DNA from: Axinella damicornis
Taxonomy: Eukaryota > Porifera > Demospongiae > Axinellida > Axinellidae
DNA length: 64,000 bases
Reading direction: 5' to 3'
Assembly: GCA_963931865.1 (NCBI GenBank)
Contig: OZ007511.1
Location: forward strand, 13,956,774-14,020,773
Under the pieces are notes generated by a model. The model did no database searches. It was not told the DNA's origin and saw nothing but the letters and a program-made list of their open reading frames with translations. The position numbers were made by a program, and so were the translations under genes. Shown piece after piece: positions 1 through 64,000 of the stretch. Every line of letters starts with the position of its first letter. The first letter of the stretch is position 1.

Positions 1-240
1 CACCCACCTTCACACACTTAACACTCACCTCACCCACACACTCTGACGCTTGCCCCTCACACACCCTCCACACTCACCCCTCACACACTCGCCCCTCACA
101 CACTCGCCCCTCACACACTCGCCCCTCACACACTCCCCCCTCACACACTCCCCCCTCACACACTCCCCCCTCACACACCCTCACGCACTCGCCCCTCACA
201 CACCCTCACTTTTTCACCCACACTCGCCCCTCACTCTCTC
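1..240. repeat. Short-period repeat (CTCACACACTCGCCC type)
   Basis: A tandem repeat of about 15 bases, CCCCTCACACACTCG and variants, fills the intron that ends at the first visible LRP exon. It grades into a CA run that directly precedes the AG acceptor at 278-279. Confidence 0.8.
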
Positions 241-279
241 CCCTTGATACCCACTCACACACAACACACACACACACAG

Positions 280-3200
280 GGCAACTGTTAATGGAAGCCA
301 GTTTTGGAATGTTACCGAGATTGAGAATGTGTCTGTGTTCTCGATGACATACGACTGGATTGGGGGGCATATCTTCCTGACCGAGGACCATGGCTTCCAG
401 ATAGAGCTGCTCACAATCAATGGAGAGGGGACAGGGTCCTTCCTACTCCACGATGTGCAGCAGACAAGAAATCTCCCTCGTCCGGGTGATGTCGTCTTCG
501 ATATGGATGATAGGTGAGGGGGAGGCAGCAGTGTTATCCCACAGCTGTAGACTTGCTCCATTGATAATGTATGGAGAGCTACAGTGGAATATGGGGCCAT
601 ATTACACTGCCGGTATTCCACTCTTCCTGAGGGTATGAAGTTTACACTGGTCGTGTTTCACGTAAACAGTATGTAGGCATAGTGGCTACACATGCAAGTC
701 ACCAGGTACATGTACGGTACGGTGTATACCGTAGTGTCCCGTTAATACGCCCCCCTATTTTGTACACTACATCCAGCCCAAAGAGGGGAGGTGGCGTATT
801 TTCGAGTACGCAATTAGTCTCGATTATACGCCCCCTCAAAAAGTTTCGCCACGTTTATGACACTGCCAAGGTTCATGTTCACAGTTACAAAAGTACAAAC
901 GGATCGCCAGTACTGTTCGTGGTCATCATGCGTGGGCTCCCTACATCGGCGAGAAGAGCTGCACTTCAACTCGAGGGCTATAACATTCACGACGACTTCC
1001 ACGACTTCGCTGTAAGCCATCCTCAAGAACAGCAATGCTGTCGGTCATGAACCACGGAACATTTCCTGGTATTTCCTACGGAAGAGTGGCAGCGAGATGA
1101 CTTGTACCGTCGGCATCAACGGTGACTACTCGATCTGGGAGACGCCGATCTGCAAAGTTGCGCACGTGTAGGTTTGATATTCCAGAAGACGCTCACCAGG
1201 GGGGGCGTTATAACGAGTCAAACTACCCTGTGCAGGAACTTGGGCGAAAAAGAGGGGGAGGGCGTATTTTCGAAGGGGCGTATTAGCGGGACACTACGGT
1301 ATTATTAGCACTGGAACTAGTACTGAACCAGGTACTGGTACCGGACTCAGAGAAATCGATGTTCGTCGTCAAATGAGTTCTGTGCCTAGTAAGTCGCTCA
1401 AAGACAGTCCTAAAACGGCAGTGTCTTGTTGGTGTTCAAGCAAGAACGAGCGTTGCCAAGTACTACTAAAGTGACGAGTACTGGCGCCGGCACGTCGGGA
1501 CTGGCAACTGTAATAGCTGTAGGACAAATACATTGTTTACCGTGTACTGGGAAACATCACTCGTCTGTTGCCATATTGCCGCAGTAACTGGTAGCCGCAT
1601 TGCAACCGGTTATAACTCACTGGTCGCGCAAGCTACGCGTTGCAGCTCATTCCAATTAACGCACCTGTCACGTGAGGACCATGTTCGGTCGATCGAGTCG
1701 GTAATGGCGTTCAAAGTGCCGTGGTATATATGTATTGTTCATGAAGTGACCCACTCTTCCCTCCCCCTCCTCCTCCTTCTCCTCCCCCTCCTCCTCCTCC
1801 TCCCTCCTGCTCCTCCTCCCTCCTCCCTCCTCCCCCTTCCTTCCTCCTCCTCCCTCCTCCCTCCTCCTCCCTCCTCCTCCTCCTCCTCCCTCCTCCCTCC
1901 TCCTCCCTCCTCCTCCTCCTCCTCCTCCTCCTCCTCCTCTCTTCCTCCCTCCTCTCCTCCTCCTCCCTCCTCACCCATCCCTCCTCCTCCCTCCTCCTCC
2001 CCATCCCTCTCCTCCTCCCTCCTCCCCCTCCTCCTCCTCCTCCCTCCTCTTCCCTCCTCCTCCCCCTCCTCCTCCCCCTCCTGCTCCTCCTCCCTCCTCC
2101 TCCTCCCTCCTCCCTCCTCCCCCTTCCTTCTTCCTCCTCCTCCTTTCTCCTCCTCCCTCCTCCTCCTCCTCCTCCTCCTCTCTTCCTCCTCTCCTCCTCC
2201 CTCCTCTCCTCCTCCTCCCTCCTCTCCCCACACAGTATCCTTTACTGGACCACTCTCGCACGCGGGGGCCTCGGGAGGAGTATCCAGTACATGTCACTGG
2301 ACAACCCCAACGTCACTCGCACTCTCAACGTTTCCGGAAGAACGGATGATCTCATGATTGACAAACTGACCTTTGAACCTTTGATGAAGTCATTATACTG
2401 GATTAACCGCTCAAACTCAACTAACTCCACCATAGAGAGATTTGACATTCAGAGTGGTACTCTTGCCATTATCGCAGCAGACGCAGCACCTGTTTCAGGT
2501 ATATACACCTTTGCCACTACATTACATCACCATTACATCAACATTACATCCCTGGCCATGTTCTTTCATCTGATATCTGCTTTAACCCCTTACAGCCCTG
2601 GCTGCAACGACTGTCAGCCGCCGACCGTATGTGTTCTGGTATAATACGAGGGATCAAGCCATCTACCGCTACGACGGGCAGAGCAGGAACTACGGTCTCT
2701 ACCAGCATTGGACTGCTCCGGGTCCAATAGTTGGCTTCGTGGGCTCGGAGACCCAACCACGTAAGTAGCATGCATGTATGTACTGTACACGCATACACTC
2801 ACACAGCGGGGAGGAGCTGGGGAGGAGCCTGGGAACGAGGCTATACAGTACAATGTATACATGCCACACGTTCTATACACATACAGTATCATAAATGTGT
2901 TCTATTCTATCCCCCCACATGCATGCACCCTCACCCACCCACCCACACACACACACACACACACCACCCACGAACACACACACACACACACCCACACACG
3001 AACACACACACATGTCCCACCTCACACCTGTAGGTGCTGTCCCTCTTCCTTGCCTGAACTCCCCCCGACCTTGCAGCCACCTGTGCATCCAGCAGCACTC
3101 CCCCCCTGGGTACCACTGTGGCTGTCCCTCCAACCGCAATCTTGAGGATAATCGCACATGCTCAGGTATCAGATCCCAGCCTCCTCTGTCTCGGCTTCAT

Positions 3201-6200
3201 ACTGCCCTCAGTGTGCACCATGTCCCATTCCCAGCCTCCTCTGTCCCGGCTTCATACTGCCCTCAGTGTACACCATGTCCCATTCCCAGCCTCCTCTGTC
3301 TCGGCTTCATACTGCCCTCAGTGTGCACCATGTCCCATTCCCAGCCTCCTCTGTCCCGGCTTCATACTGCCCTCAGTGTGCACCATGTCTCATTCCCAGC
3401 CTCCTCTGTCCCGGCTTCATACTGCCCTCAGTGTGCACCATGTCCCATTCCCAGCCTCCTCTGTCCCGGCTTCATACTGCCCTCAGTGTACACCATGTCC
3501 CATTCCCAGCCTCCTCTGTCCCGGCTTCATACTGCCCTCAGTGTGCACCATGTCCCATTCCCAGCCTCCTCTGTCCCGGCTTCATACTGCCCTCAGTGTG
3601 CACCATGTCCCATTCCCAGCCTCCTCTGTCCCGGCTTCATACTGCCCTCAGTGTACACCATGTCTCATTCCCAGCCTCCTCTGTCCCGGCTTCATACTGC
3701 CCTCAGTGTACACCATGTCCCATTCCCAGCCTCCTCTGTCCCGGCTTCATACTACCCTCAGTGTGCACCATGTCCCATTCCCAGCCTCCTCTGTCCCGGC
3801 TTCATACTGCCCTCAGTGTACACCATGTCCCATTCCCAGCCTCCTCTGTCCCGGCTTCATACTGCCCTCAGTGTACACCATGTCCCATTCCCAGCCTCCT
3901 CTGTCCCGGCTTCATACTGCCCTCAGTGTACACCATGTCCCATTCCCAGCCTCCTCTGTCCCGGCTTCATACTGCCCTCAGTGTACACCATGTCCCATTC
4001 CCAGCCTCCTCTGTCCCGGCTTCATACTGCCCTCAGTGTACACCATGTCCCATTCCCAGCCTCCTCTGTCCCGGCTTCATACTGCCCTCAGTGTACACCA
4101 TGTCCCATTCCCAGCCTCCTCTGTCCCGGCTTCATACTGCCCTCAGTGTACACCATGTCCCATTCCCAGCCTCCTCTGTCCCGGCTTCATACTGCCCTCA
4201 GTGTGCACCATGTCCCATTCCCAGCCTCCTCTGTCCCGGCTTCATACTACCCTCAGTGTACATGTACACTGAGGGTAGACCACATAGTTACAGTTTAGCA
4301 GCTAGCTCACGAGAATACATCGCATAATGCTAAGAAGGCACAAGGGCGTTGTTTGCTAATTTTGTGTGGCAGAAGAGCAAGGAACACCGTGAACCTTGAA
4401 CCGTCATCATTCAGTCAGGTCTGTTGGTACGCATATACAGTAGCGGTCAATAAAAAGTTTACGTTCCGTATTCGTTCTACGGTACGGTCCGTTTCCGTTC
4501 TTATTGTACGCAATCCGTCCGTACTACGGTTGCTGAGTCAGCAATTATCTCGTCGTGAGTAAGCGGCCAAGTTCGTCGACCTTTATCTCCGGTTGCAAGT
4601 ATGCTACAGACAAGGGAAAAACGCCAGTGTATAGTTAAGGCCTTCCAATAAGGCATATTTAAAAATCAGCCAAACCTTTCGAGGGATGTGGAAGTTCCAA
4701 GAGCTTTCGCTTGGTGGGTGGGGTTTCGGCAGCGATCGATCGCGTTGCAGCTGTATCTCCGGTTCTGCGAATGCTGCGGACATCGAACAAAGACCGGCAG
4801 GGAGAGAGATCCAGGGCCTAAAACATAACCAAGGTAGAACAGCGTCGGACATAGGCTGCATCCGCTATAAGCGTTAAACGTTTTTACTACGCAAAAACGG
4901 TGCGTATAAACGCTGACGTAGCAATAATTTCACACCGTTTTTTGAGCCGTTTTACTCTGCAGAACGATCGTTGTACGTAAACGGAACGTAAACTTTTTAT
5001 TGACCGCTACTGTACTCGCTGTAGAGCATTCCTATAAATCACGAGGACACTAACAGGACCATGAATGTGCAAACCAGGCGTTGGATTAGCTGGTGGCGCT
5101 GTAGCATGCAGCTCACTCAATGTTGCAATTCAACTGTCCATTTCGACCGTACGCACGTGCGTTTTAAACGGTAAACTTCCGTTTCGTAGTTATTGAACGT
5201 AAAACAGATGCGTTCAATTTGCGTATAAACGCATTGAAATTATGAACGTTTTACACAAACAGAATGGGAACTTTAATTTGGCTCCTACTGTATCTGCTAC
5301 TCTTCTTTTGTAGCTCTGCTCTGTGAAGGGATACAGTCTCCGTGTAACGACGGATTTGGATGCTACCCAACAGCTTACTATTGTGACGGCATCAACCACT
5401 GCCGCAATGGATACGACGAAACTGAATGTACGTCAGTAGCTGTTGAAACACTGATTGTGTGATTGTGTATATAGGTACAAGGTCTTCTTACCCCATTCCC
5501 CTTTTTACCTTCTTACCTCCAATTCTCCATCTCTATCCTCTCTCTGTCTCTCTCTCTCTCTCGTCTCTCTTTCTCACTCTCTCACTCACTCTCTCTCTCT
5601 CTCTCTCTTGCTAGGCCCATGTGACACCACATACCAAAGAGGGTGTCCCAAATCAAACGTCTGTCTGACTAACACCTCGTGGTGTGATGGCGAACAAAAC
5701 TGTCCCGACGGGGAGGACGAGTCTCCAGATAGCTGCTGCCTCTCACCCCTGTTTGGCTGTTACGTGGGAGGTTCTCTCCGGTGCTTGCAGCCTAGCGTCA
5801 TTTGCGATGGCATGAGTGATTGTGATAATGGAAAAGACGAGGCGGACGATATGTGTTAGTCATGCTTAGCCCATTGTGCATGTGCCCTCACTCCGTTCTC
5901 CATAGATACAGTGTCCTACATATTCCCAGGCTCCTAGGTGCAGATTCCCAGCCAGGCTCCTAGGGTGCATATTCCCAGTCATCAGGCCTCCTAAGTGTCC
6001 ACTACACGGCTGGACTATTTATCTGCATTTTTACTGCGTGCAGTGAATAGCTTTAGTTGGAAATCAAGGATGTAATCTGTGATGTACGTGTAATCCATGA
6101 TGTAATCTGTGATGGCCGTTCCTTCTCTCCCTGCAGGTCCCGACCCCACTAACCCTCGTTCCTCTCCAACGACCTCCCCACCTACTCCCACCAGCTCCCC

Positions 6201-7167
6201 CAACGACTCTATCCAGCTTCCGATCATCATCATCGTGTCCTTCGTTGCTGCACTGGTTGTTCTGGTGACCCTCTGCATCGTCTGCATGGCGGTGGTACGC
6301 TGCATCCACAAGAGAAGTGGTAAGTACAACCCTACTCGAGGTGCTATGGTGTACAAACCGAGCAGTTCCCCTAGTGAGAATGGTGAAGGTTCTCTCTACT
6401 ACTCTGAAACGTCTGGCGGGACCCACCTAACTCACCTCGATCCGTACGGTACCAACTTGTCTCCATCTTCTACTGATAGTACATTCAAGCGGTCTGCTGC
6501 GGCCTTGTCCACTGACCCAAGTGTCCCGCCTCCGTCCCTTATCACGGAGCGGCAATCTGCTTTTATAACAACGGAGAACGGGATAGAATGTATGTCGACG
6601 ATTTCACAACCTTTCAGCGACTACCCTGAATCGCACGTGCCCCCAAACGCGCCACCCCCCTCTATTAATTATAACTTTGATGACGACATGAGTTGCTCTG
6701 TCAGTCAAAGAAACGTCCAAGTTGCGATGAACGGGATTGACCCCCATACCCACGTGCACAGCAACAACAGGTATGGGCACGGACGGAACCCGTTACTGGC
6801 GCATAATAACCATCACTACCAGCATGAGAGATATTTCCATCCGTCCTGCCACTACCACCAGCACAATCCTTACTCCCACCACTTTGCCAACCACCACCCT
6901 TCCCACCTCCACCCATCCCACCTCCACCACGCACACTATGTGAGAGATCACGGAGAACCGTTTGATGCACCGTCTGACTCCGAGAGTACATTATCCATGA
7001 CGACTGTGAATACGGACAATCAAGACGATCTACCTCCGCCAGGTCGACCACCCTCCCCGGCAACGATGACCGAGTATTCAGAAACTCACATCCATCCTTT
7101 ACCAAGTACCTCCCCGATTAGTGAGGACTCTGAGGAATGCTCAGAAAACTTCCTGCATCAGGAGTGA
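280..7167 (+). CDS. LRP5/6: LRP5/6-like Wnt co-receptor (3' part; 5' end outside window)
   Basis: Seven exons join in phase: 280-513, 2236-2498, 2596-2760, 3034-3165, 5314-5427, 5615-5854 and 6137-7167; upstream exons lie before the window. In order they encode the end of a YWTD-type beta-propeller (DSILYWTT spans the first junction), an EGF-like module (CLNSPRPCSHLC), three LDLa modules with acidic CDGxxxCxxGxDE motifs, one transmembrane helix (IIIIVSFVAALVVLVTLCIV) and a cytoplasmic tail of about 310 residues. The order propeller-EGF-three LDLa-TM is that of LRP5/6. The tail carries PPPSLITERQ (6524-), PPPSINYN (6652-) and PPPGRPPSPAT (7033-), which resemble the PPPSPxS sites that GSK3/CK1 phosphorylate to recruit Axin. 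A His/Asn-rich stretch lies between them. I infer a plasma-membrane Wnt/Frizzled co-receptor. Introns 1, 4 and 5 are swollen by repeats and transposons. Alternative: another LRP-family receptor, but three LDLa plus PPPS motifs argues against this. Confidence 0.85.
726..1302. mobile_element. Non-autonomous DNA transposon (MITE) with TA target site
   Basis: Inverted ends ATACCGTAGTGTCCCG at 726 and CGGGACACTACGGTAT ending at 1302 bracket about 575 bases inside an LRP intron. The match extends over about 26 bases with one or two differences, and TA flanks both ends, as expected for Tc1/mariner-like insertion. A second inner inverted motif (GCGTATTTTCGA near 793 and 1262) also pairs. No convincing transposase reading frame is present, so I call it a MITE or decayed element. 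Confidence 0.75.
1745..2234 (+). repeat. Long CCT/CTCC polypyrimidine tract abutting a 3' splice site
   Basis: Almost 490 bases are C and T only, in CTC/CCT units, and end at the CACAG acceptor of the LRP exon at 2236. Poly-Ser/Pro and poly-Glu/Arg reading frames across it are artefacts of the repeat. Confidence 0.9.
3172..4262. repeat. 55-bp minisatellite, 20 copies
   Basis: The unit contains TCTGTCCCGGCTTCATACTG and recurs every 55 bases from about 3197 to 4242. Copies differ mainly at GTGTGCACC versus GTGTACACC and TGTCCC versus TGTCTC. It begins a few bases after the 5' splice site at 3166, so it is intronic. All three forward frames are open because 55 is not a multiple of 3; the 380-470-residue reading frames are not genes. 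Confidence 0.95.
4247..4278. repeat. Perfect 32-bp palindrome
   Basis: The last minisatellite copy runs into its own reverse complement around GTGTACATGTACAC, giving a perfect palindrome with 16-base arms and no spacer. Confidence 0.9.
4436..5014. mobile_element. Tc1/mariner-type MITE with perfect 32-bp inverted ends
   Basis: The sequence beginning CAGTAGCGGTCAATAAAAAG at 4438 is matched perfectly over 32 bases by the reverse complement ending at 5012. TA lies immediately outside both ends. The CAGT terminus and TA duplication are typical of Tc1-like elements. The interior, about 510 bases, has no transposase frame. It lies in the intron before the first LDLa exon of the LRP gene. Confidence 0.9.
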
Positions 7168-8110
7168 CGCTGAGCCAGGGCTGTGCAAAAGCGAAGCTAA
7201 CCCCACTTATAGTGATGCGTTGTGTAATAGTGTTTGTGTGTGTGAGGAGCTTTGTCTGTTCCTACCCAACTTTCTTTCTCCACGTATTACCTGTTCTGTT
7301 CTGTTGTCGTCCGTTATAAGTCATTACGTCCCATCATTTCATGTTTGATCAAGTGCTTTACTTATCGTTTATACTATTTTGCATACTATTCCTATCAATG
7401 TGTGTGTGTGTGTGTTTGTGTCGCATGATAGGTTTCATTAGGTCGCTGTTCTTGTCTACAAGCTATCCCTCTTTTATAACGTATTGTCACGTTTTGTATG
7501 AGTCATCAGCTGAAATATCGTTATGTTCTCAATCATTATGACATCATGCAGTAGTCTTGTGCCCTGATATATCCTCATACAGTTGTGGTGAAGGGTGAGG
7601 GAAATTCCCGAGCACATTCTTCTCCAAGCAGCCAATGATATCAATGGTGCATGTTCGGCTGCCATGCAGTTGCCAAGATATGCTCATGAGGGATATATAT
7701 TAATAAAGTAAAGTACACCTTTTTCCCTATAAGCAGTATATATCTTAGGACTATAACAGAGGGAAGTTCAACTAATTATACGGTAACAAGAGTGCATAAG
7801 TAGATTGCCCGCCCGTTTATGCACTCTTGACGGTAAATGTCATCATGAGCTCCCGTCACAAGGGAATCTAACACTAGGTGTTATACCTGTACCTTAATAC
7901 AGGTTAATTTCTGCTGTTGGGAAAGAGTTAATTAATGAAGTGATGTGCATGAATATGATTACTTGTATACTGGCATTAATTGTTTGTGAAATGGCAAACC
8001 CCAGGGTATACAGTACACAGTCATGATACTTTATAAGTGAACACTCCAGAGATCTATGGCAACTCAACAAGTGCACGGTGTCACAATTAAAACCCACACA
8101 ATAATTATTG
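7168..8110. other. Convergent intergenic region with LRP 3' UTR
   Basis: This stretch holds the LRP 3' UTR with a polyadenylation hexamer AATAAA at 7702-7707. A hairpin follows with 12-base arms (AAGAGTGCATAA at 7788-7799, TTATGCACTCTT at 7817-7828). The downstream end of the opposite-strand MPEG1 gene completes it. I see no further gene. Confidence 0.65.
7702..7707 (+). terminator. Polyadenylation signal AATAAA for the LRP gene
   Basis: A canonical AATAAA lies 535 bases after the LRP stop codon on the same strand. A real cleavage site would be expected 10-30 bases further on; this was not tested. Confidence 0.5.
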
Positions 8111-10957
8111 TTAATACTGTACGTTCAGTAATGCTATAGTAAGAGCACTCACAACCAGCATGTGGAGAGGGTTGCATTGAATCACCTCCCCGACCCCTGC
8201 ACTCTCACTCTCAGCTGATTCAGAACCAGCTGTCACTGCACCCTGAGGTATACCCCCCAAAGGGGCCACCCCATAGCCGGGGGCCAGAAATGCACCACCA
8301 AACATCGGACCAGGTGCTGTTGAGTTTCCATTAATGGCAGGCTTTGGTTCAAATGGTGGTAGAACGATTTCTAAGTCTCTTGGTTGCGATAGGGTACCAG
8401 CTTTGACACAGAAATTCACTCTGCAGCCTCTTTCCAGCATTGCCAGGTGTTGGGTGAAACCAGGAGGGCACTGCATCGGCCAGCTGCTCTGACCGCTTAG
8501 AAAACTGGAGGAGTTTTGTGACTGCTGTTGTGTCAAGGAAAGGCGATTTCCAGCAATGCAGCTGAAGAAGCCACCAAACGGTAGAGAGAACTGCCCACCA
8601 AGTTCGTAGTCGTCGGAAACACAAACTTTAGCATGTGATCCAAATTTGAGAGGATTGTACTGCGATGGACAACTTCGTGAATGAGTTATCGGATTGTTGA
8701 GATCGTTGGAGTAAAGGCCTCCAAACAGATAACCAACGTTTGGGTGTCTGGTGTAACTTGGAGCACACCAGAATGTTTCGTACTTTGCCCTTTCAGTGGT
8801 TTGATAATGGGTGCACTCAGTGTTGGTACTGCACCAGAAGATGATCAGAGCACAACTCTCCTTTTGGTAGCAATTCTCCTTGGTTTGTGGTTTAGAAGCT
8901 TCGCCTTTCACCAGGAGAATTGCGGTGTATCCTGGAAGACAAGAGAAGTCCCCAGTCAAGGGGTTCTTCTCTCGTAGGTCCTCACAGAGCTCATTTCCGG
9001 TACTGGTGCACGTTTGAAATAGTCCCCCAAAGGTGAAGTTGGTTGACGGGTCTTTACAAGATCCTTCAGCCAAACTATTGGCTTGGTAGTCAAAGTTAGG
9101 AGCTTTGCGATCTGTGCAACCAAGATGAGTGTTGTAGGCGTAGTAGTGAGTGGTCACCGCCTTAACAAGCTTCCGGAGTTCGTAGACGTCCACAGGATTG
9201 GGGAGCTCAGGCAGAAGACTTCGGGAAGTTATGGCAGAGTAGAGAGGCTTCCCGGATCTATCTATGGCTACCAGATTGTCAGCCAAATTATTCTCCCACT
9301 CGGAGACATTCATGCCCAATTTGTAGGGTGGGCCACCATTACTAAATAGTTTGGACGATATCAGATTTTGCCGGTAAGCTTTTATTTCTGAGTGTCCGTC
9401 GTAACTAGCATAGCCCGCATCAAGTTTTATCTTCAAAAGATCAAAGAAATCAATCCCAGCTGCAACCTTTAGTGAATTGGCATATCCTGTGTGTCGTGAC
9501 ATAGAAGTGCTCTTCATGTTGTCTTCCTTGATCAGCACTGCTCCAACATCCACACTCTTCATATAGTGAGTGCCAAAGTCACGAACGAGCATCTCTGCCA
9601 AGAAGTTTGCATTTTCAGAATTGTTGGTTTTCATGAAGGCAGCAATTTCCAGCAAGCGAGCCTTGAAACCTGGGTGTAGCTGGAAATCTGGAAGCTGCTT
9701 CACGGAATAAAAGCGATGTCGGAGTTCAATTCTGGTGGTGATAGCATCTTCAGCATATTGACTTGACTTGATTCTTTGGAACTCTTTGGAAAATTTACCT
9801 CCAATTAGACCGAAGAAATCGAACCCAGCATTGATTGAGCGAGAGGTGACCGATTTCCAAGCATCCCAGTTTTGGTAGAGTTCCGCATTTCTTTCCACAA
9901 TGCTGCTCTTCAGTGGAATAGCAAACGTATCGTCTGGGATGACGTATCTGCCATCGTACGTGACCTTGCAGAGAAAGTAGCTGAAGCTGGTCACCAGACC
10001 CGTCTCGACATTCTGTAGATTGTCCCATCCTATTCCAGGCACAACCTGGAACGGGAATATTGAATCAGCAGCTTGAAATAATTTAGATTGTAGCTAGGTC
10101 AACCTAAGCAGATGCACATTTATTCAAACAGCCTGGACCAGTTTTGAGCCTCATTTACATTTACATCACTACAGTGATCACCAGAGTTGAGCTACACCTC
10201 ACACACTGTACTATCTTTACTATGGCAAAGCATGATTGAGTTGATTGAGTTGTAGCTAGATGACATCTGACTAGTGTCCATGCATGGCATTTGTGTTTAT
10301 GAGAACAACATTATAGCTAGTAAGCTTGGTATAGTCTATGTGCATCATCCGAAGGTTGAGTGACTTACACTATAAGTGCACCATCAATAGCTAGCAACTG
10401 CTGTGGTAAAATGAAACAGAGTAACTCACTTGCATGATTCTCAGGTTGGGGTTGTCCTTGAGGCAGTTCCTTGGGTCACCAGGCGGCAAGTAGGTGAAGC
10501 CACCTGGGAAACTCAGTGGTAGTATTCGGGGTACAAACCCAGCAGTTGTATTTCGATTCTGGCCTCCAATTCGATTTAGAAATTGGTTCATTTGTCCCTG
10601 AGTGGAGTATGAACCACCTTGAGCTGGGTTTAAATTGCTGTTAGCACCCGCGTATGGGTTGCTACCGGTCTCAGGGTTCCAGTACGGGTTTGGTAGGTTT
10701 GGCAATGAGGTGAGAGCGGGGGAGATCCAGCCAGGTTGGGGAACAGCAGGGATGAGCCCAGGTGCACCTGGTACGAAGGACGGAGGTGCAGGAGCTCGAA
10801 AAGTGCCATAGAAATTCTGGCTTGGGAAATTTGGTGGGAAGTTCCATGGTCTGTTGTAGCCAATATAGGGATATGGTGGCTCTGCAACACAGCTCGCGAG
10901 GAACAGGGAGAGAGTGAGCACATACCTGATCAAACTAGGACCACTGCACACCACCAT
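8111..10957 (-). CDS. MPEG1: MPEG1 / perforin-2 (MACPF pore-forming immune effector)
   Basis: Two exons, 10957-10430 and 10045-8111, encode about 820 residues. The start is the ATG at 10957 because it opens a signal peptide (YVLTLSLFLASCVA); the frame extends upstream but without such a feature. Exon 1 continues with a Pro/Asn/Tyr-rich segment of about 125 residues. The conserved body starts at the junction (LRIMQVVPGIGWDNL) and carries the MACPF motif FGTHY at about residues 333-337, the NHLVAIDRSG-like segment, and a Cys-rich region with repeated FGGLF/FGGFFSC motifs as in perforin-2. Perforin-2 forms pores in bacteria inside phagosomes of phagocytes, and sponge homologues are known. The C-terminus is one hydrophobic stretch (MLVVSALTIALLN) with almost no tail, unlike the vertebrate protein's cytosolic tail, so it may be GPI-anchored or tail-less. 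No frame break is seen. Confidence 0.9.
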
Positions 10958-11946
10958 TCTAAGGCCTCTCCGTGCTTCAGGTAGTGAGCTAGAGAGGTCC
11001 ACAAACTGACTATGGTCAGAGATGTGAACTGCGCCTTGTGTGTGATATATTTGATGCCTATCGAAAGACAACTTTGGGAGAGAAACACAGCTTTGGGAGA
11101 GAAAGTCAATGAAGAGTTATTATCAACAACTCTGTGATAAATTATCAACACGTTGAAAGTCAAGAAAAAGTACCATTAATTTTAAGGAATCATCTGAGTC
11201 CTAGTCCCCCAGAGGTAGCTACTTAGCATGTAGCAACAGACCATACATATAATATTATAGCTACCCACATAAGATTCAACCAATCAGAAGGCTGCATTCA
11301 GCTTTCTATCCCGGCCCATTAATTTGTCTCACAGGTTTTGGAGAAAACTCTGAGACAAAATTGACGGAAAGCCTGGATGGGTACGAGGCTAGCTACTCTT
11401 GTGATTACGGCTCATGCACTCCACATGAAGTGTACATTTTCATTGATCCAACACGTGCTACGTACCGTACCTTCTTAGGTGCTCTTCTCACACTCCTCAG
11501 AGGCCAGACTTGGTGGGGTAAGCACACCTCATGCACATGGAGAGCCTGGCCTTGTAGAAACTACACTAATCTTATAATATATAGTGTTGTGTTCCCAGAT
11601 TTTAATCATGCATTATTAATAATGCTATAATAATGACATGTACTGAAAAGTTTTGCCAACAGCATTACGTTTCTGCCTACCTTAGCACTATAGTTGCCAA
11701 GGATGTTTGTATAGGAGAAGACCTGCATGGGCAGCAGGCAGCACATGCCATCAGATACTCAAACAACTGTTAATGACGAATTCGAATGTAAAAATTAATA
11801 TCAACCACCGGATCACGTGCATCTGTATACAAGTAACAAGGTGGAAGAGTAAGGGTCCTTTTCGGGTGCTGGGAGACTGGAGCAAGTATACAGACAGACT
11901 ATAATTATAAGCACACCTTCAACCAAAGTTCTAGACATGTGGTTCT
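10958..11946. other. Spacer between MPEG1 start and the TRAF pseudogene
   Basis: This holds the presumed MPEG1 promoter/5' UTR and the 3' flank of the next gene. The segment around 11276 (CCAATCAGAAGGCTGCATT) recurs near 19389. The flank at about 11793-11860 resembles 15000-15070 downstream of the paralogous TRAF gene, showing that the tandem duplication included the 3' flanks. No gene recognised. Confidence 0.5.
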
Positions 11947-13351
11947 CTAAGAATTTACAGTCACACTACACACCCGAAGCCGCAACTTGGATGGAGTTGG
12001 TGACAGGTCATCAAGTGGGATGCACCTCACACAGCCTTGCCCAAAGTCATTCCTCACACCCCAGGTAACTCTATCGGCAGCTTTGGCAGGGGATCGGGAT
12101 GTAAACTTCAATGTTTCGTTGTACTCTTCATCCTCGGTACGCACTTCAACCTCCAGGTGACCTCGAAATGGCCAATCCAACTCATCATCAAATTCACCTT
12201 TCATCACATTGGCAAAAACTGAAACATACTCACCTTTAGCCTGACCAGTGCCATAAGCAAAAACACTCAGGCACATCTTGTACCCTTCTTCGTGGGTGTA
12301 GAATGGCTAACTGAACCATTGGTCCTCCAAGTCGTAGTGGCCGTCAAAGTCTGTCATGACAAAATCTATAGGAGGAAGCTTAACTTTTCTCTCTACGTCT
12401 AGCACCCTTGTTTTCATTTGCCGAATTTCACCTTGTAAGAGTGGGATAGTCGTAGTTTTGCTCTCTACGTCTAGCACCCTTGTTTTCAACTGCTGAATTT
12501 CACCCTGTAAGAGTTGAATACTAGTGTAGCTTTGCCAGCGCTTTGTCTTTAACCTCCAGTTTTTCTGTGAAATGACTGCAGACAGAGGGAATCAAAGCAA
12601 CATGTGACAGCACACTCTCTTTCAGGTGTTGAGGCATCTCTTTTCGTAAAACCTTGACTCCACAGCCAGCAACACTAAACTCACACTCAATCACCTCCAA
12701 AGGACACTCACGGAGGTGCGTTGGAAGGTCCTTGCGTTTAATGGGACCAATTTCACAGCCATTAAGGCACTCTACAGGATAAGATGCACACTGTGGCCAG
12801 TGCTCCTCCGTGATAACAGCGTAAGCAGCATGAAGATCACAATAGGGGCACACGTATGGACGATTATAGCAAAGGTTTGCCTTATGATCGGATAGGCGAC
12901 AGCGTGGCAAGGTGGTGCCACAATGGAAGCTGCATGTGACTTCCACGAAATCACAGGTACTGTCCATATGGTCTCGAGATTCACCCAGTTCACCAACCCA
13001 CATACAGCCCTGATCCTTGTTAGGGCAACGAACTTTCAGCTGCTTGACTCGCCTCATGACGGACTTATCCAGCATGACAGTGTAGTCTTGGCTCTGGCAC
13101 AGGGGGCACGGCTTGCCCTCCCTTCGGATCCTCTCGATACATTCCTGGCAGAAGTGGTTGCCACAGCAGCTGGTGAGGATTGGGTTGCAGAAGACGGACA
13201 GGCATACAGAGCAATGCAGCTCCTCCGAAGGATTTTCCACGAACTCAAAATCGTCCGGATCGATGCTACTCACAGAACTGAGCAAACTGTCATTCAGGCA
13301 TACTGGTGGCTTCGAGTCTGTCATGATCAAACAACAGTTACTGTCAGCCAT
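11947..13351 (-). pseudogene. Decayed TRAF-like gene (RING, TRAF zinc fingers, remnant MATH)
   Basis: This is a close paralogue of the intact gene at 15178-16737. From the ATG at 13351 the frame encodes a C3HC4 RING (CSVCLSVFCNP...CPLC) and TRAF-type zinc fingers. It then breaks near 12528 (KALAKLH then stop), where one base is out of phase and much of the coiled coil is missing. A second in-frame stop (TAG) at about 12308 replaces a Glu in QWFSEPFYTH. The remaining MATH domain (MCLSVFAYGTGQ...CSVTVNS) is well preserved to 11947. Alternatively a shortened RING/zinc-finger protein of about 275 residues without MATH is still made and could act dominantly; the sequence cannot decide this. Confidence 0.8.
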
Positions 13352-13507
13352 ATAGGTTTTCTGTTTCCGGTGTTGATGGGTAGAGTGCGGAGGTGTCCGG
13401 TGAGTGAGGTCTCCCGGACGCTCGCTAATAGTGCCGAACAACGACTCATGCGACTGGCTTGCTAGGTCAATAGTGCATAGTAGGTACGTGTAGGAGTAGC
13501 TAGCCAG

Positions 13508-14672
13508 AATCTGCCGAAGTTTGTGACAGAGATGCAATAATTTTAATCACATGCACAACGTTTTGACCTGGGTAGGTTAGACAAATGTTAGGATGGTACT
13601 GGCTTCACCTAGTGTCTGCTGAACATTCAGCCTGTGTGCTTGCTCAGTACCAGAGTAGTACTGGGCCAGGACGTTTTATGACACTTGTGATGGCCAAAGC
13701 TACCAAAGAAAATCCTCCATATTAAATGGAGCACTGCATTTGCAGTTCACAAATCCAGTGGGAGAACTTCATTACGGAGGAGTGCATGTGACACAAACAG
13801 CACCCCATAATCACCCAATACTGTGATTTGGCATCTCTCTCACTGTGACCATCTAAGCAGTCTGGACAGGGATGCTCAGATCTCCCGTCAAGAAAACATC
13901 CAGCTATTATGTTTCCATTACTATTACATGTGTAGCTATAATATTATTCCCATTTTCCAGCGAGCTACAGTATGGGGACCCCCTCTATGACAGATGGTCA
14001 AATTGGTAGTTATTCATTGAACCATGGCTGTAATACAGCAATCACTCAGTACAAAATTAATGAAACATAATAATTATAGCTGGACGTTTTCTTTGACGGG
14101 AGATCTGAGCATCCCTGTCCAGACTGCTTAGATGGTCACAGTGAGAGAGATGCCAAATCACAGTATTGGGTAATTATGGGGTGCTGTTTGTGTCACATGC
14201 ACTCCTCCATAATGGAGCTATCCCGGAGTGGTTTTCAAAGCTTCAATTCTATTGGCTATATAACAATATAAACCACACCCTAACCTGCCATAATAATTAT
14301 ACCCTAAGTATGCACTGTATGATGTAAGTAACCTGAGTGAACCAATCAGAAGCGAGCTTAGAAAACTACTCCGGTACTGTAGCCATAATGTAATTCTCCC
14401 ACTGGATTTGTGAGCTGCAAATGCAGTGCTCCATTAATTATGCAGGATTTTTTACCATCATAAAACATCCTGGCTCAGGTACCGAGCAAAGGAATAACAT
14501 GAGCAAGCACACAGGCTGAATTTATTGTTTAGCAGATGTTAGGCGAAGCCATGCAGTACCATCCTAACATTCTAGGATGTATAGGCCTATATATTATAGG
14601 AAGACCTACCCAGGTCGAAACGTTGTGTGATTAAAATTATAGCATCTCAGTCACAAACTTTGGCAGATTCTC
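13508..14672. repeat. Large fold-back (inverted) repeat
   Basis: The left arm, about 13508-13910, and the right arm, about 14075-14672, are reverse complements (for example GGACAGGGATGCTCAGATCT at 13865 pairs with AGATCTGAGCATCCCTGTCC at 14101). The loop is about 165 bases. The right arm is longer because a 168-bp MITE sits in it. It may be a fold-back transposon or an inverted duplication; no coding frame is seen. Confidence 0.85.
14215..14382. mobile_element. hAT-type MITE, copy 1, with 8-bp target duplication
   Basis: The 168-bp element starts GAGCTATCCCGGAGTGGTTTTC and ends GAAAACTACTCCGGTACTGTAG. It is flanked by the direct repeat CCATAATG (14207-14214 and 14383-14390). A second copy lies at 29850-30014. 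Eight-base duplications are typical of hAT elements. Confidence 0.85.
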
Positions 14673-15177
14673 GATATCACTGAAAGAAATACACTTATGC
14701 ATGGTTCTCAGCCACTCGTTTTCCAAGGACAAGACCTGCCAGCATCAAACCAGTTGTGTCTAGCTATAAGTTTTGCACTTTATTCTCATTGCTACAATGT
14801 TTGTAGGATCCCGGAGGAGACCTATAGGGATCACATCCATCAGACATTCCAACAAGCGGACAAGTAAGGTATAGGTGTTAATTTTAACCTCCTGGCCCTT
14901 TCAGCCAATTAATGGCTGATCTCCCAATGTGTGGAGGGGTAAAGAAAGCACTTCATCAGTGAAGCAAGACTGTTTAATGACCAAATCATTTTCAAATATC
15001 AACCACTGGATCACGTGCATCTGTATACAAGTCACAACAAACTAATAAGGAGGAAGAAAGGGTCCTTTTCAGGTGGTGCACGGTAGGCTACAGCAAGTTC
15101 CAACAAACATCCTGTTATGTACATGTACCAGACACAATATACACAGCTTCAACCAAAACTCCAGATACGTGGATCCT
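14391..15177. other. Spacer downstream of the intact TRAF gene
   Basis: Beyond the end of the fold-back arm at 14672 this holds only the 3' flank of the TRAF gene. Part of that flank (about 15000-15070) is shared with the pseudogene flank near 11800. No gene recognised. Confidence 0.5.
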
Positions 15178-16737
15178 CTAAGAATTTACCGTCACGCTAC
15201 ACACCCGAAGCCGCAGCTTGGATGGCAGTGGTGATAGATCATCGTGCGGGATGCACATTGAACAACCTTGCCCAAAGTTATTCCTTTCACCGTAGTGAAC
15301 TCTACCAGCAGCCTTAGCAGGGGATCGCGACGTAAACTTGAATGTTTCTTCGTAGCACTCACTGTCGCCAACATCCATTTCAACTTCAATATAACCTTGA
15401 AACGGCCAGTCCAATTCGTCATCAAATTCTCCTCTCGTCATGTTGGCAAAAACTGAAATATATTCACCTTCAGCTTGACCAATGCCATTTGCGAAAACAC
15501 TCAGGCACATCTTGTACCCTCTTTCGTGGGTGTAGAATGGCTCGCTGAACCATTGGTCTTCCCAGTACAAGTGGTTCTGAAAGTCTTTCATGACGAAGTC
15601 TATAGGAGGAAGCTTAATTTTTATCTCTACGTCTTTGACCTTTGTTTTTAGTTGGCGAATTTCACCCTGTAAGAGAGAGACAGTAGGAGGAAGCTTAGTT
15701 TCGCTCTCGACATCTCGCACTCTTTTCTTCAGCTGTTGGATTTCACCTTGTAACAGTTGGATTGTAGGAGGAAGCTTAGTTTCACTCTCTACATCTCGCA
15801 CTCTTTTCTTCAGCTGTTGGATTGTAGTCCGCAGGTTGTGTGTTTCTCTTTCATGAGCCTGCTGCTTCAGGACAAACTCAGAGCGTAGCTCTGCCAACGC
15901 TTTGTCCTTAATCTCAAGTTTTTCCGCCAACACTTTGTCTTTAATCTCCAGGTTTTCCGCAAAGCGACTGCAGATGGTAGGAATCAAAGCAACATGTGAC
16001 AGCACACTCTCTTTCAGGTGTTGAGGCATCTCTTTTCGCGAAACCTTAACTCCACAGCCAGCAACACTAAACTCACACTCAATCACCTCCAAAGGACACT
16101 CACGGAGGTGCGTTGGAAGGTTCTTGCGTTTAATGGGACCAATTTCACAGCCATTAAGGCACTCTACAGGATACGATGCACACTGTGCCCAGTGCTCCTC
16201 CGTGATGACAGCGTAAGCAGCATGAAGATCGCAATAGGGGCACATGTAGGGACGATTGTAGCAAAGGTTTGCCTTATGATCCGATAGGTGACAGCGTGGC
16301 AAGGTGGTGCCGCAATGGAAGCTGCATGTGACCGCCACAAAATCACAGGTGCTGTCCATATGGTCTCGAGATTCACCCAGTTCACCAACCCACATACAGC
16401 CCTGATCCTTGTTAGGGCAACGAACTCTCAGCTGTTTGACTCGCCTCATGACGGACTTATCCAGCATGACCGTGTAGTCTTGGCTCTGGCACAGGGGGCA
16501 CGGCCTACCGTCGCTTCGGATCCTCTCGATACATTCCTGGCAGAAGTGGTTGCCACAGCAGCTGGTGAGGTTTGGGTTGCAGAAGACGGACAGGCACACA
16601 GAGCAATGCAGCTCCTCGGAAGGATTCTCCACCAAGTCAAATTCGTCCGGATCGACGCTACTCACGGTACTGAGCGAACTGTCATTCTGGGGCTCAGAGT
16701 CAAAATCCCCCCTTGTTGCCATGATGGACCGGACCAT
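15178..16737 (-). CDS. TRAF-like RING/zinc-finger/coiled-coil/MATH protein (intronless)
   Basis: A single exon encodes 519 residues. A second in-frame ATG five codons later (MATRGDFD) may be the real start. Domains: C3HC4 RING at about 45-83 (C45, C48, C60, H64, C66, C69, C80, C83), TRAF-type zinc fingers at 105-245, a coiled coil at 258-375 and a MATH/TRAF-C domain at about 377-517 ending CSVTVNS. The coil contains near-identical repeats of about 27 residues (LKKRVRDVESETKLPPT, LLQGEIQQ). TRAF proteins form trimers through the coil and MATH domain, bind receptor tails and act as RING E3 ubiquitin ligases in NF-kB/JNK signalling. Function here is inferred from this architecture. It is a tandem paralogue of the pseudogene at 11947-13351. 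Lack of introns suggests retroposition or an intronless subfamily. Confidence 0.87.
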   Translation of the reverse strand: MVRSIMATRGDFDSEPQNDSSLSTVSSVDPDEFDLVENPSEELHCSVCLSVFCNPNLTSCCGNHFCQECIERIRSDGRPCPLCQSQDYTVMLDKSVMRRVKQLRVRCPNKDQGCMWVGELGESRDHMDSTCDFVAVTCSFHCGTTLPRCHLSDHKANLCYNRPYMCPYCDLHAAYAVITEEHWAQCASYPVECLNGCEIGPIKRKNLPTHLRECPLEVIECEFSVAGCGVKVSRKEMPQHLKESVLSHVALIPTICSRFAENLEIKDKVLAEKLEIKDKALAELRSEFVLKQQAHERETHNLRTTIQQLKKRVRDVESETKLPPTIQLLQGEIQQLKKRVRDVESETKLPPTVSLLQGEIRQLKTKVKDVEIKIKLPPIDFVMKDFQNHLYWEDQWFSEPFYTHERGYKMCLSVFANGIGQAEGEYISVFANMTRGEFDDELDWPFQGYIEVEMDVGDSECYEETFKFTSRSPAKAAGRVHYGERNNFGQGCSMCIPHDDLSPLPSKLRLRVCSVTVNS

Positions 16738-16856
16738 GCGGTTACGTGATCTGCAGGGCCATGCGGCAGGGTGCGCATGCTCGAGAAGCCTTTTCTTGGC
16801 GCGCGGGATGTAGCTACATTATTGTCGTCAAGTCTATTGTAATGTAAAATGTCGCC

Positions 16857-18890
16857 TATATTTTTTATTTTTTATTTTTTTCTATGAAACTTCTGTTGGA
16901 TAATACAACAAGGATACACAAATAGCTGCGCTAATGAGTAGTGTACCCTACTACAAGGTAAACAATGAAAGATTATATTTAAAGGAGGTAAATGAAGGGG
17001 AGGAAACAACATAATCTGGTAACATATTCCGATTTGAAACAGAGTTAGGTATAAAGGAATGCAAATATGAATTAGTATGTGCAAATGGTTGATATAATAA
17101 ATGTGAACGAGGATTGTGGGATAAAGCGCTGCTAGGTACAACAACATCAGGGGGAAAGTACAACAGCCCGTGGACTATCTTATACACATAGCACAGCCTT
17201 GTGTGCAGTCTACGCTGTGCAAGCGAAGGTAGATCAAGCATGTCCAAAAGCTCATGGTAGCCAGCATCCCAGTTTTTAGTGCAAATTCTACTCGCAAATT
17301 GCTGGGTTTTCTCAAGCATGGCTATGTCTTTCTGCAAGTGAGGAGACCACACTGGAGCAGCATATTCCAGATGTGGCCGTACCAGGGATACATATAACTG
17401 ACGTAAAGTTGCCACATCTGAGTGCCCGTAAAAACGCCTATACACAAGACCCAGAATACGTCTCGCCTTGGAGCATATATTGTTAATGTGAGTGGTCCAG
17501 GAGAGATCAGATGTTATTAGCAAACCAAGATATTTAAAAGTGGGTGTTACTTCCAGTGGGGATCCATATAGAGAAATGGAGGGGTTCGGGTTTATATGTC
17601 GCTTTTTCCTCGACACTAGCATAAATTTACATTTGGCGACGTTAAACGTCAAGTAGTTAGCTGAGGCATAATTTTCTAGGGTGTCGACATCTCTCTGAAG
17701 GAGTTCAAGGTCCACAGGTAGTGAGATGGGGCGGTATAGAAGAATGTCGTCTGCATAGAGAACAATCTTTGAGCCATCAGATAGGCTGACATCTGCTATA
17801 TCATCAATATATATGAGGAACAACAGAGGACCAAGGATGGAACCTTGGGGTACACCTGACACAACACTCGTGGGCAGGGAGGATGCACCGTTCACCACTA
17901 CACACTGCTTGCGGTCTGCCAGGTAATTATGTATCCACTGGACAATGTGAGGGTTAATTCCACGTTGGCAAAGCTTAGTAAGTAATGGCTGATGAGGGAC
18001 AGAGTCAAAGGCTTTGCAAAAGTCAAAAAATACTGCTCCTATTTCCTTTCCATCCTCGATCTGCTGGAACCAATCGTGTGTGGTGGACAACAATGCAGAG
18101 ACAGAGGATTTGGCAGCTTGGAATCCCCATTGGCAGTTAGACAGTGGACAGTGCTCTCTAAGATGGTCCGAGATTAAACAATGGAAATGCTTTTCAAGGA
18201 TCTTACTGAGGATTGGTAGAAAGGATATTGGCCTGAAGTCATTTGGGCCTTTAGCACCCTGTTTCTTCGGGATGGGTACGACATTAGAGCATTTCCATGC
18301 AGTAGGTGGCTGACCCAGTTGAATAGAGAGATTGAAAAGCTTGGTGATGGAGGGAGCTATCGCATCAGCAGTATATTTCAACATGTGAGCAGAGATACCA
18401 TCTTTGCCACTGGCCTTGGCAGTCTTGAGAGACTGCAACATATCCAAGACCCATTCCTCACTGCAAAGGATGTCGGGGGTGTGATGCAATGCAGAGAGAT
18501 TACAGTCCAGTGGATGCAATGCTGGGACCGAGTTGTTGAAACAACTTGAGAAAAATGAGTTCAGGACATTTGCCTTTGCCTCATCAGAATCGTGCGTTAC
18601 ATCATTGTGGGTCAGAACAGGGATAGATGAAGAGCTCTTGTTAAGATGCTTGACTGCCTTCCAAAACTGTCTGGGATTGGATGGGTTAAGTTTGTGAAAA
18701 TATGCAGACTTTGCAGTTCGAAGCTCCCCGACCAATTTGTTTCTAGCCTGGCGAAATCTGGCATAGTCCTGATGTGTCCCACTTCTTTTTGCTCTTTTGA
18801 ACAAGGTATTTCTTCGACGCATTGATCGGGTAATGCCTTTACTCAGCCATGGGAGGTTGTATATGATACATACGTAGTCTCGCAGGCCAC
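16857..18890 (-). mobile_element. 5'-truncated non-LTR retrotransposon (CR1/L2/Jockey-like LINE)
   Basis: An open frame ending at 16951 encodes the post-endonuclease linker (NLPWLSKGITRSMRRRN), a complete reverse transcriptase (GAVFFDFCKAFDSVPH, GVPQGSILGPLLFLIYIDDI, YADDILLY) and a C-terminal region (QQFASRICTKNW). The endonuclease and any ORF1 are missing, so the copy is 5'-truncated, as usual for LINEs. Its first residues (MMCVCC...) are flanking sequence rather than element. The 3' end on the minus strand is an A-rich tail of AAAAAAT units at plus 16857-16880. The RT frame has no stop, which implies recent insertion. Clade assignment is tentative. Confidence 0.88.
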
Positions 18891-18974
18891 GACTGGCCTG
18901 TGAAACGTATATACGTACAATAATTATGCAACATCGAGCACACAGAACACAACAGCAAACACACATCACAGGCT

Positions 18975-19145
18975 GAACTTGTCAGCACGTCTGGTTTCAA
19001 GAAGAGGTTACGCTCGAACCCAGGTGTGTCAGCACACCTGGGTTGAAGAAGAGGCTACCCCTCGAACCCAGGCAAGTCAGCACGCCTAGGTTCAAGAAGA
19101 GGTTACCTTTGAACCCAGGCATGTCAGCACGTCTGGCCGGGTTCA
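18975..19145. repeat. About 57-bp tandem repeat, three copies
   Basis: The unit GTCAGCACxxCTGGGTTCAAGAAGAGGTTACC...GAACCCAGG recurs with divergence about every 57 bases just upstream of the LINE. Confidence 0.7.
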
Positions 19146-19157
19146 AGGCTAGATAAG

Positions 19158-19258
19158 AGGCGAGAGTGGGAAAGATCTATACAAGTTGAGGAACAGCGGG
19201 GATGAGTCAGGCTGCACCTAGTACGAAGGACGAGGTGCAGGGAGATTGGGAAAAAGGT
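19158..19258 (-). pseudogene. Fragment of MPEG1 exon 1
   Basis: The plus-strand stretch GAGGAACAGCGGGGATGAGT ... TAGTACGAAGGACGAGGTGC aligns to 10706-10800 within MPEG1 exon 1 with small indels. Nearby 19389 (CCAATCAGAAGGCTGCATTT) also matches the MPEG1 upstream region at 11279. I infer a partial duplicate of the MPEG1 5' region, too broken to code. Confidence 0.7.
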
Positions 19259-19801
19259 TTTGAACAGTGGCAGATTATCAACAAGATGCTGTGTTGAATT
19301 GGCAATAGACTTAGTACATTCGAAGAGTTGTCAACTCGCCAGGTTATTAGAGTTCCCCCACAGCACAACAGAACACAACTGACCAAGATTCAACCAATCA
19401 GAAGGCTGCATTTAGCCAATACACAAAAAATGTTACTAGTAATTACATTCTGGCTTGGCCAAGTTTAACATAAAATCTCTTACTTTTATACCCATAAGAA
19501 TACCGTCTTCATGGTGACATCATGGTGACATCATGGTGACATCTACAGCCTTTGGAGAGGACACTAGGCCCAGGCTAACTTCTTAACCCCTAACCCCACA
19601 AGGGTAAAAACAAGTTTAACATCACAGTCAAATTACTCACTGCTTTGAGAAGTGTGACATGACTGAGCTGCGGCTGTACAAGGATGAAAGCTATTTAGGT
19701 GAATTGAACTTCCCACTAGAGTCATTACAATGTTCAGTGATCTGGGATTGAAAAAGTCAATGTAATCCAGCTGTTGTTTCACTTGCTAACACAGCTGCTA
19801 A
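19259..19801. other. Spacer and EIF4G2 3' flank
   Basis: After the MPEG1 fragment this contains only the 3' flank of EIF4G2 (minus strand) and a triple repeat CATGGTGACAT near 19510. No polyadenylation hexamer was clear and no gene recognised. Confidence 0.4.
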
Positions 19802-22800
19802 TCACGCATCGTCTCCTGAAGAAGAACTCCCTTCCTCATCTGCCTCCTCTAGCAGAACTAGCCATTGATTTACCTGCGGAGGGGTAAAGGGAGTAGAGAA
19901 GAAGAGAGGAGGGAGAAGGGAGAAGAGCGTAGACGGGGGATGGAGGAAGGACGAAGAGTGCACAGAGAGGGAGAGGAGGAGAGAGATGGGTGTTAATCAT
20001 GAATGTGTTGTTGGCCACCAGCTGGAAAACTGAAACATTGATACATTCTTGGTCTGAGGATCATGACGCATATCATGGTACACTTTGTTGATCTTGTTTG
20101 CTACCTGGAAGAGGGCATCTCCTTTCCCGGGGTATTCCTGGGAGATGTCCTCCTTCCACCGCAAGAAGGCCTCCTCATCTACAACGTCCATCTCGTACCA
20201 GTAGGAGAACACACGGAGCAACAGACCTGTAGTAATTATCAGAATAAAGCATTTGAATGGATACCCCAGCACCGTCACTGGGTGGAGCCTCAGCTAGAAG
20301 CTTTCTGAGTAGGCAATCAACTAGTATCAGATGTCTGGAATGTGGGATGACCAAATCACAGCAAGACTACAGTAGCTAGAGCAAAATAATTACTTCACAG
20401 TGAAAGTAGACCCATTCAGACAAAGATATTGGGTTCTAGGATCAGGTGTGTCAGCTGTATTATGGGCATGTCAGCTGTGGGTGCTGTGTGTCAACCGTGG
20501 GCGTGTCAGCTGTGGGCGTGTCAGCTGTGGGCGTGTCAACTTTGGGCGTGTCAGCTATGGGCGCGTCAGCTGTGGGCATGTCAGCTGTGGGCGTGTCAAC
20601 TGTGGGCGTGTCAGCTGTGGGCGCGTCAGCTGTGGGCGTGTCAACTGTGGGCGTGTCAGCTGTGGGCGCGTCAGCTGTGGGCGCGTCAGCTGTGGGCGTG
20701 TCAGCTGTGGGCGTGTCAACTTTGGGCGTGTCAGCTATGGGCGCGTCAGCTGTGGGCATGTCAGCTGTGGGCGTGTCAACTGTGGGCGTGTCAGCTGTGG
20801 GCGCGTCAGCTGTGGGCGCGTCAGCTGTGGGCGCGTCAGCTGCGGGCGCGTCAGCTGTGGGCGCTCAGCTGTGGGCGTGTCAGCTGTGGGCGTGTCAGCT
20901 GTGGGCGTGTCAGCTGTGGGCGCATCAGCTGTGGGCGTGTCAGCTGTGGGCGTGTCAACTGTGGGTGTGTCAACTGTGGGCGGGAGTGCCTACCTTTAGG
21001 GAACCGCTGGTCATGACAGAAGACTTGTGTGGCATAGAGGGTGCTGATCTGCAGAGGAACACTCTCGCTGACAAACTTCTCAATGAGGATCTTCAGCTTC
21101 TGCATTGATTCCTTCTCTTCCACCAGGACCTCCCTCGACAGTGGGTCCCTTCTCTGCTCACCCACCTCCAGACCCAGGGACGACCTTCGGGTCACATGAT
21201 CCAGGATACTAGGGAGAGAGGAGGTATCAGGGAAGGAAGTGTGTCAAGGGTGGATATCACACACTGGACTCCTGGTGGGGATTAAATAGTTCGTGTAATA
21301 TAATTGAGCAGTCTGGGATGGCACACACATTTTGACTATACCATCACGACCACCATTGTCCATTAGTGTCCACTGATACTATATGTGCAGAAGCTCACTT
21401 TGATAGAGGAGCTGTCATCCCATTGGCCGCTCAGTTTAGCCAGTATATTATTAATTGTGCGAGCTGTACGTACTAGCTGGTGGATGCAACTAGAGCCCAC
21501 TGGTATGCACATAGAGTAAAGCGCGAGTTTGGGCCCTACCAGTTGCCCTACCATACCAGCTGCCCTACTACCAGCTGCCCTACCAGTTGCCCTACCAGCT
21601 GCCTTCCAGCTGCCCCACCGGCTGCCCCACCAGCTGCCCCACCAGTTGCCCTACCAGCTGCCCTACCGGCTGCCCCACCAGCTGCCCCACCAGCTACCCT
21701 ACCAGGAGTTGGTTGTTGACACTGAACTAACCATCTTGTCAGCACTATTACAAACTCTGGAGTGGAGTAGAACGATGCATCCACATTGTTCTGTGGTGAG
21801 AGAAACAAAGGTCAAGGTTCATATCAGGTCACATTTCATGTCACACTACATAGTGACATCACAGTGATTCCTTAATGATGCAAGCTTAATGACATCACAG
21901 AGATGATGCTATGATGTCATCATTAATTGACATCACTGTGATGCAATCACTAATTGATGTCACCCAATACCTTTATCCACTTGTATATGTTGACAACAGT
22001 AGTGTCCTGCCTCAGCCTGGCGGAGAGCTCCGACTGGATTCGCTTCAGAGGATACAGGAAACCCAGTTTCTGGGGAGGGCATTGTGGGGAATTTCCTGAA
22101 CTGTTAGCAGCACTGCCTGGTTACTGCCACTGGAGCATGAGGTCTCCAATGGACACAGCTCCAGTCTCAGATACTGCAAGGCCATTGCTCAGACGATATT
22201 CAGCTTCAACCTGAGACACAGTGTTTCCCCCAAAGGAGAGTGCCACTGTACCAGGGTGCTCCCCCTCCTTCCCTGGCCTAATGTGGTCATTGGAATGCCT
22301 TACAGTGCTCATATTTTGCCTCCTTTCCCATCAGCTTTGGGGGAAACACTGACACAGTATACCAGTGGACACAAGTAGTTTGGGTACCATAGCACGGTGA
22401 GAAGAATGGCTAATCATTACAAGTAGCTTTGCTCGCTTCGCTCACTCAGCTACTTCCCCCTCGATTGCGTCCGTTTCAACTTCACTGCTTCCCGATTGCG
22501 TCCACTTCAGCTACTGCTCCCCGATTGCGTCCGCTTCAACTCTGCTCCCCAACGGCGTCCGCTTCGTCTGCTGCTCCCCGATTGCATCCGCTTCAACTGC
22601 TGCTCCCCGATTGCGTCCGCTTCGGCTGCTGCTCCCCGATTGCATCCACTTCGGCTGCTGCTCCCCGCCAGCTGTTCTAGAAGATTCCAGCCATGTCCAC
22701 TATTTTCCAAGATTCTACACAGAGTTTGAGGTTCAGTAAATTGAAGTACGAAGGTCACGCGTCACTATAGTCTAGTCCCGCCCCACGAACATCCCACTTC

Positions 22801-25800
22801 TGTTACACACAGACAGACAGACAGACGAACAGACACACACACGGTTAAAATCTTAATGTATTGATTGTAGACCCACCTTGGAGTCCATGAGCTCTGAGAT
22901 GGTGTCATGTGAACGGAGAGAGAGCGGAAGGAGAGACACGAGCTTTCTCCCACTCTCCTGAACCTTCTGCAAAACTGCATCCTACAGAAAGTCAGTGTCA
23001 CATGACAGTCATGTTATGGAAGAGTTAGTCACATGACAACCATGTGACAAAGGTCACATGACAAGCTGACAAGTGTATGTAATCATGCAATAGAAAGAGA
23101 TATTGGCGCATGACAACCATGTGACAAAGTCCACCGACAACAATCCAACAAGTGCATCTAGTCATGTGACAGAAGAGTCAATTGTGCCCAGGCCACAGGG
23201 GGTGTGGTCTGGGCACGAGACTAGTTCAGGTGTGTGTTCATACGTACCTCTCCAATCAGTGCCACCATTGCCTGGAGCACGACCAGGACAGTGGGATGGT
23301 GGGCCCCCTGGTCAAAAGCAGGAGCAACCTCTGAAAATGACACCATTTCCTGTAATACAGAGAGCAGTGAAAGGTGTTACAGGAGCAACGATTGCATCTG
23401 TTGCTGTGTTAGTTGACTGCTAGTTGCATCAGTCGCTGCATTAATCATTATTTCACTGTTTCTTTATACTATACTTGCACTAATAGCTCTCTTAAAATGC
23501 CGTAGAGTCGGAGGTGATGGAGCCACATCACTGGGTGATGCTCAGAGGGGTAAACCATGGCTGAAGATAGCCTCGTTCCCAGGCCTTCTCACCCCAGCAT
23601 TTGTCGCTTGCAGTACTAACACGGGTTACAGAAGTGATAAACGCTGGGGTGAGAAGGCCTGGGAACAAGGCTAAGCTGAATTAAGGTACTTTGGTAAGTC
23701 TGTTCACCCAATCAGGGCTGAATGTCATTACTACATTGTACTTCCAAAGGCTCTCCTGGTACACGTCACGCATACTGAACACTGCAAACTAGTGTGTGGC
23801 TAAAGACATTCCTTTGCATAGTGCGTTCCATTTTTCATTTTCAATAACAGAATATCAGCAGATCATCAATACTCTGACTAGTATTGCCAACCAGTTGGAT
23901 AACTAAGGTTGACCAATCATAGAGCTACATTCAGGAGCTAGAAAGGAAGTAGTAGTCGTTGCCTAGAATACTAGTCCCTACCTTTGCAATTGCCCTAGCA
24001 ACAAAACCAGCGACATAGGTCTTGGACTGCGGAGATTCAGAGTCGCTAATGGAGTTCATGATTTTGTTGAAAGCCTAAAAAGAGAGAAATCCGATTCACG
24101 TTGTCAACACACATTTAATGCATCTTTTTTCCTCCCCCTCCTCAACTTCAACTCTAACAGCTCCTGTCCCCCCCTCCCTTCTCCTCTTGTTCCTCCTCCT
24201 CCTTTCATTTCCCCTCTCCCTACTCCCTCCTCTCCCCTTTCCTCTCCCCCTCCCACCACCCTTGGGTCTTTAGTCTGGCCTCGAACCCAGGGATGCAGGT
24301 ATGGCAATCAGGATCATGTGATCCTCCATCTATCAGAATTGATCCCTGTTGCTATGACTACATATACCTGCAAGAAGTGCGCACTTGAGATGATTTCTCT
24401 GCTATGGAGTTCACACAAGAGGTCACTAATGTGAGTACGGGCATCCTCTGCAAGTGTGTGGGTCGTGTGACAGTCATGTGACAATCAGGGGCATCATTTT
24501 GACAGTCGTGTATCTGAGAAGGTGCACTTGACACAGAATGAAATGCTCATGGAGCAATCTCTAGTGTCTCCTTTAGTAATCTCTAGTAATCTCTAGTAAT
24601 CTCTAGTGTCTCCTTTAGTAATCCCTAGTGATCCCTAGTGATTTCCAGTAGTCCCCAGTAGCTATGATGAGAGATCAAGAAACAGCCTCATTCCTAGCCT
24701 TGTTCCCAGGCACTCGGTAATTACCGAGCGCCTGGGAACGAGGCTACCTCATTCCCAGTTTCTACACCTCCAGTCTTTGATCACTCACAGCAGGTGTAGA
24801 AGGCCTAGGAACGAGGCTAGATCCCAGCTGCATCCCTGCTGCATCCTGGATGCATCCCAGGCATGCCTCTATTTCTATCCTCACCTGACTTCTCCAGAGT
24901 TCTAGTGATGAGTAGCCTGCACACCTCCTCCTTGCTGATCCCCCTCAGGCGTTCCACGGCATCCACAGCTGCTGGGAGCTCCAGCGTGCTCAGAAACTGT
25001 TCAATGATAGGCTCCTATTGTGGATGTGTGTGAGTGGCGGGGGGGGGGGGGGGGGGGGGGGGGGTGTATGTGTGTACATGTGGGGGTTGACCGTGAGTAG
25101 GTGTTTCCATGGTAACGAGACTAGATCCCTCGCACCGTGAGCCTCTCATTCTCGTCCTGGGTGGATTTTCTTCCTCCACTACCCGCCCCCTTCTTTCCAG
25201 ACTTGGAAGAAGCATACTTCACAATAACTGGCTCAGGTCGCTCCAGGGCAGCAGGAAAGGGTCCTCTCTCCCCCTCGGGGGGTGGATGGGGACGTTCAGT
25301 TGGAGGTGGGGGCCACTGTGGCGGACCAAAGGGGCCAGGGGGCCTGGAGGGAGAGAGGAGAGAGAGGAGGGAGAGACGTAGAGGAGAGGAGGGAGAGGAG
25401 GAAGAGGGAGAGGAGGAAGAGGAGGGAGAGGAGAGGAGGGAGAGGAGGAAGAGGGAGAGGAGGAAGAGGGAGAGGAGGAAGAGGAGGGAGAGGAGAGGAG
25501 GGAGAGACGGAGAGGAGAGGAGGGAGAGGAGGAAGAGGGAGAGGAGGAAGAGGAGGGAGAGGAGAGGAGGGAGAGACGGAGAGGAGAGGAGGGAGAGGAG
25601 GAAGAGGGAGAGGAGGAAGAGGAGGGAGAGGAGAGGAGGGAGAGACGGAGAGGAGAGGAGAAAGAGGAAGGAGAGGAGAGGAGGGAGAGGAGGGAGAGGG
25701 GGGAGGGGAGAGAGTGGAGGAGGACCACCATGGAAGTGTTTTACAGTGGGAAATGACACTACATATTTCAATTAGAGCCACCTTACCTTGGAGGCCCATA

Positions 25801-28272
25801 CATTGGTGGTGGGTAAGGGGCCATTGGTCCTCTTGGGGGTGGGGGGCCAAAGTAGCCCCCAGGAGGGGGCATTGGGGGGCCAAACTGTCTGTGAGGGGCG
25901 GAGTGAGGTGGCATGCCAGGCATCATGTGAGGGGGCATATACATCTGCAGACAAAGTAACAACAGACAAGTCGTTAATCAGCTAGTGCATGTACTGCACT
26001 TGTAATCTTCAGCGGGCAAACACTTGCAGCATTTAGACACACCAGATCACGATCAGTGACACAGACAGGTCAGATCACGATCAGCACACCAGATCACGAT
26101 CAGCACACCAGATCACGATCAGTGACACAGACAGGCCAGATCATGATCAGTGACACAGACATGATCAGTGACACAGACAGGCCAGATCATGATCAGTGAC
26201 ACAGACAGGCCAGATCATGATCAGTGACACAGACAGGCCAGATCACGACAGACAGGTCAGATCATGATCAGTGACAGAGACAGGTCAGATCATGGTCAGT
26301 GACACAGACAGGCCAGATCATGATCAGTGACAGAGACAGGCCAGATCATGATCAGCCAGGCCAGATCACGATCAGTGACACAGATATACCCATCATGGTA
26401 AGAGAATCTACGAACGAGACAAAGACATACCATTGGTTGCGGACCTCCGGGAGGCATGCGCATCGGCATCATGCCAGCACGGGGGAGGAGGTGCGGGGGA
26501 GGGGGCCCCCGCATTGGGAGAAAAGGATCTGGGCCGCCTCTGGGGGGCATCATGTAGGGGGGGTAGGGGCCGGGAGGAGGGTACGGGGGACCCAGGGGAC
26601 CAGGGGGGCCATGAGGAGGGAGAGGAACAAGTCCGGGATGCTTGTTCACTGTGATGCAAAACAAAGGAAGTGAGTCACATACAGTCACATGACAGTCACA
26701 TGACAGTCACATGACTCACCAATTGTGCTCCTATTGGGTGGACCTTCCTCATCTGAAGAGTCATCTCTTGTACGTGGGATGGGGGAGCGACTCTCCCCCC
26801 GCCCCCTCTCCTTCCCTCCCCCCGCATGTTGTTCTGGGGTAGGGGACGATGCAGGGGACGGACGATGACGACTAGAGCCAAGCTTCATTGAGGCCATAGT
26901 CGGACGCAGACTCACCTGAAGAAATAACAAGTCCATAGCACCTCTCACAGATGTAACGTACAGAGACAGAACAAGGATTAGGGATGCACATACCACACAG
27001 TGCATGATCTAAGGTCTACCTCAATCCTATTCCCAGCCATGAACACACGTGTGTCTAGTTAAGGTGGAGGTGGTAGAGCAGTGCAACACCACTCTGTTCC
27101 CGCCATCACTCACCACGTCATCCCTCTTCCCGGAGGGAAGTTTTCTGATGAACTTCTTCTCCTGCTTCTCCCCGTCCGGCAGCAGCAGCTGCTGTTTCTG
27201 TTGAGTGCTCTCTATCTGTGGGGAGGGGAATGTTCCCATGGCTTCTATCTCTTGGGGTGACAGCAGATGGTCCTTTAGTCCAGGTGGGGAGGACAAGAAG
27301 CCCTCATCTCCCCCTTGGGGTGGCAGATAATAGGTGCCACCCGACCCTGAATGGGGAGAGGACAAAGTTGTTTGTCATCCCAGCCTTCAAAATATTGAAG
27401 CATCAAGGAAGAGTGAAGAAGCAAGAGGAAGTCTAAGAGATAGACCCGGTGGAGGGGGAGGAGGAGGAGATGGAGGAGGAGGAGGAGGGGAGGAGACGGA
27501 GGAGGAGGGGAGGAGGAGGGGAGGAGGAGGAGGAGGGGAGGAGGAGGAGGAAGAGGAGGGGAGGAGGAGGAGGAAGAGACGGAGGAGGAGGAGGACGGGG
27601 AGGAGGAGGAGGGGAGGACGGAGGAGGAAGAGACGGAGGAGGAGGAGGACGGGGAGGAGGAGGAGGGGAGGACGGAGGAGGAGGAGGGGAGGACGGAGGA
27701 GGAGGAGGACGGGGAGGAGGAGGAGGGGAGGACGGAGGGGAGGACGGAGGAGGAGGGGAGGAGGAGGAGGGGGAGGCGGTGGGAGGTACATGTAGGTTCA
27801 CCTCTGAATGGCAGCTGTGGGGGGAAGGAGAGGGGAGCAGGAGGACCGGAGTGGGCCTTCCGAGGCTGGTGCTCCTGGTACACTTCCTGCCTGATCTCAT
27901 GAATGGGACGGGGCCCGCTCCCAACATTTGATCGCCGTGGCAACCACTGGAATCAGAGAATGAGACAAGCAACATGCACCAGTATCAGTCCACAGTACTG
28001 CATGAACAGCTGCGTATGTGTGCTAAACAGTGGGACCAGGGACCTGGGACAAAATTGATCTTCTGAGCACTATTAAGTTAACACTCTTGTAGCAGTTGTA
28101 CATGTACATGTATGAAATACATGACATTGTATGTGCCTCTAGATCTCACGTTGTTTCTCCTGAGGTCAATGACGTCCATGAGCATGAAGCGAATCCTTGG
28201 AGGAAGGTCCTTGTTGTCTGATAGTGACTGCATCCGCTCAAAATACTGGCCCATCCATCCCTGTGTGTGTGT

Positions 28273-28319
<47 letters not shown>

Positions 28320-31300
28320 GCCTAATGTTTATCAACCATCCCCTCTCAGCCATCCCCTCTCAGCCATCCCCCTCTCAGCCATCCCCTCTCAGCCATCCCC
28401 CCTCAGCCATCCCCTCTCAGCCATCTCCCCTCAGCCATCCCCTCGCAACCATCCCCTCTCAACCATCCCCCCTCAGCCATCCCCTTCAGCCATCCCCCTT
28501 CAGCCATCCCCTCTCAGCCACCATCCCCTCTCAGCCATCCCCCTCTTGCCATCCCCCTCTCGGCCATCCCCCTCTCGGCCATCCCCCTCTCGGCCATCCC
28601 CCTCTCGGCCATCCCCTCTCAGCCATCCCCTCTCAGCCATCCCCTCTCAGCCATCCCCTCTCGGCCATCCCCTCTCGGCCATCCCCTCTCGGCCACCCCC
28701 TTCTCGGCCATCCCCCTTCAGCCATCCCTTCTCAGCCAGCCCCCTCAGCCATCCCCCTCAGCCATCCCCTCTCAGCCATCCCCTCTCAACCATCCCCCCT
28801 TAGCCATCCCCTCTCAGCCATCCCCCTCTCGGCCATCCCTCTCAGCCATCCCTCTCAGCCATCCCCTCTCGGCCATCCCCTCTCGGCCAACCCCTCTCGG
28901 CCATCCCCCTTCAGCCATCCCTTCTCAGCCAGCCCCCTCAGCCATCCCCCCTCAGCCATCCCCTCTCAACCATCCCTCTCAGCCATCCCCTCTCAGCCAT
29001 CCCCCTCTCAGCCATCCCCCTCTCAGCCATCCCCCTCTCAGCCATCCCCTCTCAGCCATCCCCCTCTCAGCCATCCCCTGTCAGCCATCCCCCTCTCAGC
29101 CATCCCCCTCTCAGCCATCCCCCTCTCAGCCATCCCCTCTCAGCCATCCCCCTCTCAGCCATCCCCCTCTCAGCCATCCCCTCTCAGCCATCCCCCTCTC
29201 AGCCATCCCCCTCTCAGCCATCCCCTCTCAGCCATCCCCTCTCAGCCATCCCCTTTCTCGCATGATGTGTATTTCCATCCATAGCCCAGATGACACACCT
29301 TGGCCTTCTCCGTGTCGAGTTTCCCGCCGACGTTGGTCATGATGTGGCAGAGGCACTCCAGACTCTTGCAGACATCCTCCGTGCTCTGGCTTCGCTTCTT
29401 CTCAAGAAGCTGCACAATTCAAAATAATTTCCTCAAATCAAGTCTTGTGATGACATCTGACATTCCTAATCTAGTCACATGATCATGCTCCCATGTGACC
29501 ACACTACAAATAGAGAGTAATCACATGACTTGACTTGACTTGACTTGAACTACCCTTGAGGGGTTTACCACAATGGTGGCTAACGAGGGCCTGGAGAAGG
29601 CAGAGCCTATGGACCCAGGTCCCCCGGGACCGACGGCTTTACATCCCCTCCGAAGGAGGCGGTGTGAACTATTTCAGGTGAAACACCTTCAAGAACACAC
29701 CTACTCATTTTGTAGGGTAGAGCGGAGTCAACTCCTAGGAGAAAGAAAATCTCCTATGGCAATGGTGGGATTCGAACCTGCAACCTTTCAATTAGCAGTC
29801 GAATGCTTTAACCACTTGGCCACCAGCCACCCACAAATCAACTTTCAACGAGCTATCCCGGAGTGGTTTTCAAAACTTCAATTCTATTGGCTATAATAAC
29901 AATATAAACCACACCCTAACCTGACATAATATACCCTAAGTATGCACTGTATGACGTAAGTGACCTAAGTGAACCAATCAGAAGCGAGCTTAGAAAACTA
30001 CTCCGGTACTGTAGCTTTCAACCATAAATCACATGACCACACCCTTCAATTAGTAAAATACTCAAGCAAATTAGATCAAATCCAGCAAGCTTTTGCATGC
30101 AACACTCTGACAATGGCAGACTGGGTCATCATGTGACAGACCTCCTTAATGCAGCTGTGGATGATAGCTTCATGCAGCATGCCAAGCTTGAAGAGCTCGC
30201 CTTAGGTAGACGCACAAGGAGGAAGAGGGAGGGAGGGGGGATGGGAAGGGAGGAGGGAAGATGAAGAAGGGGAGGAGAAAGGGAGAAGAAACAGGAGGGA
30301 AGAGGAAGAGGGGAAAGAACAGGTTAAATTGAAGAAATGTTCTAGCATGTCGGTTGGCTGGTCACCTACCAACAAACTTGATGTTGCCGAGCATCTTCCG
30401 CTTGGCAATGGCCTGCTGCTCCTCCTCCTCTGGAGTGAGCCCATCGCACTTGTCAAATGCTGTGGGAAGGGAGGGAGGGGAGGGAGGGGAGGGAGGGGGA
30501 GGGGAGGGGAGGGAGGGGAGGGAGGGGAGGGAGGGGAGGGAGGGGAGGAGGGGAGGGAGGGGAGGGAGGGGAGGGAGGGGAGGGAGGGGAGGGAGGGTCA
30601 AGGGAAGGAAGGAAGGAGGGGAAAAGAGGAGGAGGGAGGGAGGGAAGGGAGGAGAGAAGGAGACGTAAGATGTGAAAGGGAAGGAAGACGAGAGGGAGGG
30701 AAAGTGGGAACAAGACAATGGTGAAGGAGGTGACCATGATCTCTACTGGTAATTAAGGTACGTAAAGCCCACACTGCGGTGGCGTGGATCCAGTCTGCAC
30801 CCACCTGCGGTCGCCTGCTTCCTGTTCTCAAACTCCTCCTGACACTTGTGAAGTAGTAGCTTGCGAAATATCTGCACATAAGAGTAAAGCTATACACTAC
30901 ATCACTTCATCAAAAACAGGCATCCATCTAACACATTACAGTCTGGTTGCACTAACTACATCACTTCCTCAAGTCCAGGAAGACTCACTGTGTTCGGACC
31001 GCCTGTCTCCTCAAGGTTAGATGAAAAGTCGTTTAGTCTCAAACACAGCTGGGCATACATAGAACTGTAGCTAGGTTCATCTAATGCTTTATCAAATACC
31101 TGGAGGGAGGGAGGGAGGGAGGGAGGGAGGGAGGGAGGGAGGGAGGGAGGGAGGGAGAAGGGGGGAGGGAGGGAGGGAGGGAGGGAGGGAGGGAGGAGGG
31201 GGAGGGAGGGAGGGAGGGGAGGGAGGGAGGGAGGGAGGGAGGGAGGGGACGGAGGGAGGGAGGGAGGGAGGGAGGGAGGGAGGGAGGGAGGAGGAGGGAG

Positions 31301-32654
31301 GGGGATATCATGTGACTATCATGTGACATACCAGAAGAATAATTATGCAAGTCTCCCTACAATGTGACTATCATGTGACAACCATACAGGCATCATGTGA
31401 CCATCATGTGACATACCAGAAGAATAGTTCCTTTGAGAGTCTCCCTACTGCTGAGACGCATCAGCTCGGTACTCAACCTCTCAAAGTTGTCAGGGGTTAG
31501 CTTATTCAAAATGCTGCAGAAAAAACATAACGGGGGGGGGGGGGGGGGGGGGGGGATAGCAGTACTTTGGTTCACTTCAGTCACTTCAGAGAAAGAGGAT
31601 GAGGAAATTCACATGCGCATTTTGAGAGTTACAATGTATCTAGGTATGTGAATACGATATGAAACTGGGGATTGCGCGATTGTGATCAGCAAGAAAATAG
31701 CTTTGAAATGACGCCCCAGAAATCCTTTTAAGTTTACGCCTAAGTTGATACCCCATGAATCAAGTGTTTCATATTGTATTATGTGAATGAGATATGAGGC
31801 TAGGGATTGTGCCATTGTGATCAGCATGAAAAGGGCTTTCAAATGAAGTCCTTAAAATTGTTTTTAATTTCGGTCATATTTTTGCCAAAATTCGCACTCG
31901 ACCAAATCCATGGTTTTTCATGATTTTGGGTCAAAATTCAACCTACAGTAAAATGGACACCATTGGAAAGCTCCATTCATGCTGATCACAATGGTGCAAA
32001 TCCCAGCCTCATATCTCCTTCCTAGCCCAAGATACATAGTAAACAGCTCAAACGTTTGATCAGTTTATCAGTTAGGGTGATTAATGTTGGACTAGAGCAG
32101 TATATCATCATCATTGTATATTGTGAGGTTGTTATTCATGTCGTCGGTGGAATTGACTATCTTCTGGTCCTAAAACATCCAATGTATCAGCTGCTTATGC
32201 ACCAGAGATGTTTTCCCTATGTTTGACATCGTGTTGCCTAGCATTATAGTCAGAAAGAAATGACCTGGTGAGTCACTCATACATGTACCATAGTACAAAT
32301 GTTAAACAGAACAGCGTGGACAGACATTCTAAGCAACCTTTTAATCACGAGCATTCTCACAGGTACACACATGTATATTGTGCTATTTAGCAACATTGAG
32401 CTATTCAGAGTGGTGATAACTACTGAGACAAGTGAAATTATGTAAAGAAAGTGTTGTTAACAGATTACTTGTATTCATGCATCAGACAGTACTATAAACA
32501 GATAGGAACAGAGTCGACAGACACACAGACAGACGGCCAGCGTACCCTCTGACTCTCCTGAAGACTAGTTCATAAGGATCGAGAGGTTCCCTAGCAGTGG
32601 GTGGTATCCATCGCTGGCTGCTGGGTGTTTTCTGCACAGCCCGCTCTGTCGTAC
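19802..32654 (-). CDS. EIF4G2: EIF4G2 / DAP5 / NAT1 translation factor (first exon not identified)
   Basis: Twenty-four exons join in phase to about 996 codons: 32654-32546, 31513-31417, 31099-30989, 30871-30805, 30459-30370, 30200-30142, 29409-29299, 28260-28150, 27946-27802, 27346-27114, 26915-26720, 26648-26431, 25944-25787, 25343-25136, 25014-24885, 24447-24368, 24074-23982, 23349-23248, 22981-22877, 22069-21971, 21790-21732, 21208-20994, 20226-20105, 19873-19802. They encode the MIF4G domain (VRGILNKLTPDNFERL, AIAKRKMLGNIKFVGELF), a Pro/Met/Gly-rich linker (exons 9-14), MA3 (EPIIEQFLSTLELPAAV) and W2 (DEEAFLRWKEDISQEYPGKG, ALFQVNQWL). No eIF4E-binding segment precedes MIF4G, as in DAP5, which drives cap-independent translation with eIF4A and eIF3. 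The upstream exon was not found; the human gene starts at a GUG, so a non-AUG start is possible. The acidic tail SSSSGDDA ends the protein. Confidence 0.93.
20450..20985. repeat. 15-bp minisatellite with 180-bp higher-order period
   Basis: About 35 copies of GTGTCAGCTGTGGGC and variants (GCGTCAGC, GTGTCAACTTTGGGC) lie in an EIF4G2 intron. Blocks starting near 20521 and 20701 are almost identical, giving a 12-unit (180 bp) higher-order repeat. Because 15 is divisible by 3, several frames stay open and give spurious repeat proteins. Confidence 0.92.
21535..21706. repeat. Short tandem repeat CCAGCTGCCCTA/CCAGCTGCCCCA
   Basis: Roughly 12-base units of CCAGCTGCCCTA and CCAGCTGCCCCA fill the downstream part of an EIF4G2 intron. 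Confidence 0.85.
22440..22676. repeat. 29-bp tandem repeat
   Basis: The unit TGCTCCCCGATTGCGTCCGC plus TTCAACTGC recurs at 29-base spacing (starts at 22572, 22601, 22630, 22659), with more diverged copies upstream, in an EIF4G2 intron. Confidence 0.85.
23569..23673. repeat. Hairpin repeat of the AGCCTCGTTCCCAGGCC family
   Basis: Arms AGCCTCGTTCCCAGGCCTTC and GAAGGCCTGGGAACAAGGCT enclose a loop; CTCACCCCAGC/GCTGGGGTGAG extends the stem. Related hairpins occur at 24697-24746, 34861-34902, 38469-38535, 38602-38650 and 63268-63344. Confidence 0.85.
25022..25064. repeat. Poly-G tract
   Basis: A run of about 27 G residues lies just upstream (gene sense) of the EIF4G2 exon at 25014. On the gene strand it is poly-C close to the acceptor. 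Confidence 0.9.
25345..25718 (-). repeat. Polypurine/polypyrimidine tract abutting EIF4G2 acceptor
   Basis: About 370 bases of GGAGAGGAGGAAGAG-type sequence, pyrimidine on the gene strand, end directly at the acceptor of the exon at 25343. An internal repeat of about 66 bases is visible (GGAGAGACGGAGAGGAGAGG). Confidence 0.9.
26035..26395. repeat. Tandem repeat GATCAGTGACACAGACAGGCCA
   Basis: Irregular units of about 29 bases, ATCATGATCAGTGACACAGA plus CAGGCCAG, are repeated about a dozen times in an EIF4G2 intron. Confidence 0.88.
27435..27780 (-). repeat. GGA-rich tract in EIF4G2 intron
   Basis: About 345 bases of GGAGGAGGAGGGGAGGACGG-type sequence lie just downstream (gene sense) of the 5' splice site at 27801. 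Long Pro/Ser and Gly/Arg/Glu frames here are artefacts. Confidence 0.9.
28262..28317. repeat. (TG)n followed by poly-G next to EIF4G2 acceptor
   Basis: CTGTGTGTG then about 29 G residues; on the gene strand this is poly-C then CA ending in the CAG acceptor of the exon at 28260. Confidence 0.92.
28330..29262. repeat. CAGCCATCCCCTCT satellite, about 65 copies
   Basis: More than 900 bases consist of the 14-15-base unit CAGCCATCCCCTCT with CAACC, CGGCC and CCCCCT variants, inside the EIF4G2 intron between exons 7 and 8. Open frames of up to 390 residues are spurious. Confidence 0.95.
29568..29832 (-). mobile_element. tRNA-derived SINE
   Basis: On the minus strand a head beginning near 29826 reads GGTGGCCAAGTGGTTAAAGC (A box) ... 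GGTTCGAATCCC (B box), like a tRNA with CTGCTAA in the anticodon loop (Ser-GCT type) but no proper long variable arm. It runs into a non-tRNA body ending near 29570. A body-only relative lies at about 45345-45440 (GTTAACGAGGGCCTAGAGAA). Confidence 0.7.
29850..30014. mobile_element. hAT-type MITE, copy 2
   Basis: This 165-bp relative of 14215-14382 is flanked by the 8-bp direct repeat CTTTCAAC (29842-29849, 30015-30022). It sits immediately beside the SINE head in an EIF4G2 intron. Confidence 0.87.
30461..30715 (-). repeat. GGGAGG tract abutting EIF4G2 acceptor
   Basis: GGGAGGGGAGGGA-type purine sequence, pyrimidine on the gene strand, ends at the CACAG acceptor of the exon at 30459. Confidence 0.9.
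31102..31303 (-). repeat. (GGGA)n tract abutting EIF4G2 acceptor
   Basis: About 200 bases of GGGA tetranucleotides ((TCCC)n on the gene strand) end at the CTCCAG acceptor of the exon at 31099. Confidence 0.93.
31640..32035. repeat. Repeat cluster with direct and inverted copies
   Basis: The motif ATATGAGGCTAGGGATTGTG with ATTGTGATCAGCATGAAAAG occurs near 31790. A diverged direct copy is near 31655 and an inverted copy (CATGCTGATCACAATGGTGC) near 31977. This suggests a nested MITE in the first visible EIF4G2 intron. Confidence 0.65.
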
Positions 32655-33305
32655 CTGAGAGGAGGAAGGGGAGGAGGAGAAAGGGAAGGAGGAGAAGCGA
32701 AGGAGAGAGATGAGGAAGAGGAGGAAGGGGGAGGAGGAGCAGGGAGGAATAGGATACATGAAGTGAGGGATTATGCAAGACCAATCTTGAGTGTTGTATG
32801 ATCAGTCACTGTAATGGCTGCCATGTAGACCTACACACCACGCTGAGTGTCGCTGCCTTGCACCGACTCCGCCACCTTGACTCACTCACCAGGGAGGGGA
32901 GACTGGGAAGTGTGTGTGTAGGGGGGGGGGGGGGGGGGGGGGGGTGCACATGGTATATAGCTAGTGTGTAATGAAGGAAGTATCATATTCCTGCCACCCA
33001 AATGGAAGACAGGCTTCATGCTCAACCACTCTCCCTACTTTATACGCATTTCCGTCTAGTTCTGCCCCGCCACGGACTCAAGCCATTCCAGCTATACGGA
33101 CCAGAACTCACTGAGAAACACAGAGATGACAGACGTCTTGGCTGGAAGTCAGACTGCTGGCACGCAATTTTAACCCTTCCAAATCTGCAAACAGCTGCAA
33201 TATAAATTTTAACCCGTTCGAAATGGGTGAAGTGCCGTATAAACCAAGACTAAACTGATCTGCCCTGCTTGCGTGTACAAGCTGCTAGAGGTGGATTTCG
33301 TAGAC
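32655..33305. promoter_or_regulatory. Head-to-head region between EIF4G2 and OPLAH
   Basis: The first recognised EIF4G2 exon and the OPLAH start codon diverge across about 650 bases. These contain a purine tract (32660-32750), a poly-G run of about 26 (32919-32944), and presumably the missing 5' exon of EIF4G2. A plausible 5' splice site for such an exon (CTCCCTG then GTGAGTGAG on the minus strand) is near 32890. A shared bidirectional promoter is an inference; no core motif was identified. Confidence 0.4.
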
Positions 33306-33801
33306 ATGGCTACTGAGGAGAAATTTCGCTTCTCTATTGATCGTGGAGGCACGTTTACGGACGTATATGCGGAGTGTCCTGGAGGGAAGGTCCGTGTCAT
33401 GAAGCTGCTGTCGGAAGACCCATCAAACTACCCCGATGCACCAAGGGAAGCGATCAGAAGAATTCTGGAGGAGGTGAGACAGGGTACATTTCCAGGACGC
33501 CCTGCACAGCCGGACAGGAAACCATGCCTACTCAGCCCCGCCCCCAAAGCTAATTAGCCATTCATTGTGCAATTACAGAATTCATGACATTTAGAGTACT
33601 ATATCATACTAGTATTGTGGATGGTGCCCCATCAAAAGCGGTCCCCCAGAACTGTCCGTGGTAGAATGATTGACCCCCCTGGACCGATTGTCATAGGGTA
33701 CCACTTGCACATTTACCGTTGCATCTTTTGATGTACTTTCATTGTACACACAAACACACACAACATGCGTACATACACACACATGCACATATACACACAT
33801 A

Positions 33802-33847
<46 letters not shown>

Positions 33848-34383
33848 CACAGGAGCAGGGAGTGCCACTCCCTGCAGACCATCCTCTAGACTCCACCACA
33901 TCGAGTGGATCCGCATGGGCACTACCGTGGCAACCAATGCACTACTGGAACGCAAGGGAGAGCGGATGGCCCTGCTAATTACACAGGGTTTCCGGGACCT
34001 GCTCCACATTGGCAACCAATCACGACCCAGCATTTTTGACCTAGTGAGTTGATAATACCATTTACTGAACAACACTGATTTGGTAATAATACACTTGTGT
34101 TACTTGGATGGAAGCTGGGAACACCCTGCCAGCCATTTTTGATCCTTGCTTTTCAGGAAGTTTGTATTGGATCTTTCTTCTCAGAAAATCACGATGCCGG
34201 AGACACTGTATGAAGCGGTGGTGGAGGTGGAGGAGAGGGTCGTGCTGCTGCAGGAGTCCTGCAAGCTCCACCTGGACACCCCCATCGTCACGGGCAACAC
34301 GGGGGAGAAGGTGGAGAGAGGAGAGGGGAGGGAGGAGGAGAGGGAGAGAGGGTACTTTCTCTTTGCATTTAGAGGAAGGAATG

Positions 34384-34421
<38 letters not shown>

Positions 34422-37400
34422 CAGATAGATAGATATTGTCACACCCAAAGGCTGCAGGCCAAATTTGGCCGAGACTCAGATGTGCATACAGCAGGGATTG
34501 TATTGAATGAAGTCAATATCGAAGTCAATATCGAAGTCAGATTAGATTGGACCAATCAGATGGCCACATTCAGCCCCTTGACAGGAAATGGATTGCAATA
34601 CCGGAAGTCTAGTTCAGCATTGTGTGTGGAATGAACTGTAGTGTTTCTCTATTCTGATTAACTTCTCTCTCAACCCCAGTTGCATGTGTGGCAGAATTTG
34701 AACAGAGATAAGCTGAAGACGGACCTTCAGATGTTGTTGGACGAGGGGATCCGAAGCCTTGCTGTCGTCCTGATGCACTCTTACACGTGAGCAGTTAACC
34801 CTGACTACTGTTGATTGGATCACTGTGACTGATAGAAGCAGAAAAGCATGGTGTAAATATTAGCCTCGTTCCCAGGCCGTCTCGGGCCTGGGAACGAGGC
34901 TATACCCATATTAGCTTATGGTAGGCAAGCATCTCACTGTTGGTTGGAATCTGTTAATTTACTAGTGGAATGTGTGACATTGTGGGGCGAGCGTGAGTGA
35001 GTGCATGTGCGAAATTAGCATGTGGAACAGTTGTACGTACAAGACTGTCATCAGAATGTGACTACATGAGAACAGCTCAGGTCACAGAATATCACACAAA
35101 AAGTACACTGTCGCATATGCACAACACAGAGTGAGACTAGCTGAAGCAGTCTAGCGGCGATATGGAATCACAAAACCTATAGCTATGCATGCTGCACACT
35201 GGTCCAGCTACAGCTCTGAGGTCAATGAATAGGTAGGTCCACCAGCGGTGTTCATCTTTGCTGTCGCCACTGGGGAAGTACAGAGGTAGGTAGGTCACGA
35301 TCGATCTGTTGTCACCATAGTCTCGGTGCCAGACTCTCGCGCACGGCGGAGATTTACGGTACGACGTCCGGAAATGAATGCAATGTTTCGTACGTTGTAT
35401 TGCACGCGCTGGATTTACGGTATGGGAGACAGATCGNNNNNNNNNNNNNNNNNNNNNNNNNNNNNNNNNNNNNNNNNNNNNNNNNNNNNNNNNNNNNNNN
35501 NNNNNNNNNNNNNNNNNNNNNNNNNNNNNNNNNNNNNNNNNNNNNNNNNNNNNNNNNNNNNNNNNNNNNNNNNNNNNNNNNNNNNNNNNNNNNNNNNNNN
35601 NNNNNNNNNNNNNNNNNNNNNNNNNNNNNNNNNNNNTGCAGGCCAAATTTGGCCGAGACTCAGATGTGCATACAGCAGGGATTGTATTGAATGAAGTCAA
35701 TATCGAAGTCAATATCGAAGTCAGATTAGATTGGACCAATCAGATGGCCACATTCAGCCCCTTGACAGGAAATGGATTGCAATACCGGAAGTCTAGTTCA
35801 GCATTGTGTGTGGAATGAACTGTAGTGTTTCTCTATTCTGATTAACTTCTCTCTCAACCCCAGTTGCATGTGTGGCAGAATTTGAACAGAGATAAGCTGA
35901 AGACGGACCTTCAGATGTTGTTGGACGAGGGGATCCGAAGCCTTGCTGTCGTCCTGATGCACTCTTACACGTGAGCAGTTAACCCTGACTACTGTTGATT
36001 GGATCACTGTGACTGATAGAAGCAGAAAAGCATGGTGTAAATATTAGCCTCGTTCCCAGGCCGTCTCGGGCCTGGGAACGAGGCTATACCCATATTAGCT
36101 TATGGTAGGCAAGCATCTCACTGTTGGTTGGAATCTGTTAATTTACTAGTGGAATGTGTGACATTGTGGGGCGAGCGTGAGTGAGTGCATGTGCGAAATT
36201 AGCATGTGGAACAGTTGTACGTACAAGACTGTCATCAGAATGTGACTACATGAGAACAGCTCAGGTCACAGAATATCACACAAAAAGTACACTGTCGCAT
36301 ATGCACAACACAGAGTGAGACTAGCTGAAGCAGTCTAGCGGCGATATGGAATCACAAAACCTATAGCTATGCATGCTGCACACTGGTCCAGCTACAGCTC
36401 TGAGGTCAATGAATAGGTAGGTCCACCAGCGGTGTTCATCTTTGCTGTCGCCACTGGGGAAGTACAGAGGTAGGTAGGTCACGATCGATCTGTTGTCACC
36501 ATAGTCTCGGTGCCAGACTCTCGCGCACGGCGGAGATTTACGGTACGACGTCCGGAAATGAATGCAATGTTTCGTACGTTGTATTGCACGCGCTGGATTT
36601 ACGGTATGGGAGACAGATCGACATACATATACGTAGTACAGCGCCATATAGCACCTCGCGCGAGACTACGACTAGTGTGGGGCTCGCTCACACTCGCCCA
36701 ATTAATCGGTCTTTGATCACATGACCCCTCCCTCAGGTTTCCATCCCATGAGGTTGCAGTGGGACAGCTGGCGAGGGAGATGGGGTTCACGCATGTCTCC
36801 CTCTCCTCCCAAGTCATGCCGATGGTGCGGATTGTACCACGGGGATTCACAGGTCAGCAATACATCTCATGCCCTATGAAATGTTGATCTAGTAATCTCT
36901 AGTATCCCTATCAAATCTTGATCTAGTAATCTCTAGTAATCTCTAGTAATCTCCACACAGCGTGTGCTGATGCCTACCTCACGCCATGCATTCACCACTA
37001 CGTGCAAGGCTTTGCCTCCGGTTTCAAGGATCAGGTTAGAGTGTATATTTCTAGTTACTGTGGTAACGGGAGTGTTCTAAATCCTTTTGTTAGTGTGAGG
37101 GTGAACATAAGAGTGAGAGTTAAAAAGTCATCTTTTAACTGTTGTGGTAAACTCTACTAATGTACATAGAGTCCTTTCTGTGAAGATGAGACATTCTGAT
37201 ATTTCGTTCCTTGATATAGGACAGTCTTCGTGTACTGTTCATGCAGTCTGACGGAGGACTCACCCCAATGGACAAGTAATGGCAAACTAACGCTTACTTC
37301 TTCATTGTTAAGTTATTGATCTCGGGGTCTCTTCTTTCCAGGTTTATCGGCTCCCATGCCATACTCTCAGGACCAGCAGGTGGAGTGGTAAGTTTGTGTG

Positions 37401-39586
37401 TGCACAGCTGCCGTTGACATCCACCTGTCTCATAAACTGAGTTTACATCCAACTAGCTTTTGAAACTCCTATCTCCCCCTTTGTCTCCCTCCCCACTAGG
37501 CATGAGAATATTATGCTACCATATTCAGTTATTTTGCTTTTCTTTTATGCTCCAAATCTGGCCTAATTATGCTTGATAATCATGCTATTATGCTCCCAAA
37601 TTTTGTAACCACAAAAAAATGCAACACATGGCGGTACACAAACAATACATCATTACAACAGAATATTGGTCATTGCTTGTTGTATTGTAGCATAAGCGAG
37701 CTTTCAACATAGTCTTGGAGTGCATTGTCCTGGCGTTCGCCAAAAGAAGCGTTCAGGATGGAGAAGACTCTCTCAGCGGCTGCAGATGAGGGTTGAATAA
37801 GGACATGCATGCGCAGTTTTGCTTCCAATACAGCCAAAAACAGGCTATTATGCTCGCATTATGCTCGGTGGTTTTAATGACCTATTTTGCTCAAAATTAT
37901 GCCGGCATAATATTCTCATGCCTACTCCCCACCTCGATCTCTCTTCCTCTCCTCTCCCTTCCTCCACTCTTCTCCCTCCTCCCCACCTCTCCCTTCCTCC
38001 CCTTCTCTTCCTCTCCTTCCCCTCCACCCTCCCCCACCCCCCTCCTCTCCTTCCCCTCCCTCCTCCCCCCACCCCCCTCCTCGCCTCCTCTCCTTCATTC
38101 TTTCTCACCCTCCTTCCTCCTTCCCCTCCTTTCTCTCCCTCCCCTCTCCTCCCTTCCTCCCTCCTTTTCACATCAACAGGTCGGCTATGCTGTCACAACC
38201 TATCACCAGGACAACTCCAAACACACTCCTGTCATCGGCTTCGACATGGGTGGAACCTCCACAGACGTCTCACGCTATGATGGAGAATACGAACACGTCT
38301 TTGAAAGCACAACTGCGGGTGTCAGCATTCAGGCACCGCAAGTCAGCCGCTGAGAGATGCATAGTATTGAAGTGTGCTTAGTATATGTACCGGTCTTGTT
38401 CCCAGGCTGGTATCAATCGCGCTGGCCAGGTCTGGGAATGAGACTAGAGATGCCATGCACATTAATCTTAGCCTCATTCCCAGCCTTCTCACCCCAGCGA
38501 CAAACGCTGGGGTGAGAAGGCCTGGGAACGAGGCTACATTTATCTCCCTTAACCTTCTAAATCCCCAAACATCAATCGATGATCACCGTAATATATCACC
38601 CTAGCCTCGTTCCCAGGCCACTCACTTTCTCGGACCTGGGAACTGGACTACTTCACCTGTACACTAATCAGGCTCATGTAGAACTTATAAAATCATTAAA
38701 GGATCTCCATGGACTCGTTCTTGGTGTATTGCTGGTGCTATTTCCCTGCCTCCTCCTACTCCCCTTTCTCCCTCCCCCCTCCCTATCCTCTCTCCCTCCC
38801 TCTCTCCCTCCCTCCCTCCCTCCCTCCCTCCCTCCCTCCCTCCCTCCCTCCATCCCTCCCTCGCTCACTCGCTCCCTCCCTCCCTCCCTCCCTCCCTCCC
38901 TCCCTCCCTCCGTCCCTCCCTCCCTCCCTCCCTCTCTCCCTCCCTCCCTCCCTCCCTCCATCCCTCCCTCGCTCCCTCCCTCCCTCCCTCCCTCCCTCCC
39001 TCCCTCCCTCCGTCCCTCCCTCCCTCCCTCCCTCCCTCCCTCCCTCCCTCCCTCCCTCCCTCCCTCTCCCCCAGCTTGACATCAACACGGTGGCAGCTGG
39101 TGGCGGGTCCATGCTCTTCTTTCGATCTGGCATGTTTGTCGTGGGACCAGAATCAGCAGGAGCGAACCCAGGACCTGCTTGCTACAGCAGAGGTAGGTCA
39201 CATGACTGTTACAAGTCTAGCCAGCTAGGTCACATGACTGTCGTATGACAATCACTAGTTTTGAGTGCTAGGTCACATGACTGTTCCGTAACTTTCACAT
39301 TCAACTTGTTGGTTTGAATTGCAGGGGGACCACTGACAGTGACGGATGCTAACCTTTGCCTTGGAAGGCTATTGCCAGAGTATGTACACTGTATATTTAT
39401 GCGAATATGACCTGTGAACCCTCACCTTTGAACTTCAACCTCCATTTTTCCAGGTGCTTTCCTAAGATCTTTGGTCCAAAGGAGAATGAACCTCTCAACA
39501 AACAAGCTACCATGGAGATGTTTGAAGCACTGACCAATGAGGTTGCTGGCACAATCTAGTTATCTCCCTGGTTGAAGTTAAGCCTT

Positions 39587-39634
<48 letters not shown>

Positions 39635-42600
39635 TTCCCCTCCTCCTCCCCTCCCCTCCTCCTCCCCTCCCCCTCCTCCTCTCCTCCCCCCTCCTCCTCT
39701 CCTCCCCCCTCCTCCTCTCCCCCCTCCTCCTCCCCTCCCCCTCCTCCTCCCCCCTCCTCCCCTTCCCCCATGAACAGGTAAATGCTTTCCTGCACGAGCA
39801 GGAGGGACCTGGTCACACACCCATGTCCACTCACAATGTTGCCATGGGATTTGTCCGTGTTGCCAATGAGACCATGTGCCGACCAATCAGAGCCCTGACG
39901 CAGGTGAGCTGTCAATTGATCTGCTTCTAGGTAGTTATTGGCTAATTGTGTGTATCTCTGGTGTGTTCTGCTGCTCTGTCAGGGTAAGGGCTACGACACC
40001 GCGAGGCATGCTCTGGCCTGTTTTGGGGGAGCAGGAGGGCAGCACGCCTGCGCCATCGCAAGGAGCCTCGGAATGTCAACTGTCTTCATTCACAGGTGAG
40101 GGGGAGATGTGGAGACGGATGGAGAAGGGAGGGAGGGGTGGAGGAGAGGAGAGGTTGGGGGAGGGTGGCTTGAGAGTGATGGATGGGGATGTAGTTGTAA
40201 GCCTTGATGTATGCAAAGGAGAGACGTTCATGCATGTACAATTCTGTAACTGTGACCTGACTTTCAAATAACCTCAGGTACTCCGGCATCCTCTCAGCGT
40301 ATGGTCTTGCTCTGGCAGATGTTGTCCATGAGGCTCAGGAACCCTGCGCTAAAGTGTATGAAGGTATGATTAATTATGAAAGCTACGTAAAATTATATAA
40401 TATTATGTTACAACTTACAAGTCCATACATTATCTTTCTCTCTCCATACACTCATGCACACACACTCACGCACACACACTCACACGTGCACACACACACA
40501 CGCACACACACACACACACACACACATACACACACACCACTCAGCCAGTTCTCTTGAGTTCCTGGATGATAGGATCGATGCCTTGACTGAACGCTGTGTG
40601 GCAGAACTTGAAAGACAGGGCTTCAAAAAGTAGAGTTAGATTACTGATGTTTAGGTATAGTATACTGTAGACTACTAGTTGCATGAAGTGTGCATGTCTG
40701 TATTCACGTACGTGTGTCATGATTTAGTATGTATGTACATGCATGTACATGCATGTACCTCACACCCTCACAGGAGTGACATCCAGGCCACACCCTTCCT
40801 CCACCTTCGCTATGAGAGGACGGACTGTGCGCTCATGTGCACCTCTGATCCAGGTGACGAGGGGGAGGTGGGCAGTCGCCATGGAGACTTTGAGGAAGCC
40901 TTTACCCCTCAGGTGGCTATACTTTAACATTGGGTGTACAATGTGATAGTTACAAGAGAAATTTGAGGAAGCTCCCTCCATCCCTCTCTCCCTCCCTCCC
41001 TCCATCCATCCACCCTCCCTCCCTCCATCCATCCATCCTCCCTCCCTCCCTCCCTCCTCCCTCCCTCCCTCCCTCCCTCCCTCCCCTCCCTCCATCCATC
41101 CCTCCCTCCCTCCCTCCCTCCCTCCCTCCCTCCCTCCCTCCCTCCCTCTCTTCTGGGTTCTAGATACAAGCGAGAGTTTGGATTCACCATTTCCCTCTCG
41201 TGCCATCATTGTTGACGACATTCGAGTGAGGGCAACAGCCCAAGCTTGCTCACACCAGCCCACCCCCATGACGAAAGCAACCCACCCCCCCAGGGTGGCA
41301 ACGGTAGGTTCATGAAGAAGTTCACTTTCATCAATATTGTGATCATCTGAGCAGTCTATTCACTGTATTCCATCGTGTAATGCCTCATTCCCATGTGGCC
41401 TGGGAGTGAAGCAAATTTGGTCAGCTGAGTCCTAAAGCATGATGAGCATTCACCTTTCTGCACATGTACTGTCATGTGCAGGTTACTGCGTGCTTCTTTG
41501 AGGATGGTTTCCAAGATACCAAGGTCTTCCTACTGAAGAAATGACGTATGGACATTCTGTGCAGGGGTCCCGCCATCATCATTGACAAACATAGGTGGGT
41601 GTGGCCATGATCACATGATGTACCATGTGACCCTTATTTTTTCCATGGTAACCTCAATTCGCAGTACCATACTGGTAGAGCCTGGTTGCAACGCAAGTGT
41701 TACTCTGTATGGAGACATCAGAATTCAGGTTGGCCTTTGACTTCAACCTTTGACCTGGTCACATCGATATCATGATGTCATCAAATTTTGCACAGGTCGG
41801 GCGAGAGGGTTTGAAGCAGATTGAACGGAACTGGACACAATTCAGCTCTCCATTTTCTCCCATCGATTCATGAGTACGGCTGAACAGATGGGAGGTATAC
41901 TTTTACGGACTAGCAATATGAAAGAGGGCTGGAAAAATAAGTACTTCTGTAACCCACAACAGCATCTGCTGGCTAGTGGCCATGGCAGCTACAACCAGAC
42001 GCTGTTGAGGTTAGGTCACGCAGGTGCTGTTCTTGTATTAGTCCTCTTTCCCACTTAATTCATTCTCAGAGAAAGCGTCTCTCCACTGAATGTCCACACG
42101 ATGATAATGGACATGGTTACCAGTATTATTTGTGATGCTCTGACAGTCTTGCGCAGTAGAGTTTGCCCACAGACTAGTTTTGCACAGCAGTTAGTATGTA
42201 CATGCTGAATACTGGAATGCTCCCATTTCTCCAGGGTGTTGCAGAGGACGGCCATTTCAACCAACATCAAGGTTAGGTATTGCATACAACTCTCGGGCTT
42301 CAGATGAGATGTGACATTGCACTCTGTGATGTCACCATGGCAACAGGAGCGGCTGGATTTCTCCTGTGCACTGTTTGGACCGGACGGGGGTCTGGTGGCC
42401 AACGCCCCCCACATTCCTGTCCACCTTGGAGCAATGCAAGAGGCCGTACAGTGGCAGGTGTGCACACTCCTCCGTATATCTTTGTATATCTTTGTATCCC
42501 TTTGTAAAATGTACATGTATTCTTGGTATACCTCCGTAATCCCTATAACTATTTCCTCCCCCCCCCCCCCCCCCCCCCCTCCCGCACACACACACCTTCA

Positions 42601-44433
42601 ATCACAAGCTGCGTTACCTAGGAGACGACCTCCACGAGGGTGAGGTCATCCTTAGCAACCACCCAGCAGCCGGCGGGAGTCACCTCCCGGACCTCACTGT
42701 CATCACACCCGTGAGAGGACCGTACGATACCCACGTACTGATACGAGGGACAACCTTTGACCCCACACTCCTTGGGCTTGACACATGCTTTCGTCCCAAG
42801 TTTGAATCCTTCAACAGAGATTAAGGCGTTTTATCATGTACTAGTCACAATGTGGGTGTGGTCTACACAATGTGGGTGTGGCCTTATTCAAATGTACTAT
42901 CTTTTACTCACCAACTTTGATGTGCGTGTATCAGGTATTCTACGCTGGGGTCAGTAAGCCGGTGTTCTTTGTGGCCAGTCGAGGACACCACGCTGACATC
43001 GGGGGGATTACACCAGGTAACTAACTATACAGCCTTCCATTCACACATCACCCACACAGCACCACACACATCACCACACACATTGTGTACACACACACTC
43101 CCATAATTATATGCAAATCCTCACACACACACATAATTATACACATACCCTCACACACACACACAAAACACACACACATGCACTATATTCACACGCACAC
43201 ATGCACACACACACCACACACGTCAGGTTCGATGCCCCCCAATTCAAAGCACCTGTGGGAGGAGGGAATGTGTGTGAAGTCTTTCAAACTAGTTCAGAAT
43301 AGCATCTTCCAGGAAGAAGGTATGAACAAGAGCGAGAATGATCAAGCATAGAAAAGCCCACGTCACACAAATCAGAGAACATTTTTGTCCAGTAAAACTT
43401 TCACTTGGAATGTGGAAGCTCCTCCACCAATTTTCAAACCTCCATTCAACATCAAAAGAACGTTGTACAAGTCCTGTACACCCTCCACCTTGTGTTCCAT
43501 ACACACATGCTATTGTGACTGGCATACACACACACTTAGTCATACACACACATCCTCGTACACACTCACACATCCTCGTACACACTCACACAGGCCTCAC
43601 GGAGCTTCTCATGGCCCCAGGCAAGTTCCCAGGCAGCAGCGGAACCAGAAATCTCCATGACAACCTGAGTGACATCAGGGCTCAGGTGGCGGCCAATCAG
43701 AAGGTGGAACTGCATGTGAACAGACTGTATACAATTCACATGACTGTCACATGAGTGTCACATGACTCGTGTACTTAGGGAATATTATTGGTGAAGGAGC
43801 TGATTGACGCCTACGGCCTGGACGTGGTGCAGGCGTACATGCAGCACATCCAGGTGAACTGATAGCCCCTCCCTGGGTTACACATTAGTAAAGTTACACC
43901 AAGAAATTGTGCTGAAGTTTAGGGTCCAATATATGTCACAAATTGTAATCTCATTTCTTGTTTTCAGGAGAACGCGGAAGTTGCTGTTAGGGAAATGCTG
44001 AAAGAAATTGCAGACAAAAACATGGTACTCTCTTGAGTTGGATGCAGTCCCCGGGCCAGAAGGCCTGGGAATGAGACCCAGCTGTATAGTAGTTGACTGG
44101 CACATTGACATTACCTCACTCCATACGTTATGACCTTACACCTTTACATCAGCATGACATCACACGTCATGACGTCACACCATTACATGATGTCGTGTTG
44201 TGACCTCACAGGTGGAGACTGGACAGAGTGTGCTTCAGGCAGAAGACAGAATGGACGATGGAACATCCATCAAATTGAAGATCAGAATAAATGATGAGGT
44301 GTGTATGTCTTAATTAATTTGTACGACTTTACAAAAATTATGAGTGCCCGCCTGAACACAGCTGTTTCATCATATATGCCACTACACACCTCGCACACAT
44401 ACGTGTACCTCACACACTCCACACACACACACT

Positions 44434-44497
<64 letters not shown>

Positions 44498-44532
44498 CAC
44501 ACACACACACACACTACACACACACACACACA

Positions 44533-44572
<40 letters not shown>

Positions 44573-44645
44573 CACACACACACACACACACACCACACAC
44601 ACACACACACACCACACACACACACACACACACACCACACACACT

Positions 44646-44681
<36 letters not shown>

Positions 44682-44779
44682 CACACACACACACACACAC
44701 ACCACACACACACACACACACACCACACACACACACACACACACCACACACACTCCACACACACACACACACACACACT

Positions 44780-44812
<33 letters not shown>

Positions 44813-44825
44813 ACACACACACACA

Positions 44826-44870
<45 letters not shown>

Positions 44871-44919
44871 ACACACACACTCCACACACACACACACACA
44901 CACACACTACACACACACA

Positions 44920-44957
<38 letters not shown>

Positions 44958-44969
44958 CACACACACACA

Positions 44970-45000
<31 letters not shown>

Positions 45001-47612
45001 CACCACACACACTCCACACACACACACTCCACACACACACACACTCCACAGGGGAATGCATTGTTTGATTTCACTGGGACGGGCCCCCAGGAGGACGGAA
45101 ACTGCAACGCTCCTCGTGCGGTGACTCTCTCTGCCCTCATCTACTGTCTCCGGTGCATGGTCAGCCATGATGTGCCTCTGAACCAGGTGGGAACCCATTA
45201 CATCAGCATGATGTCATTATAATGGCTGAACCCAAACTCAAGTTGGTACCAGCATCAACGCCATGTGGTCTGGGAATGGGTCACAAGCCATCATATATCA
45301 CAAGCCAAACACACTTTGTTGCTACCGCACCAGTTCCCAGTTTGCAATGGTGGGGTTAACGAGGGCCTAGAGAAGGCAAAAGCCAGTTTCCCTAGGACTG
45401 ACAGACTGTTGTCCTCTCCAAAGGTCACAAAAGTAACCCTCTCAATTGGACTGAGTGCACCAGCTAGAACTAGGCCCACAGTCCAGTGCTAGTATCTACT
45501 CTATTAGGTTAGGGTTGGTGTACATGCGCAAGAACCTTAGCACAGTAGCTATCCATTACCTGATGCTTTCATCAAGGTATCCTCCTTCTAATTCCCTCCC
45601 TCCCCCCCCCCCCCCCCCCCCCCCACCCCCACCAATCCCCTCACTCAGGGTTGTCTGAAGCCGGTACGTGTTGTTATCCCGGAGCGGTGTCTTCTTGACC
45701 CCTCTGACACTGCTGCAGTTGTCGGGGGCAACGTGCTGACCTGCCAGCGGATCGTGGACGTAGTGTTCAAAGCGTTCTCCACCTGTGCGGCCTCCCAGGG
45801 CTGCATGAACAACACCACGTACGGAGACGAGAGCGTCGGCTACTATGAGACCGTTGCCGGGGGAGCTGGGGCTGTGAGTGCATTAGCTGGTGTTGCTATG
45901 GTTACCATGTTTTGTAACGGTGTCATGTGATTTCGTACAGGGTCCTGATTGGCATGGTCGCAGTGGTATACACACTCACATGACGAACACACGCATCACC
46001 GACCCTGAGCTGCTGGAGAGGAGGTCAGCACATCCGTCAGTCTAGCCTGCCAGACCCTCTCTGCCCAGCCAGTTGCACACGCATGACCAGCTTGGCAGAG
46101 AGGGGCTGTCAGTCTAGCTTGAAAGACCCTCTCCGCCGAGCCAGTCACACACACACACACACACACAGACTAGGCTGTCCACTTGTGCTTGTAGGGTATG
46201 ACATGACGTAAGTCAACGTAATTTGCTGTGAACATGATTGCTATAAATTATATGCGAGCATGGACTCCTCCTTTCCTCCCTCCCCCCAGATATCCAACCA
46301 TTCTTTTACGGTTCCACCTGAACGAGGGTACAGGGGGAGCTGGTATGTACCATGGAGGGGATGGAGTTGTGAGGGAGACAATGTTTCGGAGACCCATCAC
46401 CCTCTCTGTGCTGACTGAGAGACGAGTGTTCAGCCCATATGGATTGAAAGGCAAGTGTTACCCTGACAACAGCTTGGAGTTAACAACCTTACTACGTAAA
46501 GAAGCAGCATAATGTTTTATGAACTGATGATACATGGAACAGGGTGTTTGTGTGCGGCCTTCACGTGCCTGGTTGATGTGATGTGTGTGATTTACAGGAG
46601 GCAGTGATGGAAAGAAGGGGAGAAATGTTATCATCTCTGCTGCGGACAAATCCGAGAGGGACCTTGGCCCAAAGTCATCCGTCCACGTGGAACCAGGCGT
46701 GAGTTGTCCCATTTCTATGGTACCATTAGATCATTTCCATACTTCTCAGAACCTGTATGGTCAACTCTTTGGGTGCCTGATTGAATTAGCCTGTAATTGT
46801 GTAGAGGTGGGTGGGGCAAGTGGGGGTGGATGGTGGTAGAGGGGGTGGGGCAAGTGGGGGTGGATGGTGGGAATGGGGGTGGGCAAGTAGGGGTGGGGCG
46901 AGTGGGGGTGGGGCAAGTGGGGGTGGTGGGAGAGGGAGTGGGGCGAGTGGGGGTGGTGGGAGAGGGAGTGGGGCGAGTGGGGGTGGTGGGAGAGGGAGTG
47001 GGACGAGTGGGGGTGGTGGGAGAGGGAGTGGGGCGAGTGGGGGTGGTGGGAGAGGGAGTGGGGCGAGTGGGGGTGGTGGGAGAGGGAGTGGGGCGAGTGG
47101 GGGTGGTGGGAGAGGGAGTGGGGCGAGTGGGGGTGGGGCAAGTGGGGGTGGATGGTGGGAGAGGGGGTGGGTGGAAAAACGAAAATGAAATATTGAACAA
47201 TGCTAGTACTCCCTGAAAGTGTTCAGGCAGTTCCCCAGTAATAATTTAATTTGCAAGGGTAGCAAGAATGTGAAATTGCGCCATTTCCAACTATGTGGAT
47301 ATCCACTTACCCCACTCCCCCTCTCACCTCCACTCCCGTGCCCACCTCCACTCCCCCTCCCACCTCCAACCCCCCACCCACCCCCACTCCCCACTCCCAC
47401 TCCCCCTCCCCCCACCCACCTCCACTCTCTCCTTGCACCTTTCCACTCCACACATGGCCCAGGATATATTTCGTCTTGAGACTCCTGGTGGTGGTGGGTT
47501 TGGAGACCCAGCGATGGAGGTTGCATCACAGCCACCTGCTGCCAAGAAGCATCGTCCCTTTGCTGCAAAGGGCAGTGTGGCTGCCTACACGCTGACCCAG
47601 GAGTCGGCCTAG
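33306..47612 (+). CDS. OPLAH: OPLAH, ATP-dependent 5-oxoprolinase (frame breaks present)
   Basis: Thirty-six exons recover the whole enzyme: 33306-33473, 33853-34043, 34185-34310, 34680-34786, 36737-36852, 36961-37034, 37220-37275, 37342-37387, 38180-38341, 39075-39192, 39325-39379, 39454-39541, 39778-39903, 39983-40095, 40278-40363, 40545-40629, 40774-40912, 41164-41303, 41482-41594, 41665-41728, 41796-41894, 42235-42271, 42347-42457, 42609-42710, 42935-43016, 43227-43319, 43594-43703, 43779-43853, 43968-44024, 44212-44298, 45052-45186, 45649-45873, 45941-46023, 46290-46450, 46598-46698, 47463-47612. It opens [19 protein letters not shown] (hydantoinase A/oxoprolinase N domain), has [14 protein letters not shown], then a hydantoinase B part ([25 protein letters not shown]) and ends [10 protein letters not shown]. 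The enzyme opens 5-oxoproline to glutamate in the gamma-glutamyl/glutathione cycle in the cytosol. Single-base frame breaks occur near 33896, 40906, 41191, 41541, 41565 and 41826. Confidence 0.88.
34381..34434. repeat. (GATA)n microsatellite
   Basis: About twelve GATA units (ATAGATAGATAG) follow the third OPLAH exon. Confidence 0.95.
34453..35436. other. Contig-end overlap, first copy
   Basis: These 984 bases, which include the OPLAH exon 34680-34786, reappear at 35637-36620 with a constant offset of 1184 and no difference that I found. The copies meet at the N run, so they look like the overlapping ends of two contigs that were not merged. Confidence 0.9.
35437..35636. other. Assembly gap of 200 N
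   Basis: Exactly 200 N residues, a fixed gap size inserted by scaffolding software rather than measured sequence. Confidence 0.99.
35637..36620. other. Contig-end overlap, second copy (duplicate OPLAH exon at 35864-35970)
   Basis: This is the second copy of 34453-35436. Only one of the two copies of the [11 protein letters not shown]...MHSYT exon fits the protein, so one copy should be ignored in gene models. Confidence 0.9.
36880..36956. repeat. AGTAATCTCT short repeat
   Basis: CTAGTAATCTCTAGTAATCT units lie just upstream of the OPLAH exon at 36961. Similar arrays occur near 24560-24620 and, inverted (GGAGATTACT), near 62600-62695. Confidence 0.8.
37497..37924 (-). mobile_element. hAT transposon remnant with 8-bp target duplication
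   Basis: Ends TAGGCATGAGAATATTATGC and GCATAATATTCTCATGCCTA are perfect 20-bp inverted repeats. They are flanked by the direct repeat CTCCCCAC (37489-37496 and 37925-37932). The 428-bp element carries the end of a hAT transposase on the minus strand and is therefore an internally deleted, non-autonomous copy. It lies in the OPLAH intron between exons 8 and 9. Confidence 0.95.
37670..37830 (-). pseudogene. hAT transposase C-terminal (dimerisation) fragment
   Basis: The minus strand reads [20 protein letters not shown] followed by [20 protein letters not shown] and a stop at 37670. This is the hAT-family C-terminal dimerisation motif (hATC). The rest of the transposase is absent, so the fragment is not functional alone. 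Confidence 0.9.
37933..38172 (+). repeat. Polypyrimidine tract abutting OPLAH acceptor
   Basis: About 240 bases of TCCCTCCTCC-type sequence lie directly upstream of the CAACAG acceptor of the exon at 38180. Confidence 0.9.
38777..39072 (+). repeat. (TCCC)n tract abutting OPLAH acceptor
   Basis: About 295 bases of TCCC/CTCC tetranucleotides end at the CCCCCAG acceptor of the exon at 39075. Confidence 0.95.
39588..39774 (+). repeat. Poly-C plus CCT tract abutting OPLAH acceptor
   Basis: About 46 C residues and then CCTCCTCC units lead to the AACAG acceptor of the exon at 39778. Confidence 0.95.
40976..41152 (+). repeat. (CCTC)n/(CCAT)n tract abutting OPLAH acceptor
   Basis: CCCTCCCTCCATCCATCC units run to within about 12 bases of the TTCTAG acceptor of the exon at 41164. 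Confidence 0.92.
44405..45051 (+). repeat. (CA)n array with CTCCACA/CTACACA interruptions, abutting OPLAH acceptor
   Basis: Nearly 650 bases of CA dinucleotides are interrupted at intervals by CACACCACAC, CTCCACAC and CTACACAC. The array ends exactly in CTCCACAG, the acceptor of the exon at 45052. Confidence 0.95.
46800..47176. repeat. 30-bp G-rich minisatellite
   Basis: The unit GTGGGGGTGGTGGGAGAGGG plus AGTGGGGCGA is repeated about eight times, flanked by diverged GTGGGGGTGGATGGTGGGAG units. It fills the first part of the last OPLAH intron. Its G-runs could form G-quadruplexes. Confidence 0.92.
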
Positions 47613-48236
47613 TTGCAGTTTGATGACTGAGTTTCTTAGAGTGATACTGCAACACGTTCCGAATTTTAGATGATCACGATGTGCTACATGTGCATGTTGT
47701 ATATGTGAAAGACAGTAGTCTTGTCCCAGCAGAACTGCTGTTTGTCAGTTTAATCTACGCTGTGAATGAAAGAGTTATAGTCTCATTCCCAGACATGAAG
47801 TGTCTGGCAACGCATACCACAAGTACAATACCCGACTACTGGGGTCTGGAAACAAGACTAGTGCAGCTGGTGGGCCCGGGCATAGTGTTTTGTTGGGCTG
47901 CAGATCAGGTGATTACAGGCGCCACACTAGCTCCTGCAGTGAAGTTGAGCATGGGATGATATAATTTGCAGTGTTAAGATCAAACTTCCTGCAGGATGCA
48001 GCTGCAGTAGAGAGGAGCAGGATAACTGCTTGGATCTACCTCATAATGTGTTTTCTTTCGTTCCAAAATATCCTCACATTGGCCCGGTCTGTCATGTCTT
48101 CGTAGCATGTGTACCATCCTCACATTGAAGATGGAGTGCTGAGTGGTGATAGCCCCACGTACCCACTCGATCGAGTACATCGGGCGCCGCCCGCCTCGCA
48201 CGGACCAGTACCACTGCGCATGCACCGCAAGGCAAC
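47613..48236. other. OPLAH 3' flank and TRAF upstream region
   Basis: No gene was recognised. The segment at about 47995-48110 (GGATAACTGCTTGGATCTAC) is homologous to 52565-52670, which also lies upstream of a TRAF copy. The duplication unit therefore included at least some 5' flank. Confidence 0.5.
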
Positions 48237-49907
48237 ATGGCTTCCAAGTCTGACTCCCAGTTTTGTTGTGCTGAAAATCTTTCTGATTATCAGCCATCCT
48301 CTTCTCTCGGAGTACCCACGGTGGCTCCAGAACCAGTCCAGAAAGAGTACGATTTTGTTGAAGAGCCGCCGCCAGAGTACTTTTGCCCCGTCACTTACGA
48401 GCTACTCAGTGACCCCCAACAAACGAGATGTTGCGGAAACCTGCTGTCCGGAGAAGTCGTATCCAGGCTCCAGCGAGAAGGAAAAGCGTGCCCACTATGT
48501 AGCAATCCTAGCTTCACAGTCACCGATGACAAGCACTTTAAACGCAAGGCGAATGAGTTGAAAGTGCGCTGCCCCCACAAGCGAAACGGATGTGAGTGGG
48601 TGGGGGAGCTGGGTAATTCAGACCAGCATTCCAACTCGTGTCCCAAGCGTCCTTGGCAGTGCAAGCATTGTGATTTTGAGGGAATTTACGATGTCGGAAC
48701 TTCTGACCACTTGCCCAACTGCACAAAGTACCCTGAGCCGTGTCCCAACCGGTGTGACATTGGCACTGTACCTCGCTATGACATGGGGAAGCATTTGACC
48801 CAGTGTCCACTGCAGCTGGTGGAGTGTGAATTTGCCCAAGCTGGTTGCCAAGTGAGGCTTCCTCGACGGGTCCTGGCACGTCACGTGGAGGAGGAGGGCC
48901 AGCGTCACCTGCTGAGCATGTCCCTCCTCAACCTCGGTCTGACCAGGGAGCTCCACCAGAAGATGGCCGAGAAGGATCAGCAGATAGCAGAGCTGCAGGA
49001 ACAACTGCAGCAACAGAGCAGTAAGCTGGAGAAACAATTTCAGGAAATCAAAGATCTTCAGAAACAGTGCAAACAAACAGACGAACAGTTAGAATTGGGG
49101 TTCAGTGGGATCCGAGGTGAAATCCAAAAATTGGATGTAGATCTCCGGCAAAAGATTCAACAGCAAGCTAAACAAATTGCGGGAGTGCATGAGCAGCTTC
49201 AACAGAAATTGACTGGACAGCGAATGGAAACAGAAAAACAAATTACGGGAGTGCACGAGCAGCTTCAACAGAAATTGACTGGACAGCAAATGGAAACAGA
49301 AAAACAAATTACGGGAGTGCACGAGCAGCTTGAGCAGAAATTGACCGGACTGCAAACACTGCTTCAGAATGAGAACGAAATGTTACGGAAGACGTTACAG
49401 CAGCAAGTGCAAGAACAGGGTAAACAGATTCATGACTCTCTGTGTGTACTTAGAGGTTTCAGTCCTCCTTTCAAGACGACTCTAACTAAATTCAGTGTGC
49501 ACCGGGCTGGAGGAGTGCATGGTAGGTGGAAAAGTGATCCATTCTACTCCCACACTGGAGGCTACAAGTTCCTGCTGGGCGTTGACACTAATGGGTGGGA
49601 GGACGCCCGGGGTACTCACATCACCGCAGACTTCATCTCAATGAATGGTGAATATGATGACAACCTGTCCTGGCCCATTCAGATCACAGCCCACCTCCAG
49701 CTCCTCAACCAGAGGGGAGACCATGGACACATGGTTGCAACTCTCAACCGCAGAGGAGTTGGTAAGGCAACTGGCTACATAGAAATCGCCCGGAAATTTA
49801 TTGCACATTCTGAACTGGAGTATAATGCAGAAAAGAATACCGAGTACTTGAAAGAAGACTGCTTATGTTTTCAATTGTATCTGAAAGTGGACCCCCAAAC
49901 TTATTGA
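48237..49907 (+). CDS. TRAF-like protein with atypical RING, TRAF zinc fingers, long coiled coil and MATH
   Basis: A single exon encodes 556 residues from the ATG at 48237. Residues 48-88 are a RING-like fold (EYFCPVTYELLSDPQQTRCC ... CPLC) that lacks the second Cys and the central His-x-Cys pair of a canonical RING, so zinc binding is probably reduced and the fold may be U-box-like. TRAF-type zinc fingers cover about 110-225. A long coiled coil covers 236-405 and contains three 22-residue repeats (GVHEQLQQKLTGQ, METEKQIT). The MATH/TRAF-C domain is about 412-552 (FSPPFKTTLTKFSVHRAG to FQLYLKVD). I infer an oligomeric adaptor or E3 in immune signalling. Its paralogues follow at 52854 (nonsense-bearing) and 55134 (MATH replaced). 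It differs clearly from the 15178 TRAF type. Confidence 0.87.
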   Translation: MASKSDSQFCCAENLSDYQPSSSLGVPTVAPEPVQKEYDFVEEPPPEYFCPVTYELLSDPQQTRCCGNLLSGEVVSRLQREGKACPLCSNPSFTVTDDKHFKRKANELKVRCPHKRNGCEWVGELGNSDQHSNSCPKRPWQCKHCDFEGIYDVGTSDHLPNCTKYPEPCPNRCDIGTVPRYDMGKHLTQCPLQLVECEFAQAGCQVRLPRRVLARHVEEEGQRHLLSMSLLNLGLTRELHQKMAEKDQQIAELQEQLQQQSSKLEKQFQEIKDLQKQCKQTDEQLELGFSGIRGEIQKLDVDLRQKIQQQAKQIAGVHEQLQQKLTGQRMETEKQITGVHEQLQQKLTGQQMETEKQITGVHEQLEQKLTGLQTLLQNENEMLRKTLQQQVQEQGKQIHDSLCVLRGFSPPFKTTLTKFSVHRAGGVHGRWKSDPFYSHTGGYKFLLGVDTNGWEDARGTHITADFISMNGEYDDNLSWPIQITAHLQLLNQRGDHGHMVATLNRRGVGKATGYIEIARKFIAHSELEYNAEKNTEYLKEDCLCFQLYLKVDPQTY

Positions 49908-52853
49908 TTGCATTGAATCTTGTCTTGCTGTCAGATAATTTGTATTGTTCTATATTTAGGAATGGCCAAGGAAATTATAGCAGGCTAATTTAATTATAAT
50001 GGCTGCATGTCCTAAAACTTCCGGAAGTATACCTTAAGAGTACGTGGGAGTGAAGAAACAAGTTGCTGAAAGTCTGATTTTCTTCTCTATATGAAACTTT
50101 AGTCAACAATAGCTATAGCTTGCCAACTAAAGCACTTGTTCAGCTAATGTACACACCGGCAGAACAACATCACTTTACCTCAACTTCTTTTGTCTACAAA
50201 CTGGCAAGAGCAGCAGTTTGGGCTGGCTGCGAAGTTTCCGTGATGCCATTTTGAGCAACAAAAGTTCAGATTCATTCATCTGCACTCACCCACCGTGGAA
50301 TATGAAACAATAAACACCCAAATTTGATTGGATTGTAGTGATGAATCTTGGTAGCTGCTATTGACCCTTTAACCACCGAATTCTTCCCACCAAGACAACA
50401 CATTTTCATGCATTCAGCGCACACCACTTTCGTAGGTACTCCTCTCCCACAGCATTCGCTCCTCAGCGGCCAAACTTGGTGGGGCCCGCACACATGGAGA
50501 GACCCCTCTGGCAATACCGTTAATGATATTCATGACCCCCACAAGCCCAGCAATCGGAGGTCAAATGTGGATGTCAGCCGGATTTTCGCCCAGCATTTCC
50601 CTAAACTTGGGCCAGATCTGACTGATGGCACACCTTACACCACCAATTTGCAGGTTTTCTTGAGGCCCTGGGTGGGGTCTATGAATATGATTAGAATCAA
50701 AAATTCTCGGGTCGATGAATCTCATTAAAATCAAAAAATGCCCACGACATGCGAAGGGGGGGTTGCCACCCCCCCTTTCGATACCCCCCCCCGCTTGTAC
50801 GTTTAGTGGGGGAAGCGCGCCGAAATCTGACCAAATTTTTCAGTTCGTCCCTCAAAGTCGTCCCTAGGCCCTCTGAAGCCTTTTTGGTCTCTTTTTGGAC
50901 TGACAAGAAGCCCTACAAGTGCATAGGGTCTAAATGACGTCTATAGACGTCAATGGGGCTTAAAGGGTTAATAAATTTCAGTCCTGACCATGCACCCACC
51001 TTATGTATCAAAGCATGATACCTTACCACCGTAGGTTGTAGCATTCTAATTTTGTATACTCTAATTTTGCACCCAAGTAGCTAGCTAGCTATGGGGCTCC
51101 AACTGGGAGTCACACTCTGCCATCCCCACAAATGCCATCGATGCAGAGCTCATGTGCTATTCAGCCATGGCCTTAGCTGCTGCAAGAGTCAGGGATGTCA
51201 TTCTCGCCACGTCACGTCACCATCATTGAACTGACCAAGACATCGCTAGCAACCGTGTGAGAATCTCAAGCCTACAGGCATTTACCGGTTGGATGGCAAA
51301 CAGCCACTGTTACCGTGGAAAGGTGCACAAGTTTTAGTATGGGACGCTACATGTCACAGTCTTGCCACATTTGCTCCTTCCCACATCCGGAGGGTGACAT
51401 CCCACTGGCAGCCAGAGACGCTGGTGGGGTGGCTGATGAAGCAGAGACGAAGAAACTCAAGTACTCCACCCTTCTGGTCAGTCATCACTTCACTCCCGTT
51501 GCCATTGAGACATCAGGTGTGTTTTTATTGCTCATAGCCATCAAATTCTTCACCGAACTCGGTCAGCAGATTATAAGTATAAAACTGGGATCCTCATTCC
51601 TTCAATTTATTTGTGATGTATATGATTGCAATCCAGCGGGGATACGCCACTGCAGTTCTCAGCACCACCTCCATCCAAGTCTCTTGGATTCATCAGTCTG
51701 CCATTTGCAAATTCTTGCAATCAAAAACCAGTCTGTCCCATGGTTAGTCTGGCAACAGCGAAAACTTGTTCTTCACATTCAAACAGGGCTCACAAAATGA
51801 GTATGTATGAGACCCTTTAAAATTAAAGCAGTGGCATAAAACTTTGCCTTTATGATACTGTGCAAAATGTAGCTACACGAGGGAATTTTATGCACGATGC
51901 TTCAGCATAAAACTTTGCCATTATACAGCAAGACAAATTCGGCGTAAAATTTAGCAATGTTGTTGTAGTTATCTAAAACTGAAATAGTTTAGTTTTTGGT
52001 TATAATTAGGTAGAAGTCGCATTGTTTAGTTTAGTTTTACTAAAATTAATCTCAAAAGGGTCAGTAAAGGCTCTTTTAGTTTTAGCAACCACCTTTTTGG
52101 GGGTAATTTAAATATTAGTTTAGTTGTATTTTTAATTAACAGGCTGAGACAGTCCTCATTTTAGTTTTAGTTTGAATTACTAAAGTGAAATATGCCTTAC
52201 TAAAATGCATTATAGTTTTAGTTTTAGTTAACTAAAACAATATTGAAATTTAGCCATAATACAGCACAAGACGTAAAGAGGATTTTGCCCTTTGCCCTTC
52301 CAGAAAAACAAGTTGGAGCAATTGCCATTATATGGTAACTCAAGCGAGTTCAGTGATGATGTCATATCACCTATTAAATGAGACCCAGGGGCTGCATGAA
52401 ACCTGGCTTCTGTATTCAAGTGTATTGGAGATGCAGCATTCCTGGGTTATCAAATCAAATTAAATGAGTGAACTTGTCATGTGACTGAATACATGTGGTG
52501 ATGTGTTATGTCTGTGTTTGTCATGTACACGACCTTACACACCTTTGGCACACCCCTATTTCCTGCAGGACACTGCTGGTGGAGGGCAGCAGGATAACTG
52601 CTTGGATCTGCCTCACAGTGTCCTCAGGCTGGCCTGGTCTGTCAGTCTCCTTTGCATACGAGTACATCAACAGGCTGTGAGCTTTGCAACCAGCATCTTC
52701 AAGTAACTTGTCCATTTGGTGCATATTTCCATTGCTTTGGGGTTAGCTATAGCAGGAGCCCATGATAACCTGGCTAACCTACATGTAGGCCCTTGGAAAA
52801 ACGCACGTGATCCAGCCCCACCCCCCGCCCCACTAAGTAAACATCAAGGCAAC
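49908..52853. other. Gene-poor spacer between TRAF copies
   Basis: Nearly 3 kb without a recognisable gene. It contains the possible piggyBac-like element at 50361-50970 and an A/T-rich stretch of TTTAGTTTTAGTT and AACTAAAAC motifs at about 51960-52250, probably a decayed MITE. The TRAF upstream homology lies at 52565-52670. Short open frames here show no family motifs. Confidence 0.5.
50361..50970. mobile_element. Possible piggyBac-like MITE
   Basis: The left end TTGACCCTTTAACC and the right end GGCTTAAAGGGTTAA are inverted and begin CCCTTTAA next to TTGA/TTAA, resembling piggyBac ends and TTAA targets. Only about 8-10 bases match, so this is tentative. A 16-bp palindrome GACGTCTATAGACGTC lies just inside the right end. 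Confidence 0.4.
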
Positions 52854-54344
52854 ATGGCTTCCAAATTTGGCTCCCAGTCCTGTTGTGCTGAAAACCTTGG
52901 TGATTGTCAGCCATCCGCTCCTCCCGGAGTATCCACGGAGGTCCAAGCTCCAGACCCAGTCCAGATAGAGTACGATTTTGTTGAAGAGCCGCCGCGAGAG
53001 TACTTTTGCCCCGTCACTTTCGAGCTACTCAGTGACCCCCAACAAACGAGATGTTGCGGGCACCTACTGTCAGGAAAAGTCGTGTCCAGGCTCCAGCGAG
53101 AAGGAAAATCCTGCCCACTATGTAACGATCCTAACTTCACAGTCACCGATGACAAATATTTTAAACGGAAGGCAAATGAGTTGAAAGTGCGCTGCCCCCA
53201 CAAGTGAAGCGGATGTAAGTGGGTGGGGGACCTGGGTAATTTAAACCAGCATTCCATCTCGTGTCCCAAGCGTCCATGGCAGTGCAAGCATTGTGATTTC
53301 GAGGGAACGTATGATGTTGGAACTACTGACCACTTGCCCAACTGCACAAAGTACCCTGAGCCGTGTCCCAACCAGTGTGAGATTGGCACTCTACCTCGCT
53401 GTGACATGGAGAAACATTTGACCCAGTGTCCACTGCAGCTGGTGGAGTGTGAGTTTGCTAATGCTGGTTGCCAAGTAAGGGTTCCTCGACGGGACCTGGC
53501 TCGTCACATGGAGGAGGAGAGCCAGTGTCACCTGCTGAGCATATCCCTCCTCAACCTCGGTCTGACCAGGGACCTACACCAGAAGATGGCCGAGAAGGAT
53601 CAGCAGATGGCAGAGCTGCAGGAACAGAGCAGTAAGCTGGAGAAACAGATCAAAGACCTTCAGGAACGAACAGAGAAACAGCTGCAAACACAGTTAGCAG
53701 ATCTCCAGCAAAAGCAAGCTAAACAGATTACGGGAGTGCACGATCAGCTTAAACAGAAATTGATTGACCAGCGAAAGGAAACAAAAGAACAAGTTACTGG
53801 ACTGCAAACACTGCTTCAGAACGAAAATAAAACATTACAGCAGCAAGTGCAAGACCAGGGTAAACAGATTCATGACTCTCTGTGCTTACTTACTGGTTTC
53901 AGTCCTCCTATCAAGATCACTTTAACTAAATTCAGTGTGCACAAGGCCAGCGGAGCGTGGGGTAGGTGGTACAGTGAACCGTTCTACTCCCACACTGGAG
54001 GCTACAAGTTCCAGCTGTGCATTGACACTATTGGGTATATGGAAGCCCGGGGTACTCACATCACAGCATGGCTCTTCTCAATGAGAGGTGAGTATGATGG
54101 CAACCTGTCCTGGCCCATTCAGATCACAGCCCACCTTCAGCTCCTCAACCAGAAGGGAGACCACCAACACATGGTGGCACGTCAAATGTTCAATGGAGTT
54201 GCTAAGGTAAGTATCCACAGAGAAATTGCCAAGAAATTCATCGCACACTCTGAACTGGGATATAATGCAGCAAAAGACACTCAGTACTTGAAAGATGACT
54301 GCTTGCATTTTCAGTTGTACCTCAAAGTGGACCCCCAAAATTAG
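52854..54344 (+). pseudogene. TRAF-like paralogue interrupted by one in-frame stop
   Basis: From the ATG at 52854 to the stop ending at 54344 the frame matches the gene at 48237 throughout: RING-like domain, zinc fingers, a shorter coiled coil and MATH. The only interruption is TGA at 53205-53207, where the intact paralogue has CGA (Arg) in CPHKRNGCEWVG. That is a single CpG transition and no other break is seen. The 118-residue upstream piece would keep the RING-like domain only. It could be a recent pseudogene, a polymorphic null allele or an assembly error. Confidence 0.85.
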
Positions 54345-54942
54345 CATTGTCTAATTAATTAGCATGACTGTATAATTAGTGTCTTGTTATAATATTATTT
54401 TGTGTAAATAGTCTCATTCCTGCATTTCAGTTGGTATTTACATGTAATGTAGAATGTGGAACAACAATAGGTGAACTTGTGAGCATGAATTGTGAGAATA
54501 TAGCCTGGGCCTGCAAGAGTACATTGACACATGCACCGGCCTCTCAGTAGAGCTAGGGGAGTGTCTCAAGCACATGCAGTGGAGTGTTATTATTACATGT
54601 AGACACTAAATATTGCCTGGATATTCAATCATTGCACATGCACTGATGCAGAAAACTACTCCGTTAACGTTCTTGAGTAGGTAAAGCTGATGTTTAGTTT
54701 TGACTGTGCTACAAAATTAGACCGGCATAAATTGAATATCCATAAGGGGTCTTATCCAGCTCCTAGCATGCAGCTAAATAAAGTGCTTTTAGTATGCCTC
54801 TTGAGATGACACTCCATCCACTACCATAACAACAAAAATTTGGTACACTGCAGCTGCATGTAGTGATCAAGGTGGGAATGTCTTATATAGTATACAGGAG
54901 CTGCATGTAGGCTACAGCCATGTGGGTTCTATGATCATTGTA

Positions 54943-55040
54943 CTTTCAGTCTCCCAGTGATTGGCGAAGGTTACCACTGAACACGTTCACGTAGATGTGA
55001 CTGGCATGGATTAACCTCCACTGGGAGAGAGTGAAAGAGG
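54943..55040 (-). pseudogene. Duplicated fragment of a TTC6-like exon
   Basis: The minus strand here reads CTCTCCCAG then TGGAGGTTAATCCATGCCAG, matching the acceptor and exon of the TPR gene at 58149-58051 (TGGAGGCCAACCCCTATGCC). The match continues through ATCACTGG with small indels that break the frame. It lies between the TRAF pseudogene and the TRAF fusion gene. Confidence 0.8.
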
Positions 55041-55133
55041 AGAACGACAGACTTCAGAGTTGTTTTGTTTTAACAAATGATACTAAATAAAAGTTCACAT
55101 CGATACACAATGGAGGCTATGCATGGTCAGGAC

Positions 55134-56975
55134 TCAGGAGATGGCACAGTCTTGATGGGGTCGGTTGCGACCGTTGATGTGATGGAGTTTGAACATTTCC
55201 CATGGACCAGCTCCGAACTGGCAGTTGACTGTTCCCCCACCGGGACCAACGGATTCAGTGACTCCATTGCCATCCATACGGAGGTAGACTCCAGGAAATT
55301 GAGCAGACTCGATAGAGTAGTTGCAACTGCCGACGTGATTGACTTTGAACATTTCCCATGGGCCAGCTCTGAACTGGCAGTTGACAACTCCCCCACCGGG
55401 ACCAACAAATCTGGTGACTCTATTGCCATCCATTCGGAGGTAGACCCCAGGAAATTGCACAGACTCGATGGAGTAGTTGCAACTGTCAGTGTGATAAATG
55501 AGTTCGAACTCTTCCCATGAACCAGCTCCGAACTGGCAGTTGACTGTTCCTCCACCAGGACCAACAGATTCAGTGACTCCATTGCCATCCATGCGGAGGT
55601 AGACACCGGGAAACTGCACAGATTCGAATGTGTATGTCCCACTGGGGAGGCAGGCTCCGCCTGGAAATTGAGCAGACTTGATGGAATTGTCGACGTTAAA
55701 CTTTTCCAATGGGCCAGCAGATTCAATGGAGTTGTTGCAACTGTCAATGTGATTGAGTTTAAACTCTTCCCATGGGCCAGCTCCGAACTGGCAGTTGACT
55801 GTTCCTCCGCCAGGAGCAACAGATTCAGTGACTCCATTGCCATCCATGCGGAGGTAGACTCCAGGAAACTGCACGGATTCGATCGTGTATGTCCCACTGG
55901 GGAGGCTGGCTCCTGGAAATTTAGCAGATTTGATGGAACTGTCGATGTTGAACTTTTCCCATGGGCCAGCTCCGAACTGGCAGTTGACAACTCCCCCACC
56001 GGGACCAACAAATCTGGTGACTCTATTGCCATCCATACGGAGGTAGACCCCAGGAAATTGCACAGACTCGATGGAGTAGTTACAACTGTCGGCGTGATAA
56101 ATGAGTTCGAACTCTTCCCATGGACCAGCTCCGAACTGGCAGTTGACTGTTCCCCCACCAGGACCAACAGATTCAGTGACTCCATTGCCATCCATGCGGA
56201 GGTAGACTCCAGGAAACTGCACAGATTCGAATGTGTATGTCCCACAGTATTCCCCTTGTATTTCGCCTTGGAAATCTGACTCGAATTCTGACTCAAGAAC
56301 TGTTTGTAGCTGTTTCTCTATTCGTTTGCACTGTCCCTGAAGGTCTTTGATTTGCTTTTCCAGCTTACTGCTCTGTTCCTGCAGTTGTTCCTGCAGCTCT
56401 GCTATCTGCCGATCCTTCTCGGCCATCTTCTGGTGGAGCTCCCTAGTCAGACTGAGGTTGAGGAGGGACATGCTCAGCAGGTGACGCTGACCCCCCTCCT
56501 CCATGTGACGAGCCAGGTCCCGTCGAGGAACCCTCTCATGGCAACCAGCTTGGGCAAACTCACACTCCACCAGCTGCAGTGGACACTGGGTAAAATGCTT
56601 CCCCATGTCACCCAGTTCCCCCACCCACTCGCATCCGTTCCGCTTGTGGGGGCAGCGCACTTTCAACCCATTCACCTTGCGTTTAAAATGCTTGTCATTG
56701 GTAACGGAGATGTTAGGATCGTTACACAGTGGGCACGGTTTTCCTTCTCGCTGGAGCCTGGATACGACTTCTCTCGCCAACTGACGCCCGCAACAGTCTG
56801 TTTTCTGGGGTTCACTGAGTAGCTCGAAAGTGACGGGGCAAAAGTACTCTCGCGGCGGCTCTTCAACAAAATCGTACTCTATCTGGACTGGTTCTGGAGC
56901 TTGGACCTCCGTGGATACTCCGGGAGGAGCGGATGGCTGATGATCAGCACAACAGGAACCAGATTTAGAAGCCAT
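55134..56975 (-). CDS. TRAF-type RING/zinc-finger/coiled-coil protein with six C-terminal beta-trefoil-like repeats in place of MATH
   Basis: A single exon encodes 613 residues from the ATG at 56975. Residues 1-226 match the TRAF genes at 48237 and 52854: an atypical RING (about 43-84), a shortened TRAF zinc-finger block (about 105-165; some 55 residues are deleted after WVGELG) and a coiled coil (about 176-226). From residue 245 the MATH domain is replaced by six full repeats of about 52 residues, each with SVQFPGVYLRMDGN, then GPGGGxVNCQFGAGPWExF. A degenerate half-repeat (SIESAGPLEKFNVDN) lies between the third and fourth. The pattern of a GVYLRMDG strand followed by a GPWExFEL strand recalls beta-trefoil modules (fascin-like or carbohydrate-binding), and six repeats would make two trefoils. 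This is inference without a search. I suggest an intracellular ligand- or glycan-sensing adaptor. Confidence 0.85.
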   Translation of the reverse strand: MASKSGSCCADHQPSAPPGVSTEVQAPEPVQIEYDFVEEPPREYFCPVTFELLSEPQKTDCCGRQLAREVVSRLQREGKPCPLCNDPNISVTNDKHFKRKVNGLKVRCPHKRNGCEWVGELGDMGKHFTQCPLQLVECEFAQAGCHERVPRRDLARHMEEGGQRHLLSMSLLNLSLTRELHQKMAEKDRQIAELQEQLQEQSSKLEKQIKDLQGQCKRIEKQLQTVLESEFESDFQGEIQGEYCGTYTFESVQFPGVYLRMDGNGVTESVGPGGGTVNCQFGAGPWEEFELIYHADSCNYSIESVQFPGVYLRMDGNRVTRFVGPGGGVVNCQFGAGPWEKFNIDSSIKSAKFPGASLPSGTYTIESVQFPGVYLRMDGNGVTESVAPGGGTVNCQFGAGPWEEFKLNHIDSCNNSIESAGPLEKFNVDNSIKSAQFPGGACLPSGTYTFESVQFPGVYLRMDGNGVTESVGPGGGTVNCQFGAGSWEEFELIYHTDSCNYSIESVQFPGVYLRMDGNRVTRFVGPGGGVVNCQFRAGPWEMFKVNHVGSCNYSIESAQFPGVYLRMDGNGVTESVGPGGGTVNCQFGAGPWEMFKLHHINGRNRPHQDCAIS

Positions 56976-57338
56976 TTGTCAATTTTGCCAATGAGGGGGT
57001 GTGGCTAGAATGCGATATGCTGCGCGCGCGCGTTCCACAGAGAGCGGGAAGTTTGAAGTAATTGTCAAGACCAATGCATCCGCAGTTGAATATTATAAGC
57101 CTCTTTGAGATCATGATTACACTCGATCCCTCCAAATTATATAGAACAACACAAAAGCTACTGGACTCTATGTACAGTGATCAAGGTGGGCACGTGCCAT
57201 GCAGTACAGAGAAATGCATGCAGTGAAAAAGTCTTACAGAGAGGAGCGATACAGTGAAAGGTGGATAGAAGCACAGAGAGTAGGTATAGTGGAGAGAAAC
57301 ACACAGAGAGACGGGCAGTGTCCATTGCATGCGGAGGG
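56976..57338. other. Spacer between TRAF fusion start and TTC6-like gene end
   Basis: This short interval holds the fusion gene's presumed promoter, including a CG-rich run (TGCGCGCGCGCG near 57020), and the 3' flank of the TPR gene. No gene recognised. Confidence 0.45.
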
Positions 57339-60300
57339 CTATGTCCCACCGTGCTCTAGTTCTGCAGCCATTCTAAACATTTCAACTGCCTCTTGAGGCT
57401 GCTTGCTGAGACCTCCGAGGCAGTACATCGTCACCCAGTCACACGGCTCCAACTCGAGAGCTGGAGGACAAAACAACAAAACATTTTATTCTTATAGACC
57501 TTATTCTGCTCCAGGTTTCAGTTGCTATGACAACAACGAACACCTTGTACCCATTGCTCACCATGCAGATAGGCTGCATCCAAGATTTGAAGCAAATCAG
57601 ATACACAGTGTCTGAATCCCAAAATTCAGAATTTACCCATGAAGCCCATACAAAATCTGTTGGAGGCGCCTCCAGTGGAAGGATTTCTATGGGCTTCAAT
57701 AGGGAAATCAATTTTGGGAGGCCATAACTCGGACACTATACAACTGATTTACTTCACATCTGGGATGCAGCCTATCTGCATGGTGACCAATGGGTACAAG
57801 GTGTTGTTGTTGTCATAGCAACAGAAACCTGAATTTCAATTTAGCAGAACAAGGTGTATTGAAGACCAAAACAAGTACATCGTCAGTCAGCAGAGAGTCA
57901 GCGGTGTGGGCCAATCAGCAAACTGGTTATACTGTTGGCACTGCTGTAACTGGATGTTGCAAGGTCGCTGAAATTCGATCAAGATCTTCAAGACCTCACA
58001 AAACTGGGAATAACAATCCAGTCGTGCTTAGAGCCTAGCCATGAAGCTACCTTTTCTATAATCATCTTCTGCCCTTTCAAAGTCCTCCAGTGATCGGTGC
58101 AGGTTGCCTCTGTTGAAGTAGATGTGAGCGGCATAGGGGTTGGCCTCCACTGGGAGAGAATGAAAACAGAACGACGAGTTGTTCAGTCAACCAATGATAT
58201 TAAACCAACACTATCAGTGAAATTCACATTAATACGCAGATATGGTTTGTGTACCCAACACAAGTCAAGGCAGTTCTTTTCGCCACAATTCAGCTACTTT
58301 CTATTGTCAGTTCATTGACTTTACCCGCTTCAAATTTGCATGTATGTGATAGCTACATGTAGCATAACCACACCGCACTGCACCGAGTGCACCACACAGT
58401 GGTGGAGTAAGCATTCCACACACTAGCTACTGATAGGTCTTTACACATACATAAACGTCCCAAGAAGAGTATATATTCATTGAAGACTAGCTAACCTGCT
58501 TGGGCCAGCTACATCCGGGTTGGCCAGCTACATGCCTTAGCTAACCTGCTTGAAGCATTTTTGGGACACACTGACTGACAGACACAATTGCTAACCTAGT
58601 TTTGGATGCTAAGTAGGTGTCAGGAATGACGTTAGCTGGATTATGGTACAATCTCAGACAACATGCTCAGTGCAGAACTCACAAGCTTTGTCAAAGTCCT
58701 CCATTGCATTATCCAGTTCCCCCAGCATCGTGTATGCAATTGCTCTATTGACAAGACACGAGTCATCGTCTTCTGAGCTTCCAAGTGCTTTTGTGTACTG
58801 TGAAACAGCCTAAAAATACAAAACAAACACATCGGGATCATTGCCAGGCAATCATCTCAGGTCGTTCAACAGCTTCTCTGAGCTTCAATGGCAGATCATA
58901 GACCTTCACCTGTTGCAGTGAAACCATCCACCACCTCACCTGTTGCACTGAAACCCTCCACCATCTCACCTGTTGCAGTGAAACCATCCACCATCTCACC
59001 TGTTTGAACAGCTTCTGCTGGAAGAGGACATTTCCAGCATTGAAGTGTGCGAGGGAGTAGCGTGGGTCCAGTTTGGTTGCTCTTTGGTAGTCCTGCAGTG
59101 CACTCGCAACATCTCCCATGAACTGGTGGATGACCCCCCTGTTGGTGTACAGCACAGCACTGGGAGACACCTGGAATGGAACCAGATAAGTGGTATGGGA
59201 TGGAGTCAAAATGGTACGGAATGGAATGGAATGGAATGGAATGGAGATGAGGTATGAAATTCGAAACAGGACAGCGCAGTAGAGTCAACCACAAGGAGTA
59301 CTGACAAGGTAATGTGGAGTACCTGCAATGCAGTGTTGATGTCCAGCAGTGCTCCAAAGAGATTGCCCATCTGCAGACTAATGATTGCACGGGCTTCAAG
59401 TGCTGGCACATAGCCTGCAAGGGGGGGGGGGGGGGAGGAGGGAGGGAGGGAGGGAGGGAGGGAGGGAGGGAGGGAGGGAGGGAGGGAGGGAGGGAGGGAG
59501 GGAGGGAGGGAGGGAGGGAGGGAGGGAGGGAGGGAGGGAGGGAGGGAGGGAGGGAGGGAGGGAGGGAGGGAGGGAGGGAGGGAGGGAGGGGGGAGGAGGG
59601 GGGAGGGAGGGAGAGGAAGGAAGAGGACTCAAGGTACTGCAATCACACACTGCTAATTCAGTTGCATTCCTCACATTTGTCCCTCTCCAGGGTGTCTGAG
59701 AGTTCATCCCATGCCCACTGGAATCTACCTTCTGCCTGGTGGAGGAAGGCCAGGTTGACACGTGCTGGGAGGTAGTCTGCATCCAGCTCAAGAGTTCGGA
59801 GATAGTCAGCCCTGGAAAATATGAGAGGTGCACATTGAGTGATACTGCTACCTTGACTGATCGTAGTGCCACAATTCATCCCTGTAGACATGAAATGACA
59901 GAGCCAATTCTTCAGTTAGTAGTCTTTTTCCCCTCTATCTCTTTCTCTTTCTCTCTCTCTCTCTCTTCCCTCCCTCTCTCCTCCATCCCTCCCCCCATCC
60001 CTCCCTCGTCTGTGAGTCCATCCATCCGTCCCTCCCTTCAGCTCATGATAGTTTGTGCACCTGCTCCTGCTGTTCCCCTCGTCGGTGAGGTAATCCATGT
60101 AGACGTTCCCCCTCCCCACATATCCCTCCAGGAAGTCAGGGTCCAGACACAGTGCCTCAGAGTAGGCTTCGATGGCAGAGTCCAGTGCTCCAAGCCTTGG
60201 AGGGAGGGAGGGAGGGAGGGAGGGAGGGAGGGAGGGAGGGAGGGAGGGAGGGAGGGAGGGAGGGAGGGAGGGAGGGAGGGAGGGAGGGAGGGAGGGAGGG

Positions 60301-63300
60301 AGGGAGGGGGGACAAGGGAGGAATGGAGAGAGGTGGGAGGAAGGGAGGAACAGACAGGGAGATAAGTACGACAGCATCAAATGGCACACTCAACCAGCAT
60401 ACATGCATTACTCACTGGTGATAACAGAACCCGATGGCCTGGAATACTGCAGGGTCATCCGGAACCGTCTGTGTGGAGAATACATGGTGACAATGATGGT
60501 ACGGGTAAGGCAGGGTCTGCATGAAGCAAACACGATCATGAAGGAATACTGTTACAACTGTAGCCTCTGGGACAAAGACTGTGTCCCGGTGTTAAATGTT
60601 AGAGGAGTACTGTGATCATGGTGGCCTCTTATGTGATCATGCCCCTTCACATGATCATGGTATGCCTGTCACATGATCATGGCACCCCATCACATGTTCA
60701 TCACATGATCATGACACCATTACCATGGCAACGCATCACATGAGAGCTGTGACTTCAACCCTTTGACATCATGTCTCGGGTTGATGATTCACTTGGCGTA
60801 CCTTGCTGGCCTCAGCAAAGTCCATGAGTGCATTGGAGTGGTCTCTGAGCTGGAGGTAGAGCAGCCCTCGGTTCACCAGGACCTTGATGTCAGGAGTGCC
60901 TCTCATCAGTAGTGCTGTGCTGTAGTCAGCCATTGCCTGAGAGCAGGAAGGATTGATCCTGGTGATTCTCAGGTGTCCTTCTGGTCCAGTGCGCACACAC
61001 AAGCCAGGCCATAAAGCTAGAGACCTACACTCCCACACACTGCACACACCCACACACCTACCCCACATACACACACCACACACAAACCTTATCCAGCTGC
61101 CCAGTTTCCTGGTAGCACAAAGCTCTGTTGAAGTGGGCCAGGGAGGTGTGGTCAGGGTCCAGAGCTATGGCAGCTGTGAAGTCCTCAACGGCTGAGGAGT
61201 ACGACTTGTTGTGGTACTTGAGTGCACCTCTGTGGGATGAACAAATGACAGATGTCTGACCAATCAAATGGCTGCATTCATCATCCAGACAGGAAGAGCA
61301 AGACATTGAAATTATTTATATATTTTATCAGGCAATTAAAAGTTCCGTGAAGGTCATGTGACCTTGACCATGTAATCATTATGGAAATCCTCACCTGCAC
61401 AGGTAAGCCCTCACACTGTTTGGCATTAGTTTGATGGCCTCGTTGCAGTTCAGGATTGCTTTAGCATAGCGGCCAGTCTTACCAAAGTATGCTGCCCTTG
61501 CTAAGAAAGCCTGGTAGGGAGGTGGAAGAGGAGAGGGGAGAGGAGGGGGGGGGGGGGGGGGGGGGGGGAGAGGAAGGAGGGGAGGAGAGGGGGAGGAGGG
61601 TAGGACCAGGGGGAGGAGGGAGGAGGGGAGAGGGGAAGATGGGAGAGAGGAAGGAGGGGAGGAGGCAAGGGAAGAGAGTGTAAAGCGTGAGGGAGTACTA
61701 CTATAGTGACAATAACGTTGAGTACCTGGAAGAACTTGGGGTTAATGGCGAGTGCTCTGTTGAGGTCGAGTACTCCTTTCCTGTTGCCAGATCTCAGCTT
61801 TGCCACACCACTTTCAAAGTAGGCCTGAAGAAAGGAAGTTTATCTTAATAAAAGTGGAAGAGTAGTACGTTTAGATGTAGGTTGCAGGAAACACAGTGGT
61901 AAGAGTGTCTAACTGATATTCTGAGCTTGAACCCAGCTGGCTAAATCCAGGCCCTTTTCTGTGTGATTATTTCTCACTCAGCACCCTTATCACCAGTCAT
62001 CATCTACTGTAAGTAAGATCATGTCTCTGAACTGGATGAGAGCAGCTAGAGTGGTCGTGATCTACGTACCCTCTCATGGTTGGGTGAATGTTTCAGAGCT
62101 TTCATGAACTCCTCCACAGCCTGGTGGTTGGATCCGTTCTTCACGAGGCTCCACCCACACAGGAAGTGGAGCTCTGACTTCTCAGCAGGGGTGAGGGGTG
62201 TGCGTGAGGTGGAGGAGGAGGAGGAGGGCGTGACAGGACGGAATGTGACGGGGGTACGCTTGGGTTTCACAGGTGGGTGGTACTGCAGAGAGAGTAAGAT
62301 CATCATGCAACTGTACAAGAATTAAGTTAATCAAAAGATGTTTCTCTGTTGGATATTCAATGTAGGATCTTCAGGAAATGTTTCATTTGTGAACAGTGCA
62401 TACTCTGCTATGGTACCCACTCACAGCAGTTTGAAGTGCCAACTGGAAGTTGTCTGCAGCACTGTCAAAGTGCCCCGCCTTCAGGTGTACCTTGCCCAGG
62501 AGAGAGAACATGGCGGGCGATTTGGGCAGACCCTTAAGGAGGGAGACGGCCTGGGGTACGGAGGGCAGAGGAAGATCAGGGTGTGAATCCGAGATTATGA
62601 GAGATCACTGGAGATTACTGGAGAGTAGTGGAGATAGAGATTACTGGAGGCTACTAGAGATTACTGGAGATTACCGGAGATTACTGGAGATTGATCAGAA
62701 CTCCATTGACTCATATGGAACATGGCTGGTGACAAGGGTACAGCAGTATGTATACATCAAGCCATGAGCCTCAGGCTAATAGACCATACCAATGATCAGT
62801 TTTGGGTACCTCTTCGTGATTGTCCAGGAATGACTCCACCAGAGCCCTCTGCATCCTGGACTGATCAAACCCACTGCTCAACTTCGCTGCAATCCTGCAA
62901 TAGTAACGTCACCAGTAACATCACCACCGTCAGTAACACACCTTCTCCACAATCAGCAGTGACAACAACACCAATACAACAAGATGACTGCTGAGAGAAG
63001 CGTATGATACGCAGAGCTCAAAGAAGCAGTTGATGCAAAGAAGCAGATCTGACTGGCCAATGACTCAATGTATCAATGGGAGAACCCAGGATGGAAACAT
63101 GGCATGAAAGGTCATAGCCTGTTACGTTACGTTACCTGATGTGCAGTGCCGCCATGTCGAACTGCTTAAGCCTCAGGTAGAGCTCTCCCTGCACAGCAAA
63201 CAACCATTGACAATTCACAGCCTACTGGTATTAATACAAGATTGTCCGCACATCATACAAGCAACAGAGCATTCCCAGGCCTTCTCACCCCCAGCGTTTT

Positions 63301-64000
63301 ACTGCAAGCGACGAGCGCTTGGGTGAGAAGGCCTGGGAACGAGGTGAACATTGTAGCTCCCCTGCACAGCAAACCAGCCAGTTAGACACACTGGCAGGCA
63401 CACACTGACCAGTATGGCATACTGACCTTGTGGAGATAGTGAGTTGGATCATTGGGTTCCAGGTGGATGGCTCGGGTGTAGTCCAGTATGGCCTCCACAC
63501 ACTACACGGTGAGGAACACTGGACACTCAAATGTACACACACTGAAGTAGAAATAGTAATCTTGGGGACCGTAGGGGGTTCCTACTATTGCCATTCTGCT
63601 ATCCCTACATGTCGTTACATTTATTATTATTCAGCAAAGAATCTTGGGGTCAATATTTAGTGAGCTATAATATATATAGTTCACTATAGTTCACATTACG
63701 CCATAGTGTGTAATACTGTGTATCATGTTATCAAAGGAGTAAATCCCCATAATCTGTATACAGTGGATATCGAGTTATCAACTCTGTAATCTATAGCAGA
63801 TTACAGTGGGTATTAACACAGTAAAACTCTGTAATCTATAGTGGAGTACAGAAGTATTAACCATTACCTTATCATCCCTCTTGAGTGCCTCAGCACGGCA
63901 GAGGTATGCCCGAATGCAGGTCGGGTCCACAGCAAGCGCAGCTGAGAAATAGCGTGCTGCCCGGGATGTGTTGTCCCGGTGCATGAGGTGCACCTGGCCA
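57339..64000 (-). CDS. TTC6: TTC6-like tetratricopeptide repeat protein (3' part; 5' end outside window)
   Basis: Eighteen exons join in phase: beyond 64000-63868, 63501-63427, 63188-63136, 62894-62810, 62550-62425, 62282-62070, 61824-61726, 61510-61395, 61229-61088, 60936-60802, 60468-60416, 60195-60061, 59811-59675, 59414-59323, 59170-59000, 58809-58683, 58149-58051, 57460-57339. The protein is almost entirely TPR helices, for example AVEDFTAAIALDPDHTSLAH, LQDYQRATKLDPRYSLAHFN and DYTRAIHLEPNDPTHYLHK. A Ser/Pro-rich linker (FRPVTPSSSSSTSRTPLTP) divides it. It ends AAELEHGGT. Long TPR arrays are protein-protein scaffolds; TTC6 itself is poorly characterised. The name is a best guess among long TPR proteins; the TPR assignment is firm. 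Several introns carry GGGA tracts against their acceptors. Confidence 0.82.
57496..57856. mobile_element. Inverted-repeat element in the last TTC6-like intron
   Basis: Arms of about 80 bases (for example GTTGCTATGACAACAACGAA at 57521 against its near-complement TTGTTGTTGTCATAGCAACA near 57805) flank an interior of about 170 bases. Both contain CCTTGTACCCATTG. This is likely a MITE; no target duplication was identified. Confidence 0.75.
58905..59001. repeat. 31-bp tandem repeat overlapping a 5' splice site
   Basis: Three and a half copies of CACCTGTTGCAGTGAAACCA plus TCCACCATCT end at the donor of the exon 59170-59000. Each copy repeats the donor-like CAGGTGAGATGG (minus strand). Confidence 0.88.
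59415..59632 (-). repeat. (GGGA)n tract abutting TTC6-like acceptor
   Basis: Poly-G then about 45 GGGA units; on the gene strand (TCCC)n and poly-C lead to the TTGCAG acceptor of the exon at 59414. Confidence 0.95.
60197..60312 (-). repeat. (GGGA)n tract abutting TTC6-like acceptor
   Basis: About 28 GGGA units lie directly against the CCAAG acceptor of the exon at 60195. Confidence 0.95.
61512..61681 (-). repeat. Purine tract with poly-G abutting TTC6-like acceptor
   Basis: GGAGG-type sequence with a run of about 23 G, pyrimidine on the gene strand, sits against the CCAG acceptor of the exon at 61510. Confidence 0.92.
61870..61945 (+). mobile_element. Possible degenerate tRNA-like SINE head
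   Basis: CACAGTGGTAAGAGTGTC and GAGCTTGAACCC, 30-odd bases apart, resemble RNA polymerase III A and B boxes. The surrounding sequence does not fold as a real tRNA, so this is weak. Confidence 0.3.
63268..63344. repeat. Hairpin repeat of the AGCCTCGTTCCCAGGCC family
   Basis: ATTCCCAGGCCTTCTCACCC and GGGTGAGAAGGCCTGGGAAC form a long stem around GCGTTTTACTGCAAGCGACG, in a TTC6-like intron. Confidence 0.85.

Follow-up and report, generated by a model that had tools for sequence, protein, structure and literature searches.

The open reading frame at 55134-56975 encodes a protein in which a TRAF-like base is joined to an array of six full repeats that stand, from residue 244, in place of the MATH domain. 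It lies in a window of 64,000 nucleotides (the whole stretch of Axinella damicornis DNA that was analysed, G000:C7:13956774-14020773) and runs on the minus strand from ATG to stop over 613 codons; its position and fully open frame had been called correctly by the first-pass annotation, made from the letters of the window without database searches. The domain architecture of this fusion gene is well supported, and from it we infer a fold, a ligand and a mode of signalling. On balance we read the product as a TRAF-like adaptor, probably cytosolic, whose MATH domain was exchanged for a fascin-like trefoil array, so that a coiled-coil scaffold would be retargeted to carbohydrate, and we regard this reading as evenly poised between right and wrong. 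For relatives within the species we searched its genome of 226.5 Mb in 120 contigs, and the features of the gene are collected in the table.

Features of the fusion gene and of its stand-alone relatives (positions in the window unless a locus is named)
Feature	Position	Strand	Remarks
Whole fusion gene, 613 codons and stop	55134..56975	-	Single frame; G000:C7:14011910-14013748
Degenerate RING-like region, about residues 34-90	56706..56876	-	CPVT/CCGR/CPLC
Chimeric TRAF zinc finger, residues 108-131	56583..56654	-	Finger 1 front and finger 3 back; contains the 55-column deletion
Last TRAF zinc finger, residues 138-165	56481..56564	-	
Residues 166-240, aligned to where the long coiled coil of the paralogues starts	56256..56480	-	Putative coiled coil, by eye and analogy
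Fusion breakpoint	56245..56256	-	DNA homology: MATH paralogue to gene nt 720, stand-alone trefoil gene from nt 731
Repeat R1, residues 244-297	56085..56246	-	
Repeat R2, residues 298-345	55941..56084	-	
Short remnant/linker, 15 residues (346-360)	55896..55940	-	
Repeat R4, residues 361-412	55740..55895	-	
Internally deleted repeat, 17 residues (413-429)	55689..55739	-	
Short remnant/linker, 16 residues (430-445)	55641..55688	-	
Repeat R7, residues 446-498	55482..55640	-	DNA 96% identical to R1
Repeat R8, residues 499-550	55326..55481	-	DNA 94% identical to R2
Repeat R9 and C-terminal tail, residues 551-613	55137..55325	-	
Stand-alone repeat genes, single frame, about 160 codons	L002:1498-1977 (-), L004:1510-1998 (+), L007		

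TRAF-like base and repeat array

Residues 1-240 form a TRAF-like base, to which five paralogues of the same genome that bear MATH are closely related. The RING half was 75-83% identical to all five intact paralogues, which bears out the kinship with neighbouring TRAF genes that had been proposed for the N-terminal half, and the finger-4/coiled-coil half was 80-87% identical to four of the five among the 18 rows listed, the fifth (C7_14061100) lying outside these. The N-terminus also matched the RING-zinc-finger structures of TRAF5 and TRAF6 (best E 9.4e-08). By eye, no signal peptide is apparent. The TRAF-type repertoire of this genome is very large, with 106 places matching the fusion protein, several per gene and many in tandem clusters (on C7, C9, C14 and other contigs). 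In the window, further TRAF-type loci lie at 12055-13333 (-), 15376-16734 (-) and 48237-49907 (+), the last being an intact 556-codon MATH TRAF gene, and a neighbouring MATH TRAF gene at 52854-54344 (+), tail-to-tail with the fusion gene, is open except for one in-frame TGA (53205-53207).

Comparison of the base with its paralogues and with P0002, a database protein of the same architecture, showed where it has changed. A regular expression for TRAF-type zinc fingers found four patterns in each of the five intact paralogues and two in both the fusion gene and P0002. In these two, the first finger begins as finger 1 and ends as finger 3, and the gap covers the same 55 alignment columns. Pfam zf-TRAF scored 24.8 bits (E 3.6e-05) on the fusion gene, under the curated cut-off of 27, and 28.6 bits on P0002. 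The RING is degenerate in all seven aligned rows (C-P-V-T, C-C-G-x, C-P-L-C), x being Arg in the fusion gene, His in P0002 and four others, and Asn in P0121; no RING family was among the 25 of 34 Pfam matches listed for the fusion gene. Of the RING-like/zinc-finger base of the first-pass annotation, the TRAF-type character thus stood and the intactness did not, as the RING is degenerate and two of four finger patterns are lost. Because of this degeneracy, a ubiquitin-ligase activity of the protein's own is doubtful. The region placed by alignment with the coiled coil of the paralogues is a putative oligomeriser.

These features are where the main rival explanation finds its support. As a regulator or decoy, the fusion protein would join MATH TRAFs via its coiled coil and dampen or relocate them, its trefoils serving as a localisation or stability module. 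The loss of half the finger patterns, a degenerate RING whose Arg corresponds to a His in P0002 and in four further rows, and a coiled-coil half so close to those of four paralogues would all suit such a role. However, the RING marks no special loss, as its degeneracy is mostly common to the MATH paralogues, and the repeats have kept their WExF motif in all six copies and show unit Ka/Ks values against the stand-alone genes (below), which is more than would seem necessary in a simple tag. We therefore consider a regulator of the MATH paralogues unlikely, with roughly one chance in its favour for every three against it.

The array consists of six full repeats of about 52 residues each (R1, R2, R4, R7, R8 and R9), along with three remnants that are 15, 17 and 16 residues long; six repeats of this length had been noticed at first pass, together with a single degenerate one where we find the three remnants. 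Tandem Repeats Finder picked up a stretch of it at 55179-55627 (period 156, score 640), and a repeat search recovered six in-register copies of 166 nt, the other five being 79-86% identical to the reference copy, so that the repeats are far beyond chance. A 298-nt block spanning R7-R8 was 97% identical to R1-R2. As R1 and R7 share 96% and R2 and R8 share 94% of their DNA, the gene has duplicated a block of two repeats internally. Elsewhere in the window, at 3174-4262, a 55-bp unit is repeated in tandem (19.8 copies, 98% matches).

In P0002, the six full repeats fall into two complete sets of three, and MAFFT aligned R4 with its third repeat. Two of the remnants of the fusion gene reach an LPSG, whose counterpart is the SIPSG with which the stand-alone proteins begin; a linker comparable to these LPSG remnants lies between the two trefoils of P0002. 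As the fusion gene, like P0002, has six full repeats, we infer that R1-R2-R4 and R7-R8-R9 may each close one three-leaf trefoil, with the remnants as loops.

Fusion junction, relatives and constraint

The junction is sharp. DNA homology passes from the paralogue C7_14055688 to the stand-alone repeat gene L002 within a breakpoint confined to about 11 nt. The fusion gene, P0002 and the intact MATH paralogues are each one open frame, which reduces the worry that a splice junction lies at the fusion point. The first-pass annotation had the MATH domain gone after the coiled coil, and neither line of search recovered it: MATH was absent among the 25 of 34 Pfam matches listed for the fusion gene, and tblastn with the MATH domains of two paralogues against 54345-58000 gave one 24-residue noise match (E 0.99). 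With no relic in 54345-58000, a MATH domain pushed downstream by an insertion was rejected, as was a MATH or RING remnant inside the repeats, none being among those Pfam matches; the same result speaks against repeats that are themselves a degenerate MATH domain, one of the alternatives that the annotation had named against its own proposal.

In the A. damicornis genome, six places match the repeats, three inside the fusion gene and three in stand-alone frames (L002, L004 and L007). L002 lies 11 kb from the fusion gene, on the same strand and within the TRAF cluster; L002 and L004 have, by eye, a TATA-like leader before the ATG in common. A search with the N-terminus found 296 proteins, of which the 120 listed comprise the fusion gene, P0002 and 118 others, four of these being genes of the same genome; TRAF5-like proteins of Halichondria panicea are among the relatives (37-42% identity). 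A search with the repeat region found 272 proteins; besides the two fusion proteins, the 120 listed here include 118 others, which are 33-68% identical. Pattern scans detected the repeat in 0/118 of the other N-terminus relatives listed and the TRAF zinc-finger pattern in 0/238 of the other proteins in two listings of repeat relatives, which leaves P0002 as the one further case among the matches listed. Looking elsewhere for a TRAF N-terminus with this repeat, as had been suggested at first pass, was thus rewarded once.

P0002, encoded on a contig of 3144 bp, comprises a TRAF base and two complete trefoils and was 62% identical to the fusion gene over 611 aligned columns. We take it to be from another species, as no such copy was among the matches in the A. 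damicornis genome. Both proteins share the junction EIQG[E/Q]YCGTYTFESV as well as the zinc-finger deletion, which shows that the fusion is no one-off and argues for one origin of the two. A further protein, P0240 (218 residues, partial, on an 853-bp contig), contains one complete three-repeat set as well as the inter-trefoil linker; it is perhaps another gene of the fusion kind, its N-terminus lying outside the contig.

To compare constraint, we used Ka/Ks, given here as point estimates. The fusion N-terminus against the five paralogues gave 0.32-0.52, somewhat above most of the ten paralogue pairs (0.24-0.51), and the fused units, one of the two being R1, R2 and R4 joined, gave 0.25-0.34 against the three stand-alone genes (six pairs). 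As a second protein has the same fusion and Ka/Ks is below 1, the fusion gene is probably functional, in agreement with the earlier expectation from the open frame. A functionless accidental chimera, a recent recombination product of the tandem cluster, would account for the in-frame losses in the repeat blocks, the recent internal copying, the in-frame stop of the neighbouring TRAF gene and the somewhat raised N-terminal Ka/Ks. Yet an open frame of 613 codons, a relative, 62% identical, that shares both the deletion and the junction, and Ka/Ks point estimates well below 1 are hard to reconcile with it, and we hold it to be improbable.

Trees left the two fusion proteins unpaired. In N-terminal trees, the fusion gene and P0002 stood on unresolved branches or apart, and they did not pair in the repeat-unit tree either. 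The RING half of the fusion gene is nearer to its own paralogues than to P0002 (73%), which might reflect gene conversion in the tandem cluster. In the repeat-unit tree, fused and stand-alone units belonged to a 14-row group (92/87) close to bacterial rows, and three rows assigned to Ephydatia (one from the name given by its source, two from our reading of Em labels) stood elsewhere with P0279 (100/99). As this tree is unrooted and its bootstrap unsettled, it does not show a direction of gene transfer.

Repeat family and the WExF motif

The repeats are members of a fascin-like family, probably of beta-trefoil fold and widespread in bacteria as well, and the trefoil likeness (fascin or carbohydrate-binding) suspected at first pass has held up to this extent. 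Among the 120 of 272 repeat relatives listed, the named ones are bacterial or, in some cases, fungal and are joined to tyrosinase, C1A peptidase, Vps62 and other domains; some of the bacterial ones are named 'fascin domain-containing protein' by NCBI, and one relative is a protein of Ephydatia muelleri. Together with the Ephydatia relatives, the stand-alone genes point to a family in sponges with close ties to the fascin-like domains of bacteria. AbfB and RicinB_lectin_2 are trefoil families, and among 64 stand-alone rows scanned with Pfam (L002, L004 and 62 of the 120 relatives in a second listing) they matched 51/64 and 14/64, respectively. This support for a trefoil is weak, as non-trefoil families also match some relatives (PhaG_MnhG_YufB, 10/64). 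Among solved structures, none of which matched strongly, the family profile came nearest to the AbfB entry 3kmv (E 8e-5), and a search of solved structures with the fusion gene's own repeats gave no match. On the fusion gene, AbfB (PF05270) reached 60 bits against a cut-off of 22.8, but its best stretch covered 25/137 positions, short matches adding up.

An AbfB scan of the A. damicornis genome returned 12 other places, the fusion gene not among them; these twelve matches, apart from the fusion repeats, lie two at each of six sites (on C2, C8 and C11; L027-L036) in open frames of 141-306 codons. Matches of the repeats to TATA-binding protein and PhaG/MnhG (Pfam, NCBIfam) were taken as repeat-composition noise, and PADLOC found no anti-phage defence family for the repeats (0 matches for 4 proteins).

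By hhalign, similarity to the genome's AbfB domains had a probability of 21%, and similarity to its fascin domains, in the same register, had probabilities of 35% and 61.5%. This weak likeness, and the fascin label on some bacterial relatives, would fit repeats that bind actin or another protein as fascin trefoils do, in a structural or cytoskeletal role instead of a sugar-binding one. Against such a role, Fascin PF06268 was absent among the 25 of 34 Pfam matches listed for the fusion gene (the genome scan placed it at 9 other places), the bacterial relatives are attached to enzymes such as tyrosinases and peptidases, and WExF is a motif of carbohydrate-binding kin. We see little prospect for the cytoskeletal explanation, about as little as for the chance chimera.

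WExF is kept in all six full repeats (6/6), which is not independent evidence, as the six are partly recent copies. Its Trp occurs in 3/6 repeats of P0002 and 0/3 of L002, so the kin as a whole do not conserve the motif. W is the first letter at 124/207 sites among the repeat-region relatives listed and at 115/247 in the second listing of relatives. Successive motifs are 52 residues apart in 160/244 spacings counted, and a three-repeat unit measures about 155-160 residues. The GPWExF motif noticed at first pass corresponds to the WExF of the carbohydrate-binding family CBM92, whose Trp and Glu are described as holding the sugar, on the evidence of mutagenesis and crystals, with a preference for beta-1,6-glucans (PMC11039641). 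In Hydra PPOD, which binds sulfated glycans, WExF is described as the proposed binding site (PMC3531485). By analogy with these, the WExF clefts of the fusion protein may bind carbohydrate; a microbial or algal polysaccharide, glucan-type or other, is a candidate ligand. An Arg placed near WExF in both CBM92 and PPOD has no obvious counterpart in the fusion repeats, as judged by spacing and by eye.

Membership of CBM92 is set at an identity of at least 37% with the family. Entry 7zoh, which we take to be a CBM92 structure, was reached at E 1.3 with one bacterial relative and did not appear among the matches up to E 10 for either of two family profiles or for another relative.

A candidate carbohydrate sensor among known systems

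TRAFs normally read receptor tails through MATH, and a TRAF base with its own lectin-like array would bypass the receptor. In the mechanism that we propose, the six repeats would fold as two trefoils displayed on a coiled-coil TRAF base, with WExF clefts that bind carbohydrate as in CBM92 and PPOD. The coiled coil would oligomerise the chain, alone or with similar MATH paralogues, and a polymeric ligand could then cluster the zinc-finger base, leading to TRAF-type signalling or to marking of the ligand. The first step, a base displaying sugar-binding trefoils, rests on sequence, and the later steps rest on analogy. Overall, the fusion suggests a sensor inside the cell for microbial carbohydrate. 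More specifically, and tentatively, since we think this narrower proposal somewhat more apt to fail than to hold, it may be an intracellular carbohydrate receptor of a sponge lineage, in which MATH was swapped for bacterial-type, CBM92-like trefoils and microbial or algal polysaccharide is sensed directly, with no upstream receptor. Carbohydrate sensing by a TRAF would thereby become testable with one recombinant protein. The case would also be one of a repeat family shared with bacteria being recruited into a TRAF cluster, with stand-alone kin still close by.

We found no description of a TRAF base with trefoil repeats in the titles and abstract starts listed by searches of open-licence literature, and each part of the fusion protein has its own nearest known system. 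For the repeats, these are CBM92 and the bacterial fascin-like domains, with which they share the three-repeat unit and a WExF that ends each repeat, the bacterial kin being on secreted enzymes. In CBM92, however, the domain is described as 125-150 residues long and the motif of CpCBM92A as spaced by 42 (W481/W523/W565) (PMC11039641), both shorter than in the fusion repeats; no structure match to CBM92 was significant, and CBM92 sits on a hydrolase whereas the fusion repeats sit on a TRAF base. Hydra PPOD, compared by description only, is like the fusion gene in its WExF motif and its six repeats, which are said to form two tandem trefoils and are likewise related to bacterial domains and labelled 'fascin' by NCBI (PMC3531485). 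Unlike the fusion protein, with its TRAF base and repeats of about 52 residues, PPOD is secreted with a signal peptide and has repeats of about 40 residues.

For the base, the TRAF1-6 family is alike in its N-terminal part, and close MATH paralogues of the fusion gene lie in the same cluster, whereas the fusion protein has no MATH, two finger patterns instead of four, a degenerate RING and trefoil-type repeats at its C-terminus. TRAF7 is not known to have a TRAF-C domain. It is described as carrying C-terminal WD40 repeats (PMC6158389) and, compared by description only, is alike as a TRAF with another C-terminal repeat domain, although its repeats are WD40 instead of fascin-like; it is thus the precedent for a TRAF base with C-terminal repeats. 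In plant F-box lectins, as described, a lectin is joined to the ubiquitin machinery (PMC12355970).
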